From Phycisphaeraceae bacterium (GTDB taxonomy: Bacteria > Planctomycetota > Phycisphaerae > Phycisphaerales > Phycisphaeraceae): DNA of 64,000 nucleotides. Location of the stretch: assembly GCA_028284155.1 (NCBI GenBank), contig JANQSF010000006.1, positions 1 through 64,000 on the forward strand, given 5' to 3'. A program made the translations under genes and the position numbers. Shown here piece after piece: positions 1 through 64,000 of this stretch (its first letter is position 1; each line of letters begins with the position of its first letter). The notes under the pieces were generated by a model, which did not search any database, was not told the origin of the DNA, and saw only the letters and a list, made by a program, of their open reading frames with translations.

Positions 1-837
1 TTCCAACATGACGTTGGTGACGACGCCGATCAACAGCACCGCCCAGATCCGCAGCACCCATGTGAGGATGCCGAGCACCGTGATGCTCGCCGCCAAGGCC
101 GGCGTTGGCCGAGTCCTTGTCTGAGTCGGCGCGACGGCCGACTGCGACGTGGCCGGCAGGCCGGACGTCGAAGACTCACCGGCCGGAATGGGACGGGCCG
201 TCGCGCGGTGTTGCCCCGGCCGACTCGAAAGCGGGATGACACGCGGCGAGCCGGCGGAAGACGACCGCCCTGCCGCGCCGGTTCGACCTGCCAGCCCGGA
301 TGTCGAGCCGGCCGATGTGCCCGACCTCGATCGACCGCCCGCGGGCATCGGCGTCGGTCGCGGGCGTGGATGTGGCGACGGCTCTTCCTCGATCACCTCG
401 TCGTGCGGCGACTCTTCTTCGGCCTCATCCGGGTCAGCCGACTCTTCGTCAGGCTCGTCGGCCTCTTCTTCGATTTCATCGTCAACGTCTTCCTGCTCGT
501 CGACGTCCGACGATTCTTCATCGACTTCCTCCGTGTCGACAGACTCGTCAGACGCTGCCGGCTCGGGCGGCGTGCCGTGTTGCTCTTCTTCGACTTGGGA
601 TTCGTCTTCCGCTTGCTCGTCGCCGACGTTCATCGCCGCGAGCGCGGCGGCCGGGTCTTCCTGCACGGGCTCTTCCGCCGGAGCCGGCGATTCTGCCCGG
701 GCCGCGACAGACTGGGCGGGCTCGGTGGGCACGCGTTGGCGCTCGTTACAACTGGGACAGCGGACGTTGGCACCCTCGGAACCGTCGGGCACCTTGATCC
801 GCGTCTGGCATTTGTCGCAACGAAAACGAATCGGCAT
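1..837 (-). CDS. Zinc-ribbon, acidic-linker membrane protein (3' end off window)
   Basis: The minus-strand frame stays open from an ATG at 837 to the window edge (279 codons, no stop), so the C-terminus is missing. Residues 7-32 carry two CxxC knuckles (CDKC and CPSC) spaced as in the short zinc ribbons that open many planctomycete proteins. About 90 residues dominated by Glu and Asp follow (roughly 50-145), then a Pro/Ser/Gly/Arg-rich linker. A hydrophobic segment starts near residue 255, probably the first of one or more membrane spans. Reading: a membrane-anchored protein with a cytoplasmic zinc knuckle and a disordered acidic spacer. Function is unknown. It lies 114 bp downstream of fabI on the same strand. 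Overlapping plus-strand frames here are Ser/Arg-rich mirrors of the acidic run. Confidence 0.7.
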   Translation of the reverse strand, partial: MPIRFRCDKCQTRIKVPDGSEGANVRCPSCNERQRVPTEPAQSVAARAESPAPAEEPVQEDPAAALAAMNVGDEQAEDESQVEEEQHGTPPEPAASDESVDTEEVDEESSDVDEQEDVDDEIEEEADEPDEESADPDEAEEESPHDEVIEEEPSPHPRPRPTPMPAGGRSRSGTSAGSTSGLAGRTGAAGRSSSAGSPRVIPLSSRPGQHRATARPIPAGESSTSGLPATSQSAVAPTQTRTRPTPALAASITVLGILTWVLRIWAVLLIGVVTNVMLE

Positions 838-951
838 GGCGCAACTCGCCACGAAAGGAACGCGGACGAATCCATTCGTCCGTCGCGGAAAGTCTAGCAG
901 GAAAACGCAGCGAACGCCCACGCATTGAATCCGTAGGCCTCGGTGGAACCA

Positions 952-1743
952 TCACAACCCGACGATGCTGAACCCGGCATCGACGTGGATCGTCTCGCCC
1001 GTCACACCGGAGGACAGGTCGCTCAGCAGGTACGCGGCGGTGTTGCCCACCTCTTCACCGGTGATGTTGCGACGCAGCGCGGCCTTGCGTTGCTGGTGCT
1101 CGAACATCTCGCTGATACCGCCCACGGCCGAGGCCGCGAGCGTGCGCAGCGGGCCGCCCGAAATCGAGTTGACGCGGATGTTGTTCTCGCCCAGCTCGAA
1201 TGCCAGATAACGCGTCGAATGCTCAAGCGCGGCCTTGGCGATGCCCATCACGTTGTAACCGGGGATCACCTTCTCGCCGCCGTAATAGCTCATGTTGATC
1301 AACGCCCCGCCGTCCGGCATCAGGTCGACCGACCGCTGGGCCATGGCCACCAGCGTGTACGCGCTGACGTCCAACGCCTGCGTCCACTGGTCGCGCGTCG
1401 TGCGGTGGAACTCGCCCATCTTCAACGCCTCGCGGTGAGCAAATGCAATCGAGTGCACCACGAAATCGATCTTGCCGAAGTCGGCCTTGGCCTTGTCGAA
1501 CGTCGCGTCCAGGTCTTCGTCCTTTGACGCGTCGCAAGGGACCAGCCACGGGTCCTCAACGCCAAGCTCTTCGATCGCCTTGCGGCATCGGCGTTCCATC
1601 TTGCCCTTGTCGTCGGGCAGGTACAAGTGCGTGAACAGGCATTCGGCGCCTTGTGCAATGAGCGACTGCGCGATGTACCACGCGTAGCTGCGGTCGTTGG
1701 CGATGCCGAAGATCAGGCCACGTTTGTTGTCGAGCAGGCCCAT
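952..1743 (-). CDS. fabI: Enoyl-[acyl-carrier-protein] reductase (NADH) FabI
   Basis: FabI reduces trans-2-enoyl-ACP in the last step of each type II fatty-acid elongation cycle, in the cytoplasm. The 263-residue product has the usual FabI length and an atypical SDR nucleotide-binding start (GLIFGIANDRSYAW, residues 10-23). The catalytic region is diagnostic: Tyr153, Tyr163 and Lys170 in the spacing Y-x9-Y-x6-K with the signature YNVMGIAK, aligning with Tyr146, Tyr156 and Lys163 of the E. coli enzyme. The SGGPLRTLAAS segment near residue 195 matches the FabI substrate loop. The start is the ATG at 1743. It follows rpsD on the same strand, but a terminator at 1781-1803 separates them, so fabI probably has its own promoter in that gap. 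Confidence 0.95.
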   Translation of the reverse strand: MGLLDNKRGLIFGIANDRSYAWYIAQSLIAQGAECLFTHLYLPDDKGKMERRCRKAIEELGVEDPWLVPCDASKDEDLDATFDKAKADFGKIDFVVHSIAFAHREALKMGEFHRTTRDQWTQALDVSAYTLVAMAQRSVDLMPDGGALINMSYYGGEKVIPGYNVMGIAKAALEHSTRYLAFELGENNIRVNSISGGPLRTLAASAVGGISEMFEHQQRKAALRRNITGEEVGNTAAYLLSDLSSGVTGETIHVDAGFSIVGL

Positions 1744-1780
1744 GCATAGCTCCTGTAATCAGGCGATCGAATGTGAAGCA

Positions 1781-1803
1781 AAAACCCCCGTCGCGCGGGG
1801 GTT
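1781..1803 (-). terminator. Rho-independent terminator after rpsD
   Basis: Read on the minus strand, this is a GC stem (CCCCCG pairing with CGGGGG across a 5-nt loop, extended by two A-T pairs) followed directly by TTTTTG. It lies about 50 bp past the rpsD stop and before the fabI start, so it should end the rpsD transcript. Confidence 0.8.
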
Positions 1804-1853
1804 CATGGTAAGTCAGTTTCAAGCAGAACGCGCCAAGCCGCAAGCGGCCGCCA

Positions 1854-2456
1854 TTAACGATAAAACTCGACGATCAGGTTCATGTTCACGTCGAACGGGA
1901 CCTGGTCCGGCGTCGGCGCGGCGACGACGTTGGCCGTCAGCGTGGACGGGTCGAAGGTGATCCAACCCGGGACCTCGTGGCCGGCCAACGACTCCATGCT
2001 CTCGCGAACGAGGTTCTTGGTCTTCTCTTTCTTGAGCGTGATCTTGTCGCCCACGCTGATCTGAAAGCTGGGTCGGTCGACGCGTCGGCCGTTAACCATA
2101 ATGTGGCCGTGGCTGACCAACTGCCGCGCCGCCCAGATTGTCCGCGCCCAGCCCAATCGACGGATCACGTTGTCCAAACGCTGCTCAAGCAGACGGAGCA
2201 ACACGTCACCCGTGTTGCCCTTGGTTCGACTGGCCTTCTCGACATAACGGCGGAACTGCTTCTCCAGCACGTTGTAGTGGTAGCGCAGCTTCTGCTTCTC
2301 GTTGAGGCGGACGCCGTAGTCGCGCAGACGACGGCCGCGGAAGCCGTGGACACCCGGCGGGTTGAGCTGGCGCTTGCTCGTGTGCTTGGGGTTGTCGGCG
2401 ATAGGCACGCCGACACGACGGGAGAGCTTGACTTTCGGGCCGGTGTAGTTGGCCAT
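1854..2456 (-). CDS. rpsD: 30S ribosomal protein S4
   Basis: S4 is a primary 16S rRNA binder that nucleates small-subunit assembly. The 200-residue product has the normal length, the N-terminal S4 domain (MANYTGPKVKLSRR onwards, no zinc cysteines) and the RNA-binding S4 motif near residues 90-150 (RLDNVIRRLGWARTIWAARQ, then HGHIMVNGRRVD). A longer frame opens 22 codons upstream, but the ATG at 2456 matches family starts and has GGGGGTG placed as a ribosome-binding site. The gene stands apart from the usual rpsM-rpsK-rpoA cluster, at least within this window. It has its own promoter (2617-2645), a roughly 150-nt leader and a terminator. Confidence 0.96.
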   Translation of the reverse strand: MANYTGPKVKLSRRVGVPIADNPKHTSKRQLNPPGVHGFRGRRLRDYGVRLNEKQKLRYHYNVLEKQFRRYVEKASRTKGNTGDVLLRLLEQRLDNVIRRLGWARTIWAARQLVSHGHIMVNGRRVDRPSFQISVGDKITLKKEKTKNLVRESMESLAGHEVPGWITFDPSTLTANVVAAPTPDQVPFDVNMNLIVEFYR

Positions 2457-2827
2457 GGTGGTGACACCCCCTTTCCCGAGGCCGACGCGGGACGACCGAT
2501 CGCAATCGGCACGGTCCGGCATGGACCCCTTCCGGGGGCGCTCCGAGCGGCTTGGCCGCGGCTGCGGCGTTGCGGGTCAGGGAACTTCAGGGCCGCACGG
2601 CCCTGCTTGAGCGACGATTTAAGCACGGCAGGCCCCGCAGGTCAAGGCCTCGTCGCTGCCATCCGCGAACACGCGGTGTTGCCCCGCGGCAACATGCGGC
2701 ACAACCCGGCATCTGCCCAAGCAGCCTCGAAACACGGCCAATCCCGCACCAGCGGGCCTACAGGCCCGTTCCCAGCGACCCGCGACGTTCGAAGGCGGGT
2801 TGGCACAACGCTCGCATAAAATCAGGC
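2457..2827. other. Intergenic leader region between rpsD and the lipoprotein gene
   Basis: 371 bp between divergent genes. It holds the rpsD promoter, the rpsD leader with a perfect hairpin at 2588-2605 (CAGGGCCG, 2-nt loop, CGGCCCTG), and a second short palindrome near 2752-2767 (CGGGCC/GGCCCG). No further coding sequence can be supported. Confidence 0.5.
2617..2645 (-). promoter_or_regulatory. Sigma70-type promoter for rpsD
   Basis: On the minus strand TTGACC (2645-2640) is followed after exactly 17 nt by TTAAAT (2622-2617), matching the -35 and -10 consensus at 5/6 and 4/6 positions. It points at rpsD. The predicted start near 2610 would place an 8-bp perfect hairpin (2588-2605) at the extreme 5' end of the mRNA. 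Confidence 0.5.
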
Positions 2828-3220
2828 GTGAGGGAAAAGAGACACATCCCGGCCTGCCTCGCCCTGTTGCTCGCGTCCATCGCCTTGACGGCCTGTGCGA
2901 GCACGGGCGACCGCCGATCGGACGACGACCCGATCGAGCCCTCGCGTCGGCCGCAGCGCGACGCCGCGATCCGTCGGCCGCTCGTCCTGCCCAGCTACGC
3001 CCTCCGCCAAGCCGCGTCAGCCAACCCGCCGACCGACGCCTACCCGTGGTACCTCGCCCGCAAAGACGCCCAGCGGACGGTCGAGGCCGGATACCGGTCA
3101 GCCATCTTCGAGAACGTCTACCGCGTGACCAGCGACCACCAGTCGCACCACGGCGACCACATCCACGACTACTACCACAACCGCACCTACCGGTCACGTC
3201 ACTTCCAGACCGTGCGCTAA
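2828..3220 (+). CDS. Small predicted lipoprotein
   Basis: Starting from a GTG at 2828, the 130-residue product begins with two basic residues, a hydrophobic run and a lipobox LTAC near residue 21-24, so it is probably lipidated on that Cys and membrane-anchored. The mature part is polar. The C-terminal third is rich in His, Tyr and Asp (QSHHGDHIHDYYHNR), which could bind metal. No family is recognised. An upstream in-frame extension exists but has arginine-rich, non-protein-like composition, and the GTG start puts the signal sequence at the N-terminus. It ends about 50 bp before glcD on the same strand. Confidence 0.55.
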   Translation: MREKRHIPACLALLLASIALTACASTGDRRSDDDPIEPSRRPQRDAAIRRPLVLPSYALRQAASANPPTDAYPWYLARKDAQRTVEAGYRSAIFENVYRVTSDHQSHHGDHIHDYYHNRTYRSRHFQTVR

Positions 3221-3271
3221 GCAGTGCCGTTCCACATCGCAGAGACCGGCTCAACCCTTAACATAAGGGTG

Positions 3272-4726
3272 ATGGCTTCCGCCCACCCCGCGATCGCTGA
3301 ACTCGCCACCGTCGTCGGCCCCGACAACATCCTGGCCGACCCGGACGAGTTGCTCGTTTATGAGTGCGACGGGTTTCCGATCGCCAAGGGTCAGCCGACC
3401 GCCGTGGTCTTCCCGACGACAACCGAGCAAGTCAGTCAGGTCATCCGCACGCTCGTCAAACACGACCTGCAGATCGTCCCGCGCGGCAGCGGGACGGGGC
3501 TGGCCGGCGGCGCGGTCGTGTACGACGGCGGCGTGCTGGTGACGACCAGCCGAATGACGCAGATCGAAAAGATCGACCTGCCCAATCGGTACGCCGTCGT
3601 GCAGGCCGGCGTGCGCAACTTCGCCCTGACCGAAGCGCTGGCCGGCTCGGGCTATCACTACTCGCCCGACCCATCGAGCCAACGGGCATCGACCATCGGC
3701 GGCAACTGCTCGACCAACGCCGGCGGCATCAACACGCTCAAGCACGGCGTGACTACGAACCACATCCTCGGCCTGGAGTTCGTCCTGCCCGACGGAACGA
3801 TCATGCACACCCGTGCCGGCGGTGTCTGCGACGGCGTCGGCCCCGACCTGCCCGCGCTGTTGTGCGGCTCGGAGGGAACGTTCGCCCTGATCACACGCAT
3901 CTGGTGCCGCATCGTGCCGCAGCCGGCGCACTTCCGCACGTTCTACGCCGTCTACGACTCGACATTCGACGCGTGCAAGACGGTGACCGATGTCATCGCG
4001 GCCGGCATCCTGCCGACGAGCATGGAGATGATGGACGGCGGGATGATCGAAGCCGTCGAGGCCGCCTTCCACTTCGGCTTTCCCACGACGGCGCAGGCGT
4101 TGCTGCTGCTCGAAATCGACGGCATCGACCAGGTGCTCGACCAGCAGATGAAAGAGATTGTCGCCATCGCCGAGTCGAACCACGCCAAGGACATCATGAG
4201 CTGCTCCGACCCAAAGAAGCGGGCCGAACTCTGGCAGGCGCGCAAGAAAGCCTTCGGCGCGGTCGGCCGAATCAGCCACAGCTACTGCACGCAGGACGCG
4301 TGTGTCCCGCGATCAAAACTGCCCGAAGTCATGGCTGAGGTCGGCAAGCTCGGCGACAAGTTCGGCCTGCGCATCACCAACGTCTTCCACGCCGGCGATG
4401 GCAACATCCACCCGATCATGCTGTTCGACGAAGACGACCCGCAACAGGTCCAAAACGTCCTCCGCCTGAGCGAGGAAGTGCTCGAATACTGCATCGAAGT
4501 CGGCGGCACGATCACCGGCGAGCACGGCGTCGGCGTCGAAAAACTCCACCTGATGGACAAGATGTTCAACCCGCAAACGCTCGACACGTTCGACCGGATC
4601 AAGAGGGCCTTCGACCCCAAACGCCGTATCAACGATGCCAAGCTCATCCCCAGCGACAAGCTGCACGTCGAGTTGCTCACGCCTGTGACCAACCAACCCG
4701 GCGGCGCGGTGGTGACGCAGGTCTGA
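3272..4726 (+). CDS. glcD: Glycolate oxidase subunit GlcD (FAD-linked oxidase)
   Basis: GlcD is the FAD-binding catalytic subunit that oxidises glycolate to glyoxylate. The 484-residue product shows the PCMH-type FAD domain: RGSGTGLAGG near residue 72, YSPDPSSQRASTIGG and CSTNAGG near residues 130-155, and the FAD-oxidase C domain with NVFHAGDGNIHP and the GEHGVG motif. A start 16 codons upstream is possible, but the ATG at 3272 has AAGGGTG immediately before it and gives the usual N-terminus. First gene of a glcD-glcE-glcF operon with 33-42 bp gaps. D-lactate dehydrogenase is an alternative reading by domain alone; the adjacent glcE and glcF favour glycolate. Confidence 0.9.
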   Translation: MASAHPAIAELATVVGPDNILADPDELLVYECDGFPIAKGQPTAVVFPTTTEQVSQVIRTLVKHDLQIVPRGSGTGLAGGAVVYDGGVLVTTSRMTQIEKIDLPNRYAVVQAGVRNFALTEALAGSGYHYSPDPSSQRASTIGGNCSTNAGGINTLKHGVTTNHILGLEFVLPDGTIMHTRAGGVCDGVGPDLPALLCGSEGTFALITRIWCRIVPQPAHFRTFYAVYDSTFDACKTVTDVIAAGILPTSMEMMDGGMIEAVEAAFHFGFPTTAQALLLLEIDGIDQVLDQQMKEIVAIAESNHAKDIMSCSDPKKRAELWQARKKAFGAVGRISHSYCTQDACVPRSKLPEVMAEVGKLGDKFGLRITNVFHAGDGNIHPIMLFDEDDPQQVQNVLRLSEEVLEYCIEVGGTITGEHGVGVEKLHLMDKMFNPQTLDTFDRIKRAFDPKRRINDAKLIPSDKLHVELLTPVTNQPGGAVVTQV

Positions 4727-4759
4727 TACGAAAACCGACGACGCGACCTTTTCGAAGTG

Positions 4760-6004
4760 ATGACCGACACGACGATCGACAACACGACGAACACGATCAC
4801 CAACTCTGACGGCTTGGCCGAACTGGTGACTCAGTGCGCCGCGTCGAAAACGCCGATCGTAGATTACGGCGTCGCGCACACCGGGCTCGGCTTCCCGCCT
4901 CCTGACGAGCACATCCAACTCGCTTACCGCCCCGACCTCAACACGACGGCGGGCGGTGTCATCGAGCATTACGACCGCGACATGACCGTGCGTGCCCACG
5001 CCGGCGCGACGATGCGCGAGTTGCGCGACGCGCTGAAAACGACCCGTCAGTTCCTTCCCATCGACGCGGACGATGACCTGACACTGGGCGAGGTCGTCAC
5101 GCACAACGTGTACGGCCCGATGCGCGTCGCGTACGGCTCGGTGCGCGACCTGCTGCTGGGGCTGCACTACATCGACGGGCAGGGGCGCGACATTCACGTC
5201 GGCGGGCGGACGGTCAAGAACGTGGCCGGCTACGACGTGACGCGATTCATGGTCGGCAGCCTGGGCGAGTTCGGGCTGGTCCACGAAGCCACGATCCGCA
5301 CGTACGCGATCCCCGAACAGGCCACGCTGATCGACCTGAAGCTGGACGACCCCGGTCTATTCGACCGCGTACTGAGTCAATGGATGCTGACCGATGCGGC
5401 GCCGGCCGCGTTGTCGATGTCGAACGAACCGGAGCGCTGGACGGCGCACCTGATCTACCTCGGCCGATCCAGCGCGTGCGCCGTGCAACGGCGCAGTTTG
5501 GAAACGTTGATCGATCAGACCGAAGGCGTCCACCTCATCGGCTCGACCGACGGGACGTTCGACCGGGCGCAGGACGAGCTGAGTGCACGCCGCGTTTGGC
5601 GGCGCGGCGCGACGACGTTGGTCAAACTCATGGTCCCGCCGGCCCTCACGGGCGCGGCGTGCGGCGAGATCCAGACTTGGGGCGAAAGCAACGCGCCCGT
5701 GACGATCGAAGCCATGCCCGCGCACGGCTGCATCTTTACGGGCGGCGAGCTATCCCCTCACGGCGCGCGCAAACTCGGCGATCTGGCGAACCACATCTGT
5801 CGGGCGCACTTCGGGCAGTTCGCGTGGCACGCCCGACCGCCGGTCATCCCCGAAGCCCCTAAGATCGCGCCGTTCGGCCCACTTCAGCCGGATTGGCCGA
5901 TGATGTGGCGGCTCAAGAAAGCGATGGACCCCAAACGACTTTTCAATCCGGGCCGATTTATTACAACCAGATCGCACCCCAAAGAGAACGATGCAAACAA
6001 CTGA
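4760..6004 (+). CDS. glcE: Glycolate oxidase FAD-binding subunit GlcE
   Basis: GlcE is the second, smaller FAD-domain subunit of the membrane-associated glycolate oxidase complex. The 414-residue product has a PCMH-like fold: a repeated TAGGVIEHYDRDMTVRAHAG block near residue 60, GSVRDLLLGLHYIDGQG, and GRTVKNVAGYDVTRFMVGSLG near residue 155, with a C-terminal KAMDPKRLFNPGRF typical of FAD-linked oxidases. A GTG directly precedes the ATG at 4760, so either may be used. It follows glcD by 33 bp and precedes glcF by 42 bp. Confidence 0.85.
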   Translation: MTDTTIDNTTNTITNSDGLAELVTQCAASKTPIVDYGVAHTGLGFPPPDEHIQLAYRPDLNTTAGGVIEHYDRDMTVRAHAGATMRELRDALKTTRQFLPIDADDDLTLGEVVTHNVYGPMRVAYGSVRDLLLGLHYIDGQGRDIHVGGRTVKNVAGYDVTRFMVGSLGEFGLVHEATIRTYAIPEQATLIDLKLDDPGLFDRVLSQWMLTDAAPAALSMSNEPERWTAHLIYLGRSSACAVQRRSLETLIDQTEGVHLIGSTDGTFDRAQDELSARRVWRRGATTLVKLMVPPALTGAACGEIQTWGESNAPVTIEAMPAHGCIFTGGELSPHGARKLGDLANHICRAHFGQFAWHARPPVIPEAPKIAPFGPLQPDWPMMWRLKKAMDPKRLFNPGRFITTRSHPKENDANN

Positions 6005-6046
6005 GCGCGGGCATCAACATCGCGCCCAACTCTCGCGTCACAAGAC

Positions 6047-7465
6047 ATGACGACCGACACCGCACCAGCTCGCAAATCCGTCTCAGGCCTCGGCCTGACC
6101 ACGGGTCGCGGTGCGCCGTCGGATGGCGAGGGGGCGAACAAGCCGATCGTCGACCTCGATCCCGCGACGTACGACCGCGCGCTGGCGTGCGTGCATTGCG
6201 GCCTGTGTCTGCCGGCCTGCCCGACGTACACGCAGAACGGCTTGGAAGCCGACTCGCCGCGCGGGCGGATCTACCTCATGAAAGGGTTGGCTGACGGCAA
6301 GATCGAGCCGACCGAATCGGTCGTCGAGCACTTGGACCTCTGCCTCGACTGCCGCGCGTGCGAAACGGCCTGCCCTTCGGGCGTCGTTTACCACGAGCTG
6401 ATCGAAGCGACGCGCGAGCAACTGGCCGGCAAACGCAAGCGTTCGCTGGTCGACCGGTTCGTCGAGTGGGTCTTCTACCACGTCTTCCCGTTCCCGAAGC
6501 GATTGAAGTGGGCGATGTGGCCGGCCCGGATGATCCAGAAGGTCGGGCTTTGGCCGACCGTGGTGCGCTCGCCGCTGCTGCGACGCGCCCTGCCCGAACA
6601 GATCAACAAGATGCGCGACATGCTCCCGCCCAAGGGGCCGATGCGCGTCAAGAACCTGCGTGAGCACTACCCGGCCTACAAAGAGGGCTGCGTCGACGGC
6701 AAGCCGCGCGCGACTGTCGCGCTGCTGACCGGTTGCGTCGGCAGCGTCCTGTTCCAGCACGTCAACCGGCAGTCGGTCCGTCTGCTTCAGTTGGCCGGCT
6801 GCGATGTCGTGGTCCCGCGGTCGCAGGTGTGCTGCGGCGCGATCCACCACCACGGCGGCCGACACAAAGACGCGGCCGGCTTCGCGCGGTCGAACGTTGA
6901 CGCCTTTCTCGACGTGACCCACCGCGAACCCGACTACATCGTCAACAACATCGCCGGCTGCGGCGCGATGCTCAAGGAGTACGGCCACCTGCTGGCCGAC
7001 GACGCCGACCACGGCCCGCGGGCGGAACGGCTGAGCGAACGCTCGCGCGACATCATGCAACTGCTGGTCGAACTCGACCTGCCCCGGCCAAAGCACCGCA
7101 TGGAGCGCAAGGTCACGTACCACGACGCCTGCCACCTCGCCCACGCGCAGAAAGTCGTCGACGCGCCGCGTCGCCTCTTGCAGTCGATCGATGGGCTCGA
7201 ACTCGTCCCGCTGCGCGAATCGGACATGTGCTGCGGCGCGGCCGGAACGTACAACCTTGCGCAGCCCGAGATGGCCCGCGACCTGGCTGAACGCAAGATC
7301 AAACACATCCAGTCAACCGGCTGCCGCACGTGCGTCACCGGCAACGTCGGCTGCGCGATGCAGATCCAGAGCGAGGCCGACCGCCTCGGCGTCGAACTGC
7401 ACGTCACGCACCCCGTGTCGTTGCTCTACGAAGCCTACTTCGGCGACGACCCGCCGCCGAGGTAA
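6047..7465 (+). CDS. glcF: Glycolate oxidase iron-sulfur subunit GlcF
   Basis: GlcF passes electrons from GlcD/GlcE to the quinone pool. The 472-residue product has two [4Fe-4S] ferredoxin motifs (Cys48, 51, 54, 58 and Cys99, 102, 105, 109) followed by two cysteine-rich CCG domains, visible as CCGAIHHHGG near residue 263 and CCGAAGTYN near residue 396. Length and domain order are typical. The start is the ATG at 6047. It is the last gene of the glcDEF operon and ends 8 bp from the convergent small gene at 7474. Confidence 0.92.
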   Translation: MTTDTAPARKSVSGLGLTTGRGAPSDGEGANKPIVDLDPATYDRALACVHCGLCLPACPTYTQNGLEADSPRGRIYLMKGLADGKIEPTESVVEHLDLCLDCRACETACPSGVVYHELIEATREQLAGKRKRSLVDRFVEWVFYHVFPFPKRLKWAMWPARMIQKVGLWPTVVRSPLLRRALPEQINKMRDMLPPKGPMRVKNLREHYPAYKEGCVDGKPRATVALLTGCVGSVLFQHVNRQSVRLLQLAGCDVVVPRSQVCCGAIHHHGGRHKDAAGFARSNVDAFLDVTHREPDYIVNNIAGCGAMLKEYGHLLADDADHGPRAERLSERSRDIMQLLVELDLPRPKHRMERKVTYHDACHLAHAQKVVDAPRRLLQSIDGLELVPLRESDMCCGAAGTYNLAQPEMARDLAERKIKHIQSTGCRTCVTGNVGCAMQIQSEADRLGVELHVTHPVSLLYEAYFGDDPPPR

Positions 7466-7473
7466 CGCGCGAC

Positions 7474-7581
7474 TCAACAGCAACCAGCCCAATCCCAGAT
7501 GTTTTTGGCAATGACGGCGATAACAAACAACGCCGCAATGACCAGGGTGCTGGCGATGATCAGGGGGAAGTCGATCTTCAC
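7474..7581 (-). CDS. 35-residue single-span membrane peptide
   Basis: A minus-strand frame starts at GTG (7581), preceded 9 nt upstream by GGAG, and ends at TGA. The peptide is amphipathic at the start (VKIDFP), has about 20 consecutive hydrophobic residues (LIIASTLVIAALFVIAVIA) and a short tail KNIWDWAGCC ending in two cysteines. It therefore looks like a one-span membrane microprotein. A TTG five codons earlier is an alternative start that would lie on the GGAG. Function unknown. It lies between convergent glcF and the methyltransferase upstream on its own strand (stop at 7621). Support is the ribosome-binding site plus the clean transmembrane profile; homology was not checked. Confidence 0.45.
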   Translation of the reverse strand: MKIDFPLIIASTLVIAALFVIAVIAKNIWDWAGCC

Positions 7582-7620
7582 GGTGACTTGCTCCAAGTTG
7601 GGGCACTGTCACGCTGCAAC

Positions 7621-8388
7621 TCATCCCGGCCTCTGCCACACCGACGTCATCCAGACAAACGGGCAGTTTGGCCCGAGCCCGCGGAAGTCGGTGCATGACC
7701 AATCCGAAAGCAGGTCGCGGCCCGGCCGGTACTGCGTGCGTTCGGCGTTGTCGAGCATGAGATAACCGCCCGGCTGAACCTTGGGCATCGCCCGCTTGAT
7801 GCAACTGATCCGCGCCCGGCCGTCGACCACGACCAGGTCGAACGACGCGTCGTCGTACGCGTCGATCGCACGGACATAGTCGCCGTAATCCATTCGGCCG
7901 AAGGCGGGGAACGACGACGTGAAACTGTCGATGGTGTAAGGCGGGTCGTCTTCATCGCGCGCCCGCGGCTCACGTAGGAGGTATTGACAGGTCGTCGCCC
8001 CGTGATCGTCGAGCTTCTTCTGCATGACGCCGAACCAGCCCGCGTCGTGCTCGACGGAAACGACCTCGGCCACGCGCGGCAGGAAGTAGAACGTTGATCC
8101 GCCCGAGCCGTACTCGAAGACGCGCATCGCGTCGGTCAGGTTGTCGTCCAGCCACTTGCGGGCGCCGAACGTGATCAGCGGGTAGGCGTCGTCGATCGGC
8201 GCGTGGCCCGGCTGGAGCGACCGCCGCCAATCGCCGTACCACCGCCAGGACGACGGGCGTGTCAACAGGTGCCAGTACAGGCCGCATCGCTGCCCCGCCC
8301 CGCGCCGCCATTTTGGCAACGTCTCGTAGCGAAACCGAACGCGGGCGTCACGCAATCGTCCCATAGCGGCAGGATGATAGGTGGTCAT
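7621..8388 (-). CDS. Class I SAM-dependent methyltransferase-like protein
   Basis: The 255-residue product has a Rossmann methyltransferase core. VFEYGSGGSTFYF (about residue 95) is the SAM-binding glycine loop, VVSVEHD is the acidic strand-2 end, and DLVVVDGRARISC plus GGYLMLDNAE form the later core strands. This layout resembles planctomycete and cyanobacterial methyltransferases of unknown substrate. The frame stays open upstream into repeat DNA (8462-8629), but the sequence there reads as the repeat, so the ATG at 8388 is chosen. The Arg/Trp-rich N-terminal 60 residues may be a substrate-specific extension. The target is unknown. Confidence 0.7.
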   Translation of the reverse strand: MTTYHPAAMGRLRDARVRFRYETLPKWRRGAGQRCGLYWHLLTRPSSWRWYGDWRRSLQPGHAPIDDAYPLITFGARKWLDDNLTDAMRVFEYGSGGSTFYFLPRVAEVVSVEHDAGWFGVMQKKLDDHGATTCQYLLREPRARDEDDPPYTIDSFTSSFPAFGRMDYGDYVRAIDAYDDASFDLVVVDGRARISCIKRAMPKVQPGGYLMLDNAERTQYRPGRDLLSDWSCTDFRGLGPNCPFVWMTSVWQRPG

Positions 8389-8714
8389 GGTGATGGGCTG
8401 GGCCGGGCGTCGAATTCCATTTGCTAGTCGCTCGACGGCGAGGATCGTGGCGTAGCTACACTTATGGGTGCTCTGAATAACCCCCTCTCCCTTTGGGAGA
8501 GGGTTGGGGTGAGGACTCTGCGCAGTGAACGACCCACTTTGAATTGGGGCACGGCCGCGCCCAACCCTCACCCGGCGGCCAAGCCGCCGACCTCTCCCAA
8601 AGGGAGAGGTTGTTCAGAGGACCCTTATGTCCAGCCCGCCGAGTGGCCGGACGTAGTCTCAATCGGCTTGACGCAGCGTGAAATCCACCCCGTCGCTGGC
8701 GAACTTGCAACACG
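8389..8714. other. Divergent intergenic region occupied by a palindromic element
   Basis: 326 bp between divergently transcribed genes. About half is the palindromic element at 8462-8629. The rest must contain both promoters, but none could be assigned with confidence. Confidence 0.6.
8462..8629. repeat. MITE/REP-like palindromic element, copy 1
   Basis: The two ends are imperfect inverted repeats about 45 bp long. The left arm reads GGGTGCTCTGAATAAC then CCTCTCCCTTTGGGAGAGG. The right arm, reverse-complemented, reads GGGTCCTCTGAACAAC then CCTCTCCCTTTGGGAGAGG. Each arm also contains its own small hairpin (CTCTCCC/GGGAGAG). A related copy lies at 27182-27325. No transposase is encoded, so any mobility must be in trans. 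Confidence 0.75.
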
Positions 8715-11060
8715 ATGATCACTAATCGGATCAATCCCGCGCTTGTGCTTGTGACCGTGGCCGTTCTGACGCCGTCGCTGATCGGCGCGCCGACAAAGCC
8801 CGCGCCGGACCAGACCGCACACGCCGACGCCCACCGCGGCCCGCGGCAGGTCGCGATCGAGCGGTATTTCCGCGACGAGCTGTGGGCCAAGGTCGTCGAG
8901 AGTACCTGCCTGAACTGTCACACCGCCAACGGCGACGCCAACGACAGCGGCCTGATCCTGCAAGACCCGGCGAAACTGACGCCAGACAAACGGTCGTCGG
9001 CGGTCCACGCGAACCTCGCGGCGTTTCACAAGGTCGCGACAGCACTAAAGAAGGGTGAGTCGGTCGTCCTGCTGAAGGCGCGCGGCAAGCTCGCGCACGG
9101 CGGTGAGGTCGTTTTGAAACCCGGGTCGACGCGGTACCGCATCCTCGAAGGGTTCGTACATCGCGTGACGGGCGACGGGCACGCCCCGACCAAGGACGTA
9201 GACGCTTACGACCCGCCCGCGTTCTTCGACGGCGTCGTGATGCTCGACCCGCAGCGTTTGCTGCGCCGCGTGACGCTCTCGCTGGCGGCGCGGCTGCCCA
9301 CGGAGGCTGAACGCGCCGCCGTCGCCAAGGGCGGTCTCGACGCGCTCGACCCAATCCTCGACCGGATCATGACCGAGGAGGCGTTTTATGACCGGCTGGC
9401 TGAGGGTTTCAACGACATCTTCCTGACGCGTGGGTACGACGGTAACGGCGAGGAAGCGTTGTCGTACAACCACTTCGGCAAGACCCGCCTGTGGTATCAG
9501 AAGTACGACCTCAGCCATATCAAGGACGAAAAGGAGCGGAAGCAGGCCGGCTACAAGCTGGCACGCGAGTACCGCGAGGCGCTGCTGCGCGAGCCGACGG
9601 AACTCATCAAACACATCGTCCGCAACGGCCAGCCGTTCACCCAACTGGTCACGGCCGACTACATCATGGTGTCGCCCTACTCGTCGCGCGGGTACGGCGT
9701 GTTCGACGAGGTCAAGGGCAAGTTCAAGAACGTGGACGACCCGTACGAGTACGTGCCCGTTCGGCTCAAGGCGTTACAGCACCGCAACGGACGCGACCAC
9801 CAGGTCACGCCGACCGGCTACTTCCCACACGCCGGCATCCTCAGCACGTTCCAATACCTCAAGCGGTACCCGACGACGGAGACCAACCGCAACCGCCTGC
9901 GTGCGCGGATGTACTACCAGCACTTTTTGGGCGTCGACGTGATGGCGCTCGCGCCGCGGGTCAGCGACGCCGCGGCCGTGTCAGCCAAGTACGACAACCC
10001 GACGATGCAGGCCCCGGACTGCGTCGTCTGCCACAAGTCGGTCGACCCGCTGGCGGGCCTGTTTCAGGACTATCAGAACCGCACGAACGACTACGGCCCG
10101 CGCAAGGAAGGTTGGTTCGACGACATGTTCGGCCCAGGTCGGGAAGGCGTCGACCTGCCGGCGGAGGACCGTTGGCGCGTCCTGCCCTGGCTCGGCGAGC
10201 AGACGGCCAAGGACCCGCGGTTCGCCGTGGCGATGGTCGAGCATGTCTGGACGATCATGACCGGCCGAGACGTCCTGCTGCCGCCGATGGACATCGAAGA
10301 CCCGGTCTTCACGTCGAAGCGCCGCGCGTACCTCATGCAGCGCGACGCCATCGAGGTGATCGCCGCGCGGTTCGCCGCGGACGGCTTCAATCTCAAGGAC
10401 GTTTTCAAGGCGTGGGTGAGGTCGCCGTTCTACCGGGCTGACGGCCTGGCAACCGTGGTCAAGCACCCGCGCCGCCGGGCGGAACTGGCTGACCTCGGGC
10501 TCGTGCGCATCCTCAGCCCCGAGCAGTTGGAGCGCAAACTCGAAGCGGTGTTCGGTAAGCGATGGGGTCAACTGGAACGGCAGACGGCGATCCTGTACGG
10601 CGGCATCGACTCGAAAGAGATCACCAAGCGCATCGACTCACCCAGCGGCGCGATGGGCGCGATCATGCGCATCATGGCCAACGATATGGCGTGCAAGCAC
10701 GTCGCGGTTGACCTGACGACCCCCAAAGACAAGCGACGCCTCTTCCCCAACATCGAGATGGACGTTATCCCCGGGTCGAGCGCCGAGGCGGACCAGCAGA
10801 TCCGCGAGGCGATTGTCCACCTGCACGCGCACGTACTGGGGCGAACGGACAAGATCGACGACCCGGAGGTCGAACGGACGTATCGCCTGTTTGCGGGCGT
10901 TGTGAAAGACGCCAAGGCCAAGGGGCGTTACGAAAAGTTGGAGAGCTACTTCTGCCGCGGCGCGGACGGGCAGCGCGTGCCCGACCCGCATTACACGCTG
11001 CGTGCGTGGCGTGCGGTGGTGACGTACCTGCTCCGGCAGCACGAGTTCCTCTACGAGTAA
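8715..11060 (+). CDS. Planctomycete cytochrome-type secreted protein (DUF1549/DUF1588-like)
   Basis: The 781-residue product has a signal peptide (residues 1-24), a CxxCH heme motif (CLNCH, 65-69) and a second at CVVCH (436-440) followed by SVDPLAGLFQDY. The segment HAGILSTFQYLKRYPTTETNRNRLRARM just before the second motif is the pattern seen in DUF1588/DUF1585-type modules of planctomycete cytochromes. The exact Pfam assignment is an inference. Such proteins are exported and almost always precede a DUF1501 gene, as here with a 12-bp gap, so the two probably work together. The biochemical function of the family is unestablished. Confidence 0.75.
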   Translation: MITNRINPALVLVTVAVLTPSLIGAPTKPAPDQTAHADAHRGPRQVAIERYFRDELWAKVVESTCLNCHTANGDANDSGLILQDPAKLTPDKRSSAVHANLAAFHKVATALKKGESVVLLKARGKLAHGGEVVLKPGSTRYRILEGFVHRVTGDGHAPTKDVDAYDPPAFFDGVVMLDPQRLLRRVTLSLAARLPTEAERAAVAKGGLDALDPILDRIMTEEAFYDRLAEGFNDIFLTRGYDGNGEEALSYNHFGKTRLWYQKYDLSHIKDEKERKQAGYKLAREYREALLREPTELIKHIVRNGQPFTQLVTADYIMVSPYSSRGYGVFDEVKGKFKNVDDPYEYVPVRLKALQHRNGRDHQVTPTGYFPHAGILSTFQYLKRYPTTETNRNRLRARMYYQHFLGVDVMALAPRVSDAAAVSAKYDNPTMQAPDCVVCHKSVDPLAGLFQDYQNRTNDYGPRKEGWFDDMFGPGREGVDLPAEDRWRVLPWLGEQTAKDPRFAVAMVEHVWTIMTGRDVLLPPMDIEDPVFTSKRRAYLMQRDAIEVIAARFAADGFNLKDVFKAWVRSPFYRADGLATVVKHPRRRAELADLGLVRILSPEQLERKLEAVFGKRWGQLERQTAILYGGIDSKEITKRIDSPSGAMGAIMRIMANDMACKHVAVDLTTPKDKRRLFPNIEMDVIPGSSAEADQQIREAIVHLHAHVLGRTDKIDDPEVERTYRLFAGVVKDAKAKGRYEKLESYFCRGADGQRVPDPHYTLRAWRAVVTYLLRQHEFLYE

Positions 11061-11072
11061 GAAAGGTCGGCC

Positions 11073-12356
11073 ATGCGTCGTGACTTTCTCAAGGTGTGCG
11101 GTTGGGCGGGCATGGGCCTGGCGATGCCGGTCAGCCAATCGAACCTCGTGCGCGCCGAGCCCAAGCGGCCCGAGCCGTACGCGGGCCCGTACTACGCCGT
11201 GTTCAACGCGTCGGGCGGGTGGGACACGACGTACCTGATGGACCCGAAGGGCGTCAACGGCATCAACCGCCTATATAAGGACGGCGACATCGTCACGCGG
11301 GGCAAGCACGTCTTCGCGCCCAACGCCAAGCACATCGAAGTGGGCATGAGCAATGAGGACTTTTACAAGCGGTACGGCAAGGAATTGCTCGTCCTGAACG
11401 GCCTGGATTACTCGGTCAACAACCACTCGCCGTGCAAACGCTACATGGCGACGGGCAAGCTGGACAGCCACGCGTACCCGACGTTCGCCGCGCTCGTCGC
11501 CGCCTGCCGCAACCCGCACAGCCCGATCGCATTCCTGACATTCGGCAACTACTCAGCTACGGGCAACCTCGTGCCGATGTCGCGCGTGCCGTACATCCCG
11601 TCGCTGCAAAAGCTGGCCAACGCCGACGGCGTCAACGGTTCGTCGCGGCACATGTATCACGATGACTTTGTCCAGGACCGCATTGAGGCGACGCTGGCTG
11701 AGCAGGCTGAGGCGCGCGTCTCGCAAGCCCGCCTGCCGCGCGTCGAGCAGGCGCAGAGCACGCTCTACGCGGCGCAACTGAATTCGCAGGCGCTCAAGCG
11801 TGTGACGCCCCACATCCCGAAAGACACGCCCAAGGAACGGTTGGCCCGGCAGGCCGAGATTGCGTTGGCGTCGTTCAAGGCCGGCGTTTGCGTGTCCGCC
11901 AACCTCACGATGGGTCAGTTCGACAGCCACGCGAACAACGACCCCGACCAGATGCGACTCATCCCCGAGCTGTTGTCCGGCATCGACCACATGCTGAGGC
12001 GGGCTGAGGAACTGGGCATCCGCGACAAGCTCGTCGTCGTCATGCAGAGCGAGATGGGCAGAACGCCCAACTACAACAAGGGCAACGGCAAAGACCACTG
12101 GTCGATCGGATCGATCATGTTCATCGGCCCCGGCATCAAGGGCGACCGCGTGGTGGGCGCGACGGACGAAAAACAGTTCCTCGTGCCGATCGACCCGAAG
12201 ACGCTCAAGACCGTGAAGGAAGGCGGCGTGCGCGTCCGACCCGAACACATCCACGCGGCGTTGCGCGCCAAGGGCGGGTTGGCCGACGACGCGTTCAGCA
12301 AGCAGTACCCGCTCGACGTGCCCAATGAAGAACGGATCGACGGTCTGTGGGGATGA
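11073..12356 (+). CDS. DUF1501-family exported protein
   Basis: The 427-residue product starts with MRRDFLKVCGWAGMG, a twin-arginine-type export signal. The body shows the DUF1501 / alkaline-phosphatase-like fold: GGWDTTYLMDP near residue 48, GQFDSHANNDPDQ near residue 285, VVMQSEMGRTPNYN near residue 323 and a KDHW segment after it. The start at 11073 has AAAGG upstream. It lies 12 bp behind the cytochrome-type gene, forming the common planctomycete pair. The substrate is unknown; a secreted hydrolase or phosphatase-like role is an inference. It ends 18 bp from the convergent beta-barrel gene. Confidence 0.85.
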   Translation: MRRDFLKVCGWAGMGLAMPVSQSNLVRAEPKRPEPYAGPYYAVFNASGGWDTTYLMDPKGVNGINRLYKDGDIVTRGKHVFAPNAKHIEVGMSNEDFYKRYGKELLVLNGLDYSVNNHSPCKRYMATGKLDSHAYPTFAALVAACRNPHSPIAFLTFGNYSATGNLVPMSRVPYIPSLQKLANADGVNGSSRHMYHDDFVQDRIEATLAEQAEARVSQARLPRVEQAQSTLYAAQLNSQALKRVTPHIPKDTPKERLARQAEIALASFKAGVCVSANLTMGQFDSHANNDPDQMRLIPELLSGIDHMLRRAEELGIRDKLVVVMQSEMGRTPNYNKGNGKDHWSIGSIMFIGPGIKGDRVVGATDEKQFLVPIDPKTLKTVKEGGVRVRPEHIHAALRAKGGLADDAFSKQYPLDVPNEERIDGLWG

Positions 12357-12374
12357 ATGGGTGGGTGTTCGGCG

Positions 12375-13790
12375 TCAGAATCGAAACCCGATCTCCAACC
12401 GCGCGCCCCACCCGGGGTCGCGCGACTCTTCCAACGTTCCGAACGCGTCGACCTGCAGGACCCAGTGTTGGCCAATCGCCTGTTGGTATCGGCCGCCCAG
12501 GCCGAGCATCGCGTCCGTGTCGCCTTCCGTACCGTCGCGGGCGCCCAGTTCCACGACGACCTGCTTGCGTTTGTTTTCGAAGAACATCTGGTAGCCCACC
12601 GCGCCACCGACCGACTCATCTGCCCGGTTGCCCAGCGGCGCGCCGTATCGGCCGAGCTCGACCGCGGCGAACAGGATGCCCGTGCGACCCAGCGGCCCGC
12701 CGCGGTCGGGGGCGCGGGCGGCTGACGTGAACTCGTCGATCCCCCAGAACGCGTTGAAGTACAACAGGTCGTCTGTGCCGTGCGGCGACCAGGAAAGTTC
12801 GCCGAACAGCAGGTGCCCGCTGGCCACGTCGGGCGAGTCGTCGCGCATGGCCTGCGACCCGAGCACGCGACCCGTCAAGTTCAACTCGCCCCACCGCTTG
12901 ATGCCGCCGACGCCCCAGAAGAAGCCGCTGGTCAGCTCGTCCTCGTCGTGGATGTAGACGAAGTCGGCCTCGACCGTCGCGGTCGACAGGTCGGCGTGCG
13001 TGAGCAGCGCGATCAGGTGCTCGTCGTTGTTCTCTTCGTTGTGGCCGCGGTGGATCTCGTTCCAGCCGTAAAGAAACGTCGCGCGGAGGTTGCTTACGTC
13101 GTCGATCAGGATGTTGTTGCGGACGACGCCCACCGCGTCGATCGTGTCGTTAATCAGCAGCCCGTCCTGCGCCAGGATGGGTTGACGCCCGACCGCGAAG
13201 CCCCAGTCGAGCGAGTGACGATCCTCCGGGTCGGCGTTGGCGAAGATCTCGCCGAAGTCGCCCTCGAAAAAAAACGTCTCGATCTCGATGTTGAACGACT
13301 CCTGCCAACCCTCGTCCGGGTCGGTGAAGTTGTAACCGGTGACCTTGTTGTCGTCGTCGACGGGGCGGACGCCGACGAGCAGGCGTTCGGTCGCGGAGAA
13401 CTGCAGGTTCGCGAACACGTCGAGCCGGTTCGCCCATTCGGCCCGCTGCTCGACGCCATCGTCGAACGTCTGCAACGCCGAGCGGAAGTTGCCGTAGATC
13501 AGGAGGCTCGGCTGCCAGACCGCGCCCGTCGGCAACTCGAAGCCTTCGTCGATCGGCCCGCTGGAAAGAAACGGGTTGCCCAGTTCGACCACGGGCTTCG
13601 GCCGAACGACCTGCTCGGCGGTGAGCAGCGGGATGACTTCGTCGCTGATTCGGCTGGGCGACTCGCCGGCCGGCTTGTCGGTCGAGTACATGTCGCGCTG
13701 CGGTTCGGCGTGGATCGACAGCGACGCGCAACCGACAAGGCAGAGCGCGACGAACCACTGGCCAAGGCGGCGAACGGGCGCCGTGGTCAT
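12375..13790 (-). CDS. Predicted outer-membrane beta-barrel protein
   Basis: The 471-residue product has an N-terminal hydrophobic signal containing a lipobox-like LVGC (Cys21) and an alternative signal-peptidase I site after IHA. The body is a long series of alternating polar/aromatic beta strands (for example LLVGVRPVDDDNK, LGSQAMRDDSPD, VVVELGARDG) and ends in GARLEIGFRF. A C-terminal Phe preceded by alternating hydrophobics is the hallmark of BAM-inserted barrels. The start is the ATG at 13790, which overlaps the stop of the upstream pentaheme cytochrome by 4 bp (ATGA), so the two are translationally coupled. No specific porin family is recognised. Confidence 0.65.
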   Translation of the reverse strand: MTTAPVRRLGQWFVALCLVGCASLSIHAEPQRDMYSTDKPAGESPSRISDEVIPLLTAEQVVRPKPVVELGNPFLSSGPIDEGFELPTGAVWQPSLLIYGNFRSALQTFDDGVEQRAEWANRLDVFANLQFSATERLLVGVRPVDDDNKVTGYNFTDPDEGWQESFNIEIETFFFEGDFGEIFANADPEDRHSLDWGFAVGRQPILAQDGLLINDTIDAVGVVRNNILIDDVSNLRATFLYGWNEIHRGHNEENNDEHLIALLTHADLSTATVEADFVYIHDEDELTSGFFWGVGGIKRWGELNLTGRVLGSQAMRDDSPDVASGHLLFGELSWSPHGTDDLLYFNAFWGIDEFTSAARAPDRGGPLGRTGILFAAVELGRYGAPLGNRADESVGGAVGYQMFFENKRKQVVVELGARDGTEGDTDAMLGLGGRYQQAIGQHWVLQVDAFGTLEESRDPGWGARLEIGFRF

Positions 13791-15706
13791 TCCGCGTCCC
13801 CCGACTGCCCCGTGACCGTGACCTGCGTCCGCCAAAGCACTTCGTGGCCGGCGACGACGGCCTCGGCCACGTCGCGTGCGGACATGCCGTAATCGAAGCC
13901 GACGTCCTTGATCTCGTTAATCAAGTTGACCGGCACCATCGCGGCCTTGAGTTCGACGGTGATCGTCAGCGGCGGCTGCGCGCCCTTGAACTTGCCGAGG
14001 TCGACCTCGTACCGCGCGATACGCGACGCGCCGGGGTTGATGCTCATGCGGTGCTTGCGCGCGCCGTTGGGCTGACCGGCCAGGATGTTCGACCGCGTCG
14101 GCGGACGCGCGAACGGCAGCGGCGTGGTCGATTGGTTGACGGACAGCACCTTCTCGCGCTCGCCGCCGCGCAGGTTGCGGATGAGGAACCGCCCCTGCAG
14201 GTTGAACAACTGCTTGTCCAGCGGCAGTTCGCCATTGTGGACATAGGCAGAGTGCAGGTCGCGCACGTCGCCATTGGGGTCGAGATCGCCCGACTCGAAC
14301 ACGACCCGCTCGCGCGGGTCCGTCACTTTGACGTAAAGCCAAACCAGCCGGTCGGCGTCGAACCCGGTGGGCACGGCGTGGCCGGTCGTGCCGTTGGCGA
14401 CCTCGGCGCGGAAGCGCAGCGTATGACCCTTCAACGGCTCGACCTCGACGTCGCGCAGCACGTAGCCGCGGCGCAGCAGTTTGAGCCGGTCCTGGCGGGC
14501 CTCTTCTAACAGTTCGAGGTTGGCGTCCACGATCGCGCGGGCTTTGCGGCGTTGTTCGGGCGAACGCCAGCGCTGCGGGAACTTGCTGTTGTCGGCCACG
14601 TCCTTCTCGAATGCGTCCGTCCCCCAGCCCGCTTCATGGTCGAACTGCAACCACTGGCGGATCGTTGCGAAGCCCGTGGCTTTGGGGTCGTCCTTGTCGG
14701 CTTCCTCCTTGATGGCGTTGCGTGTCACGGGGAACAACGCCGGGTGAACGACCGAATAGTCCGGCCCGACGATCATGTGATTGGTCAGTTTGCGCGGCTT
14801 GGTCCATTCGCCGAAGACGCGTGCGGCCGGCCCCCACTCGTAATTCGTCTTTTCATCGCCGGTGAAGATGCCCGGCTCTTTGCCCATGTGGCAGTCCTGG
14901 CAACTCACGCCGGCCTTGGCTGCGGGCGACGACTTGTAGTGGCTGAACGCCTCTTCCAAACGGAAGCCGTTGATAAACGTCACGTCGTGACACGTGCCGC
15001 AGAAACCCGGCTGCGTCAATTGGAAGAACCGGTTGGCCTTGCCGTGAATCTTTCGGCCGCGCTCGTCGGGGTTGTCGGTCACCTCGCCGTCCTTAACGAG
15101 GCGGTCGATAGCGGCCGAGTCGCCCGTCGGGCCCGCGATCGGGTCGGTGATCGGCCCCTGGCGGATGGCGATGCGTCCGCTGACCTTGCCGTAGGGTTGC
15201 GTCGGGCGGTGGCAGACGATGCAGGTGACGCCCTCGCGCGACACGGCGTGGCGGTCGATGTTGCTGGCCACGACCGGCTCGCCCATCTCCATGCCGACCG
15301 GCGTGTGACACCGGATACAGAAGTCGCCGAACGTGCCGTTGGTGAGCTTGAGAATCTTGGCGTGCATCGAGTTGAACACGGGGCTCAACTGCGCATAGGC
15401 GTGTTGCGAGGCCGACCACTGGCGGAAGTGCGTCGGGTGGCAGACGGCGCATTGCTTGGCAGACGGGTAGCGGTCGCGCACGTACATGTCGGCGTGCATC
15501 GCGTCGATTGCGTCGGGGTCGAGTTCGTCCGGGTCTTTGTCGGCGTCGTCTTTGGCGTCGGGCTGGGCGGCGTCGGGTTGGACAGGCCCCGATTCGACCT
15601 GCGCAAACGCCGGACGGTTATCGGCCGGCCAGGCGAGGACAGCCGCGCAGACGACGACCGCCGCAATCCAAAGCGCTCGACAAAGGGACGGTTTGATGGC
15701 TGGCAC
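13787..15706 (-). CDS. Secreted pentaheme c-type cytochrome (c554-like)
   Basis: The 639-residue product has an uncleaved-looking or cleavable hydrophobic leader (residues 9-36, AFAQ). Five CxxCH heme sites follow at residues 86-90, 130-134, 162-166, 236-240 and 269-273. The spacing, with SQHAYAQLSP after the first site and DCHMGKEPG at the fifth, resembles cytochrome c554/NrfB-type proteins. The C-terminal 300 residues lack hemes and read as beta-rich (LRFRAEVANGTTGHAVPTGF, then a late ITVELKAAM). Start is a GTG at 15706. It shares a 4-bp overlap with the downstream beta-barrel gene, suggesting a periplasmic/surface electron-transfer module. Substrate unknown. Confidence 0.85.
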   Translation of the reverse strand: MPAIKPSLCRALWIAAVVVCAAVLAWPADNRPAFAQVESGPVQPDAAQPDAKDDADKDPDELDPDAIDAMHADMYVRDRYPSAKQCAVCHPTHFRQWSASQHAYAQLSPVFNSMHAKILKLTNGTFGDFCIRCHTPVGMEMGEPVVASNIDRHAVSREGVTCIVCHRPTQPYGKVSGRIAIRQGPITDPIAGPTGDSAAIDRLVKDGEVTDNPDERGRKIHGKANRFFQLTQPGFCGTCHDVTFINGFRLEEAFSHYKSSPAAKAGVSCQDCHMGKEPGIFTGDEKTNYEWGPAARVFGEWTKPRKLTNHMIVGPDYSVVHPALFPVTRNAIKEEADKDDPKATGFATIRQWLQFDHEAGWGTDAFEKDVADNSKFPQRWRSPEQRRKARAIVDANLELLEEARQDRLKLLRRGYVLRDVEVEPLKGHTLRFRAEVANGTTGHAVPTGFDADRLVWLYVKVTDPRERVVFESGDLDPNGDVRDLHSAYVHNGELPLDKQLFNLQGRFLIRNLRGGEREKVLSVNQSTTPLPFARPPTRSNILAGQPNGARKHRMSINPGASRIARYEVDLGKFKGAQPPLTITVELKAAMVPVNLINEIKDVGFDYGMSARDVAEAVVAGHEVLWRTQVTVTGQSGDAE

Positions 15707-15961
15707 GTCTCGGACCCCTGATCGTTCCCCCTCCTCCGGCCCACGCGGGCCACGGCTGTTGGGGCAATCCTAGCGGATCAACCCGTAGCAGTGGAATCGG
15801 CACATCGGCTCAATGCCTTTTCAATTGGTCAACCGGAATGGCCCGTTGGTCGCCTCAAATCGCCGTCCCGCGTGGTTACCGGCGAGTCGTGGCCAGCGAC
15901 CGGCCAACCACCCCTTGGCCGGTACTCGCCGCAGTCGACACGGTTCCGTTATAACACGGAC

Positions 15962-17296
15962 ATGAACAACACACCCTCCCGCTTGCTGTGCCTGCTGCTC
16001 GCTCTTGTCACCTTTGCGCCGACCGGCCTGGCAGCCGAGGCCGACCTCGCCCTTCCCGCGACGGATGAAGGCCTGCCGGGCGAAGGCTTGATCGTTCGCG
16101 ACGACTGGTTCAAACGACTTTGGATCAATAAACGGACCGGCTGGGCCAAGCGCGTCCAGCAAGACCAGGGCGCGGTCGTGTTCCTGGGCGATTCCATTAC
16201 GCAAGGTTGGGGCGATAGCCTCGGCGGCGCATTCGGCGACCTGAAGGTGGCCAACCGCGGCATCAGCGGCGACACGACACGCGGCGTGCTGATCCGCCTG
16301 AAGCAGGACGTGCTCGTGTTGAACCCCAAGGCCGTCGTCATGCTGATCGGCACGAACGACCTGGGCCGAGGGGTCACGCCGGAGACGGCGGCGGGCAACT
16401 TTAAGCTCATCTTGTCTGCGCTCAAAAAGCACAACCCGAAGATGCCGGTCGTGCTGTGCGCGGTGATGCCCAGCTCCGCGAGTAAGCGACGGCCGGCCGA
16501 CAAGATCAAGGCGCTCAACGCCCTGTACGCGCGGGCCGTGTGGGGCGACAAGCAGGTGACGATGGTCGATACGTGGACGCTCTTCGCCGACGCCAAGGGG
16601 GATGCGAAGAAGCCCGAATTCCCCGACCTGCTGCACCCGAACAAACTCGGCTACGCCAAGTGGGCCGCGGCCATTCGGCCGATCCTCGCAACGCTTGGCC
16701 TGATTGAGACCCAGCCGGACGACTTCAAGCTCGAGCCGGGGTTCGAGTCGCTGTTCAACGGCAAGGACCTAACCGGCTGGATGATCCGCGCCAACGCCAG
16801 ACCGAATGCCAAGCCGCGCGTCACGAAGCCTGGCGGTTTCGGGCGACCCGCTTTTAAGAAAGACATCGACCTAGCCGGCAAGACGCAAAGCCCGGATGGG
16901 CGGTACGTCGCGATCAACGGCCGACTGGTCGTGACCACACCCGTCGAAGGCCGACGCTTTCAACAACTATGGACGACGCGGCAGTTCCCGAATGACTTTG
17001 TGCTGAAACTCGAGTTCCGCGCGACGCCGAACGCGGACTCGGGCGTGTTCATCCGTAAGCCGCAACTGCAATGTCGTGACTACCCGTTGGCCGGGCCTTA
17101 CAAAGACCTGAAGAAGTACAAGCCGCAGGACTGGAACGAGATGGTCGTCACAGTGAAAGGCGGCGTCGCGCACTGCACGTGCAACGGCGAGGTGCTTGAG
17201 GCCGAATTCAAACTGCCGGAGACCGGGCCCATCGGGCTGGAGGGCGATCGCGGTCAGTTTGAGTATCGCAGGATTCGGATCAAGACGTCGAAGTGA
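15962..17296 (+). CDS. GDSL/SGNH hydrolase fused to a DUF1080 domain
   Basis: The 444-residue product has a signal peptide (1-24), then an SGNH esterase domain. Block I is FLGDSITQGWG near residue 78, block II is NRGISGDTTRGV, block III is IGTNDLGRG, and block V is DLLHPNKLGYAKWA, giving the Ser/Asp/His triad. From residue about 260, GFESLFNGKDLTGW opens a DUF1080 (3-keto-disaccharide hydrolase-type, concanavalin-like) domain ending in GDRGQFEYRRIRI. The combination suggests a periplasmic enzyme acting on acetylated or keto-modified carbohydrates. A longer frame upstream lacks a signal peptide, so the ATG at 15962 is preferred. The stop is directly followed by a repeat element. Confidence 0.85.
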   Translation: MNNTPSRLLCLLLALVTFAPTGLAAEADLALPATDEGLPGEGLIVRDDWFKRLWINKRTGWAKRVQQDQGAVVFLGDSITQGWGDSLGGAFGDLKVANRGISGDTTRGVLIRLKQDVLVLNPKAVVMLIGTNDLGRGVTPETAAGNFKLILSALKKHNPKMPVVLCAVMPSSASKRRPADKIKALNALYARAVWGDKQVTMVDTWTLFADAKGDAKKPEFPDLLHPNKLGYAKWAAAIRPILATLGLIETQPDDFKLEPGFESLFNGKDLTGWMIRANARPNAKPRVTKPGGFGRPAFKKDIDLAGKTQSPDGRYVAINGRLVVTTPVEGRRFQQLWTTRQFPNDFVLKLEFRATPNADSGVFIRKPQLQCRDYPLAGPYKDLKKYKPQDWNEMVVTVKGGVAHCTCNGEVLEAEFKLPETGPIGLEGDRGQFEYRRIRIKTSK

Positions 17297-17590
17297 TTAA
17301 CCACAGATGAACACGGATGGACACGGATTGGGGAGAAGAGATTACCCTCCAGCCGAAGGACCGATCGTGTCTCTTGTAGGGTGGGCCAAGGCTTTGCGCG
17401 GCCCACCACCGCACGTTCACTTGCGGCTTGTACTCCAGCGTTTCATCATGGCACCAAATGGTGGGGCGCGCCGAGCCTTGGCCCACGCTACTCTTCGAAC
17501 CAAGCGCATCACACTACCCCGCTTTGAAGTGATCGCCCGACTCACCTCCTCTTCATCTGTGTCAATCTGTGTTCATCTGTGGTTTCATCA
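17297..17590. repeat. Nested palindromic (MITE-like) element
   Basis: Outer arms at 17297-17328 and 17554-17585 are inverted copies (TTAACCACAGATGAACACGG on the left; the right arm reverse-complements to AACCACAGATGAACACAG). Inside lies a second, unrelated inverted pair at 17376-17408 and 17459-17490, built on GTGGGCCAAGGCT and CCCACCA. The element starts on the base after the stop codon of the GDSL gene and fills the 303-bp gap up to the tRNA. The frames inside are repeat artefacts. Confidence 0.7.
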
Positions 17591-17599
17591 ACCATGCAA

Positions 17600-17683
17600 T
17601 GCGGGCGAGAGGACTCGAACCTCCACGGGTATTACCCCACCAGAACCTAAATCTGGCGCGTCTGCCAATTCCGCCACGCCCGC
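17600..17683 (-). tRNA. tRNA-Leu (anticodon UAG)
   Basis: On the minus strand the sequence folds as a class II tRNA. The acceptor stem GCGGGCG pairs with CGCCCGC (discriminator A). The D arm contains TTGGCAGACGC, the anticodon arm is CCAGA-TTTAGGT-TCTGG with anticodon TAG, a long variable arm follows (GGGGTAATACCCGT), and the T arm is GGTTCGAGTCC. CCA is not encoded. Length is 84 nt. The UAG anticodon and long variable arm give leucine. Confidence 0.95.
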
Positions 17684-17753
17684 GCTTCTAATGCCGCTTA
17701 CGGCTTAGCGCGTTACCGCTCCCCATAAGGTCACCCCGTCCGGCACGACTCGC

Positions 17754-19226
17754 TCATGCCAACACATCATTGACCACATGTCCATGCACGTCGGTCAGAC
17801 GGTAGTCACGTCCTTCAAAGAAGTACGTCAACCGCTCGTGATCGAACCCGAGCAGGTGCAGCAGCGTCGCCTGCAGGTCGTGGATGTGGACCTTGTCGCG
17901 CGCGACGCTGAATCCCAGGTCGTCGGACGCGCCGTGCGTGTAGCCCGGCTTCACACCGCCGCCAGCCATGAACATCGTGAAGCAGTCGGGGTAGTGGTCT
18001 CGCCCGAGTACCTTGCCCCGGCTCGTTCGACCTTCGCGGAACGGCGTTCTGCCGAACTCGCCCGACCAAAGCACCAGGGTCTCGTCGAGCAGGCCGCGTT
18101 CTTTCAGGTCACGCAGCAGCGCGGCCACAGCCTTGTCCATCGGAGCGCACTTCTTGGTCAGCCCGTCGCGGATGTCTTCACGCGGGTTGGTGCCGTGGAA
18201 GTCCCAGCCCCAGTCGAATAGCTGCACGTATCGCACGCCCTGCTCGACGAGTCGTCGGGCGAGCAGGCAGTTGTTGGCGAACCCGCCCGCGCCGGGTTGC
18301 GCGCCGTACGACTCAAGTGTCGCAGCCGACTCGCGCGTGATGTCCATCACCTCGGGCACGGACACCTGCATGCGATAGGCCAACTCGTACTGCGCGATGC
18401 GCGTGATCGTTTCAGGATGCCCAAGGTCGTTGGCCTGGATCTCGTTCAGGTCGCGCAGCGCGTCGAGTGACACGCGACGCAGGTCGCGGTCCATGCCCTT
18501 GGGGTTGGTGACGTACAGGATCGGGTCGCCCTTGCTGCGGCACTGCACGCCCTGAAAGACACTGGGCAGGAAGCCGCTACCCCACGCGCTCTTACCAGCC
18601 GACGGGTTCGTCCCGCCGGAGAGGAGCACGACATAGCCGGGCAGGTTTTCGTTCTCCGAACCGAGGCCATACGTCACCCACGCGCCGGTGGCCGGCCGAC
18701 CCATGCGCGGTGAGCCGGTGTAGAGCATCATCTGCGCGGGGGCGTGGTTGAACTGGTCGGTGTTCATCGACTTGATGAAGCACAGGTCGTCGGCGACTTT
18801 CGACAACTCGGGCAGCGCGTCGGACATCGTCGCGCCGCTGCTGCCGTGCTGCTTGAACGTGCGCGGCGTGCCGAGCAGTTTCGGCGTGCCGCTGGTGAAG
18901 GCGAACCGCTTGCCCTTGATGAACGCGTCCGGCGCGTTCTGGCCGTTGAGGCGGACCAGTTCGGGCTTGTAGTCGAAGAGGTCCAGGTGCGGCGGCGAGC
19001 CGGCCATGTGCAGGTAGATCACCCGCTTGGCTTTGGGCGCGTAGTGCGGCGCTCGCGGCGCAAGCGGGTTGACCACGCCGCCCCCCGGGCTCGCCGCGCG
19101 GGCCCGTTCGGATGCCATCAGCGACGCCAACGCCATCCCGCCGACACCGACCTGACACTTGCGCAGGAAGTGTCGCCGTGTGAAGTGCTGGGCTTGTGAC
19201 TGGGTTGCCTGTGTATGGATATTCAC
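17754..19226 (-). CDS. DUF1501-family exported protein (full-length)
   Basis: The 490-residue product has a Tat-type signal (TRRHFLRKC near residue 16, then a hydrophobic stretch ending ARAA). Family hallmarks follow: HMAGSPPHLDLFDYKP near residue 72, NTDQFNHAPAQMMLYTGSPRMGRP near 160, GWDFHGTN near 333, LWSGEFGRTPF near 378, and GRDHYPDCFTMFMAGGGVKPG. This matches the large planctomycete DUF1501 type. It lies 31 bp after the PSCyt1/DUF1549/DUF1553 gene on the same strand, the typical two-gene operon. A sulfatase-like fold is inferred; no activity is established. Confidence 0.9.
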   Translation of the reverse strand: MNIHTQATQSQAQHFTRRHFLRKCQVGVGGMALASLMASERARAASPGGGVVNPLAPRAPHYAPKAKRVIYLHMAGSPPHLDLFDYKPELVRLNGQNAPDAFIKGKRFAFTSGTPKLLGTPRTFKQHGSSGATMSDALPELSKVADDLCFIKSMNTDQFNHAPAQMMLYTGSPRMGRPATGAWVTYGLGSENENLPGYVVLLSGGTNPSAGKSAWGSGFLPSVFQGVQCRSKGDPILYVTNPKGMDRDLRRVSLDALRDLNEIQANDLGHPETITRIAQYELAYRMQVSVPEVMDITRESAATLESYGAQPGAGGFANNCLLARRLVEQGVRYVQLFDWGWDFHGTNPREDIRDGLTKKCAPMDKAVAALLRDLKERGLLDETLVLWSGEFGRTPFREGRTSRGKVLGRDHYPDCFTMFMAGGGVKPGYTHGASDDLGFSVARDKVHIHDLQATLLHLLGFDHERLTYFFEGRDYRLTDVHGHVVNDVLA

Positions 19227-19257
19227 GTTCGTGTCCTCGATTACGCTTCGCGTTCAT

Positions 19258-22206
19258 TCACGGCCGAGCCAGAAACTCGTCCAGGTTCATCAGCACGTTG
19301 CTGACCACCGTCCACGCCGCCAGTTCGGCCGCGTCCGCTCCCTTGGGCAACGGACCGATCGGGTCGGTCGCCAGCGCCGTCGCGGCTTGCGGCTTGGCGC
19401 GCATCACCGACAGCACGTCCTGATACAGACCGACAAGCCGTTGCAGTTCTTTGTCTTTCGGTGCGCGGGTCAAACAAAGCTTAAATGCGTAGGTCATCCG
19501 ATCGTTCACGCTCTGCCCGCCCTCGCGGACGGCACGTCGGCCCAGCGCCTGCGCCGCCTCGACAAACACCGGGTCGTTCAAGGTCACAAACGCCTGCAAC
19601 GGCGTGTTGGTTCGCACACGCCGGATCGTGCAGACCTCCCGGCTTGTCGCGTCGAAGGTGAGCATCGACGGGTAAGGCGTCGTGCGCCGCCAGAACGTGT
19701 ACAGACCGCGGCGGTAACGGTCTTCGCCGGGGCTCGGGTCCCAATCTGTCGAGCCGCCGAACGCGGCGCGGATGCCGAGCTTTGGCTGCGGCGGGCGGAC
19801 GGACGGGCCATACATCTTGCGACTCAGGAGGCCGCTGACCGCCAACGCCTGGTCGCGGATCATCTCGGCCGACAGGCGGAAGCGCGGGCCGCGCGAGAGC
19901 AGCCGGTTGTCCGAGTCAGCCTTGAGCAGGTCGGGCGTCACGCGCGACGTTTGTCGGTACGTCGCGCTCAGCACGATCTGCTTGACCAGCCGCTTGGTGT
20001 CCCAGCCGTTTTTCATCAGGTCGACAGCCAACCAATCGAGCAGTTGCGGGTGGCTTGGCAGTTCGCCCTGCACGCCGAAGTCTTCGCTGGTGCGGACCAA
20101 GCCCTGGCCGAACAGTTGTTCCCAGTATCGGTTGACGGTGACGCGGGCGGTCAGCGGGTTGTCGTCGCTAACCAGCCAGCGCGCCAGGTCGAGGCGGGAC
20201 GGTTGATTGCCCTCGCCGGTCGCGGCGATCTTGGGGAACACGCCGGGCGTGCCGGGCGACACCTCGTCGCCCTTGACCTGGAAGTTGCCGCGCACCTGGA
20301 TGTGCGTCTTGCGCCGGCGGTTGCCGGTCAGCTCGCGCATGATCGGCGTGGGCACACCCTTGATGCCGCCGAGTTGTTTCTTCAATGCGTCGAGCTTCTT
20401 CTGCTCGGGGAATTGCAGCGTCGCGCCCGCCCCACCCGCCGCGTACTGCGCGATCGCGGCCTGCGTTTTCGCGTCGAGTTTGTCCGCCGACTTGGGCAGC
20501 GTCAACGCCAGGTCTTTGGCGAACACTTTGTCGGAATGCATGACCCAGATCGGCTGACGCATGTCATCGAGTAAAACGACGCGGTACGACTTGAGTCGGC
20601 TGGCCAAGCCGTTATCCGTCCGGTTCCACAGCACGACCTTGTCGAGCGTCACCGCCGACCCCAGATCGACCTCCCACCACGGGTTGTCCGCCTGCGCGGT
20701 GTGTGAGACCGACTTCGAGGCGGTGTAGTCGCCGTTCGTGTTGCCGTCGATCGCCAGGTGGGCCGGCCCGCCGTAGTCCGTGCTGATCTGACTCGCCTTG
20801 CCCTTGCGTGCGACGTTCTGGTCACCGATGAAGGCCTGCACCTCGGCCAGGTGCAGGAATACGCCCTTGCCCAGGTTCTCGACGCGCACGTAGCGGGTCT
20901 TGAGCGGGCCGGCCGTCGCCTTGTGCTGCGTCGGTCGGCCGCGCTTCTTCGCTTCGAGCGTCTTCTGGGCGATGATCAGCTCGAGTTCGGTGACCTGCTG
21001 CTCCAGCTTCTTGCGCTGTTCGATCTGCTGCGCGGTGTAGGTGTTCAGCGTCGGCGCTTCGTTGCCGCGGTCGGCGTCTTCCGTGTTGTTCAGGATCGCG
21101 AAGACCTCGAAATATTCGCGCTGCGAGATCGGGTCGTACTTGTGGTTGTGGCATTGGGCGCAACTCATCGTCATGCCCATCCACACCTGCATGGTCGTGT
21201 TCACGCGGTCAATGACGGCCGCGTTGCGGAACTCCTCGTCGTTCGTACCGCCCTCGCTGTTGGTCATCGTGTTGCGGTGGAATGCCGTGGCGATGAGCAA
21301 CTCGTTCGCCGCGTCCGCGTCCTTCGGCGCGGGAAGTAAGTCACCGGCGAACTGTTCGATCGTGAACCGGTCGAGCGGCATGTTCTTGTTGATCGCCGAG
21401 ATGACCCAGTCGCGATACCGCCAGATGACGCGCGGTGGGTCCTGCGCGTATCCGGCCGAGTCGGCGTACCGCGCCAGGTCGAGCCAGACGCGCGCCCAGC
21501 GTTCGCCGTAGGCTGACGACGACAACAGCCGATCGACGACCTTCTCGTAAGCGTTGTCCGACTTGTCGTTGATGAACGCCTCAGCCTCGACGAGCGTCGG
21601 CGGCAGGCCGGTCAGGTCGAGTGTGACGCGGCGCAGCCAGGTCAAGCGGTCGGCTTCGAGCGACGGCTCCAAGCCGGCGCCTCGCAGCCGGGCCAACACG
21701 AACGCGTCGATCGCGTTGCGCGGCCAAGTCTCGCCGCGCACGGGCGCGACCTTCGGCAGCGCCGCTTGCAAGGGCTTCATGTAGGCCCAGTGCTGCGCAT
21801 AATCCGCACCCTGCTCGATCCAACGTTTGAGCAGGTCGACCTCGGCTTTCGTCAGTCGTTTGCCGCTCTTGGCAGGCGGCATGCGTTCGTCGTCGTCGGC
21901 CGTCACGCGGGCGATCAACGCGCTGGCTGCGACGTTGCCCGGCATAACGGCGTGCGTGCCCTTGCGGTCGGCGATCGCCCCTTCCCGCGTGTCCAGCCGC
22001 AGGCCGGCCTTGCGGTCGTCCGGGTCGGGGCCGTGACACTTGAGGCAGTTTTGGCCGAGGATCGGGCGGATGTCGCGGTTGAAATCGACTGGAGCGTCGG
22101 CTGGCCGTCCGTCCTGAGCGGCGGCGGGCGTCACCGGCGTCGTGACCGCGATCAATAAGGTCAGAGCGGACAGGCCGGCCAGCAGTGTGTTCGGTCGGTA
22201 AGCCAT
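19258..22206 (-). CDS. PSCyt1-DUF1549-DUF1553 protein with inserted F5/8C domain
   Basis: The 982-residue product has a signal peptide (1-31), a PSCyt1 heme domain (CLKCH at 54-58, later [11 protein letters not shown]), then a DUF1549 block ([18 protein letters not shown] near 165; [19 protein letters not shown] near 243). A second CxxCH, CAQCH near 356, sits in the pattern [17 protein letters not shown]. The C-terminal DUF1553 includes [30 protein letters not shown]. Between them, roughly residues 445-570, a discoidin-like F5/8C domain is inserted ([20 protein letters not shown], then [20 protein letters not shown]), normally a carbohydrate-binding jelly roll. First gene of an operon with the DUF1501 gene; the start is the ATG at 22206. 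Confidence 0.9.
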
Positions 22207-22296
22207 AATGAGATTCTACGTCAAGGCGGTACGGTCACCCAACGCTTCTATCGGGCAACGCCCGTCGCGGATCGCCCGATTCCAGGAGTTCGACCC

Positions 22297-24462
22297 ATGA
22301 ATCAGACGACTACCACATGGCTGGCTGGCCTGCTGGCAACGACCCTGCTGCTGAGCACGGCCCCGGGCCAGGACAAGCCCCGCCCGTACCGGTTGACCAG
22401 CGTCGACCTGAAGCAACGGGTCATCTGGGGGGCCGAGGCGCTTGGGCCGAACGGCACGGGGCTGCGATTTGGGGGGCAGGATCAGGACGCGTCGGACGGG
22501 GCGGGCGGGCGACCGCACACGCGGGTGCTGGTGGATGGGGAGTGGCGAGTGATTGACCAGGAGTTTCGCGATCGCGTGCGCTTCCGAGCCGGCCATCAAT
22601 GGACAGTAAACAGACTCAAACGACTGAAATCGCTGCTGGCTCAAGCTCGATCTACCTACTTCGACGGCCACGTGACCGACGGCAAACCGGACGTGCATGC
22701 GTTCAGCATCGACCCCGACCGACGAAATGTCGTCGTCGACTTGGAAGACTTCATTGAAGCATCCGCCAAGACGAAGGAGCTCGACATCGACGCTTACACG
22801 CGGGGGCAATTCGCCTTTGCCGTACAACACATGTCGACCGCCCGCGATCTGCTGAAACTGCACAAAGAAACCGTCACACGCCGATTCCTGATCGACGCCC
22901 TCAAGGCACAAATCCATCTCGAACTCGCCGCCGAAGCCCTCGACGCCGAACCCGCCGCCCGCGCCCTCAACTGCGGCCCTCCACGACGCAGGGACGACAA
23001 CACCCCACCCGCCCAATCGCTCGTCTACGACAAGACCACCAACCTCTATGTCCTCTTCGGCGGCGATCATCTGGACTACCTCACGAACGACACGTGGGTG
23101 TTCGACCCCAAACAAAAACGTTGGTTCCAGCGCCACCCCAACGGTGCCCCGCCGCCGCGTGCGAACCATCGGCTCGAACCGATCGGCGACGGCAAGCTGC
23201 GACTCACCGGCGGGTACACCTATTCGTCGAACACCGACTACGTCGGTGGGCAGTACGTCGATCTGAACGACGGCGAGTGGGTTTACGACATCAAGGCCAA
23301 CACGTGGACAGGCGGCAAGCTCGTGCCGGCCGACTCGCGCACGTACCGCACGGGGCCGTTCCATCCCGACTACTACCTGCGGGGCGATCGGCCTGACGCT
23401 GCGAAGTTTCAGGCCTGGCTCGCGAAGCTGCCGGCCAATCAGTGGGTCGCGACCGATCCGCCCTACAAACCCAGGCTCAACCGCGATTGGGGCACGGCCC
23501 GCATCGACCCGTCGCGCGACATCATGCTGCGGTGGAGCGGCGGGCACTCGGCCCACGGCGGGACGGACGTGCCGCACTACCACTTCGCGACCAATCGGTG
23601 GCAGTTGACGTTCCCGGTCGAGTTCCCGCTCGGCCAACTCTACAGCAACACGAGCTACCCCAACGGCTTCAACTTCAACGGTCGGCCGTGGATGACGGGG
23701 CACACCTACCAGAACTACGCGTTCGACCCGCCGAGCAAGATGATGGTCAAGGCGGGTCGGCCGCGTCACTTCTACATCTACGACCCGGACAAGGGCAACT
23801 GGGTCGGGCGCGGCAAAAAACCGGACGCGATGTGCTACAACAGTTGTTTTTACACGCTCACGCTGACGGCCACGCCACAGGGCGCACTGTGCTGGGACAA
23901 GAACGGGCGCGTGCATCTCTACCAGCACGAGCAGAAGCGCTGGGTCGAGATCGAGACAACGGGCGACAAACTGCCGGGGGCGCGTGTTGATAACTCGTCG
24001 ATCGTGTACGACTCGAAGCGCGACCGTGTGCTGATCATCAACAAGGCCTACGGCCGCAATGCCAAGTATGACGGGCAGGTCTACGCGCTGGACATGAAGT
24101 CGAAGAAGGTAACGGCCCTGTCGCCCAAGGGCATGGAGCACGCGCACCGTTTTGCGACGATCGACAAGGGATGCTACGACGCGGCCAACGACCTCTGGCT
24201 GATCGCGACGTACTTGCGGGACGGCGGCGAGCGCACGCCCACGCCGGCCTACGACTGCGCGAACAACCGGTGGGTCACACTCGACCTGGGTTACGTGATG
24301 GGCAAGCGGGTCGGCCGACCCTGGCGGAAGTTCCCGCACCAGCGGTCAGCCGGCGTGATGTTCGACCCCAGACGTAACCTCGTGTGGGGCACGGACACGA
24401 ACAGCCAGGTGTACGTCCTGCGGATCGACCCCACGAAAGCGAAGCCGCAGCCCTTGGAGTAA
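22297..24462 (+). CDS. Secreted kelch-like beta-propeller protein
   Basis: The 721-residue product has a signal peptide (1-25, ending PGQD) and an N-terminal helical part with heavy Arg/Lys/Leu content (residues 85-240). A propeller region follows, with repeated kelch-type blades: LVYDKTTNLYVLFGG, TWVFDPKQKRWFQRHP, LRLTGGYTYSSNT, EWVYDIKANTWTGG, IVYDSKRDRVLIINKA, ending VMFDPRRNLVWGTDTN. The start at 22297 has AGGAG 8 nt upstream. It is divergent from the PSCyt gene with 90 bp between. Such propellers bind proteins or glycans; the specific role is unknown. Confidence 0.75.
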   Translation: MNQTTTTWLAGLLATTLLLSTAPGQDKPRPYRLTSVDLKQRVIWGAEALGPNGTGLRFGGQDQDASDGAGGRPHTRVLVDGEWRVIDQEFRDRVRFRAGHQWTVNRLKRLKSLLAQARSTYFDGHVTDGKPDVHAFSIDPDRRNVVVDLEDFIEASAKTKELDIDAYTRGQFAFAVQHMSTARDLLKLHKETVTRRFLIDALKAQIHLELAAEALDAEPAARALNCGPPRRRDDNTPPAQSLVYDKTTNLYVLFGGDHLDYLTNDTWVFDPKQKRWFQRHPNGAPPPRANHRLEPIGDGKLRLTGGYTYSSNTDYVGGQYVDLNDGEWVYDIKANTWTGGKLVPADSRTYRTGPFHPDYYLRGDRPDAAKFQAWLAKLPANQWVATDPPYKPRLNRDWGTARIDPSRDIMLRWSGGHSAHGGTDVPHYHFATNRWQLTFPVEFPLGQLYSNTSYPNGFNFNGRPWMTGHTYQNYAFDPPSKMMVKAGRPRHFYIYDPDKGNWVGRGKKPDAMCYNSCFYTLTLTATPQGALCWDKNGRVHLYQHEQKRWVEIETTGDKLPGARVDNSSIVYDSKRDRVLIINKAYGRNAKYDGQVYALDMKSKKVTALSPKGMEHAHRFATIDKGCYDAANDLWLIATYLRDGGERTPTPAYDCANNRWVTLDLGYVMGKRVGRPWRKFPHQRSAGVMFDPRRNLVWGTDTNSQVYVLRIDPTKAKPQPLE

Positions 24463-24636
24463 ACCCCTCCGCGCGTGCAGGAGATGCATGCCGCGGCCCC
24501 GCCGCATGCGGCATAACATACTGGCCTGACTCGCTTTGCAGGTTTCGCTCGGCCCGGTCCACGCGGCCGCGACGACCTGAATTGTAACGACGTCCGTTAT
24601 CATCGTGGGCTCGACCCGCCGATTGGAGGTTCCGCC
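24463..24636. other. Intergenic region before the ebo cluster
   Basis: 174 bp after the kelch-like gene. It presumably contains the promoter of the ebo cluster, but no convincing -35/-10 pair could be assigned. It ends with GGAGG at 24625-24629, the ribosome-binding site used by eboD. Confidence 0.4.
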
Positions 24637-25842
24637 ATCGACGCGCCATTCTCAGTTCCGTTTGTGCACCGGCTGCGTTTCACGAGCGATGCATTCGACC
24701 CGTCCAACCCCGTGTTGGCCGACGCCGTCCGTACCGGTGGCAACCCGTCGGCCCCCTGCCTGGTCTTTATCGACTCGAACGTCGGCGAGGCCTGGCCGGA
24801 CCTGCCCGTGCGGCTCAAGGCCTACGTCGAAGCACACCACGACGTGATGCGGTTGGCTGGTCCCGCGCAGTTCGTGCCCGGCGGCGAGCAGTGCAAGAAC
24901 GACCAGCAAGGCGTCCAGCGCATGCTGCACGCGATCGACGAGGCGCACCTTTGCCGCCAGTCGTTTGTCATCGCCATCGGCGGCGGCGCCGTACTCGACG
25001 CGGTGGGCTTCGCGGCCTCGATTGCGCACCGCGGCATCCGACTCATCCGCTTCCCAACGACCACGCTGTCGCAGGACGACTCGGGGCTGGGCGTCAAGAA
25101 CGGCATCAACGCGTTCGGCAAGAAAAACTACCTGGGCGTGTTCAGCGCGCCGTGGGCGGTGATCAACGACGAGCGGTTTCTCACGACGCTGAGTGACCGC
25201 GACTGGTCCTGCGGATTCAGCGAAGCGGTCAAGGTCGCCTGCATCAAGGACCGCGCGTACTTCGACGACATCGTCGGCAACGCCGACGCGATCCGTGGGC
25301 GCGACCTGTCCGCGGCGATGCCGATCATCAAGCGATCAGCAGAAATCCACCTGCGTCACATCACCGAAGGGCCGACCGGCGGCGAGCCCGACCCGTTCGA
25401 GTTGACCTCAGCCCGCCCGCTGGACTTCGGCCACTGGTCAGCCCACAAACTCGAGCAGATGACCAACTTCCGCATCCGCCACGGCGAAGCGGTGTCGATC
25501 GGCATCGCGCTGGACGTGACGTACAGCGCGTTGGTCGGCATGCTTGACGAATCGGAAGCCGACGCGGTGCGGCGTTGCCTGGTCCGCCTCGGCCTGCCGG
25601 TCTTCGACGAAGCGATGTCGTACAGCGACACGCTGCTGCAAGGCTTGGCCGAGTTTCGCGAGCATTTGGGTGGGCGGATGACCATCACGCTGCTCGACGC
25701 GATCGGGCACGGCGTCGACGTGCATGAGATGGACGAATCACTCGTGCGACAGGCGATCGATCGGCTGCGTCTGTCCACAGAACGCACGTCACCTGTTGCG
25801 AACAAGCCGGGGCTTTCCGAAGCCCCCGATCGTGCGAGATGA
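24637..25842 (+). CDS. eboD: EboD-like 3-dehydroquinate synthase family protein (AUC start proposed)
   Basis: Sugar-phosphate-cyclase/dehydroquinate-synthase homologue of ebo clusters; the true substrate of EboD is not established. The NAD-binding glycine motif is IGGGAVLDAVGFAAS, the domain core reads FPTTTLSQDDSGLGVKNGIN, and metal-ligand positions are GFSEAVK (Glu), HWSAHKLEQ (His) and RHGEAVSIGIA (His). The first GTG is at 24664 but has no ribosome-binding site, and starting there would remove the conserved-looking FSVPFVH lead-in. Codons upstream stay in frame to an ATC at 24637, 7 nt after GGAGG, so initiation at AUC (or an error at that base) is proposed. The last 13 residues are encoded by a palindromic repeat (25804-25891). 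Confidence 0.75.
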   Translation: MDAPFSVPFVHRLRFTSDAFDPSNPVLADAVRTGGNPSAPCLVFIDSNVGEAWPDLPVRLKAYVEAHHDVMRLAGPAQFVPGGEQCKNDQQGVQRMLHAIDEAHLCRQSFVIAIGGGAVLDAVGFAASIAHRGIRLIRFPTTTLSQDDSGLGVKNGINAFGKKNYLGVFSAPWAVINDERFLTTLSDRDWSCGFSEAVKVACIKDRAYFDDIVGNADAIRGRDLSAAMPIIKRSAEIHLRHITEGPTGGEPDPFELTSARPLDFGHWSAHKLEQMTNFRIRHGEAVSIGIALDVTYSALVGMLDESEADAVRRCLVRLGLPVFDEAMSYSDTLLQGLAEFREHLGGRMTITLLDAIGHGVDVHEMDESLVRQAIDRLRLSTERTSPVANKPGLSEAPDRAR

Positions 25843-25891
25843 CCCGTGACACACAACGCGACCGATCCGGGCCTTCGGAAAGGCCCGGCTT
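25804..25891. repeat. Palindromic element overlapping the 3' end of eboD
   Basis: Left arm 25804-25831 (AAGCCGGGGCTTTCCGAAGC onward) and right arm 25859-25891 are imperfect inverted repeats, each also a small hairpin (CTTTCCGAAG/CTTCGGAAAG). The eboD stop codon at 25842 lies inside the element, so the repeat codes for the end of that protein. Confidence 0.7.
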
Positions 25892-25976
25892 CCAGTTGCG
25901 CGTGAGCCGGTCAACTTGTACGATGGCGCATCACATGACGCCGACCCGACACACCCGCAAACAGAGTGACGCACGA

Positions 25977-26296
25977 TGAGCGAATTCGCCGGCACATGTC
26001 CACTCACCCGCACGCAGGTGATCGACCAGTACTTCATGGAACACCGGGCCAAACTGCTCGACCTGGCGGCCTTTCTCGACCGCATCGAACGCGGTCAACC
26101 CGATGAGATCGCCGACCCACGCGACGACTTCCGCATTGCTCAACTGCTCGACGCGACAAAGGTGCTCGACGATGGGCAAGGCGAGCGCGCGAGACGTGTG
26201 CTCGAGGTCTTCAGCGACCCGACGGAGCAGCCGCTTGAGTCCGCGGCCGGACTGAAAGGCGCAAGCGGCGCGTGGGCAGGGCATCCGACGGGGTGA
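25977..26296 (+). CDS. Small helical protein within the ebo cluster
   Basis: 106 residues, no signal and no membrane span. The centre is strongly helical (VIDQYFMEHRAKLLDLAAFLDRIER and FRIAQLLDATKVLDDGQGERARRVLEVF), with a low-complexity Gly/Ala tail that may come from neighbouring repeat DNA. It sits between eboD and eboB where a compact ebo gene would be expected, but it is much shorter than EboA and I do not recognise it as EboA. ATG start at 25977. It may be a lineage-specific partner of the TatD-like EboB. Function unknown. Confidence 0.65.
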
Positions 26297-26369
26297 GGGT
26301 GGTGTCTTCAGTACTTCTGACTAGTCGCTAGTCGCTCGTCCCTGTTCGCTAACCGCTCATCGCTTCCCC
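26297..26369. repeat. Short direct-repeat spacer before eboB
   Basis: Contains tandem variants of CTAGTCGCTAGTCGCTCGT followed by TTCGCTAACCGCTC. A similar CTAGTCGCTCG occurs at about 8424 beside another repeat element. Probably degenerate repeat DNA rather than coding. Confidence 0.35.
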
Positions 26370-27173
26370 ATGCAATACATCGACCCGCACATCCACATGG
26401 TCAGCCGAACGACCGACGACTACGCCCGCATGGCGCAGGCCGGCTGCGTGGCCATCACCGAGCCGGCGTTCTGGGCAGGATACGACCGCTCGTCGCCGCA
26501 GGGGTTTTATGACTACTTCCGCCAACTGACCGACACCGAGCCGAAGCGCGCAGCCCAGTTCGGCATCGAGCACTACACCTGGCTTTGCATCAACCCCAAG
26601 GAAGCGGAAGATCTGGCACTGGCCAAAGACGTGCTCGCGTTGATACCCGATTTCCTCGACCAACCCAACGTGCTGGGCATCGGCGAGATCGGGCTGAATA
26701 AGAATTCGCGTAACGAGTTGAAGGTGCTCGAAGACCACATCGCGCTGGCCGACGCGACTGAAAGCCTGATCCTTGTCCACACACCGCACCTTGAGGACAA
26801 ACGCAAAGGGACGCGGCTGATCATGGACGCCGTCGAGCGCAACGGGAACATCAAACCAAGCCGCGTGCTGATCGACCACGTCGAGGAACACACGGTCAAG
26901 GACGTGCTCGACCGCGGCTTCTGGTGCGGCATGACGCTGTACCCCGACTCCAAGTGCACGCCGCAGCGGGCGGCTGACATCCTCGAGATGTTCGGCACGG
27001 AGCGGATCTGGATCAACTCGGCCGGCGACTGGGGCAACAGCGACCCGCTGGCTGTGCCCAAGTGCCACGTCGAGATGCTGCGACGCGGGCACACCGCCGA
27101 GACGATCCAGAAGATCTCGCTGGACAACCCACGCACGTTTCTCGGTCAGTCGCCGCGGTTCAATGCCAAGTAA
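26370..27173 (+). CDS. eboB: EboB-like TatD-family metal hydrolase
   Basis: The 267-residue product is a TatD-type amidohydrolase-fold protein. The metal site is visible as DPHIHM (HxH, residues 5-10), an internal Glu in [11 protein letters not shown] (about 110), LVHTPH (about 133), LIDHVEEHT (about 166) and SAGDWGNSD near 215. Length and motifs match the TatD-like component of ebo operons, and its place between eboD and eboE supports the name. The substrate is unknown. Starts at the ATG at 26370, and is followed by a palindromic element rather than by the next gene directly. Confidence 0.8.
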
Positions 27174-27181
27174 GCCTCTGC

Positions 27182-27325
27182 ACAACCTCTCCCGCTGGGA
27201 GAGGTCGACGGCTTCGCCGCCGGGTCAGGGTTCGCGCAGCCGTGACACGATCGGCGAGGGTGGCCCAGCCGCGCGAGCCCTCACCCCAGCCCTCTCCCAG
27301 AGGGAGAGGGGGTCGTTCAAGGGCG
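27182..27325. repeat. MITE/REP-like palindromic element, copy 2
   Basis: Same family as 8462-8629, inverted relative to it. Left arm AACCTCTCCCGCTGGGAGAGG with GCCGCCGGGTCAGGGTT. The right arm reverse-complements to CCCTCTCCCTCTGGGAGAGG with CTGGGGTGAGGG. It occupies most of the eboB-eboE gap. Confidence 0.75.
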
Positions 27326-27381
27326 CGACTTGATTCGCCGAACGGCGTACGCACGCCCCGTGTTTACCTAAACTGCACGCG

Positions 27382-28587
27382 ATGCAAGTCGCACAAAGCA
27401 CCGACAAACTGCTGGGTTACTGCACGAATGTCCACGCCGGCCCGACGCTGGCGCAGACGAAGGCCAATCTCGAAACGCACGCGCTGGCCGTCAAAGAACG
27501 CGTCTGTCCGGATACGCCGATGGGTGTCGGCCTGTGGCTCGCGCAGCCGGCGGCGCGCGAGTTGATCGACTCCGACGGGGTCGGCGCGTTCGCCGATTGG
27601 CTGAGCGATCGCGGCCTGCTGCCGTTCACCTTCAACGGCTTTCCGTTCGGCGATTTCCACGAAACCGTCGTCAAGCAGAAGGTCTATCACCCCAACTGGA
27701 CGACGCGCGATCGGCTCGATTACACGGTCACGCTGGCGCAAATACAGGTCCGTCTGCTGCGCGACACGCCGCTGACCGAGGGCGGCATCTCGACGCTGCC
27801 GATCGGTTGGCGAAGCGACATCGCCGATTCACCGGGGTCCCCCTCTTCGATTGAAATTACAGCAGGTCACCTGCTCGAGTTGGTCGATGCGCTAGCGTCA
27901 ATCGAGGCGGACACGGGCACGCTCATCCACGTCGATATCGAACCAGAACCGGGCTGCTATCTCGACACCAGCGACGATGTCGTCCGCCTGTTCAACGACC
28001 ACCTGCTGCCCCAGTGCAAAGACGCGTCACTCGTGCGGCGACACCTGCGTGTCTGCCACGACATCTGCCACGCGGCCGTCATGTTCGAATCGCAGGCGGA
28101 CATGATCGCAAACTACGACGCGGCCGGCATCGCCATCGGCAAGGTGCAGGTCTCGTGCGCCGTGCGTGCCGCGTTCGACTCGGCCGACCCGGCTGAACGC
28201 CGCGCCATGCTCGCGCAATTGCGTCAGTTCGAGGAACCGCGTTACCTGCACCAGACCGTTTCGCGCGACACGTCCGACAACACAACCTTCTATACCGACC
28301 TTCCGGGGGCGCTGGCGACCTGCGACGACGACGCGCCGCCGACCGACGAGTGGCGGACGCACTTCCACGTGCCGCTCTTCCTCGGCAAGTTCGGCCAACT
28401 CGAATCGACGCAGGAACAGGTCCGCCAATGCCTCGCCCTGCTGCGCGACCGCGACGACGTGCGGCACTACGAGGCTGAGACCTATGCGTGGGACGTGTTG
28501 CCAAACGACCTGAAAGCGGAAACGCTGGCCGACGGCATCGCGCGCGAACTGCGCTGGCTGATCGACGCCATGGAGGCGGCGCGATGA
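27382..28587 (+). CDS. eboE: EboE-like metabolite traffic protein (sugar isomerase-like TIM barrel)
   Basis: The 401-residue product resembles xylose-isomerase-like TIM-barrel proteins of the EboE family. Early NVHAGPTLAQTKANLETH, FNGFPFGDFHETVVKQKVY near residue 90, LIHVDIEPEPGC near 180, and LRVCHDICHAAVMFE (about 225) carry the acidic and His residues expected at a metal centre. A long C-terminal half ends RELRWLIDAMEAAR. Its stop overlaps the start of eboC by 4 bp (ATGA). In cyanobacteria the family is annotated as involved in metabolite traffic; its reaction is unknown. Confidence 0.8.
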   Translation: MQVAQSTDKLLGYCTNVHAGPTLAQTKANLETHALAVKERVCPDTPMGVGLWLAQPAARELIDSDGVGAFADWLSDRGLLPFTFNGFPFGDFHETVVKQKVYHPNWTTRDRLDYTVTLAQIQVRLLRDTPLTEGGISTLPIGWRSDIADSPGSPSSIEITAGHLLELVDALASIEADTGTLIHVDIEPEPGCYLDTSDDVVRLFNDHLLPQCKDASLVRRHLRVCHDICHAAVMFESQADMIANYDAAGIAIGKVQVSCAVRAAFDSADPAERRAMLAQLRQFEEPRYLHQTVSRDTSDNTTFYTDLPGALATCDDDAPPTDEWRTHFHVPLFLGKFGQLESTQEQVRQCLALLRDRDDVRHYEAETYAWDVLPNDLKAETLADGIARELRWLIDAMEAAR

Positions 28588-29498
28588 GCAAGAGAACGTC
28601 GACGTTTCGGGCCTACCTGGAACTGTCGCGGGTCAGCAACCTGCCGACGGTGTGGGCGAACGTCGCGACGGGCTACGCGGTTGCGATCACAACGAGCAGC
28701 GAGCCGCTGACAGCACACTGGTCGCAACTGCCGACGTGGGGGCTGGCGATCGCCGCGGGCGTTGCATTGAGTCTGCTTTACGTGGCCGGTATGGCGTTGA
28801 ACGACGTCGCCGATGTGCGTCACGACCGCAACGACCCGCGTGGGCGCTTGCGACCGATCCCGTCGGGCCGGGCGACGGTCAAAGGCGCATCGCGATTTGT
28901 CCTGACCACCGGCCTGATCGGCCTGGCCCTGCTGGGCGCGCTGCACTGGCTCGCGCTGGCGTTCGGCCTGGGCTTGGTCGTGGCGATCTTCGTCTACGAC
29001 TACACGCACAAGGCGTTCGCGCAATCGGTCGTTGTCATGGGGTTGTGCCGATTCCTCGTCTACTTCACAGCCGCCGCCGCGGTCGCGCCGTCTTTCAACT
29101 TTGAGACGACCGCCTGGCTGGCCGGCGCGACCGGCGTTTACACCGTGGTCATCACGATCGTCGCGCGGTCCGAAGGCAGAGTCGCACTCGACCTGCGCAA
29201 GCTGCTGGCGCTGGCGATGCCTGTTATCGTGCTCGCCGTCGCCGCGAAGGTCAGGCCGACCGACTGGCTTTGGCCCGGCGTCGCCGGTGGCGTGCTGTTG
29301 ATGTGGCTGATGCTGCCCGTCGTCTTCGTGTTCAAGAAGCCGCCGGCGACGGTCAAAGCGATCCTCTGCTGGCTCAGCGGCATGTGCCTGGTCGACGCGT
29401 ACTTCCTGACACTGCTGGGCCAACCGTACGTCGCGCTGGTCGCGGCCGGCTGCTTCGCCCTCACCGCGTTCGGACACCGTCATATCATGGGAACTTAG
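28584..29498 (+). CDS. eboC: EboC-like UbiA-family prenyltransferase
   Basis: The 304-residue product is an integral membrane protein with about eight hydrophobic spans. The UbiA aspartate-rich motif is visible as ALNDVADVRHDRNDPRGR near residue 73 and a second acidic loop as VYDYTHKAF near 140, so it should transfer a prenyl group to an acceptor at the membrane. A longer frame opens upstream inside eboE, but the ATG at 28584 overlaps the eboE stop by 4 bp and gives the family N-terminus. Acceptor unknown. The next gene, eboF, follows after a 96-bp palindromic spacer. Confidence 0.88.
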   Translation: MSKRTSTFRAYLELSRVSNLPTVWANVATGYAVAITTSSEPLTAHWSQLPTWGLAIAAGVALSLLYVAGMALNDVADVRHDRNDPRGRLRPIPSGRATVKGASRFVLTTGLIGLALLGALHWLALAFGLGLVVAIFVYDYTHKAFAQSVVVMGLCRFLVYFTAAAAVAPSFNFETTAWLAGATGVYTVVITIVARSEGRVALDLRKLLALAMPVIVLAVAAKVRPTDWLWPGVAGGVLLMWLMLPVVFVFKKPPATVKAILCWLSGMCLVDAYFLTLLGQPYVALVAAGCFALTAFGHRHIMGT

Positions 29499-29594
29499 GC
29501 GATGTGCGATGTGGGATCGTCGATGTGCGATGTCAATCACGCCGCACATTACCTCTTCCATCGCACATCCCACTTCGCACATCGAACATCTCCC
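29499..29594. repeat. Palindromic spacer between eboC and eboF
   Basis: The left part repeats GATGTGCGATGT and GTGGGAT (29499-29535). The right part (29561-29594) carries ATCGCACATCCCAC and CGCACATCGAACATC, its imperfect reverse complement. It immediately precedes the eboF ATG, so a hairpin here could affect that start. Confidence 0.6.
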
Positions 29595-30992
29595 ATGCCC
29601 CACCGCACCGCTGTCATCCTCGTCGTCGGCCTGAGCGAGTCGTTGCTCGGCGACCATGCGCCGAACCTGCGACGCTTTGTCGACGCGGGTCGTTTGCGAC
29701 GGCTCGCGCCCGTGCTGCCGGCTGTGACGTGCAGTGTGCAGTCGAGCATGTTGACGGGGCGGACGCCGAGCGGCCACGGCATCGTCGGCAACGGCTGGTA
29801 CAACCACGAGCAGGCTGAGGTGCAGTTCTGGAAGCAGTCCAACCGGCTCGTGCACGGTGAGAAGGTGTGGGACACCGCGCGGCAACGCGACCCCTCCGTC
29901 ACGACGCTGAACATGTTCTGGTGGTACAACATGTACAGCTCGGCCGACTGGTCGGTCACGCCGCGACCGATTTACAAGGCCGACGGGCGGAAACTACCTG
30001 ACTGTTACAGCAACCCGTCCGAATTGCGCGACGAGTTGCAACGCCAACTCGGGCCGTTCCCGCTGTTTCACTTCTGGGGGCCGGCCACGAGCATCAAGTC
30101 CACGCAGTGGATCGCTGACGCGACGCTGATCGCCCACCGCAAATTCGACCCGACGTTGACGCTGGTCTACTTGCCGCACCTGGACTACGGACTGCAGAAG
30201 CTCGGCCCGCAACACGGCGACATCCCGCAGCACGTCGCGGAGGTCGACCGGGTATTTGGAGAGTTGGTCGACCACTTCGACACACAGGGCGTGCGCGTCG
30301 TACTGGTCAGCGAGTACGGCATCGAGCCGGTCGACGACGCCGTGCACGTCAACCGATTGCTGCGCGAGGAAGGCGGGCTGCGCGTCCGCGACGAACAGGG
30401 CCACGAACTGCTCGACGCCGGCGCGAGCCGGGCGTTCGCCGTGGCCGACCACCAAATCGCGCACGTGTACGTCGAAGACGACAGCGACATCGCCTCGTAC
30501 GAAAAGTTTTTCAGCGGCGTGCACGGCGTCGAGCAGGTGCTGCCACGCGACGCGCTGCGCGGCGTCGGCCTCGACCACGCCCGCAGCGGCGACCTGGTGC
30601 TCGTCGCCGAGGCGGGCAGGTGGTTCAGCTACGACTACTGGCTCGACGACGCCCGCGCCCCGGACTTCGCACGTACGGTCGATATCCACCGCAAGCCCGG
30701 CTACGACCCGCTCGAGCTGTTCATCGACCCGAAGCTCAGCACCCCGAAGCTGCGCATCGCCTGCAAGCTGCTTCGCAAAAAACTCGGATTCCGCACGCTG
30801 ATGGACGTTATCCCCCTCGACACAAAACTTGTGCGCGGGTCGCACGGCCGGGTCGACATGCCAAGTGACCTGCAACCGGTCATCGCGTCACGCGAAACCG
30901 ACCTGCTGACCGACGCCGATTCGCCGATGCCGTGCATGGAGGTTCGGGACGTGATCCTCGGGCATCTGTTCGATGAGCCGAGCGCATCCTGA
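29595..30992 (+). CDS. eboF: EboF-like alkaline phosphatase/nucleotide pyrophosphatase-fold protein
   Basis: The 465-residue product belongs to the type I phosphodiesterase/nucleotide pyrophosphatase fold. Visible landmarks are an early VVGLSESLLGDHAPNLRRF, the region SVQSSMLTGRTPSGHGIVGNGWYNHE around residues 45-68 that carries the nucleophile-type Ser/Thr, a metal-site LVYLPHLDYGLQKLGP near 190, VVLVSEYGIEP near 233, and HYVEDD-like acidic positions later. A frame 31 codons longer begins in the repeat spacer, so the ATG at 29595 is used. It follows eboC in the ebo set. Substrate unestablished. Confidence 0.78.
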   Translation: MPHRTAVILVVGLSESLLGDHAPNLRRFVDAGRLRRLAPVLPAVTCSVQSSMLTGRTPSGHGIVGNGWYNHEQAEVQFWKQSNRLVHGEKVWDTARQRDPSVTTLNMFWWYNMYSSADWSVTPRPIYKADGRKLPDCYSNPSELRDELQRQLGPFPLFHFWGPATSIKSTQWIADATLIAHRKFDPTLTLVYLPHLDYGLQKLGPQHGDIPQHVAEVDRVFGELVDHFDTQGVRVVLVSEYGIEPVDDAVHVNRLLREEGGLRVRDEQGHELLDAGASRAFAVADHQIAHVYVEDDSDIASYEKFFSGVHGVEQVLPRDALRGVGLDHARSGDLVLVAEAGRWFSYDYWLDDARAPDFARTVDIHRKPGYDPLELFIDPKLSTPKLRIACKLLRKKLGFRTLMDVIPLDTKLVRGSHGRVDMPSDLQPVIASRETDLLTDADSPMPCMEVRDVILGHLFDEPSAS

Positions 30993-31014
30993 CTCGGCAT
31001 GGACCGCACAAGAC

Positions 31015-31141
31015 GCTACGCTTTGTCCGAAGTGTCACCGGCCCACCCGTAGGGTGCGCTTTAGCGCACCAAAGCCGCTGGGAAACTGTCCTTTCATCGT
31101 GGTGCGCTGAAGCGCACCCTACTTTTCGGACGAAGCCTAGC
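31015..31141. repeat. Two-layer palindromic element after eboF
   Basis: The inner pair 31049-31071 and 31100-31122 is nearly perfect (GTAGGGTGCGCTTTAGCGCA on the left; right arm GTGCGCTGAAGCGCACCCTA). The outer pair is GCTACGCTTTGTCCGAAG (31015-31032) and TTCGGACGAAGCCTAGC (31125-31141). It separates eboF from the dioxygenase gene. Confidence 0.7.
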
Positions 31142-31152
31142 CTCGACACAAC

Positions 31153-32136
31153 ATGACACAACCCAACATTCAACCCGTCGAGCTACCGGACGCGCAGCGG
31201 GTCTTTGGCGAGTCGTTTCCGGTCGCGTATGGCTGCGACGACTCGAGTGCTGGGCTGGAAGCCTGCCTCGACTGGGTCGGGCAACACTGCCAGCGCGTTG
31301 TTGAGCAAGCCTCAGCGCACGGGGCTGTGCTGTTTCGCGGTTTGCCGATCGAGTCCGACGTGGAGTTCGACGCGTTCGTGACCGCCTTCGACCTGCCGAA
31401 CTTCACGTACGGCGAGTCGTTGTCCAACGCGGTGCGTGTCAACCGGACGGAGCGTGTCTTCACCGCCAACGAAGCGCCGGCAGATGTCGAGATCTTTCTG
31501 CATCATGAGATGGCGCAGACCCCGGTCTACCCGAGTCGTTTGTTCTTCTATTGCGAGGCCGCCCCAACTTCCGGCGGCGCGACGCCACTTTGCCGGTCGG
31601 ACCTGCTGTTCGATCGATTGATGCAATCCCTCCCGGCTTTCGCCCGCGACTGCGCCGCGAAGGGATTGCGGTATTCAAACGTCATGCCCGGCGAGAACGA
31701 CGCCGCGTCCGGCATGGGGCGCAGTTGGCAGAGCACGCTCAACGCTAATTCAACGAGCGAGGCCGAGGCCCGGCTCACACAACTCGGCTACACCTGGCTG
31801 TGGCAGGACGACGGCAGCCTCCGCGTCACGACGCCCGCCCTGCCCGCGACGCGCACACTCGAATCGGGACGCACGTCGTTTTTCAATCAGCTCATCGCGG
31901 CGTCCAAGGGCTGGAAAGACGCCCGCAACGACCCGAGCAAGTCGCTGACATTCGGCGACGGCTCGCCGCTCGACCCGGACGACGTGCTGGCCGCGGCCGC
32001 GCTGGCCGACGAGATCACCTACGACCTGCGCTGGCAGCGCGGCGATGTCGCGCTGGTTGACAACTATGTCGCCATGCACGGCCGTCGGCCGTTTACCGGC
32101 ACGCGCAAGGTGCTGGCGTCGTTGATCGCCGCCTGA
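31153..32136 (+). CDS. TauD/TfdA-like Fe(II)/2-oxoglutarate dioxygenase
   Basis: The 327-residue product has the jelly-roll dioxygenase layout. An early block AHGAVLFRGLPI is followed near residue 117 by LHHEMAQ with the His-x-Glu iron ligands, PSRLFFYCEAAPTSGGATPLCR is the typical family block, and VDNYVAMHGRRPFTG (about 305) supplies the distal His and the Arg that binds 2-oxoglutarate. No signal peptide. ATG start at 31153. It lies 160 bp past eboF on the same strand behind a palindromic element, so it may extend the ebo cluster, but family membership alone does not show that. Confidence 0.85.
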   Translation: MTQPNIQPVELPDAQRVFGESFPVAYGCDDSSAGLEACLDWVGQHCQRVVEQASAHGAVLFRGLPIESDVEFDAFVTAFDLPNFTYGESLSNAVRVNRTERVFTANEAPADVEIFLHHEMAQTPVYPSRLFFYCEAAPTSGGATPLCRSDLLFDRLMQSLPAFARDCAAKGLRYSNVMPGENDAASGMGRSWQSTLNANSTSEAEARLTQLGYTWLWQDDGSLRVTTPALPATRTLESGRTSFFNQLIAASKGWKDARNDPSKSLTFGDGSPLDPDDVLAAAALADEITYDLRWQRGDVALVDNYVAMHGRRPFTGTRKVLASLIAA

Positions 32137-32477
32137 GTCAAACCCTTGATTCGACGACATCTTCTAGCCTTGCCCATCTTACCAACGCTCGGATCAGTGC
32201 TTGGCGATTGGAATTTGCGCCTAGTCGCGGTAAGATATCCGGAGCGTGGGATTTGGCATCTGCTGAATGTCTGACCTGGATCATGTCAAGCCGCGAAGAG
32301 TGAGGCCTTTGCACATCGTCCGTCAGCCTTGGCGCCATCAATCGTTGAGATCGTTTGATTGACCTCGCCCGCGACGTCCGGTTAGGCCGTGTCGAATCAG
32401 GCGCGGCATGTGGGTGGCAATCAACGCTGACTGAATCGTATCGAATCAAACCCCTGTCCTTGTCTTGGGAGACCGCC
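32137..32477. other. Intergenic region upstream of the PEP-CTERM gene
   Basis: 341 bp between the dioxygenase and the PEP-CTERM gene. No additional gene, repeat or clear promoter could be recognised. The last 40 bp contain the ribosome-binding site GGGAG upstream of the ATG at 32478. Confidence 0.4.
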
Positions 32478-33869
32478 ATGCATCGTTTCGTGAAACAACG
32501 TCTCGCGGCAGTTGTTGCCGCCACTCTCATGCTCGTCGCCGTCGGTCCCGCCTCCGCGGTGATCTTTGTCGAGGCCAATGGCGTCTTGGCCGGCGAGGCT
32601 GAACTGTTCACCAGCCGCACCGACGTGCCCGGCGGCGCCAATTGGACTGTCGTACCCGACGAGGGCGTCGGCGACGGGATTACGAATGCCCGCGGTGGCC
32701 GGTACCTCCAGAATCTTCCGGACGCCACCGGTGGCGGCGGCGGGCCCAACAACGATCCGACCGCGTCCTATTCGATCCTGATCAACACACCCGGTGAGTA
32801 CCGGCTGTTCCTCCGCTGGGAGGGCAACTCGAATAACTTCGGCGCCAGCGATTCGCTCTTCGCCGATATCGTTGAGCTGAAGGACGGCGCCGGTGGCACG
32901 ATCCCGGACTGGTATGAGTTCCAGCAGGGCCTCGACGGCAACTTCGCGACGAGCGCCTGGGACGGCAATGGCGGGTTCGAGCAGAATCAGGCGACGCCTT
33001 CCAACACGCCCGCCACCTTCGACATCCCCGCACCGGGCCTCTACACGCTGCGGCTGTCACGCCGTGAAGACGGCGCGGCTGTGGACAGCTTCGTCCTGCA
33101 AAGCACCAGCATCACCGACACACCCGACGGCATCGGCCCGACGCCGAAGGTCGTCTTTACCGACGGCACGGTGGAGCGTGCCGCACTGACCGCGGATGCG
33201 GACAGCTTCGTCCGCCTCGGTCAGGCCACCAACAACTTCGGCAGCGCGACACAGGTTCTCGCGAAAGATTCCGGCGGCGGCAGTACGACCCGCAAGGGAT
33301 ACATCCGGTTTGACGTGTCGGGCATCAACTTCAACCACATCACGGCCGCCGAACTGGAACTCGAGGTCTCGACCAACAACAACGGCGGCAGCCCGTTGGA
33401 CCCGACGCCCAAGGACTACATTGTTAATCTCTTCGGGCTCAACGACGGCGACGCGGGCGAGGGCTGGGACGAGTCGACCATCAACTTCAACAACGCCCCG
33501 GCCAACGCGGCGAACAACGGGATCGACACGAATGCGGCAACGTTGATCGGCCAGTTCACCATGCCCGCCCTGAATCCGAGCCAGGTCGATGAACCGATCA
33601 TTGTCGGCCTGAATGACCTGATCACGCCGAACGGCGATGACCTGATCAACTTCCTCAAGAACGACACCGACGGGCTGGTGACGTTCATCCTGACGCGGGC
33701 CGGCGACTCAAACAACCTGGGGTTCGCGTCGCGTGAAAACCCGGACCTCGCTCCGCCGACCCTCCGCCTGTACGGCGCCGCCCCGGTCCCCGAACCGGCG
33801 ACGCTGGGGTTGTTGAGCTTGGCGGGCATCGCGATGTTGCGTCGTCGCAGCCGAGCGTCTGACCGCTGA
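32478..33869 (+). CDS. PEP-CTERM sorted secreted protein with DNRLRE-like domain
   Basis: The 463-residue product has a signal peptide (1-27, ASAVI) and an N-terminal beta-rich module (residues 30-215) of CBM-like character. From about residue 240 it has a DNRLRE-type module (ADADSFVRLGQATNNFGSAT and KGYIRFDVSGINFN). The C-terminus is a canonical PEP-CTERM tail: VPEPATLGLLSLAGIAM followed by RRRSR, a short hydrophobic span then basic residues, targeting the protein to the exosortase pathway. A frame 41 codons longer starts earlier, but ATG 32478 has GGGAG and gives the signal peptide. A terminator follows at 33919-33953. Confidence 0.88.
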   Translation: MHRFVKQRLAAVVAATLMLVAVGPASAVIFVEANGVLAGEAELFTSRTDVPGGANWTVVPDEGVGDGITNARGGRYLQNLPDATGGGGGPNNDPTASYSILINTPGEYRLFLRWEGNSNNFGASDSLFADIVELKDGAGGTIPDWYEFQQGLDGNFATSAWDGNGGFEQNQATPSNTPATFDIPAPGLYTLRLSRREDGAAVDSFVLQSTSITDTPDGIGPTPKVVFTDGTVERAALTADADSFVRLGQATNNFGSATQVLAKDSGGGSTTRKGYIRFDVSGINFNHITAAELELEVSTNNNGGSPLDPTPKDYIVNLFGLNDGDAGEGWDESTINFNNAPANAANNGIDTNAATLIGQFTMPALNPSQVDEPIIVGLNDLITPNGDDLINFLKNDTDGLVTFILTRAGDSNNLGFASRENPDLAPPTLRLYGAAPVPEPATLGLLSLAGIAMLRRRSRASDR

Positions 33870-33918
33870 ACATCGAGGCGGCCCGATTGGCCAGACACAG
33901 ATTGAACTGAACGATCAG

Positions 33919-33953
33919 CAACCCCGTCGTCCCGCGGCGGGGTTGTTGTTTGG
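33919..33953 (+). terminator. Hairpin terminator after the PEP-CTERM gene
   Basis: Stem CAACCCCG (33919-33926) pairs perfectly with CGGGGTTG (33938-33945), followed by a moderately U-rich TTGTTTGG. Confidence 0.6.
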
Positions 33954-34081
33954 TCTCACACGACAACGAAACCGTCAGCGCATCTGTGCCCAGCCTCCAC
34001 ACCGTTCCGCCCCGCCGTTAGAATGTCGCCCGTAACACCGACGGGCGCGCGGGGCGCCTCGTTCCATTGAGTTCCCATCCG

Positions 34082-37030
34082 ATGACGGACGCGGAAACGA
34101 ACAGCGCACAACCCGACGGGCAAGAGTCGACGCCGCATTACTGGGCGTTCATCAGCTACAGCCACGCGGACGAGCGTTGGGGGCGTTGGCTGCACAAGGC
34201 GTTGGAACGATACCGCGTGCCCCGCCGCGTCGCGGACGACGCTAGCGACGACACGCCGACACCGCGCCGGCTGAAGCCGATTTTTCGCGACAAGGAAGAG
34301 CTGAGCACGTCGGCCGACCTGCCGGGGCGGATCCTTGATGCGCTGGAGCGGTCGCGTCACCTCGTGGTCATCTGCTCGCCGCGGGCCAGAAAGTCGCCTT
34401 GGGTCGACCGCGAGATCCGGCAGTTCAAGGCGTTGGGCAAGGCGGACCAGGTGTTCTGCCTGATCGTCGATGGCGAGCCGAACGCGTCGGACGGCGGCGA
34501 GCCGGAGATCGAGGCGTTTCCCATCTCCGTGCGGTTCGTCGTTGACGACGGCGGCGACCTGACGGAGGAGCGGACCGAGCCGCTGGCGGCGGACGTGCGC
34601 AAGGGCAAGGACACGAAGCGCGACGCGTGCCTGCGGCTGATCGCCGGCCTGCTCGATCTGGATTTTGATGCGTTGCGGCGTCGCGACCAGCGGCGGCGGA
34701 CGCGTTGGCTGACGGCCTGGATGTCGACGGCCGGCGGTGTGATCGTCGCGCTGACCGTGTTGACCATCCTGACGCTGATCGCGCGCGGGGAGGCGGACGA
34801 GCAGACCGCCATCGCCGGCCAACAGCGCAAGGTGGCCGTCCGCCAACGCAACGAGGCCGTCAATCAACGCGGCATCGCCGAGCGCCGGGCGGAGACGATC
34901 CGCCAGGAGTTGGCGATCAACCTGATCGCGCTGGCCGACAGCGAGCTGCGCAACGGCAACGCGGGCGGCGTTCGGCCGCTGCTGGCCGACGTGCCGGCCG
35001 ACCTGCGCGGATGGGACTGGCACCGCTTGTGGCATGACGGCGACGTCTCGGCCGCGACGCATGTCAGCGAAAGCGACTACGACCTGCTCGCCGTCGCCTG
35101 CACGCGCGACGGCAAGTTGGTGGCCGTCGGTGACCGTTGGGGCAGTATCCGCCTGCGCGAGCGCGTGACCGGCAAGTTAGTTGCGACGTTCGGACGACCG
35201 CCGCCGGCAAGCGATATCCCGATGCACCGGCGTCGCGTCATGCCGTTTGAGCCATTCGGCGTCTCGGCGCTGGCGTTCAGCCCGAATGGTGCACAACTCG
35301 TCAGCGGAGACCGCGAAGGCAACCTGCGGATTTGGAACGTCGCGGACCAGCAACGCGTCGCGGAGGTGAAGGGCTCGAGACTGGCGATTACGCACGTCGC
35401 TTTCTTCGGCGAAAGGCAAAATACGATCGCGTACAGCGGGGCCGATCAACACACGCGCATCTGGCACCCCGCAACAGAACGTCTGCATTCGTTCGGCTCG
35501 ATGAACGCCCGGGTCAGCGCGCTCGACGTCTCGGCTGACGGTCGGAGCCTGGTCACCGTCGCCGGCAACCAGGGTCGGCTGGTCATGCCGCCTTACCAGG
35601 AGGCGGTCGAATTGTCGCTGCCCTTCTTCAACTCGTTCACCAGCGCGGCGATCTCGCCGGACGGCGAGTTCGTGTGCACGGGCCATGAGGACGGAGCGGT
35701 CTATCTCTGGAATAAGACCGGCCGACTGGGAAAACTCGCGTTCGGCCACAAAGGCGCTGTGACCGCGATGGCGTTTATCAAGTCGCCTTTGACTCACGGC
35801 CAAGTCGTTGTGTCTGCGGGGCAGGACAAAGTGCTGAAGGCCTGGTCGATCGGGGCGGACCGCAAAGGCATCCTCTTCTCTCTGCGAAACGTCGCGACAC
35901 TACACGGGCACGCCCAGCCCATCGTCGGGCTCGCGGGCGCCCTGTCGCAAGACGTATTCGTGACCTGTGCCGCGGACCGCACGATCAAGAGTTGGAGTGT
36001 CCAACCGCAACTCGGCGCGGAGTATCTTCGCGGGGTCACGCAGGCGATCGTGGGCGTCACGCCGTTTAGCCTGAGCCCGGACGGCCGAACGTACGCGGTT
36101 TATCGCCGTGCCAGCGGCGGGACGTCCGTCAACGTCCACAACCTGAAAACCGGCAAGCTCGAACACGACATCAAAGCGACGCTGGGTGATTTCAAGAGAA
36201 CCGAGTCGAATCCCTTCAAAGGCGATTGGGACCTGCACGCCCTGCGCTTCTCGCCTGACGGCAAACAGATCGCCGCCAGCCTGGAAGACGGGGCCGTGCG
36301 CGTCTGGTCGCTGGCCGACGGCAAGTTGCTTCACACGTTGACGTCGGAGGCGAACCGCGACGGGCGCCGGCCGTTCGTTACCGCATTGGCCTACAGCCGC
36401 GACAGCCAACACCTCTTCACAGCGGATGTCGAAGGTCGACTGCACAAGTGGGACCTCACAACCAGTGAACGCACCTGGACGATCGATGGCCATCGCGACG
36501 ACCAGTTGCGTTTCATGGTCACACAGTCCCACGTCGAAAGCCTGGAGGTCAGCCCCGACAACACGATGCTCGTCAGCGCCGGACTCGACCCGACCGTGCG
36601 CGTGTGGGACGCTGAGAGCGGCGAGCCGATCGCGGCCCTGACCGGTCACGACAAACCGATTCACCGAGCCGTCTTCACGCCGGACAACGAATTCATCGTG
36701 TCCGGCTCATCCGACAACACCGCCCGCGTCTGGTCGATCGCCGACAGGAAAACCGTCACCATCCTGACCGGTCACACCGAGCCCGTGACCGATGTTGCGA
36801 TCGACCCAGACCAGACGCGTATCGCCACGACCAGCCGAGACAAGTCCCTGCGGATCTGGACGATGAACGGCCGACTCATGACGACGCTGAACGCCGACGG
36901 CGCTGACCTGCGTGTGGCATTCGATCCCAATGGTCAACTGATCTCGTCAGGCCGAGCGCGAACACGGCTCTGGCCCGCTGCGTGGCCAAGCGAGGACGAG
37001 GTCAAGAAGTACCGCGTCGCCGCGGATTAG
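34082..37030 (+). CDS. TIR domain-transmembrane-WD40 receptor-like protein
   Basis: The 982-residue product starts with a TIR domain (WAFISYSHADERWGRWLHKAL near residue 22, FRDKEELSTSADLPGRI and LVVICSPRARKSPWVDREIRQF at about 90-120). The Glu in WVDREI sits where many TIR NADases carry the catalytic glutamate; that equivalence is an inference. A short basic linker (RRRDQRRRTRW) precedes one transmembrane span at about residues 213-238, then a Gln/Arg-rich helical segment. From about residue 330 a WD40 propeller repeats blocks such as VRVWDAESGEPIAALTGH and LRIWTM. The domain order suggests an N-in/C-out sensor. TTG 15 bp upstream is an alternative start. Role unknown: defence, signalling or development. 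Confidence 0.85.
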   Translation: MTDAETNSAQPDGQESTPHYWAFISYSHADERWGRWLHKALERYRVPRRVADDASDDTPTPRRLKPIFRDKEELSTSADLPGRILDALERSRHLVVICSPRARKSPWVDREIRQFKALGKADQVFCLIVDGEPNASDGGEPEIEAFPISVRFVVDDGGDLTEERTEPLAADVRKGKDTKRDACLRLIAGLLDLDFDALRRRDQRRRTRWLTAWMSTAGGVIVALTVLTILTLIARGEADEQTAIAGQQRKVAVRQRNEAVNQRGIAERRAETIRQELAINLIALADSELRNGNAGGVRPLLADVPADLRGWDWHRLWHDGDVSAATHVSESDYDLLAVACTRDGKLVAVGDRWGSIRLRERVTGKLVATFGRPPPASDIPMHRRRVMPFEPFGVSALAFSPNGAQLVSGDREGNLRIWNVADQQRVAEVKGSRLAITHVAFFGERQNTIAYSGADQHTRIWHPATERLHSFGSMNARVSALDVSADGRSLVTVAGNQGRLVMPPYQEAVELSLPFFNSFTSAAISPDGEFVCTGHEDGAVYLWNKTGRLGKLAFGHKGAVTAMAFIKSPLTHGQVVVSAGQDKVLKAWSIGADRKGILFSLRNVATLHGHAQPIVGLAGALSQDVFVTCAADRTIKSWSVQPQLGAEYLRGVTQAIVGVTPFSLSPDGRTYAVYRRASGGTSVNVHNLKTGKLEHDIKATLGDFKRTESNPFKGDWDLHALRFSPDGKQIAASLEDGAVRVWSLADGKLLHTLTSEANRDGRRPFVTALAYSRDSQHLFTADVEGRLHKWDLTTSERTWTIDGHRDDQLRFMVTQSHVESLEVSPDNTMLVSAGLDPTVRVWDAESGEPIAALTGHDKPIHRAVFTPDNEFIVSGSSDNTARVWSIADRKTVTILTGHTEPVTDVAIDPDQTRIATTSRDKSLRIWTMNGRLMTTLNADGADLRVAFDPNGQLISSGRARTRLWPAAWPSEDEVKKYRVAAD

Positions 37031-37056
37031 CGCACATTCAGAACGCTTGCAACGGG

Positions 37057-37082
37057 TGCCACACTTTGGCTTTGCAGTGTGT
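37057..37082. repeat. Short dispersed hairpin (GCCACACTTTGGCTTTGC family)
   Basis: GCCACACT then TTGGCTTTGC then AGTGTG gives a 6-bp stem. Related copies lie at 41497-41526 and, as a flanking inverted pair, at 55020-55228. Confidence 0.5.
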
Positions 37083-37121
37083 GTTATGCGTGGAAGTCTG
37101 CCCTCGGCCAATTCACACTTG

Positions 37122-38525
37122 CTACCTCCGCTTGAACGTCGCCCCATTGTCCGGCGGCATTGACCTGTGCCATTTGAGCAGTTTGTCCGACATGGCCTTT
37201 ACGACGTCGGCGTGCTCCGATGCGACGTTGCGTTTCTCGCCGCGGTCTGATTCGAGGTCGAATAGCTGCGCGTCTGAGCCGTCGTACTCGCACAGCAGCT
37301 TCCACTTGCCGTCGCGCATCGCCAGGTCGGGCAGGTCGTTGACGCCGTAAAACGCGTCGCGGTCCGGCGGCCTGCGGAACATGAGCGGTGCTTGGCGCGA
37401 CCCGCCTTCGCCTAACAAGGTCTTCGGCAATGACTCGCCGTCGTAAGTCACGCCCTTTGCCCGAGGCGTGCCGGTCAGGTCGAGCAGCGTGGGCACGAGG
37501 TCGATCGCGCTGAAGACCGACGTCCTGTCGACGTGCCCGCGTTTCTTGACGATGCTCGGCCCCCACGCGATCAATGACGAACGCACGCCGCCTTCATAAA
37601 GGTGCGTCTTGAACCCGCGAAACGGCCCGGCCGAGCCGGCGCCCTGCTCCGGGCCGTTGTCGGAGCAGATCAACACCAGCGTGTTGTCGCGCAGCCGAAC
37701 GTCGTCGCGGATCAGGTCGAACAGCCGGGCGAACTGCGCGTCCATGGCCTGCAACACCGAGTGATACAGGCCGCGTTTGCCATCGGCCCATTGATCGACC
37801 GGCGGCCAGAACGGTCCGTGCACATCGTCGGGCCAAAGGTTGATGTAAAACGGCTTGTCGGCCGCGACCGCCTCCTTGATGAACGGGATCGCCTCGTCAA
37901 TGAAACCGCTGGTGATCTTCGACCGCAGCATCCAGCGGTAACCATTGCCGAGTCGTTCCGCGTCGGCCCAGATGCGGCGCGGCTGCTCCCAACCCGGCGC
38001 GAGCGTAAGTGGCAGCAGCTTCGGCCCCATGCCCTCGAAGTTGGTCAACGCCTTGTCGAACCCGTACGCGGTGATCGGCGGCGCGTCGGCGACGTTGCGC
38101 TGCCCGCCCATGTGCCACTTGCCGAAATGCCCCGTCGCGTAGCCGGCCTGCTGCAACGCCCTTGCGAGCATCGGCGCCTTCGGGTCAAGCCACTGCGCCA
38201 TGCCGCGCCGCGTGTTGAGGTCGCGGTGGGCCAGGTACGACGTGATCCGCCAACGCTGCGGGTATTGCCCCGTTGAGATAGCGGTGCGCGACGGCGAGCA
38301 GATCGGCGAGTTCACATAAAACTGCTCAAACCGCACACCCTCCGCGGCCATGCGGTCGATGTGCGGCGTCTTCGCATCCTTGTTGCCAAAGCACGAGAAG
38401 TCGCCCCAGCCCATGTCGTCGATGAAGATCAGGACGATGTTGGGACGGTCGGCGGCTAGCGTGGACGCGTGGCTGATCAACAGGATGAAGACGGTCGCGA
38501 CGATACGGAGCAGAGCTTGATTCAT
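37122..38525 (-). CDS. Formylglycine-dependent sulfatase, secreted
   Basis: The 467-residue product has a signal peptide (1-25, TLAADRP) and the sulfatase core. Metal-site aspartates occur in VLIFIDDMGWGD at about residues 31-42, and the modified motif CSPSR has its Cys at residue 76, which an FGE enzyme would convert to formylglycine. Later landmarks are GKWHMGGQ near 130, NLWPDDVHGPFWPP near 226 and LICSDNGPEQGAG near 286. Length is normal for the family. It follows the unknown secreted gene at 38654 by 128 bp on the same strand. Natural substrate unknown; sulfated polysaccharides are usual for planctomycetes. Confidence 0.92.
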   Translation of the reverse strand: MNQALLRIVATVFILLISHASTLAADRPNIVLIFIDDMGWGDFSCFGNKDAKTPHIDRMAAEGVRFEQFYVNSPICSPSRTAISTGQYPQRWRITSYLAHRDLNTRRGMAQWLDPKAPMLARALQQAGYATGHFGKWHMGGQRNVADAPPITAYGFDKALTNFEGMGPKLLPLTLAPGWEQPRRIWADAERLGNGYRWMLRSKITSGFIDEAIPFIKEAVAADKPFYINLWPDDVHGPFWPPVDQWADGKRGLYHSVLQAMDAQFARLFDLIRDDVRLRDNTLVLICSDNGPEQGAGSAGPFRGFKTHLYEGGVRSSLIAWGPSIVKKRGHVDRTSVFSAIDLVPTLLDLTGTPRAKGVTYDGESLPKTLLGEGGSRQAPLMFRRPPDRDAFYGVNDLPDLAMRDGKWKLLCEYDGSDAQLFDLESDRGEKRNVASEHADVVKAMSDKLLKWHRSMPPDNGATFKRR

Positions 38526-38653
38526 AGCATGAAACCGAAACGGGCTGAATGTCGGGTTACGTCGGTTGAGACCGAACAACCTTCGTGACGCGGATTGTAC
38601 TGCCAAGCCATTCATGTTCCCACGACACCAACCTTTCACGTCACCGTCGTTCG

Positions 38654-39652
38654 CTACCGCCACTTGAGCTGATCGATGCGACGCAGTTCCGCGTCGATCT
38701 TGTGGCCCTCGTAGAACGACAGCCAGCCGCGTAGGTGAACCGTCTTGCCCGGCGGGCAGTCGGGGAACTTCGGGTCCGAGTGCATGCACGGGCACGGGGG
38801 GTTGGCCCACACGCGGTGACATGGGTCCCACGCGGTGATCACCCACCGCTTGCCGTCCTTCGAACGTGTCGCCACATACGGCTTGGCGATGTGCTTGTTG
38901 TCGTTGATTTGCTGCGCGAACTGTGGCACGCCGCGCAGCATGACGCAGTTCTGTACGACCAATCCGGTCAGCGTTTTATCCGTGCCGTTCTTCAGCCACA
39001 TGTGCAGCCGAACGCCGCTTCGCTCCGGTGTAACCGATGTGCCGAACACGACGCCGTTCGGCAGCTTGCGTTCGACGCGCAGCGTCCCGTCGGGCTTGCG
39101 TTCCCACTCCAACGGTTTGAGTTTGACGCCCTGCTTCGACCAGACGGTCGGCACATGCGTATGCGCGAGGTAGAGCAGCTCGCGCCGGCCGCCGTTCTGC
39201 CACCAGATTGCCTCCGGTACGTCGAGCACGACGTAGGCGGACGCGTCCCACGGCGTGAACACGCTCACCTTCGTCTCGCGTTGTGGGTCGATCGCGCCAT
39301 CGAGAAAACCGATGCGCGGGTGTCGGCCGCCGGGGTAGGGCAACACGAGCAGCGGCGAATCGTCGGGGCGCTTCGGTCGGTTATCGCCGCGGATGTCGAA
39401 CCGCTTGAGGTGCTTGGCGATCTCGTCTTGTTTCAGACCGATCGCGGCGCTGATCTCTGCGCTCGTGAATCGGTGATGCCAGACCATGTTTTGCAGCCAG
39501 CGGCGCAGGTCGGCATCGTCGCGCGCGGGGCGGGCGTTTGAATCGGCCGCGGCGTCGGGCGTATCGGCCTCAGCCCCGAACGCGGCCGGCGTGAGTACAA
39601 CACAAACCCAAAACAATCCCAATGCGACGACATGACTTTGGATATTGGACAT
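38654..39652 (-). CDS. Secreted protein of unknown function upstream of the sulfatase
   Basis: The 332-residue product has a signal peptide (1-27, AFGAEAD) then a helical region that looks HTH-like (FTSAEISAAIGLKQDEIAKHL at about residues 63-83), followed by a beta-rich body (LLVLPYPGGRHPRIGFLDG, EAIWWQNGGRRELLYLAHTH) and a Cys/Pro-rich end (NPPCPCMHSDPKFPDCPPG). I do not recognise the family. ATG at 39652 has GAGGAT upstream. Co-directional with the sulfatase; a shared carbohydrate-degradation role is possible but not demonstrated. Confidence 0.6.
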   Translation of the reverse strand: MSNIQSHVVALGLFWVCVVLTPAAFGAEADTPDAAADSNARPARDDADLRRWLQNMVWHHRFTSAEISAAIGLKQDEIAKHLKRFDIRGDNRPKRPDDSPLLVLPYPGGRHPRIGFLDGAIDPQRETKVSVFTPWDASAYVVLDVPEAIWWQNGGRRELLYLAHTHVPTVWSKQGVKLKPLEWERKPDGTLRVERKLPNGVVFGTSVTPERSGVRLHMWLKNGTDKTLTGLVVQNCVMLRGVPQFAQQINDNKHIAKPYVATRSKDGKRWVITAWDPCHRVWANPPCPCMHSDPKFPDCPPGKTVHLRGWLSFYEGHKIDAELRRIDQLKWR

Positions 39653-39699
39653 GGCAGGATCCTCAGGTCGCCAGATGCCTCGAACAAGGTGTCTGTCTC

Positions 39700-39766
39700 G
39701 TGCCACGGCCGTGTCGGCCGTGCGATTCATCAAAGGCGTACCGCACGGCCGACACGGCCGTGGCAC
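39700..39766. repeat. Perfect 25-bp inverted repeat
   Basis: Arms 39700-39724 and 39742-39766 are exact reverse complements with a 17-nt loop. The arm core is TGCCACGGCCGTGTCGGCCG. It sits between the unknown secreted gene (minus) and a Tat-exported protein (plus). Confidence 0.8.
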
Positions 39767-39894
39767 AAGAACCGCACGCCGCAGGACACCGGCGCCGACT
39801 CTCACCGGCTGACCGATTCACATCGGTATCATTGTAAAGAATGCCCAGCCACCCGGTGCAGCCGTTCACATCTCGACCCATCCAGGAGCGCACC

Positions 39895-41472
39895 ATGCAA
39901 CCGACATCCGACGCGCCGAATCAGAACGCTTCTTCAACATTGTTCCATCGCGTCACACGGCGCACGGCAATCGCGGCCGGCGCGACCGCGGCGCTCGGCG
40001 GGCTGGGCGACTTCGCATTTCTTTCATCGCTCAACCCCGTTTCGGCCGCCGACGCGGCGCTCGACGCCGACACTGTGCGGTTCGGCTCGGACATCGAGCC
40101 GATGGTCCGCCTGATCGAAACGACGCCGCGCGACAAGCTGATCGACGCGGTCGGCGCGAAGGTGCGCGGCGGTACGAGTTACCGCCACGTCCTGGCCGCA
40201 CTGCTGTTGGCCGGCGTGCGCAACGTGCAGCCAAGGCCGTCGGTCGGCTTCAAGTTCCACGCCGTGCTCGTGGTGAACTCAGCCCACCTGGCGAGCGTGT
40301 CCGGCCCGCCGTCGGACCGTTGGCTGCCGATCTTCTGGGCGATCGACCATTTCAAGAGCGCGCAGGCCCGCGACGTGCGCGAAGGCGACTGGACCATGTC
40401 GGCCGTTGACGAGTCGGCCGTGCCCAAGCCGCACAGGGCGCGGCAGGCATTCATCGAGGCGATGAACAAGTGGGACGTGCCCGCGGCCGACGCGGCCGTC
40501 GCGCAACTGGCGCGCACGCACGGCGCGAACGACGTGTTCGAGATGTTCTTCCGGCTCGGCTCGCGCGACTTCCGGTCGATCGGCCACAAGGCGATCTACG
40601 TCGCCAACGCGTTCCGCACGCTCCAATGCATCGGCTGGCAACACGCCGAACCGGTGCTGCGATCGCTCGCTTACGCGCTGCTGAACCACAGCGGCGAGGC
40701 GAACCCGGCCACCAGCGACCACGCGGCCGACCGTCCCGGTCGCGACAACCGTGCGCTGGCCAAAAAGATGCGCGACGATTGGTTGGCTGGTAAGCGCAGC
40801 GACGACGCATCGGCCGCGCTGCTGGACGTGCTTCGGCAGGGGTCGCCGGCCGACGCGGCGCAGGCCGTTGCGAAACACGTCAACAGCGGCGTCGCGCCGC
40901 AGTCGATGTGGGACGCGATGTTTGCGATGGCGTCCGAACTCGTCCTGCGTCAGCCCGCGATCGTCCCGCTGCACGCGGCCACGTGCACGAACGCCATCTA
41001 CTTCGCCTACCAACAGTCGGCCGACGACACGACCCGCCGCTGGCTCATGTTGCAGAACGCGTCGTTCCTCGCCCTGTTCCGCCAGGCCGCCGAACGCCGG
41101 CGCAAACTCGGCGACGCGAACATCCAGAAAATCACGCCGACCGAGAACGTCAAGCCCGAGCCGGCGGCCGTCACGCGCATCTTCGCGGACGTCGGCCGAG
41201 ACCGCCCCGCCGCCGCGGCCGGCACGCTCGCCTACCTGCGCAACAATGGCGACCCGCAACTGCTGATCGACGCCGCCCGCCGACTCGTCTTCCTCAAGGG
41301 GAACGACGCGCACGACTACAAGTTCAGTTCGGCTGTGCTGGAAGACTACGCGCACCTGTCGCCGGGTTGGCGAGACCGCTACCTCGCGGGCTGTACGGCG
41401 CTGCTGAATGGGTCAAGCCAGCGCGACAACGGGCTGGTCACGCGGATTCGCGGGGCGCTTGCGTCGTCGTAG
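39895..41472 (+). CDS. Tat-exported protein of unknown function
   Basis: The 525-residue product begins with a Tat signal (VTRRTAIAAGATAALGGL within residues 18-36) and a leader ending VSAADA. The mature part is almost entirely alpha-helical with repeated hydrophobic helices, including FKFHAVLVVNSAHLASVSG near 120, IFWAIDHFKSAQARD near 145, FEMFFRLGSRDFRSIGHKAIYVANAF near 225 and later LAYLRNNGDPQLLIDAARRL. No recognised domain; the pattern may be HEAT-like. The ATG at 39895 has AGGAG and gives a clean Tat signal; a start at 39841 is the alternative. Function unknown. Confidence 0.6.
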   Translation: MQPTSDAPNQNASSTLFHRVTRRTAIAAGATAALGGLGDFAFLSSLNPVSAADAALDADTVRFGSDIEPMVRLIETTPRDKLIDAVGAKVRGGTSYRHVLAALLLAGVRNVQPRPSVGFKFHAVLVVNSAHLASVSGPPSDRWLPIFWAIDHFKSAQARDVREGDWTMSAVDESAVPKPHRARQAFIEAMNKWDVPAADAAVAQLARTHGANDVFEMFFRLGSRDFRSIGHKAIYVANAFRTLQCIGWQHAEPVLRSLAYALLNHSGEANPATSDHAADRPGRDNRALAKKMRDDWLAGKRSDDASAALLDVLRQGSPADAAQAVAKHVNSGVAPQSMWDAMFAMASELVLRQPAIVPLHAATCTNAIYFAYQQSADDTTRRWLMLQNASFLALFRQAAERRRKLGDANIQKITPTENVKPEPAAVTRIFADVGRDRPAAAAGTLAYLRNNGDPQLLIDAARRLVFLKGNDAHDYKFSSAVLEDYAHLSPGWRDRYLAGCTALLNGSSQRDNGLVTRIRGALASS

Positions 41473-41496
41473 AGGACCGTGAGCGTCCCTTCCTCA

Positions 41497-41526
41497 GATG
41501 CCACACCCTGGCCTTGCAAAGTGTGC
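41497..41526. repeat. Dispersed hairpin, second copy
   Basis: Imperfect inverted repeat around GCCACACCCTGGCCTTGCAA and GTGTGCC, related to 37057-37082 and to the flanks of 55020-55228. Confidence 0.45.
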
Positions 41527-41577
41527 CGTCACGCGAACCAAGTCAACCGCATTAACATTCCGTGATCTGCCAACACG

Positions 41578-41991
41578 ATGACCGAAACACAACCTCCAAC
41601 GAGCGATGAACAGCCCGGCATTCGCCGGCCCCCGACACCGTTGTGGTTCAGCGTCATCCATTACGCCGTCGGCGGGATCGTCCTGACGTTCCTCGCCGTC
41701 GCTCTCATTCTGGACATGCTCGACGTCGTGCAACTCCTTGGCGTTGCCGACGCATTCTTCATCCTTGGTCTTCTGATGATCGGCCACGGCGTGCTCGTGT
41801 TCATCGTCGGACGCTACGACCTCAAATACTTCGTCAAGCAGCCGATCGACCGTATCGAAACGCCGGGCAAGTTCTGGAGCCATGTCGTCATCACAATCAT
41901 CCTCGGCATCGGATTGGTCGGGCTGGCGTTGTATGTCGCGCACGTCGCCGATGACATCCAGCAGAGCCTGAATCGCGTTCGGCTGAAGTGA
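41578..41991 (+). CDS. Small three-span membrane protein
   Basis: The 137-residue product has a short polar, Pro-rich N-terminus then three hydrophobic segments: VIHYAVGGIVLTFLAVALILDM, DAFFILGLLMIGHGVLVFIVG and HVVITIILGIGLVGLALYVAH. Polar ends suggest an integral membrane protein, perhaps a YqhA-like or DUF-type family; unrecognised. ATG at 41578. It follows the Tat-exported gene on the same strand and is convergent with the Gfo/Idh/MocA gene, ending 8 bp from it. Confidence 0.6.
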   Translation: MTETQPPTSDEQPGIRRPPTPLWFSVIHYAVGGIVLTFLAVALILDMLDVVQLLGVADAFFILGLLMIGHGVLVFIVGRYDLKYFVKQPIDRIETPGKFWSHVVITIILGIGLVGLALYVAHVADDIQQSLNRVRLK

Positions 41992-41998
41992 TCACCCG

Positions 41999-43294
41999 TC
42001 AAGCGTTAGCCCAGTCGCGCGACTCACGCGCCCGCAGGTCGTTCGCCGGTTGGTCGCCCTCGAAGCTCTCGGTCTTCGGGTCCCACTTGAGCTTGCGCCC
42101 CAGTTCCATCGCGATGTTGCCGATGTGCATCGCCGTGCTGAGGCGGTGCACGTCTTCCGGCGAGTACGTCGTCGTCTTGCGCGACTTGATGCAGTCGAGG
42201 AAGTTACGGTGCTCGTACGCCGGCCGAACCCACAAGCGGTCCTTCTCCGCCGGCCAACTCGCTTCAAGCACGCTCGGCGAACTGGCCTGCAGCTTGCCCC
42301 GCCAACCCTTGTTCGCCACCCAGCCGGCCGACCCTTCCATGCGCAGGCTGACCGACCCCGAACGCACGCGCATCGTCACACCGTTGGCGTACGTGTAATG
42401 CAGGTCGTAGGTGCGCGGCACGCTATTCATCGCGCCCTTGGGGATCTCACCCTTGCCGTGTACCGCGACAGGACCGGAGTGCTCCGCGAAGTTGGCGACC
42501 TGCGCCGAATCGATCAGGTGCGCGCCCCAGTCGGTGAGCTTGCCGCCGGAGTAGTCGCGGATGTTCCGCCAGGCTTGTCGGTCGGTGCGCTTGGGCGTGT
42601 ACGGCGCGAACGGCGCGGGCCCAAGCCAGAGGTTCCAGTCGAGGCCGGGCGGCACGGGTGTCGGCGATTCCTTCACGTACAGGTCGCCCGGCGGCAGGAC
42701 GACGTCCATGTGTTGTAGCTTGCCGATGCCGCCGTTGCGCACGATCTGACACATGCGGTGGTACTCGGGCACCGAGCGGTCCTCGATGCCCGCCTGGTAG
42801 ACGGCCTTGTGCTTGTCGACCGTGTTCACCAACTCACGCCCCTCGGCGATCGTGAGCGTCGGCTTCTCGCAGAACACGTCCTTACCCGCACGCAACGCCA
42901 TCAGTGACATCGGCACGTGCCAATGATCGGGCGTCGAGATCACCACCGCGTCGATGTCTTTTCGCTCGAGGATGTCGCGGAAGTCGGCGTACGTTTGGCA
43001 GGCATCGGACTTCGACTTCAACCGGACGTAATGCTGCGCCTTCTTGCACCGGTCGGCAAACACGTCGCACACAGCCAACACCTTCGCGTCGGGCAGGCCG
43101 AGGAATCGGTTCAGGTTGTAGCCCAGCCCGTGCCCACCCACGCCGATCGCCGCGAGCGTGATGCTGTTCGACGGCGAACTCTTACCGAGCGCCCGCGACG
43201 GCACAAACGTCGGCGCTGCGGCGGCTGACGCGGCCAGCACCGAGGTGCGAAGGAAGCGACGACGAGAAACGTGTGAATTGCGGGTCGTTGTCAT
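41999..43294 (-). CDS. Tat-exported Gfo/Idh/MocA family oxidoreductase
   Basis: The 431-residue product has a Tat signal (SRRRFLRTSV at about residues 9-18, ending ALG), then the NAD-binding Rossmann fold: IGVGGHGLGYNLNRFL near residue 52, VCDVF, DAVVISTPDHWHVPMSLMALRAG with the catalytic-region His, and EKPTLT near 128. The C-terminal domain reads WNLWLGPAPFAPYTPKR and DWGAHLIDSAQVANFA. Exported members typically modify sugars in the periplasm. It lies downstream of a sugar isomerase on the same strand, with a palindromic repeat between. Confidence 0.88.
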   Translation of the reverse strand: MTTTRNSHVSRRRFLRTSVLAASAAAAPTFVPSRALGKSSPSNSITLAAIGVGGHGLGYNLNRFLGLPDAKVLAVCDVFADRCKKAQHYVRLKSKSDACQTYADFRDILERKDIDAVVISTPDHWHVPMSLMALRAGKDVFCEKPTLTIAEGRELVNTVDKHKAVYQAGIEDRSVPEYHRMCQIVRNGGIGKLQHMDVVLPPGDLYVKESPTPVPPGLDWNLWLGPAPFAPYTPKRTDRQAWRNIRDYSGGKLTDWGAHLIDSAQVANFAEHSGPVAVHGKGEIPKGAMNSVPRTYDLHYTYANGVTMRVRSGSVSLRMEGSAGWVANKGWRGKLQASSPSVLEASWPAEKDRLWVRPAYEHRNFLDCIKSRKTTTYSPEDVHRLSTAMHIGNIAMELGRKLKWDPKTESFEGDQPANDLRARESRDWANA

Positions 43295-43325
43295 GGTGAT
43301 GTTCCGTGAACTTGCCGTTGTCCGA

Positions 43326-43395
43326 AGCGTAGGGTGGGCACTGCCCACCATCGGTCATCTTCGTTGCCGTGCTCCGAGGTGGGCAGTGTCCACTC
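43326..43395. repeat. Palindromic element between the isomerase and oxidoreductase genes
   Basis: Left arm around AGGGTGGGCACTGCCCACC (43329-43350) and right arm GGTGGGCAGTGTCCACTC (43378-43395) are imperfect inverted copies. It lies in the upstream region of the Gfo/Idh/MocA gene. Confidence 0.6.
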
Positions 43396-43428
43396 CACGT
43401 CCGAGCGCGCACCCATTCTAATCACCGG

Positions 43429-44241
43429 TCACTTGGCAATCTTCTTCCAGGCCGCCATCGACTTCTTCAAGTTTGTCCGTTTGTCACCCCGTACGCCGTA
43501 ACACTGCAGGCCGACCGGCCCGTCGAATCCGACCTTCCGCAGCGCGTCAAACAGCCGTTGCTGTGAGAAGTCGCCCTCGTCCAGCGTCTTGATCAGGTCG
43601 CCCCAACTTCTGCCGTCGGCGTTGGCGCCCGACGTGCTGACCGCAAACAGGTGCGGCGACGCCCGTTTCAAGACCGCTTCCATGTCGTCCGCCTTCTCGC
43701 CGCGGAGGAAGTGACAAAGGTTGAACATCACCCCGAGGTTTGGGTGATCGACCTTCTTGACCAGGTCCAGCGCCTGCGGCACCGTCGCCACGGCGAACCC
43801 GTAGTGCGGGTACAACGCAACACGGATCTTCATCTTGCCCGCCATCTCGGCTGTCTGGCGCACAGCCTCGACCGTCGTCGGCGTCATCTTCCGCACCGTC
43901 AGTTCGATTAAACACCCACGGTCGGCAAACGGCTTGACCATGCCGGCGCTCAGCGGCTTGTCATCGACGTTGAGATAAACGCTCAACACCTTCACGCCGA
44001 CCTTGTCGTAAGCCGCGATCTTCTGCGCCAACCGGTCACCCGTCACCTTGACCTGGCTGATCCCGTCGTAGCCCAATTCCTTCAGCGTCTTGGCTTCGTT
44101 CTCGTCCGACCCAAAACTCACACCGTTCTGAAACGCGTAAAACGCAAGACGCCGCGGCTTGGTGTCCTTCTCCGCCGCTTGGGCGTGAAGAACGAACACG
44201 CATGCGATAATCGCTGCCAGACGAAGTATGTATTGGTTCAT
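43429..44241 (-). CDS. Secreted sugar phosphate isomerase/epimerase-like TIM-barrel protein
   Basis: The 270-residue product has a signal peptide (1-23, HAQAAEKD) and xylose-isomerase-like TIM-barrel strands: GYDGISQVKVTGD near residue 48, VLSVYLNVDDKPL near 75, IRVALYPHYGF near 127, GVMFNLCHFLRGEKADD near 155, FDGPVGLQCYGV near 240. An in-frame TTG sits 4 codons upstream, but the ATG at 44241 gives the shorter, cleaner signal peptide. Periplasmic isomerases of this class often sit next to Gfo/Idh/MocA genes in planctomycetes, as here. Substrate unknown. Confidence 0.82.
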   Translation of the reverse strand: MNQYILRLAAIIACVFVLHAQAAEKDTKPRRLAFYAFQNGVSFGSDENEAKTLKELGYDGISQVKVTGDRLAQKIAAYDKVGVKVLSVYLNVDDKPLSAGMVKPFADRGCLIELTVRKMTPTTVEAVRQTAEMAGKMKIRVALYPHYGFAVATVPQALDLVKKVDHPNLGVMFNLCHFLRGEKADDMEAVLKRASPHLFAVSTSGANADGRSWGDLIKTLDEGDFSQQRLFDALRKVGFDGPVGLQCYGVRGDKRTNLKKSMAAWKKIAK

Positions 44242-44375
44242 GATGGTGTCCAAACGGGGTTCATTCTCCGCTCATCAAGTCTAGCCGATATGGCCATCCG
44301 CTGACTGCGCAATCGGAATGGAATAGACAAAGCGACCGAGCGGTTTACGGATGGGCCTAAGATATCAGCATTCAC

Positions 44376-46355
44376 ATGACGCGACGCTGGAACATACTCA
44401 TTGCGACGTGGTGGCTGGCCCTGCTATTCAATGCGCCCCTCGGCACTGCCACCCTATTCGCAGCCGACGCAGAAGCGGCCCGAGTACCGCTCGACCTCGA
44501 CGCGGAACTGTCGGCAAGGCTGACACAGTGGGCGGTGGCGGATGACGAATTGAAACAACTCTTACCCGAGAACCCTGCGCAGCACGAGCCGTTTACACGT
44601 GGTTACCGCCAGGGCGTAGCCGACGTGCTGAACGGTGACCTTGCCGTCGCGGAATACCGCGGAAGCGATCCGCTTTTGAAAGGACACTTTATTGGCAAGG
44701 TCTTTGCCTGTGGAGCCCGCACCGATATCCAGCGGTCAATCGTCAAGCGCCTTGAGAACGACCCGACGATTAAGGTCTCGCGAGCGACAGACCTGATCCG
44801 CTTGGCGCTCGGTTACGACACACCGACCCTTGACGGTGGCACTCGCTTTCCCGAGCACGCCGAACTGTTGATCAAACGTGGTGCGAACCCCAATGCGCCG
44901 ACCCATGACAAGGACAAGCTGTACCCGTTGCATCTGGCGGTTGAGGCGGGGAACAGTGATCTGGTTGAGTTGTTGCTCAAGCGTGGGGCAAACGCCAACG
45001 CGAGCGATGCGCACGGATGGACGGCCCTATTCAGCGGGAACAACCGATTGAAGACGGCGTTATTGCTGAAACATAGGGCCCGTGTCAATGTCAAGTCACG
45101 CCTTGGACTGACGCCACTCCATGCCCATGTCGCGGATGCCTTTTGGTGGGGCGCTGACGAAACGATCCCACTTCTTATCGCCCACGGCGCCGACATTCAC
45201 GCCCGGGACAAGTTTGGCCGAACGCCGCTGCATTTGGCATCCAGCAGCGAGGCCGTCGATCTCCTGATCGAGCGTGGGGCAAGGGCCGACGTACTGACCA
45301 ACAAACTCGAAACACCGTTGCACTTCGCGCGTGGTAGTCAGGTCGTCGAAGCGCTAGTCCGCCACGGCGTTGACATCCATGCCGTTGACCACAAGGGCAA
45401 CACGGCGCTGCACAGCGCCTTGGGCAAAACGCGTGTCGAGCCGCCCGTGCTGGTGACGTTCTTTCCGATGGTCGTTCTGCGTCCACCCGCAGCTCCGCCA
45501 CGCCGTGACTTGACGATCAACCTGTCTTGGCTGGACCATACGCGAGCTGGCGCGGTGGCCGCCTTGGTCCGGCATGGCGCAGCTCTCCACGTGCGAAACA
45601 TCCATGGCGACCGGCCGATCGACCATCCCCTGATACGGCGAATAAATACGTATATCCAGCAAAACGGTTCAAAACCGACAAACGAATGGGTGCAAACGAT
45701 CAACACGATGTTGGTCACCCCGATACCGATCCACTTCGAAGAAAATCAGCTCGTTGACATCACGGAATACATACGCAGACGGTCCCATCTGCCCGTCATC
45801 GTTGATTGGCCCGGAATGGTCACGAAACCGCACACCACGGTCAACCTAAAGGCGCAGGACGCACCGGCAGACGAAGTCCTGACAGGCGTGCTCGCATCTG
45901 TGCGCGACGAGAAACTGACATGGCGTGTCGATCCTTACGGCGTCGTGTTGATCGGCACACCCGCGCGACTCGAAGGCATGATGCCAAAGCACAGACCGCC
46001 TCAGCGCACCCGTGTTGGTATTGGCAACCGAGAACTGGCGATTGTGCGGAAACTCAATCTTGCCATTCCCGCCCACTTTGAAGCCACCCGACTAGACGAC
46101 GTGCTGGGCTACTTGCACAGCGTTTCCGGTCTACCTGTCCGCGTCGATTGGCCCGCACTCAAGGCCCTCGGTGTTAGACGCGATGCGCGGGTCACACTCA
46201 GCGTCGCAAGCCTCGCGATCCGCCGCGTGGCCGATCTGGTCTTACATCAGGTCGCCGGCGAACGGGCGATCGTCCACGCGCACCAGGGCGCTTTGTTTGT
46301 CTCCACCCCGAAGGGGATGGCTGAGTTCGTCGAGAATGCAATGCACGACAAGTGA
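44376..46355 (+). CDS. Secreted ankyrin-repeat protein with two C-terminal STN-like modules
   Basis: The 659-residue product has a signal peptide (1-29, TLFAADAEA). Residues about 160-350 hold ankyrin repeats: YPLHLAVEAGNSDLVELLLKRG, TPLHAHVADAFWWGADETIP, and LLIAHGADIHARDKFGRTPL. From about residue 452 the protein carries two related modules: one (452-535) including HFEENQLVDITEYIRRRSH and VLIGTPARL, and a second (567-655) including HFEATRLDDVLGYLHSVSG and LFVSTPKG. Both end in a strand typical of the STN domain shared by secretins and TonB receptors. Architecture inferred by eye. Periplasmic scaffold or receptor input is a guess. A degraded LEPR-XLL fragment follows downstream. Confidence 0.65.
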   Translation: MTRRWNILIATWWLALLFNAPLGTATLFAADAEAARVPLDLDAELSARLTQWAVADDELKQLLPENPAQHEPFTRGYRQGVADVLNGDLAVAEYRGSDPLLKGHFIGKVFACGARTDIQRSIVKRLENDPTIKVSRATDLIRLALGYDTPTLDGGTRFPEHAELLIKRGANPNAPTHDKDKLYPLHLAVEAGNSDLVELLLKRGANANASDAHGWTALFSGNNRLKTALLLKHRARVNVKSRLGLTPLHAHVADAFWWGADETIPLLIAHGADIHARDKFGRTPLHLASSSEAVDLLIERGARADVLTNKLETPLHFARGSQVVEALVRHGVDIHAVDHKGNTALHSALGKTRVEPPVLVTFFPMVVLRPPAAPPRRDLTINLSWLDHTRAGAVAALVRHGAALHVRNIHGDRPIDHPLIRRINTYIQQNGSKPTNEWVQTINTMLVTPIPIHFEENQLVDITEYIRRRSHLPVIVDWPGMVTKPHTTVNLKAQDAPADEVLTGVLASVRDEKLTWRVDPYGVVLIGTPARLEGMMPKHRPPQRTRVGIGNRELAIVRKLNLAIPAHFEATRLDDVLGYLHSVSGLPVRVDWPALKALGVRRDARVTLSVASLAIRRVADLVLHQVAGERAIVHAHQGALFVSTPKGMAEFVENAMHDK

Positions 46356-46840
46356 GCGGTGTATTCACCTTCTCTCTTGAGGACGATAGTAAGGCCAAAC
46401 GGTTGCTTGCTAATTGTCTGACCTGCCAAGCACGCCATCGCCCGTCATCTGATGTCCCACACTACCTGTACGGGGCTCATCGCCTTCTCTGCTGCGCAAA
46501 GGCTTGACCGCCCACCGGTTGCCACTCAAACGCTGACGTAGTCATCGCGATTCGTCCCCTCGATGCGCAACAGCCCGTCTACCAACGTGACGACAGACAA
46601 CAACGTGCGCGACTCGAGCGCCTCAAACATCACGGCGGGTCCGGAAGCTCTGGTGTTGGGGAACATCATGGCGAAGCCATAGTGTAGCCGACACCGCAAT
46701 CGGTCGCGTGCCGAGTCTGTTCAGGTCGTGCTACAGAATCGGGTCGGTCGATTGACCAGGGCATCCCTAGAGTCGCTCCACGTGTCATCGCTCTGGGCGT
46801 TAAGATTGGCCGTTGCATTCGATCCAGAAGGACGTGCCCC
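46356..46840. other. Intergenic region with a gene remnant
   Basis: 485 bp between the ankyrin gene and the hydroxy-acid oxidase. It contains the LEPR-XLL remnant at 46526-46669 (minus). The rest holds only short, unsupported frames. Confidence 0.5.
46526..46669 (-). pseudogene. Truncated LEPR-XLL protein remnant
   Basis: Minus-strand frame of 47 residues: MMFPNTRASGPAV, then MFEALESRTLLS, then VVTLVDGLLRIEGTNRDD, ending in a stop. MFEALESRTLLS is a near-perfect LEPR-XLL motif, the N-terminal tag of very long planctomycete and gammaproteobacterial surface proteins. The following TLVDGLLRIEGTNRDDYV is exactly the kind of sequence that opens the RTX-like/calcium-binding repeat region of those proteins. 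Here the frame stops at once and the sequence beyond shows no repeats, so a large adhesin-like gene has decayed to its first exon-like stub, or only the stub was copied here. Either ATG could start it. Confidence 0.7.
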
Positions 46841-47983
46841 ATGGACTCACGCTATCCGTCGATTGAGCTGCTGGCCGAGCGGGCGAAGCGGCGCATGCCC
46901 GGCTTTGCTTACGACTACCTCGCCGGCGGATGCTTTTCCGAGATGAACCTCGCGCGCAACACGCAGGACATCCGCGAGGTTCAGTTGCAGCCCTACTACC
47001 TTCGCGCATTCGAAGGCGCCGACCTGTCCACCACGCTGTTCGGCAAGACCTACGACGCGCCGTTCGGTGTCGCGCCGGTCGGGCTCCAGGGGCTCATGTG
47101 GCCGCGGGCCTGTGAAATCCTGGCCAAGGCGGCTGTCGATCACAACCTGCCGTTCGTCCTCAGCACGGTCAGTACTGCCAGTATCGAGACGATCGCCGAA
47201 ATCACCGAAGGCTCGTTCTGGTTTCAGCTCTACCACCCCCGTGAGGACGAGTTGCGCGACAAGTTGCTGAACCGCGCAGCCGAAGCCGGTTGCAAGACAC
47301 TGGTCATCCTCGCCGACACGCCGGCCTTCGGCTATCGGCCCAAGGAAATCAGAAACGGCCTGTCGATCCCGCCGCGGATGACCCTGCGTAACGTCTTCCA
47401 GATGCTGACCCATCCGCGGTGGTGCCTGGCGCAGTTGGCCGCGGGTATGCCCGAATTCCAAACGATCAAGCCCTACATCCCCAAGGGCCTGAGCATGAAA
47501 CACCTCGGCCTGTTCATGAACAAGACGTTCTCAGGCCGACTCACCGAGGACAAGATCAAACCCATCCGCGACCTGTGGCAGGGCAATCTTGTCGTCAAAG
47601 GGATCGTCAACCCCGAGGATGCGGAGAAGGCCATCGCGTTGGGCGTTGACGGTCTGATCGCGTCGAACCACGGCGGCCGACAGCTCGACGCCGGCCAATC
47701 GACGATCAAACCCTTGGCTGAACTGGTCAAACATTTCAAAGGCAAGACGACGCTGATGCTGGACAGCGGCATCCGTTCCGGTTCCGACGTCGCCGCGTGC
47801 ATCGCCACCGGCGCCGAGTTCACGTTCGTCGGCCGAGCCGCGATGTTCGGCGTCTGCGCCATGGGCAAGAAAGGCGGCGACCAGGCGCTGTCCATCCTCA
47901 AGCGGCAATTCCAACAGGTCATGGAACAAGTCGGCTGCGAACGGGTCGCCGACCTGCCGAAGCACCTGATCACGGAAGTTTGA
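46841..47983 (+). CDS. FMN-dependent alpha-hydroxy-acid oxidase (lactate/glycolate oxidase-like)
   Basis: The 380-residue product is a TIM-barrel flavoprotein of the LldD/glycolate oxidase/mandelate dehydrogenase family. Landmarks are FAYDYLAGGCFSEMNLARN near residue 22, the FMN-binding VAPVGLQGLMWP near 76, a middle block with WFQLYHP and LVILADTP, then the active-site SNHGGRQLD with catalytic His277, and LDSGIRSGSDV near 307. Length is normal. AAGGA precedes the ATG at 46841. Together with glcDEF this gives the region two independent 2-hydroxyacid oxidation routes. Convergent with pckA. Confidence 0.92.
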   Translation: MDSRYPSIELLAERAKRRMPGFAYDYLAGGCFSEMNLARNTQDIREVQLQPYYLRAFEGADLSTTLFGKTYDAPFGVAPVGLQGLMWPRACEILAKAAVDHNLPFVLSTVSTASIETIAEITEGSFWFQLYHPREDELRDKLLNRAAEAGCKTLVILADTPAFGYRPKEIRNGLSIPPRMTLRNVFQMLTHPRWCLAQLAAGMPEFQTIKPYIPKGLSMKHLGLFMNKTFSGRLTEDKIKPIRDLWQGNLVVKGIVNPEDAEKAIALGVDGLIASNHGGRQLDAGQSTIKPLAELVKHFKGKTTLMLDSGIRSGSDVAACIATGAEFTFVGRAAMFGVCAMGKKGGDQALSILKRQFQQVMEQVGCERVADLPKHLITEV

Positions 47984-48020
47984 CGGCCCAAGTCGACCCA
48001 ACGCCTACGTCAACCAGCGC

Positions 48021-49622
48021 TCAGCCATCACTGACCGCGCCGCCCGGCACGGCCGCTTTGACGGCGTCGCTCACATCCGCTTCGTACTTCTTGAAGTTCT
48101 GGCTGAACAGGTCAGCCAACCTCTTGACGGTCTGATCGAATTGGCCCTTGTCGGCCCAGGTGTTGACGGGCACGAGGGTCTCCGACGGCACGCCGGGGCA
48201 TTCGGTGACGACGTTGAACTTGAACACGGGGTCGGGCTGTTTGGGCGCGTCGTTGAGCGCGCCGCTGTGGATGGCGTCGATGATCGCGCGGGTGAAGGCC
48301 AGCTTCATGCGCTTGCCCGTGCCGTACGCGCCGCCGCTCCAACCGGTGTTGACCAGCCATACCTTCGCCTGGTGCCGCTTCATCTTTTGAGCCAACAGTT
48401 CGGCGTATTTGCCCGGGTGCCAAACCAGGAACGGGCCGCCGAAGCAGGGCGAGAACGTCGCCTCCGGCTCGGTCACGCCGACCTCCGTGCCCGCGACCTT
48501 GGCGGTGTAACCGCTGATGAAGTGAAACATCGCCTGCTGCGGCGTCAGCTCGCTGACCGGCGGCAGCACGCCGAACGCGTCGCAGGTCAGGAAGATCACG
48601 TTGTTCGGGTGCCCCGCGACGCAGGGGACCTTCGCGTTCGAGATGAACTCGATCGGGTAAGCGCCGCGTGTGTTCTGGGTCAGCGACGTGTCGTGGAAAT
48701 CGACGTGGTGATCGTCCTTGTCGTATACGACGTTTTCCAGCACCGAGCCAAAGCGCAAGGCCTGAAAAATGTCCGGCTCCGACTCGGGCGTCAGGTCGAT
48801 CGCCTTGGCGTAGCAACCGCCCTCGATGTTGAAGACGCCGTCGTCGGACCAGCAGTGCTCGTCGTCGCCGATGAGTTGGCGTTTGGGGTCGGCCGAGAGC
48901 GTCGTCTTGCCTGTGCCCGACAAGCCGAACAACACGCTCGACTCGCCGCTTGCCGGGTCGGTCGTGGCCGAGCAGTGCATCGACAGCACGCCCTGCTTGG
49001 GCATGTAGTAATTCATCATGGTGAAGACGCCCTTCTTCATCTCGCCGGCGTATTCCGTGCCGAGGATGACCATCTCCTTCCGCTCGAGGCTGAGGTCGAT
49101 GCTCGTCTTGGACGTCATGCCCACGGTCTGCCGGTTGGCGGGGAATCGGCCGGCGTTGAAAATGACCGCGTCGGGCTGGCCGAAGCTCTTTAACTCATCC
49201 CGCGACGGGCGGATCAACATCGTGCGCATGAACAGCGCGTGGTAAGGCCGCGTGCAGATTACGCGCACCTTGAAGCGGTACTTCGGGTCCCAGCCGGCGA
49301 AGGCGTCGACGACGTAAAGGTATTCGCGCGTGTTCAGGTAATCGATCGCCCGCTCGCGGTTGGTGTCGTACGTCGCTTCATCGATCGCGATGTTGACCGG
49401 CCCCCACCAGACGTCGTTCTCCGACGCCGGGTCGCGCACGACGCGTTTGTCTTTCGGCGATCGGCCGGTCTTGCTCCCGGAATAGGCGATCAACGCGCCC
49501 GAATCCGCCAGCGCCGCCCCCCTGTCCACCTGCAAGGCGTCCTGAATCAGAACGGCGGGCGACAGGTTGCGTCGCACGTCGGTAACTTCCAGCCCGTACG
49601 GAGACAGATCGACCGAATGCAT
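48021..49622 (-). CDS. pckA: Phosphoenolpyruvate carboxykinase (ATP)
   Basis: PckA converts oxaloacetate and ATP to phosphoenolpyruvate, ADP and CO2, the committed step of gluconeogenesis. The 533-residue product has the ATP-type signatures: the P-loop GLSGTGKTTLSADP near residue 228, the metal/substrate-binding DDEHCWSDDGVFNIEGGCYAK near 250, RPYHALFMR and LVNTGWSGGAYGTGKRMKLA. It reads as the ATP rather than the GTP form. GGAG lies 8 nt upstream of the ATG at 49622; longer frames exist but lack a ribosome-binding site. Confidence 0.95.
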   Translation of the reverse strand: MHSVDLSPYGLEVTDVRRNLSPAVLIQDALQVDRGAALADSGALIAYSGSKTGRSPKDKRVVRDPASENDVWWGPVNIAIDEATYDTNRERAIDYLNTREYLYVVDAFAGWDPKYRFKVRVICTRPYHALFMRTMLIRPSRDELKSFGQPDAVIFNAGRFPANRQTVGMTSKTSIDLSLERKEMVILGTEYAGEMKKGVFTMMNYYMPKQGVLSMHCSATTDPASGESSVLFGLSGTGKTTLSADPKRQLIGDDEHCWSDDGVFNIEGGCYAKAIDLTPESEPDIFQALRFGSVLENVVYDKDDHHVDFHDTSLTQNTRGAYPIEFISNAKVPCVAGHPNNVIFLTCDAFGVLPPVSELTPQQAMFHFISGYTAKVAGTEVGVTEPEATFSPCFGGPFLVWHPGKYAELLAQKMKRHQAKVWLVNTGWSGGAYGTGKRMKLAFTRAIIDAIHSGALNDAPKQPDPVFKFNVVTECPGVPSETLVPVNTWADKGQFDQTVKRLADLFSQNFKKYEADVSDAVKAAVPGGAVSDG

Positions 49623-49803
49623 GACGGAGGCTCCTTCCTGATGGGGTTCACCATAACTTAGCACCCCAAAGCTCCACGTGCCGTGGGTAATACCGCCATG
49701 CGGACGTGCGGACCGATCGCATGTGACTCGCAAGTCAGATTCGGCCGACCATGCCGTGTACGGAAAAGCCCCGAGTCCGTTGGCTGAATGTTGTCATTCA
49801 ATG

Positions 49804-49841
49804 AAAACCGGGCGACGTCACGAACTGTCGACGCCGCCCGG
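49804..49841 (-). terminator. Terminator after the MFS/spermidine-synthase gene
   Basis: On the minus strand CCGGGCGGCGTC pairs with GACGTCGCCCGG (one bulge) followed by TTTTCATT, about 65 bp past that gene's stop. Confidence 0.6.
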
Positions 49842-49904
49842 CACAAAGTTAGTTGAACTGAAACGTGATCGCCGCAGTGACGTGCCCGCCGGCGGTGTCA
49901 CCGT

Positions 49905-52601
49905 TCAGCGCGGTAGGACTGAAGAACGCTCCCAATCGTCAAGTTGTTTGAGCAACTGTCCCGCCAACGGTCGTTCGGGGCGGGCATCGACCAGGCGACG
50001 AAGCAACGACCGCGCCTGCCCGGAGTTCTGTTTGAAGTTCGCCTGAGCGATCTGCACCACCCGGGCGTAACCCAGGGTGAAGTCTTCACTGAGCCGGGCA
50101 CTCTCGACGAAGGCGTCCACCGCCTCGACGGGGCGTTCCCGCAGAGCGTCGACGACGCCGCGCATGTAGACATCCCGCGCGGTGATGAACCGTTCGAGCC
50201 GCTGTCGAAATACTGGGTCGGCATCGTCAGTGAGCAGAGCACTCGTGCGGGTCGCGTATTGGTCCATCAAAGCGGTCAGTCGGCCGTACTTGTTCGCTGT
50301 TTTGTCATAGGTGTGCCGCGGGGCGCGGTAGATGACGATCGGGTGGTTGTCGGTATTGACCTGCGCCCCGTCGGCGAACCGGTGCAACTGATCGGTGTCG
50401 AACATCATCAAGCCCATCAACCGCACGTTGTCACCGAGTGCAAGCGGCGTGAGGTGCTGGCGAAGCGATTCGTTACCCGCGACCATGCGTTTGTTGAACC
50501 AGTCGTCGCCATAGCGCACGGGTTCGGCCGACGCGACGAGGCCGATGGCCGGCGTTGTCATGTTGAACTCCATCGTCCACGCCCGGGCGTGCGGGAAGAC
50601 CTCCAGAAACGTGCGCGTGACGATGCGCAGCGTCGGCATGTCAAGCTGATAGAGCGGCAGCCACTGACAGAAGACGCCGCCGGGCGCAAGGCGGTTGCGC
50701 ACCGCCTGGAAGTGTTCGACCGTGTACAGCGACCCGGCCCCGTCACGGCCGGGGTGGAACAGGTCGGCGATGATCACGTCGAAACGTTCGTCGGATGCGG
50801 CCACGAACCGGCGGGCGTCGGCAGCGTGAACGGTTAATCGACCGGCGTAGCCCTCCGGCAGGTCGCGCAGCCGGAAGTAAGGCGTCACGCGGATGACCTC
50901 CGGCAGCAGTTCGACGCCGTGGGCGCGCAAGCCCGGGTGCCAGGCCGCGGACTGAAACGTGATGCCCGTGCCCAGCCCGAGGTAGAGTGCGCTGCGCGGG
51001 GCGGGGTGCAGCAACAGCGGGATATGCCCTTGTCGCAACTCGGGGCGCAACGCGCTGGTGCTGCCCATCTGAAAGTTGTTGTTGACCCGCAGGTAGCGAC
51101 CCTCGGGGGCCGACGCGTCGCCGGTGGGACGTCGCGTCACGACGACGGTCGCCATCGCGCCCTCGTGGTAGTCGATGATCTGCTCGCCGCGGCGCAGTTC
51201 CACAAGTCGCAGTTGCACCGGCCAAAACGCGACGACCAGGCAGGCGTTCACCGCGACGGCCGCCACCGCCGGCCGAGACACCGGCCACAGCAACGGCAGG
51301 TAGCCGAGCACCAGCAGCACGAGCGTCACCTTGCTGCCCAGCCACGGGACGGCGACGACGCCGACCAGGATCGGCGCCAACGCCCCGCCGAGCGTGTTCC
51401 ACGCGACAGCGTGGCCGACGCCGCCCGCTTGTGCGCCATCGCCCTGCCGACGCGCGGCCTGAACCAGGTGGCTGAACGCCGCGCCCATGCATGTCGTCGG
51501 CAGGCCGAACACCACAGCCGCCACGATCAATTCCGACGTGATCATCGGCCACTGACCGTCGCCCAGCCATTCGCGGAGCGTGTCATACAGGCCCGGCGTG
51601 AGCGCGATCGCATGGCCGCATAGCAGACAACTGCCCGCACACAGGCCGATCAGAACCGACAGGGCGCGATCGAACCGACGCGATCGCCCAAACCGCTGAT
51701 ACAGCGCCGCACCGAACGCCGTGCCCAACAGATAAACCACCAGCGCGGCCGCGTAGCTGAAGACGGTGTTCTCCATCACCTGCCCGAGCAACCGAACGCC
51801 CAGCACCTCATAACCAATGCCGAGCAGGCCGGTCACGAAGACGATCGCGTAGATCCGCCGAGCGGCCGGCGGGGTTTCGGCTCCGTCTTGCGGCGCGTCG
51901 ACGGGAACAGAATCTGGCGACGACAGGTCGCCCGCGCCCCCACCTCGTTTTTCCAGGTACCACGTCGCGCCCGCACAGAAAAGGTTGACCGACGCCAACA
52001 CCAGCATCGCGGCGCCCAGCCCGAATTGCGGGACGAGCACAAACGCGCCGATGATCGTGCCGACCACCGCCCCGAACGTGTTTGCTGAATACAGCCCGCC
52101 GATCACGCGGGCGTCGCCCACCCATCGCGCTGTGAAGCGATCCATCGCAGGCAGGGTCGCGCCCATGGCCAACGTCGCCGGCAGCAGCGCGACAAACGGC
52201 AGCCCGAAAGCGACCGCCCAGTGCCGCAAAGGATGTGAGTCAATCCCGATCAGGTCGTGCGCCCAGGCGTTAAGCGGGCCCATGATCGCATACAACGCGA
52301 TCCCCCAGACACCGATCACAACCTCAAGCCCGGCGTACCAACGCCCGGGCCGATCGCTGCGGCTGACGCGTCCGTCCAACAGCCACGCGCCCAGCGCCAG
52401 CCCGCCGAAGAAAGCCGACACCACGCCCAGCACGCTGGGCAGTTCGTGTCCCAATCCCACGGCGAACAGCCGGGCCCAGACCATCTGCTCGCCAAGCCCG
52501 GCGATCCCTGACAGCCACATGATGCTGTAAGGCAGCCAGTGCCGCATGGCGTGTGTCCGAGAGAAGTCGACGCGTTCCACATCCCGGCCGACGCTCAGCA
52601 C
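49905..52601 (-). CDS. MFS-type membrane transporter fused to a spermidine-synthase-like domain
   Basis: The 898-residue product starts with about ten to twelve membrane spans (SIMWLSGIAGLGEQMVWARL, FGLPFVALLPATLAMGATLP, IVFVTGLLGIGYEVLGVRLL and others). The C-terminal ~350 residues are spermidine synthase/SAM-methyltransferase-like: YHEGAMATVVV near residue 475, YLRVNNNFQMGSTSALRPE, ALYLGLGTGITFQSAAW near 545, VELLPEVIRVTPYF, VHAADARRFVAASDERFDVIIADLFHP. Such fusions are common in bacteria and of unknown physiological role; polyamine-like export or modification is a guess. GTG start at 52601 with AGG upstream; an in-frame ATG (52547) is an alternative. Confidence 0.85.
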   Translation of the reverse strand: MLSVGRDVERVDFSRTHAMRHWLPYSIMWLSGIAGLGEQMVWARLFAVGLGHELPSVLGVVSAFFGGLALGAWLLDGRVSRSDRPGRWYAGLEVVIGVWGIALYAIMGPLNAWAHDLIGIDSHPLRHWAVAFGLPFVALLPATLAMGATLPAMDRFTARWVGDARVIGGLYSANTFGAVVGTIIGAFVLVPQFGLGAAMLVLASVNLFCAGATWYLEKRGGGAGDLSSPDSVPVDAPQDGAETPPAARRIYAIVFVTGLLGIGYEVLGVRLLGQVMENTVFSYAAALVVYLLGTAFGAALYQRFGRSRRFDRALSVLIGLCAGSCLLCGHAIALTPGLYDTLREWLGDGQWPMITSELIVAAVVFGLPTTCMGAAFSHLVQAARRQGDGAQAGGVGHAVAWNTLGGALAPILVGVVAVPWLGSKVTLVLLVLGYLPLLWPVSRPAVAAVAVNACLVVAFWPVQLRLVELRRGEQIIDYHEGAMATVVVTRRPTGDASAPEGRYLRVNNNFQMGSTSALRPELRQGHIPLLLHPAPRSALYLGLGTGITFQSAAWHPGLRAHGVELLPEVIRVTPYFRLRDLPEGYAGRLTVHAADARRFVAASDERFDVIIADLFHPGRDGAGSLYTVEHFQAVRNRLAPGGVFCQWLPLYQLDMPTLRIVTRTFLEVFPHARAWTMEFNMTTPAIGLVASAEPVRYGDDWFNKRMVAGNESLRQHLTPLALGDNVRLMGLMMFDTDQLHRFADGAQVNTDNHPIVIYRAPRHTYDKTANKYGRLTALMDQYATRTSALLTDDADPVFRQRLERFITARDVYMRGVVDALRERPVEAVDAFVESARLSEDFTLGYARVVQIAQANFKQNSGQARSLLRRLVDARPERPLAGQLLKQLDDWERSSVLPR

Positions 52602-52619
52602 ACGCGACCTGGCCTAATC

Positions 52620-52660
52620 AAAAGACAGGCTCCCGCGCGAAACTACCGCGCGGGAGCCCG
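52620..52660 (-). terminator. Strong hairpin terminator after the PEP-CTERM gene
   Basis: Perfect 12-bp stem on the minus strand, GGCTCCCGCGCG with CGCGCGGGAGCC, followed by TGTCTTTTGA. It ends the transcript of the 52673 gene. Confidence 0.8.
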
Positions 52661-52672
52661 TAAAACTAAAAC

Positions 52673-53461
52673 TCAAGCCAACGGCTCGCGGCGCTTCCGC
52701 CGCATCAAGGCGGCAAGGCCAAGCGCCAACAGCCCGGCACTCGCCGGCTCGGGCACGCCCGGCGCACCGCCACCGTTCTGGTCAAACTGCGCGCCAGCCC
52801 GAAGGATGGTCGCCTCATCGACATCATGACCGAACAGCAGATACACGTCGCGCGGCGCGGGCGGGTTGTTGACCGTCCCGCTGAGGTCGATGCCCGTCAC
52901 GTTGCCGTTAATCACCTGCGCCTCGATCAGATACACGCCCGCCGGGATCGTCATCGAAGCCGAGTCGTCAAACTCCACCTCCACGTGGCCGTGGCTGTCG
53001 GCATCGATAAACAGAAACGGCGTGCCATCAAAGCTGCTGCCGTCCAGTTCGCGCGTGCCCGGCCCGAACACAACCTCCGCGCCCAACGTCCCCAACGGGG
53101 CGCCGAAACTCACCGCCCCCGTGCCGTCCCAGAATTGCAGCACGTCAACGAATTGCAAGCCCGCTTGCGAGCCGCCGGGGAAACCCGCCGGCGAGCCCCG
53201 TTCGGCCTCCGCGTCTTCGACGTTCATGCCGACTTCACCGGCGTACACCCCGTCTCCAGGGTCTTCCAAAGCCAGGTCGTACGAATAGACCTGCACGTCC
53301 ACGTGGTTGATCGTGCCCAGCGGGTCACTGAACGCGTCCGAAATGATCAGGTCGTTGGCAACGTAAGGTGCCAAGTCGAGGTTTCTGGCGACGACGGCCA
53401 GGCCGGTCTGCGACACGGCCAAACACGTCGCCGTCACCATGATTGCGATAAAGGATTTCAT
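52673..53461 (-). CDS. PEP-CTERM sorted secreted protein
   Basis: The 262-residue product has a signal peptide (1-26, GLAVV) and a beta-rich body without recognised domain (LSGTV, EDPGDGVYAGEVG, GAEVVFGPGTREL, ASMTIPAGVYLIEAQVINGN). It ends with the sorting tail VPEPASAGLLALGLAALMR then RKRREPLA, diagnostic of the exosortase pathway. A GTG 4 codons upstream could also start translation; the ATG at 53461 is chosen because it begins the signal peptide. It is adjacent to a pseudopilin gene on the same strand, a common planctomycete arrangement. Confidence 0.87.
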   Translation of the reverse strand: MKSFIAIMVTATCLAVSQTGLAVVARNLDLAPYVANDLIISDAFSDPLGTINHVDVQVYSYDLALEDPGDGVYAGEVGMNVEDAEAERGSPAGFPGGSQAGLQFVDVLQFWDGTGAVSFGAPLGTLGAEVVFGPGTRELDGSSFDGTPFLFIDADSHGHVEVEFDDSASMTIPAGVYLIEAQVINGNVTGIDLSGTVNNPPAPRDVYLLFGHDVDEATILRAGAQFDQNGGGAPGVPEPASAGLLALGLAALMRRKRREPLA

Positions 53462-53537
53462 GTTCGATCTCACTCAACAAAGGAAAAAACAGCTTCGCCA
53501 CGGCCGTCGGCCCCCACCGCCCGCCCATGGCACATCA

Positions 53538-54269
53538 TTACTTCGCCACCTTTGGCCAAAACTGGTTGTCCGACGCGTCCGTAAACACGTCGCGAAACAA
53601 AGCGGACTCCGCGTGCCCATCCAGGAAGCCGTACCCGCTGCGACCGTCCCACGACGTGGTGTCCCCGCCGTAGGCGTTCAACTTCATGTGCTTGTAAGCA
53701 TCCGCCGGCCCGTCGCTCCAGTTCTCGACGTGCGGGTGGTCGGCCGCGGCATACTGACCGGTCTCCGCCATGAACAGGAAGTGAACGACACCGCCGGGGT
53801 TCTTGATCTGCTCGATCCGGCGGTAGTCCTCCGCGTAGACCGGTGCGTACCGCGACAGGAAGTTGTTGATGCCGTACGACGTCTTCCGGTACCGCTCGGT
53901 ACCACTGCCCACGACGCCACTGACTGGCCCACCGTCGCCGTCAGGCCAATGCGGGCTCAGGTCAACCGGCGAACGCGCGATCAGCCGGTCGCTGTAGTAC
54001 TCCTGCAACGTCGTGATCCACGCCACTTCCAGGTTGTCACTCTCGCCGCCGTGCCCCAGCCCCACGTCGATCAACTCCCCGTCGTGGTCGTTGAGGAACG
54101 CGCTGTGGGCCGTGGCCAACCCGCGGAAGTTGGACAGGCAGTAAGCCGTCTTGGACGCGAACCGCGCGCTGCTGATCGCCGGGATCAGCAACGCCAACAG
54201 CAACGTGATGATGGAGATCACCACGAGCAGTTCGACCAGCGTAAACGCTCGGATCGGTTTGGTTGACAC
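53538..54269 (-). CDS. Prepilin-type cleavage/methylation domain protein (H-x9-DG type)
   Basis: The 243-residue product starts with a type IV prepilin-like leader and hydrophobic segment (STKPIRAFTLVELLVVISIITLLLALLIPAI) directly after the cleavage-style RAFT motif. The body is the planctomycete DUF1559-like type, with SNFRGLATAHSAFL near residue 50, FFLFMAET near 155, and an H-x9-DG-type element GRSGYGFLDGHAES close to the C-terminus. GTG start at 54269 with GAGG 5 nt upstream. These proteins build pseudopilus or secreted fibres; the exact assembly partner is not in the window. Confidence 0.85.
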   Translation of the reverse strand: MSTKPIRAFTLVELLVVISIITLLLALLIPAISSARFASKTAYCLSNFRGLATAHSAFLNDHDGELIDVGLGHGGESDNLEVAWITTLQEYYSDRLIARSPVDLSPHWPDGDGGPVSGVVGSGTERYRKTSYGINNFLSRYAPVYAEDYRRIEQIKNPGGVVHFLFMAETGQYAAADHPHVENWSDGPADAYKHMKLNAYGGDTTSWDGRSGYGFLDGHAESALFRDVFTDASDNQFWPKVAK

Positions 54270-54410
54270 AGCGACCTCACCACGTGAGAAACACTTAGGA
54301 CAACACGGCACGGTTCACGCACGGGCATGCGGAGCGACACCCCGGTCAGGCCTTGAAGCCAACCGGTGAGTCAAACCACTCGCCGCGCAAGGACATCAGC
54401 GGTTTGCAAG

Positions 54411-54821
54411 TCAGACAGAGATGAAGTCACCCGGCGGCGCGCGGGGCGCTGAGTTGCGCTTGCACATCGCGATCGGCGGACACCGATACACGTGACCGGC
54501 CGGGTCAACCTGCGTCGCCCAGATGCTGATCGACTGCGGCCAAACGTCAGCCGTCGCCGTCCAGCCGACCAGCCAATCGCAGACCCGGCAATCATGCGAC
54601 CCCGCGGGCGCATCGTGAGTGTGGCTGTCGTCGTCCCGTGTCGGCCCGTGATGGTGACAACACGTACTGTGGCCGCACGTCGCATCCTCACCCGCGCCAA
54701 ACTCCAACGCCGGCCGGTGGGCAACCCGGTCGTGCACATGCAACGCCCCACCGCTGGCGATGAACGTCATCGCCGCGGTTAACGCGGTTGCAATCGCAAG
54801 ACCTTTCCACTGGCCAACCAT
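54411..54821 (-). CDS. Small exported His/Cys-rich protein
   Basis: The 136-residue product has a signal peptide (1-27, ASGGALHVHD). The mature part is packed with metal-type residues: HVHDRVAHRPA, then CGHSTCCHHHGP, DDDSHTHD and HDCRVCDWL, with CxxC-like and His-pair arrangements, and ends PPGDFISV. It looks like a periplasmic metal-binding protein (copper, zinc or nickel). ATG at 54821 with AGAGGA upstream; TTG one codon earlier is an alternative. No specific family is recognised and no metal transporter lies nearby, so the metal is unassigned. Confidence 0.6.
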   Translation of the reverse strand: MVGQWKGLAIATALTAAMTFIASGGALHVHDRVAHRPALEFGAGEDATCGHSTCCHHHGPTRDDDSHTHDAPAGSHDCRVCDWLVGWTATADVWPQSISIWATQVDPAGHVYRCPPIAMCKRNSAPRAPPGDFISV

Positions 54822-55262
54822 CAAGTCGTCCTCTCAGGGCCGCCGGCCCGAGGTCACTCCTCCGGAACCCACATGATATTGCCCTATCATTAGCAGTCAA
54901 GGGGAATTGCGAACATTCAGCGAATCGAATCGCCAATCCCGGCTCGGGTGTCACGAACAGGCAAAGCGCAGGCCGTGAATCCCGCACCGGAACGCGCCTG
55001 ATCCGCGACTTCGGTTGGGGCGAGCGTGCCCGACTTTGGCTGCGCAAAGTGTGCCAAACGACTCAGATACGCCAAACCCGTCCGGGCGGCGGGCCGGTGA
55101 TCAGCGAGTTGCCTAGATATCGGCTTCGCCGTGATTGAGGTAGTCCGTGACGCGGCGCCTCTGAGCCAGCGCGGACGACCACTGACACTCGGCACACGAA
55201 GCAAAGCCAAAGTGTGGCACCCGATATTCGCTGATGTTGAGTAAGACGTCTGCGATCGCGAC
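54822..55262. other. Intergenic region between the His/Cys-rich gene and the PEP-CTERM-like gene
   Basis: 441 bp. The right half is the element at 55020-55228. The left part contains only short unsupported frames. Confidence 0.4.
55020..55228. repeat. MITE-like element with inverted GCCACACTTTGGCT ends
   Basis: Inverted copies at about 55025-55060 (GTGCCCGACTTTGGCTGCGC, AAAGTGTGCC) and 55190-55223 (CACACGAAGCAAAGCCAAAG, TGTGGCACC) enclose roughly 200 bp. Single copies of the same hairpin occur at 37057-37082 and 41497-41526. No gene is inside. Confidence 0.55.
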
Positions 55263-55835
55263 TTACGCCGCTCGCACCCGCCTCGGCCGCGTGATGCCGA
55301 GCAGACCGAGCAGCGGCAGGCCAAGGCCGGCGGCGGCGGGTGTCGGAATGACTTCGACATACGTTCTGAAGCCAAGGTCACGCGGACTGTCGTCCACCCA
55401 ATCGGTGTCGCCGACGCCTGGGGCGAACCGAAAAGCATTGCCTCCGGCATAACCGCCGGAATCTGTGACTCGCCAACCGTAGAAGGCCGTCGAATCACTT
55501 GACAAAACGATGGCCAGGACATCGCCTGAGTCGACCGAGATCCCAAGCGATGTGACATCAATGCTAACGAACGGGGCAGGGGTGGTTGTGCCGAAATTGG
55601 CCTGAGGAACATCCAGACTTCCTAGGACCGCGCCCGCACCCATATCGGGCACGCCACCGGTCGTCGTGACGATCTCCAGCATAAGGTCGTCGTCCACGCC
55701 GCTTTCCCGATATACCGGAACATCGACCTGTGCCAGAAGGCCAGTCAGCCCCACGGTGAATACCTGGGCGCGCTCGACGAGCCGCCCCACGCGGCGAGAG
55801 AAACCTCGACCGTAACCGCCGGGGCCGCGCCCCAC
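55263..55835 (-). pseudogene. 5'-truncated PEP-CTERM-like (VPTP) protein
   Basis: The frame encodes 190 residues with a normal C-terminal sorting tail variant (IPTPAAAGLGLPLLGLLG then TRPRRVRAA) but no signal peptide; it starts instead in an Arg/Gly-rich stretch (GRGPGGYGRGFSRRVGRLVE). The body, VFTVGLTGLLAQVDVPVYRE and later GGYAGGNAFRFAPGVGDTDWVD, looks like the middle of a PEP-CTERM protein. Upstream sequence to 55836 is not coding-like in the same frame, so the N-terminal signal and first domain appear lost. Alternatively a start lies further upstream in another frame through a shift. Expression unlikely. Confidence 0.5.
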
Positions 55836-56466
55836 AATCCCCCGTTCAGGTGGCGGGACGTAGCGGAAGGGGAGGAGTCACCCGTTTAACAGCTTGAAGG
55901 GGGCATGCCCGCAATGCATGGCGGCCCCGACAATGGCCAGCGACGAACCAAGACATCTCATGCACAATCTGTGCAGTGCCGACTCGAATCGCGTTGACAC
56001 AAGCCCTTATTCAAACAGGATTTGCCATACTTGAGCGTTGTCTTGGTGCGCACATCAATGACTGATCGTCCCCCCGTGAACCTACGTCACACGGTTTGGC
56101 TGGCCCGACACGATGAGGTGTCTGGCCTGCCACCAACACACCGAGATTCGGCGCTTTAACTGACATGCTTAAACCTATTGCATTTAACAATTTGCATGGC
56201 ATGGCCCGGCCGGCAGATCAGCCCATGTCGGCTGACAGGGTGACGACAAGTGAACACGATGTAAATCCAATATATACGATTACTTATATTGAATGTCGAT
56301 TGACAAGGGGAAAGGGCGTCCCCATCCCGCCAGCCACGACCGATACCACTGGGGTCAAACAGCCAACCGTTCGCACAGGGGTGCATCCTGAACCGCGCCC
56401 TACCGCCCGGTGTATCATGCGGGATTGGATTGCAATTCACACGACGCGAACGCACGGAGACCTGCG
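55836..56466. other. Long intergenic region with an AT-rich island
   Basis: 631 bp. A markedly AT-rich stretch (about 56160-56310) contains an inverted repeat CAATATA/TATATTG at 56268-56274 and 56285-56291 with a 10-nt spacer, a plausible operator or sigma-recognition region for the Gfo/Idh/MocA gene at 56467. No coding sequence can be supported. Confidence 0.5.
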
Positions 56467-57801
56467 ATGACGACGCCCTCAACGCCGAACCGGACGCAAC
56501 CCTCAATGACCCATCGGCCGACGCGGCGGCAGTTTGTCGCTTCCGCTGCTGCGGCCGTCGCCGCGCCCACGATCGTGCCGTCGTCCGTCTTCGGGGTGGA
56601 TAAGCCGAACGACCGGGTGAACATCGGGCTGATCGGGTGTGGCAAGCAGATGGCTCACCACATCGGTCGGCTAACCGGCTCGCCGGGCAACATGGTCGTG
56701 GCGGTGTGCGACGTGGACAAGACGCGTCGCGAGCACCGGGCGAACATGGTGACCGAGCGGTACAAGAAGTTCAGCAGAGCGGGGTTCAAGGGCGTGGACA
56801 TCTATGAAGACTTCCGCGAGGTGATCGGGCGGAAGGACATCGACGCGGTGCTGATCTGCACGCCCGACCACTGGCACGCGATCCCGATTCTGGAAGCGTG
56901 TGCAGCCAAGAAGGACATCTACTGCGAGAAACCGCTGACGCTGACGATCCACGAGGCCAAACTGGTGCTCGACGCGGTGCGGAAGCACAAGATCGTGTTC
57001 CAGACGGGCAGCCAGCAGCGCAGCGAAGGGCCGTTCCACAAGGCGGTCGAGTACATCCGCAACGGTCGGCTGGGCAAGATCAAGGAGGTCATCGTCGACG
57101 TCGGCGGGCCGAGCAAGTGGTGCGACCTGAAAGAAGAGAAGGTGGAGCCGGGGCTGAACTGGGACCGTTGGCTAGGCCCCGCACCGATGCGACCTTACAG
57201 CAGTGTGCTCGCCCCGCGCGGCGTGCACAACCACTACCCGTCGTGGCGGAATTACCGCGAGTACTCCGGCGGCATGATGACCGACTGGGGCGCCCACCAC
57301 TTCGACATCACGCAATGGGGCTTGGGGATGGACGAGGCCGGCCCGAGCGAGATCATCCCGCCGGAAGACCCCAAGAAGGGTCGCGGCGTGAAGTTCATCT
57401 ACCCCAAGACGCCGGTTGGCGACAATGTGACAGTGATCCACGGCAAGGCCGGTGGCGTCGAGTTCCGCGGCGAGCTGGGGACGATCAACGTCAACCGCGG
57501 GCACATCCGCTCGAACCCCGATTCGATCCTGAAAGAGCCGCTGGGGGACGACAAGGTGAAGGTATTCAAGTCGCCGGGCCACCACAAGAACTGGCTGGAC
57601 TGCATCAAGAGCCGGCAGAAGCCGATCTGTGACGTAGAGGTCGGGGCACGGAGCGTGACCGTCTGCCACCTGGGCAACCTGGCTTACTGGAATGGTCAGC
57701 CGATCAAGTGGGACCCAAAGAAGTGGGCGTTCGCGGACGACACCGACCCGAAGTGGCTGGACCGGGAACGGCGTGGGCCGTGGCAGTTGACGAAGGTTTG
57801 A
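56467..57801 (+). CDS. Tat-exported Gfo/Idh/MocA family oxidoreductase
   Basis: The 444-residue product has a Tat signal (TRRQFVASAAAAVAAPTI within residues 19-36) and the NAD-binding core: VNIGLIGCGKQMAHHIGRL near residue 51, ICTPDHWHAIPILEACAAKKDIYCEKPLT near 136, and later a DWGAHHFDITQWGLGMDEAG block near 278. It resembles the gene at 41999 in type and length but is a separate gene with its own promoter region. GGAG precedes the ATG at 56467. Probably a periplasmic sugar dehydrogenase. Confidence 0.88.
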   Translation: MTTPSTPNRTQPSMTHRPTRRQFVASAAAAVAAPTIVPSSVFGVDKPNDRVNIGLIGCGKQMAHHIGRLTGSPGNMVVAVCDVDKTRREHRANMVTERYKKFSRAGFKGVDIYEDFREVIGRKDIDAVLICTPDHWHAIPILEACAAKKDIYCEKPLTLTIHEAKLVLDAVRKHKIVFQTGSQQRSEGPFHKAVEYIRNGRLGKIKEVIVDVGGPSKWCDLKEEKVEPGLNWDRWLGPAPMRPYSSVLAPRGVHNHYPSWRNYREYSGGMMTDWGAHHFDITQWGLGMDEAGPSEIIPPEDPKKGRGVKFIYPKTPVGDNVTVIHGKAGGVEFRGELGTINVNRGHIRSNPDSILKEPLGDDKVKVFKSPGHHKNWLDCIKSRQKPICDVEVGARSVTVCHLGNLAYWNGQPIKWDPKKWAFADDTDPKWLDRERRGPWQLTKV

Positions 57802-58058
57802 GGGGTGAGCGACATAGCCCGCCCGTGCCGGGCGGGAAGCGCTAAGCCGCAAGCGGCCGTAAGCCGCGGGCGGCCCAGAACGGGGGGGAGGAACCGCGTT
57901 TGGGGGGCGGAATGGGGTCGGGCGCAATGCCTGACCGACACGACCGGCGCAGACGGACCCGGGTCCGCAACGCGCCGACGTTGCCGGGGTAGTAACGGAT
58001 TCTCGATCGGCCGATGAGCTGTTCAGGGCGGTCGGCTGACGTTCATGGAGGACGCGCG
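57802..58058. other. Intergenic region with a GC palindrome
   Basis: 257 bp. A terminator-like stem CCCGCC/GGCGGG lies near 57820-57838 but without a U-tract, next to a stretch GCTAAGCCGCAAGCGG that also occurs near 1835. No gene is supported. Confidence 0.35.
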
Positions 58059-58700
58059 TTGCTGGTGATGCTCATTACAAGAGGTCCGCAAAAGGGCCGA
58101 GTCGTCCGCTGGTCGTCCGCCAACGACCTGCGGATCGGGTCGGGCGACGACGCGGACGTGACCCTGGCCGACCCCAAGGCCGACGCCCTGCACGCGCAGG
58201 TCGTTCGGAAGGCGGGGCAGTGGTTCATCCGCGACCTGGACTCGCGAGCGGGGACGTTCGTTAACCTCATGCGCGTCAAGGGTTTCGTACGCATATCGGA
58301 TGGCGACCAGGTCATCATCGGCGACAGCATGTTGGCCTGCTGCACGGAAACATCGGTCGAGGTCGAAGAGCCGACTGACCCAGGTTCGACCCATGAGCCG
58401 GCTGACAATTGCGCGGCGGAGCGACTCGCTGATACGCCTGTGAGCAGCGAGCCGGAGACCAGCGACACTGGTTGGCTTTCGGCTGTGAATGATGCTGAGG
58501 CCTGGCCGGTTGATGACGACGCGGCGTCACGACGGGTCGAGGATATTGAGCCTCGGACTACGGGCATCGTTTCCGACGTTTCGGACGACACGCCGGCTGA
58601 AGACGAAGACGTGTTCGGCGGATGGGCGGACGCGCTGGACTCGGCGATGGTGCACTCGCCGCGCGACACCGACGCAGACGCGAAGGACCGCGCCGGGTGA
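58059..58700 (+). CDS. FHA-domain protein (TTG start)
   Basis: The 213-residue product begins at TTG (58059), 7 nt after GGAGG; the ATG at 58068 would be 16 nt away, so TTG fits better. Residues 15-75 form a forkhead-associated domain (IGSGDDADVTLADPKADAL with the conserved Arg and Ser positions, then WFIRDLDSRAGTFVNL), which binds phosphothreonine. After residue 110 the protein is an acidic, Ser/Thr-rich disordered tail with no domain. It is followed, after 221 bp, by the giant cytochrome gene. Likely a phospho-signalling adaptor; partner kinase not in the window. Confidence 0.75.
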   Translation: MLVMLITRGPQKGRVVRWSSANDLRIGSGDDADVTLADPKADALHAQVVRKAGQWFIRDLDSRAGTFVNLMRVKGFVRISDGDQVIIGDSMLACCTETSVEVEEPTDPGSTHEPADNCAAERLADTPVSSEPETSDTGWLSAVNDAEAWPVDDDAASRRVEDIEPRTTGIVSDVSDDTPAEDEDVFGGWADALDSAMVHSPRDTDADAKDRAG

Positions 58701-58921
58701 GTTGGCGTCGATTGAGCGTCGCGCACGCCGCGCGGGCAACGGCGTGCAGAGCGTCGCGGCGGCGACGCAGCAAGCCGTGAGCAAGTCACGGATTGGGCTG
58801 GGACCGAGACGCATGAAAAGGCCTTACGGCATCCGGGAAGCGCGTGTCACGTGTGTGAGGCGTTCGCCTACGATGTGCCCGCTCCGCCCCACGAGCTCCC
58901 CCACCATCGAGGCGAGGTGCT

Positions 58922-61900
58922 ATGCCGGTCCCCACCGAAACCTTCCGCAGGATGAGCACCCTCAATAAGGTGTTCGCGATTTCATCGGTCGTGCTCGCTC
59001 TTTCGACCGTCTGGATGGTGATGGTCGACTGGGGGCGCGAGTGGCGCAGGTACCAACGCGACGCGGCGGCGTGGCAGGTCGCGATGACCGAGGAGGCTTT
59101 GGAGCAGGCCAATTCGGATGAAGCGAAACGGCAGATCGCCGAGTTGAACCGGCGCAAGGACGACTTGCTGACGCGGATCAAACCGCGGCTGGACGAGATC
59201 GCGGAGGAACTGAAGCAGTACGAGGAAGAGCTTGGCCGACTCAAACTGCCCCTAGCCAAAGAGAAGGGTGAAATCGGGCCGGCTGAGCAGGCATTGCGAC
59301 GCGCCATTCTGAAGCACGGCGAAGACTCCGACGACGCGGCCGAGGCGCGCCTGGCGTTGGAGCAGGAGCAACGCGAATACGAGCTTTTGGCCAAACGCGG
59401 CGCGAACCTCGACCGCAACATCGCTGAAGCCACGGCTGAACGGCGTGCGCTGCGCACCGAAATGGCTGAGGCCGAAAAGCAGATCGCCGCACTCGAGCGT
59501 GCCGTTCAATCTAATCGCGACAAGATCGCCGAACTGAATCCGACCGGCTTCATCGCGTGGACGGTCAACAAGGTTCGCAACGCCCCACTGCTCGACTGGA
59601 CGAACCCGTCCGAGGGCGTGAAGCAGCAGGTCGTTCCCGATGTGCTGACGGACCTGAATGTGACGCGGACGGAGACGATCGACCGTTGCATGACGTGTCA
59701 CGTCAACATCACCGACCCGAAGTTCGAGGTCAACGCGATGGTTCACTTCGTCGAGCGGCAGGTCGCGCGCGGCGAGAATCAGCAGATCGACAAGGTCAAT
59801 CATCCGCCGGTCGTGTTACTCGACTTCTGGCAGCACGCACTGGCGGCCGACCCAGCCATGAGACGCTCGCTTCGTGAAACGCAGGTCAAGGCTTACGCGG
59901 GGATTTCCAAGTCACTTGCGACGAACAAGACGACCGAATCACTCAAGACCGACCCTGCTTTGGCGGCCGCGTGGGTGACAGCAATCGACGGCCACGACTG
60001 GCCGAACCAGGAAGCCGCCGACCAGGCCAAGGCCGTCGCCGACTTGCTGCGGGCCCCGATCGGAGTGGTTGAATCCCTGCAAAGCGACTTAGAGGACGCG
60101 ACGGACAAACAGGCCCGAGCTTCGGCCGAGTCTGGCGAGGGCAGTGACGAGGCCAAGGCCGCGAACGCGCGGATCGTTGAGTTGAAGCGTGAGTTGCGTC
60201 AGGCCCGCGAGGCGTTGGCAGTCGCTTTGGCCGACGCCGTTCTGGAACCGAAGAACGAATCGGTGTTGCGCGCCTTGGTGCTGGCGATGAGTCGGCGGCA
60301 CATCTCCGCAGAGAGTTCCGACTTGAATGAGCAAGCCGCGAAACTGCGCAAACAGGCCGAGGACGAGTCTGACGAGGACAAGGCCGAGTCGTTGAACGCG
60401 AAGGCCGACCAACTTCAGATCGAATCGGCCACGGTCGCGATCTCGAAGCAACTGCTTGAGGAACTCGGGTCGATCGTCCTGGGCACGAGCGGCTACGAGG
60501 TCGCGGCGTACTACCGCGACGACCTGCGTCAGATCGCCAGCGGCCAGCTAGACAAGGCCTCGTACGACAAGCTGTTTGAGTTGTATCGCCGCCGACTCGT
60601 CGGCCGGTTCAACGAGCAGCGCAGCGCGGCCGGCAAGAAGACGCTTAGCGACAACCCCGTGCTGCTCGGCCATCCGCAGATCGAACGGTTCGCGTCGGCT
60701 GAATCGACGCACCCAATCACGACGATGGGCTGCACGGTTTGCCATGAAGGCTCGGGTCAGGAGACCCAGTTCGAGCACACGGCCCACACGCCGGACGACA
60801 CGTGGGTGGACCGCGTGACCGGCGCGCCGATCCCCGAGTTCCTGATCGTCGCAACGGGTGAGCCGCACGAGCTTGAAGACAGGCAACGCAACGGCGGCGG
60901 CGAAGACGTTGAGCCGGCCGCGCCTCAGCCCAGCCCGACGCACGTCGCCTCGCGCGGCGAGGCCGGCGCGCACGGCGCGGCGGGCGGCGACCACGTCACC
61001 TTCAGCCACCACGACCTGAACTTGAACGACCCGTCCAATCCGGCACCGTTCGCCCCCCACCGCGGGCACGGCTCGGCAGCGCTCTACTTCGACCCTGCCA
61101 ATCCCGATTCGACGCAGTTGGCTGTGCAGCAGAAGCAGGTCTGGAAGAAGAAATACGGGTGGCACAAGATCAAGTTCATGTACTGGGAAAAGCCGATGCA
61201 CGCCAAGCAGTATGTGCAGTCGGCCTGTGCCAAGTGTCACACCGAGTACTTCGACCTGCGCGACAGCGCGCCGAAGCTGCAGGAGGGCCGGCAGTTGTTC
61301 GCGCAGCTCGGCTGCGCCAATTGCCACACGGTCACCGCATTACAAGACGACTTGGACGTCAAGCGTGTCGGGCCGGACCTGACGCACGTCAAACACAAGC
61401 TCAGCCCGCAGATGATCGCGAGTTGGACGTGGTCGCCCAAGGCGTTCCGGCCGACGTCGAAGATGCCCCACTTCTTCATGCTCGAAAACAACTCGTCGCC
61501 CGTCGACCTGTTGCGGACACGGACGGAAGTGACGGCGTTGACGTATTACCTGGTGAACGCCAAGTCGTCGGCCGGCGGTGAGATCGACACGCTGGTCACC
61601 GAGGAACTGGCGCTCAAGCAGGAGTTGGCGGCCGACCCCGCACCGAGTCCGACGCGCAAGACGGCGATCGACCAGCGGCTGGACGTGATCAACGAGACGA
61701 TCATTGGGCTGGAAAATCAGGTACCCAAGTATCAGCCGCAGTTGCCGCCCGTGCCTCACGGCGTGGAGACGATCAACGCGCAGGTCGAGCTGATCAAGAA
61801 GCAGCTTGAGGAGATGAACAAGCAACCGGACGACGCGAAGCCGGACGACGACAAACCCGCCGAGGGCGCGGACGCCAAGCCGGCGGACGGCGACGCGAAG

Positions 61901-64000
61901 CCCGATGACAAGAAGGACGAGGGCGAGGACGAGAAGGCCAAGCTGGCTGAACTCATCACGACGCTGCAGGCCCGTGCCAAGACACTGGGCGAAACGTTCA
62001 AGCCGGGCGACCCCAAGGCCGGCTACGAGGTGTTCAACACGGTGGGTTGCCGGGCGTGCCACGCGGTCTTCAGCGAAGACATCGAGCCACTGGTCATCCG
62101 CGACCTGAAGATGCGCGAGGGGATGACCGAGCGAGAAGCCAAGGCGAAGTTCGCCGGCAAGACGTACAACCAGCGCCACTGGTATGTGCTGGAGCACCTG
62201 CGCGACAAGGTCAATCTGCACGGGCCGGAGTTGTCGGGCGTCGGCTCGAAGCTGAAGGCTGGGCGGACGGACAAGGACGCGATGGCCTGGCTGTACGACT
62301 GGCTGCGCAACCCGCGGCACTACCACAGCTACACCATCATGCCCAGCTTCCGGCTGTCCGAGCAGGAGGCGGCTGACCTGGCCGCATACCTGCTCACACT
62401 CGAACGGCCTGGCGCCGACGGCAGCGCCAAGTATGAACCGGAGCCGTTTGGATTCAACGACAAGAACGAGGTCGAGCTGCCTCCGTCGCAGCAGCAGATG
62501 CTCGACGAATTGCTGGTCATTCTGCTCTCCGCACAGGCCCACCCCGACTTCGTGCGCGAAGAGTTGAAGAGCACGGTCAACGGCCGACCGGCCTGGCCGC
62601 AGCAACGCAAGCTCATGTACCTCGGCCAAAAGATGGTCACGCACTACGGCTGCGCGAGCTGCCACAAGATCAATGGCTTTGAAGAGCCGGTTGCGACGTG
62701 CGCGAAGCTGGACGAGTGGGGTTTGAAGGACCCGCACAAGCTCGACTACGGCTTCTACGAGCATTCGATTGAGGGCAAGCGTGCGCCGACGTACAAGGTT
62801 TGGAAGGTCGCGCACGAAGGCTTAGAGGCCGACGCGGTGAAGATCAACGCCGGCGACGCGAAGCAACTTGAGTTGGAGTGGGAACACATGGCCGGCACCC
62901 GCCGCCCGTGGCTGTACCACAAGCTGCACAACCCGCGCATCTACGACCGCGGCAAGCACGCACAGGAAGGTGAGTTGAAAGCGGGCGCGACGAAAGACAA
63001 GCTCGCGTTCGACCTCGGCCGGCCTTACGACAAGCTCAAGATGCCGAAGTTCTTCCTGAGCGACGAGCAGGCGCGGTCGATTGTGACATTCGTCACGTCG
63101 GTGCGCAGGCCGTTGGTTCGGCCTTCACTGCAGGACACGGGCGGTGACGTAGCGCACCGCATCGCCAAGGGTCGCCAGGTATCGACGCTCTATAACTGCT
63201 ACGCGTGCCACGCGATTGACGGGAATGACATCCCGATCCAGGCGTACTTCGACCTGTGGGGACCGGACGGGCCTCACGGCGGTGAAAGGGACTACGCGAA
63301 GTTAGCCAACATGGCCAACGCGCCGCCGTCGTTGCGTTACCAGGGCATGCGGACGCAGCCGGATTGGCTGATGGGCTTCCTGCAAGAGGTCGAGATGCTT
63401 CGGCCCTGGATCAAAGACGGCATCCGTATGCCCTCGTTCTTCACCGACGCCCGCACGGCGACGGAGACGCAGGCGCATACGCAGGCGTTGGCCGACTACT
63501 TCGCGGGCAACAGTCAACAGCTTGCGCAGGTGATCGCCAAGAAACTTGAGCCGATCAACGAAGAGAAGGTCCGCCTGGCTGAGTTGCGCGCCGGTGTGGA
63601 GGCGGAGGTCGCCCGACTCACCGCGCAGCAAGCCGAGTTGGAAGCGCAACAAAGGGCCATCCAGGAGAAGATCGACTCGGCCGACACCAAGCCGAACGAC
63701 CGCAACGCGCTGGGCGAGGAGTTGGCCGTGGTGCAATCCGACAGCAAGCGGCTGGCGGCGCGGATCAAATCGACGCAGGCGCGCGTGGACGGCATCCCGC
63801 CGTGGTTCGAGCGTCAGAACGCGGCCGTGCAATCGGCGCGTGACTGGCTGGCTCGGTACGCGATCGAGTCGGATATGGTGCCGGCATCGGCGCTCGATCC
63901 GCGTACGTCAACGCAAAGCGACCGCGAGAAGGCGTGGGACAAGCTAACTTACGAGTTCGACTTCCTGGCGCGTGTGAACGACATCGAGTACCCCTATCCG
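58922..64000 (+). CDS. Giant seven-heme c-type cytochrome with coiled coil (3' end off window)
   Basis: The frame is open from ATG 58922 to the window edge (1693 codons, no stop), so the C-terminus is missing. The N-terminus has a membrane-like segment (VFAISSVVLALSTVWMVMV, residues 17-35). A long Glu/Lys/Arg-rich coiled coil follows (about 60-225). Seven CxxCH motifs then occur at residues 256, 604, 769, 798, 1043, 1244 and 1426, with acidic linkers between (a KPDDDKPAEGADAKPADGDA-type region near 980). The C-terminal part turns coiled again near 1550. Such long planctomycete cytochromes are membrane-anchored electron carriers, often near alternative complex III or cbb3-type oxidases; the partner is not visible here. 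The motif frame was checked at five of the seven heme sites. Confidence 0.85.
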   Translation, partial: MPVPTETFRRMSTLNKVFAISSVVLALSTVWMVMVDWGREWRRYQRDAAAWQVAMTEEALEQANSDEAKRQIAELNRRKDDLLTRIKPRLDEIAEELKQYEEELGRLKLPLAKEKGEIGPAEQALRRAILKHGEDSDDAAEARLALEQEQREYELLAKRGANLDRNIAEATAERRALRTEMAEAEKQIAALERAVQSNRDKIAELNPTGFIAWTVNKVRNAPLLDWTNPSEGVKQQVVPDVLTDLNVTRTETIDRCMTCHVNITDPKFEVNAMVHFVERQVARGENQQIDKVNHPPVVLLDFWQHALAADPAMRRSLRETQVKAYAGISKSLATNKTTESLKTDPALAAAWVTAIDGHDWPNQEAADQAKAVADLLRAPIGVVESLQSDLEDATDKQARASAESGEGSDEAKAANARIVELKRELRQAREALAVALADAVLEPKNESVLRALVLAMSRRHISAESSDLNEQAAKLRKQAEDESDEDKAESLNAKADQLQIESATVAISKQLLEELGSIVLGTSGYEVAAYYRDDLRQIASGQLDKASYDKLFELYRRRLVGRFNEQRSAAGKKTLSDNPVLLGHPQIERFASAESTHPITTMGCTVCHEGSGQETQFEHTAHTPDDTWVDRVTGAPIPEFLIVATGEPHELEDRQRNGGGEDVEPAAPQPSPTHVASRGEAGAHGAAGGDHVTFSHHDLNLNDPSNPAPFAPHRGHGSAALYFDPANPDSTQLAVQQKQVWKKKYGWHKIKFMYWEKPMHAKQYVQSACAKCHTEYFDLRDSAPKLQEGRQLFAQLGCANCHTVTALQDDLDVKRVGPDLTHVKHKLSPQMIASWTWSPKAFRPTSKMPHFFMLENNSSPVDLLRTRTEVTALTYYLVNAKSSAGGEIDTLVTEELALKQELAADPAPSPTRKTAIDQRLDVINETIIGLENQVPKYQPQLPPVPHGVETINAQVELIKKQLEEMNKQPDDAKPDDDKPAEGADAKPADGDAKPDDKKDEGEDEKAKLAELITTLQARAKTLGETFKPGDPKAGYEVFNTVGCRACHAVFSEDIEPLVIRDLKMREGMTEREAKAKFAGKTYNQRHWYVLEHLRDKVNLHGPELSGVGSKLKAGRTDKDAMAWLYDWLRNPRHYHSYTIMPSFRLSEQEAADLAAYLLTLERPGADGSAKYEPEPFGFNDKNEVELPPSQQQMLDELLVILLSAQAHPDFVREELKSTVNGRPAWPQQRKLMYLGQKMVTHYGCASCHKINGFEEPVATCAKLDEWGLKDPHKLDYGFYEHSIEGKRAPTYKVWKVAHEGLEADAVKINAGDAKQLELEWEHMAGTRRPWLYHKLHNPRIYDRGKHAQEGELKAGATKDKLAFDLGRPYDKLKMPKFFLSDEQARSIVTFVTSVRRPLVRPSLQDTGGDVAHRIAKGRQVSTLYNCYACHAIDGNDIPIQAYFDLWGPDGPHGGERDYAKLANMANAPPSLRYQGMRTQPDWLMGFLQEVEMLRPWIKDGIRMPSFFTDARTATETQAHTQALADYFAGNSQQLAQVIAKKLEPINEEKVRLAELRAGVEAEVARLTAQQAELEAQQRAIQEKIDSADTKPNDRNALGEELAVVQSDSKRLAARIKSTQARVDGIPPWFERQNAAVQSARDWLARYAIESDMVPASALDPRTSTQSDREKAWDKLTYEFDFLARVNDIEYPYP

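Follow-up and report, generated by a model that had tools for sequence, protein, structure and literature searches.

A pentaheme cytochrome and porin-like barrel gene pair that may form the outer-membrane end of a PCC4-type electron pathway

The window, a 64,000-nucleotide stretch of DNA from a Phycisphaeraceae bacterium, carries a minus-strand gene pair that probably encodes the outer-membrane end of an electron pathway of the PCC4 type, which crosses the cell envelope. There, a pentaheme cytochrome docked on the periplasmic face of a barrel would exchange electrons with small partners. PCC4 is the provisional name given to such a pathway by He et al. (2017), who list Planctomycetes among its hosts (PMC5566968). 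The pair fits as a new member of this known type, to which it is likened by described features and not by sequence. What is new here are the folds, the breadth of distribution, and two natural fusions, together with the argument that a narrow barrel is probably capped by its cytochrome. The first-pass annotation had placed the pair at positions 12375-15706 and had reported five CxxCH motifs, an ATGA overlap, and a C-terminal Phe, all of them correctly. The features are as follows.

12375..13790, minus strand: outer-membrane beta-barrel protein, 471 aa, ATG start (AlphaFold2 model)
13787..15706, minus strand: pentaheme c-type cytochrome, 639 aa, GTG start (Cytochrome_C554, E 6e-9)
13787..13790, minus strand: ATGA stop/start overlap (barrel ATG 13790-13788, cytochrome TGA 13789-13787)
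13707..13790, minus strand: barrel export signal, with LVGC at residues 18-21 and then an AxA-like site, SIHA/EP (cleavage by eye)
13509..13607, minus strand: conserved segment ahead of the barrel, residues 34-66 of the mature chain as modelled (mean conservation 0.71)
12615..12734, minus strand: extracellular loop 7, 40 residues, 325-364 in the mature chain as modelled (topology assigned by us)
Cytochrome residues ~71-310: heme domain (limits by eye)
Cytochrome residues ~410-630: C-terminal beta domain (limits by eye)

Predicted folds, linkage, and fusions of the pair

For the second protein, modelling gives a barrel with good confidence, as had been suspected from its terminal residue. Its AlphaFold2 model is a beta-barrel (pLDDT 85.8, pTM 0.82) in which we count 18 strands, the chain ends in GFRF, and Phe is the last residue in 72 of 80 barrels. 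The folds nearest to the model are OccK/OprD, MOMP, and AlgE (for OccK7, Z 27.4, rmsd 2.8, 314 aligned). MtrB is absent among the Foldseek/VIA matches listed for either model, which amounts to no evidence. The barrel sequence profile gave five matches to solved structures (E 0.58-0.96), regarded as chance. Searches for the barrel in plasmids and PHROGs gave zero matches. None of the 43 barrel members searched has any Pfam family match at E 0.01, and without such a family the barrel has probably been overlooked by annotation. The barrel alignment took in 42 of the 80 fetched barrels. Loop 7 is conserved at 0.73, against 0.47 in the other extracellular loops, which suggests a selective pore, and the conserved pre-barrel segment is proposed to be a docking or plug segment. 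A lipoprotein had also been considered by the first-pass annotation on account of the LVGC motif. The motif is present, but a loose lipobox pattern occurs in just 10 of the 80 barrels, some of them false by eye; AxA-like sites can be seen by eye in many of the remaining relatives. Lipoprotein was therefore rejected as the general case; for the window's own barrel it is a weak alternative that may still apply.

The cytochrome appears by eye to begin with an export signal, and its CxxCH motifs start at residues 86, 130, 162, 236, and 269. Five such motifs are found in 70 of 78 sampled relatives and six in three, with another five relatives truncated by the start of their contigs. Judged by sequence profile and model, the protein is a relative of the Thermochromatium tepidum pentaheme c552 with a similar fold: the relatives' profile matches PDB 5ze8 at E 3.2e-18, and the model of the fusion described below superimposes on it with Z 16.8 and rmsd 3.8 over 344 of 385 residues. 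The resemblance extends to the whole predicted fold, with the C-terminal beta domain included. Identity to the T. tepidum protein is 20%, and the portion of its description used here mentions no barrel partner (PMC11976967). Beyond the CxxCH motifs, H71, H102, H221, and H310 are present in 75 of 75 cytochromes and H443 in 74 of 75, which provides one His per heme. All five hemes appear to be bis-His, a ligation that points to electron relay, not chemistry, as the task of this cytochrome.

Linkage of the two genes is close and, like the recurrence of the five CxxCH motifs and of the terminal Phe, goes beyond chance. On GTDB contigs, the cytochrome gene lies next upstream of the barrel gene in 78 of 80 loci; the other two are a single-ORF fusion and a locus cut by its contig. 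Among 45 planctomycete genomes, a cytochrome match lies directly upstream at 47 of 50 barrel places, a count that used 49 cytochrome places, with split matches joined and four fragment rows of counted barrels omitted. The genome-wide cytochrome search scored at most four candidates per genome. It gave a match at E <= 1e-50 in 45 genomes, 44 of which hold a barrel match too. Three cases count against the preferred reading: a barrel place without an adjoining cytochrome (G121:C37), a barrel match accompanied only by a weak cytochrome match (G073), and a strong cytochrome match with no barrel match (G299). Conservation of the pair in relatives, on which the first-pass annotation had made its proposal depend, is thus borne out. 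Its idea of a planctomycete counterpart to porin-cytochrome pairs named the right class, but the pair is not specific to planctomycetes and fits the published PCC4: the 79 barrels in the tree carry 14 phylum-level labels, and cultured hosts among the relatives include Thalassobaculum litoreum, two Nisaea, and Tistlia consotensis. The system is spread over far more groups than He et al. name in the sections drawn on here (PMC5566968).

Two natural fusions link particular partners to each other, one within the outer half and one within the inner half. In locus L126, cytochrome and barrel form a single ORF whose linker holds no second export signal. A model built with an alignment of this fusion, 10 paired rows, 25 cytochromes, and 25 barrels has a pTM of 0.86 over 1042 residues, above the ~0.6 that we estimate by hand for halves placed without confidence. 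In genome G121, an NAD(P)H reductase is fused to a b-heme protein.

Partner genes and the inner-membrane half

Several other genes recur at the loci, each in 37-49 of the 80. They encode cytochromes of a tetraheme and a decaheme family, a membrane protein with two b hemes, a cNMP-binding/4Fe-4S protein, and, in many cases, an NAD(P)H reductase that has NAD-binding and [2Fe-2S] domains; no further cytochrome family was seen to recur among the neighbors. Four CxxCH motifs are found in 37 of 50 members of the tetraheme family (eight in 10, seven in two, and five in one) and ten in 36 of 42 members of the decaheme family. In the inner-membrane protein, W73/H77/H91, W246/H250/H264, and S115-G116-G119 are invariant in 17 of 17 sequences. 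The Fe-S gene lies upstream of the inner-membrane protein gene, both in relatives and in the window's own genome, and the Fe-S protein of locus L081 matches Fer4_11 above the cut-off.

The partners tend to co-occur with the barrel across 72 planctomycete genomes. Of these genomes, 47 have a barrel match and 25 do not, the latter drawn, not at random, from those listed without one. Profiles of four partner families were searched across all 72, and the tetraheme profile in the window's own genome only. The decaheme family is present in 32 of the 72 genomes, the cNMP/4Fe-4S family in 34, and the reductase in 27, compared with none, one, and none, respectively, of the 25 genomes without a barrel match. 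The reductase had no match at the threshold used in 20 of the 47 barrel genomes, which counts against the preferred reading. Distances of barrel, pentaheme, and tetraheme correlate with one another at 0.72-0.78, and those of decaheme, cNMP/Fe-S protein, b-heme protein, and reductase at 0.65-0.93, with values of 0.38-0.60 between barrel or pentaheme and the latter set. The tetraheme correlates with that inner set at 0.53-0.71, about equal to some pairs within that inner set, and this also weighs against the proposed arrangement.

Unlike the many relatives that hold all of these genes in one cluster, the genome of the window has the pair on contig C110 and a divergent inner-membrane half on contig C83. 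In addition, the reductase family was not found there with the same profile that matched 27 of the 72 genomes. Both observations tell against the preferred explanation. Contig C83 encodes a decaheme-like protein with 10 CxxCH motifs and a C554-type protein with three CxxCH and, by eye, one CX4CH. The own-genome inner-membrane protein has His residues at 81/95 and 292/306, with the W residues and SGXXG recognized by eye. The Fe-S protein of this genome falls below the Fer4_11 cut-off, and other 4Fe-4S models match above theirs.

Comparison with published systems

PCC4 is matched in several described features (PMC5566968). Its porin adjoins a periplasmic pentaheme cytochrome, as in the window pair, where the cytochrome is presumably periplasmic, and its periplasmic cytochromes carry 4, 5, and 10 hemes, as in the set found in relatives. 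Also shared are an inner-membrane protein with two WX3HX13H motifs plus SGXXG, an Fe-S (pfam13247) gene upstream of it, and a redox gene that lies upstream of the gene for the tetraheme. The available portion of that description gives PCC4 no extracellular cytochrome; here, the neighbor families include no recurrent cytochrome beyond those named above. There are differences, namely the 14 phylum-level host labels and cNMP-binding domains found here, and the division of the set over two contigs, without the reductase family, in the window's genome.

The Geobacter extHIJKLMNOPQS cluster is similar in combining a porin (ExtI), a periplasmic pentaheme cytochrome (ExtKL), cytochromes with 4 and 10 hemes, and a b-type cytochrome (PMC5877670, PMC6148476). 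From what these sources describe, only the Geobacter cluster has a rhodanese-like protein, a 12-heme cytochrome, a Rieske protein, and selenocysteine in ExtKL, and ExtI has 12 or 21 predicted strands versus the 18 counted here. The window cytochrome scores 27 bits against the ExtKL NCBIfam model, whose cut-off is 250. This model found nothing in the window's own genome, a result of little weight since none of 14 control genomes scored above the cut-off either. The cytochrome relatives' profile also matches MccSep (E 4e-4). Barrels paired with periplasmic multiheme cytochromes are likewise found in MtrAB, MtoAB, and PioAB, but these are described with ten hemes, 26-28 strands, and an inserted cytochrome (PMC7198977, PMC4245776), versus five hemes and, by count, 18 strands here. 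In Pcc systems of the OmaB-OmbB-OmcB type, an 8-heme periplasmic and a 12-heme outer-membrane cytochrome are present, whereas the barrel's neighbor here has five hemes and no 12-heme family recurs beside the barrel among the neighbor families. Cyc2, whose cytochrome we take to be monoheme, differs from the pair, which has five hemes and two genes and is a single chain only in L126. The Cyc2 cytochrome is described as joined to a ~17-strand barrel, comparable to the L126 fusion (PMC10654088).

Proposed mechanism and alternatives

To the computed evidence, which consists of predicted folds, linkage, fusions, and partner genes, we add by inference the side of docking, the capping, the substrate, and the direction of flow. 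Both proteins would be exported and the barrel inserted into the outer membrane, with the pentaheme cytochrome docking at its presumed periplasmic face. Periplasmic tetraheme and decaheme cytochromes would meet the pentaheme on its other side, followed by the two-b-heme inner-membrane protein linked to the cNMP-binding 4Fe-4S protein. In many relatives, the NAD(P)H/[2Fe-2S] reductase would join the inner end. A small soluble redox partner, for instance a metal in ionic or chelated form or an organic shuttle, would enter the lumen and swap electrons at the inner mouth.

An insulated wire like MtrAB, with the pentaheme domain inside the barrel and a heme chain spanning the membrane for direct contact with minerals or electrodes, seems unlikely. 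Packing of the domains does seem to be predicted in the L126 fusion model, and published porin-cytochrome clusters are described with 18-22 predicted strands and 5-14 hemes. However, the barrel resembles small-substrate porins and, with 18 strands, measures by hand estimate ~33 A across the backbone, which leaves ~20 A inside. The MtrB barrel is described as having 26 strands and as opening ~30 A wide on its periplasmic side, where the cytochrome measures 30 x 35 A. The earlier idea named the right class, porin-cytochrome, but passage of electrons through the outer membrane is hypothetical, and the modelled OccK/OprD-like barrel looks too narrow to sheath a pentaheme domain. Less probable still is a barrel that takes in one particular small oxidant or oxyanion for catalytic reduction in the periplasm, even though the OccK/OprD-like fold, the conserved loop 7, and the described selenite and tellurite reduction defects of an extI mutant, in light of which ExtI has been discussed likewise, would suit it; the five additional invariant or near-invariant His residues suggest that no heme site is open. 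An accidental pairing of the cytochrome with an ordinary porin or a lipoprotein is very improbable given the close linkage, one fusion, and a lipobox that is not conserved, despite the LVGC motif and a generic porin fold.

Inward flow, in which a donor outside the cell, for example Fe(II) or Mn(II), is oxidized and electrons pass to quinone, is the most serious of these competitors, although we consider it doubtful. It is compatible with the anatomy of the preferred reading. The reductase and its b-heme fusion in G121, which we take to resemble the outward flow of NOX/FRE systems, make outward flow more likely. On the other side, He et al. draw electrons moving inward, which counts against our reading, and they place PCC4 in iron-oxidizing Zetaproteobacteria and in filter and pyrite communities (PMC5566968).

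Regarding the pore, a narrow barrel unable to sheath its cytochrome as MtrB does MtrA implies a selective pore that is probably capped by the cytochrome, if the width estimated from the model is correct. The Geobacter extHIJKL genes, which encode a pentaheme cytochrome and a porin, are described as supporting a partial reduction of Fe(III) and Mn(IV) solids, and this weighs against a capped small pore, which would not obviously reduce solids. A fuller formulation, offered tentatively and less likely than not to be right, is that PCC4 is an NAD(P)H-fed, NOX/FRE-like electron exporter in more than a dozen phyla, with a novel type of porin-cytochrome unit at its outer end, where an 18-strand selective pore is capped from below by the pentaheme cytochrome and small soluble partners come to the hemes with no wire. 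If the capped pore is true, then not every porin-cytochrome pair is an insulated wire, and this reading could be tested on a simple gene pair that occurs once as one fused chain.

Linkage and breadth of the porin-cytochrome pair

The pair proposed in the first-pass annotation, a secreted-type pentaheme cytochrome gene joined by an ATGA overlap to a second gene, is real, and its assignment to the porin-cytochrome class is right. It comprises the following genes:

13787-15706, minus strand: pentaheme cytochrome, GTG start, 639 aa, five CxxCH
12375-13790, minus strand: outer-membrane beta-barrel protein, 471 aa, its ATG overlapping the cytochrome stop

The cytochrome matches the Pfam family Cytochrome_C554 (E 6e-9), and the barrel protein has zero Pfam matches at E 1. 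NCBIfam yields only matches far under the cut-off for the cytochrome and none for the barrel. The flanking genes, which by Pfam encode a DUF1501 protein and a GDSL/3-keto-disaccharide hydrolase protein, are unrelated in kind. Both sides of the pair carry PSCyt/PSD-like and DUF1501 genes (8715-12356 and 17754-22206), those at 8715-11060 having Pfam matches below cut-offs only.

The two genes are conserved together. Barrel matches occur in 3 of 51 genomes of the same family and in 45 of 294 genomes of the phylum (the window's own genome being counted in both), at 50 places, and a cytochrome match lies directly upstream on the same strand at 47 of these. Two exceptions are near a contig start (G068:C107 and G073:C93, genome and contig), and the third, G121:C37, is genuine. 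Conversely, 44 of the 45 genomes with a cytochrome match at E <= 1e-50 also have a barrel match; genome G299 has a strong cytochrome match and no barrel match. Relaxing the threshold to E 0.001 extends cytochrome matches to as many as 170 of the 294 genomes; the weaker ones are other C554-like proteins. In GTDB contigs, 204 barrel relatives were confirmed, 80 of which were analysed as loci. In 78 of these the first gene upstream, on the strand of the barrel, encodes the cytochrome, including one (L085) where 682 bases separate it from the barrel frame; in the remaining two, both proteins share one ORF (L126) or the barrel frame reaches the contig end (L134). Five CxxCH sites are present in 70 of the 78 cytochromes and six in 3, the other 5 being cut by a contig start.

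On a tree of 79 barrels, the 14 phylum-level labels require 19 changes against a minimum possible 13. The labels are the submitters' own and bins may contain foreign contigs, so that single placements are not trustworthy. A divergent barrel-cytochrome subfamily, its barrels about 24-31% identical to that of the window, is present in several genomes (e.g., G201, G337, and G131) and, in tandem with the first kind, at G246:C21:126449-129848.

Predicted folds and natural fusions

Structure modelling agrees with the earlier suggestion that the second protein is a barrel. An AlphaFold2 model of the mature window protein with 42 relatives (pLDDT 85.8, pTM 0.82) is nearly all beta, with 18 strands by our own count when an interrupted stretch at residues 108-126 is treated as a single strand. 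Its top structural matches (Foldseek, VIA-align) are porins such as OccK7, OprD, Campylobacter MOMP, and AlgE (for OccK7, Z 27.4 and rmsd 2.8 over 314 residues), and 0 of 43 members of the barrel alignment match any Pfam family at E 0.01. The window protein ends in Phe, as do 72 of 80 sampled barrels. Its LVGC at residues 18-21 had raised the alternative of a lipoprotein. Because a loose lipobox pattern is found in 10 of the 80 and AxA-like sites were seen by eye in many of the others, processing by signal peptidase I is likelier for the family as judged from sequence; the signal region of the window protein itself, LVGCASLSIHA followed by EP, is ambiguous between the two types. Some barrels (loci L096 and L106) have a His/Asp/Gly-rich stretch after the export signal that possibly binds metal.

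A profile of the window cytochrome and 22 relatives matches the Thermochromatium tepidum pentaheme cytochrome c552 (5ze8; E 3.2e-18) and, more weakly, the selenoprotein MccSep (E 4e-4). Outside the CxxCH sites, H71, H102, H221, and H310 are present in 75 of 75 sequences (74 relatives and the window) and H443 in 74, with H485 (72/75) and H490 (71/75) also well conserved. Since the five most conserved histidines provide one candidate distal ligand per heme, all five hemes may be bis-His.

In L126, from a Saprospiraceae MAG, a single 1087-codon frame encodes an export signal, the pentaheme cytochrome, a linker in which no hydrophobic stretch was seen by eye, and the barrel. An assembly frameshift is disfavoured as its origin, as this would not delete the second signal. 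Porin-type barrels hold their N-terminus in the periplasm, and therefore the fused cytochrome should be periplasmic. The fusion model has pLDDT 84.6 and pTM 0.86, compared with a pTM of about 0.6 expected, by a hand estimate from its definition, if the halves were placed without confidence; thus, the way in which they pack together looks like a real prediction and not a chance placement. Over 344 of 385 residues, the cytochrome half superposes on 5ze8 (Z 16.8, rmsd 3.8).

Partner genes and their distribution

Among the 80 loci, many of which are cut so that the counts are lower bounds, the recurring families are a tetraheme C554-type cytochrome (49), a decaheme cytochrome (42), a cNMP-binding/4Fe-4S protein (41), a small membrane protein (39), and a reductase that combines NAD-binding with [2Fe-2S] domains (37). 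The genes often stand in the order pentaheme, barrel, reductase, tetraheme, cNMP/Fe-S, membrane protein, decaheme. W73-H77-H91, S115-G116-G119, and W246-H250-H264 are invariant in 17 of 17 membrane proteins. In G121:C37, the reductase and the b-heme membrane protein are joined, reductase first, in an 878-codon frame (L170:3761-6394, minus strand) that also includes what we take to be an FHA-like stretch. The barrel at L170:9419-11695 is extended at its N-terminus by a charged, CxxCH-free stretch of about 290 residues and has no adjoining pentaheme cytochrome. The tetraheme-family gene has eight CxxCH in ten loci, mostly from Acidobacteriota (L080, L088, L089, L096, L099, L101, L104, L106, L109, and L139), and a 17-heme cytochrome gene adjoins the pair in planctomycete loci L137 and L112.

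Co-occurrence was assessed in 72 planctomycete genomes, 47 with and 25 without a barrel match. The decaheme cytochrome (E 1e-15) is found in 32 of these (0/25 barrel-less), the cNMP/Fe-S protein (E 1e-60) in 34 (1/25), the reductase (E 1e-40) in 27 (0/25), and the membrane protein in 46 at E 0.001 (5/25) or 32 at about 1e-20 or better (1/25). Pairwise distances correlate at 0.72-0.78 within the group of barrel, pentaheme, and tetraheme and at 0.65-0.93 within a second group made up of decaheme, cNMP/Fe-S, membrane protein, and reductase. With this second group, barrel and pentaheme correlate at 0.38-0.60 and the tetraheme at 0.53-0.71. The pattern resembles two modules, one outer and one inner, with the tetraheme cytochrome in between, although common ancestry alone would yield a degree of correlation and the loci compared are not the same throughout.

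The window's own genome has the pair on contig C110 and partner-like genes on contig C83 (L158:5865-13743):

C83, minus strand: cNMP/4Fe-4S protein (E 4e-101)
C83, minus strand: membrane protein, His 81/95 and 292/306
C83, minus strand: decaheme-like cytochrome, 10 CxxCH
C83, divergent to the minus-strand genes: C554-type cytochrome, three CxxCH and one CX4CH by eye
C83, after the C554-type gene: NDH-2-like oxidoreductase with a C-terminal cNMP domain

The decaheme-like cytochrome was missed by the profile genome-wide at E 1e-15 and matched at 7e-27 within the stretch. A profile search of this genome did not find the reductase family. The C83 stretch appears to be a divergent inner-membrane half of the system, and we infer that it functions together with the C110 pair.

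Relation to known systems and proposed working

An outline of this system has already been published under a provisional name. He et al. 2017 (PMC5566968) gave the tentative name PCC4 to a set that comprises a porin, periplasmic cytochromes carrying 4, 5, and 10 hemes, an inner-membrane protein marked by SGXXG and two WX3HX13H motifs, and further redox genes; in one subgroup, the gene for the inner-membrane protein has an Fe-S (pfam13247) gene upstream. Their PCC4 has no extracellular cytochrome, and its hosts are Alpha-, Gamma-, and Zetaproteobacteria and Planctomycetes. Set against this description, the testable features fit in relatives; the window's own genome has no single cluster of the genes. 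This analysis adds predicted folds for both proteins, the breadth of distribution, the fusions, the two-module pattern, and an argument for a capped pore. Among the systems compared, the closest one with experimental data is Geobacter extHIJKLMNOPQS (PMC5877670, PMC6148476). A strain keeping extHIJKL alone reduces Fe(III) citrate at 20% of the wild-type level and the oxides of Fe(III) and Mn(IV) at up to 50% and 75%, respectively, and mutation of extI impairs the reduction of selenite and tellurite. A Verrucomicrobia porin-multiheme system (2017) is different, with eight hemes and at least 20 transmembrane motifs.

Outward electron flow from NAD(P)H is tentatively favoured because a reductase is among the partners and is fused, in G121:C37, with the b-heme protein; He et al. 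drew the opposite direction for PCC4, inward to quinone (PMC5566968). In MtrB, which has 26 strands, the periplasmic opening measures about 30 A and accommodates MtrA, 30 x 35 A across (PMC7198977). By hand estimate, an 18-stranded barrel is about 33 A across the backbone, with about 20 A left inside. A 40-residue extracellular loop has a conservation of 0.73, compared with 0.47 for the other extracellular loops. Given this lumen, the small-substrate porin fold, and the highly conserved loop, the modelled barrel is favoured to be a selective pore lying above the cytochrome, and the hemes of the latter would meet small soluble redox partners there.
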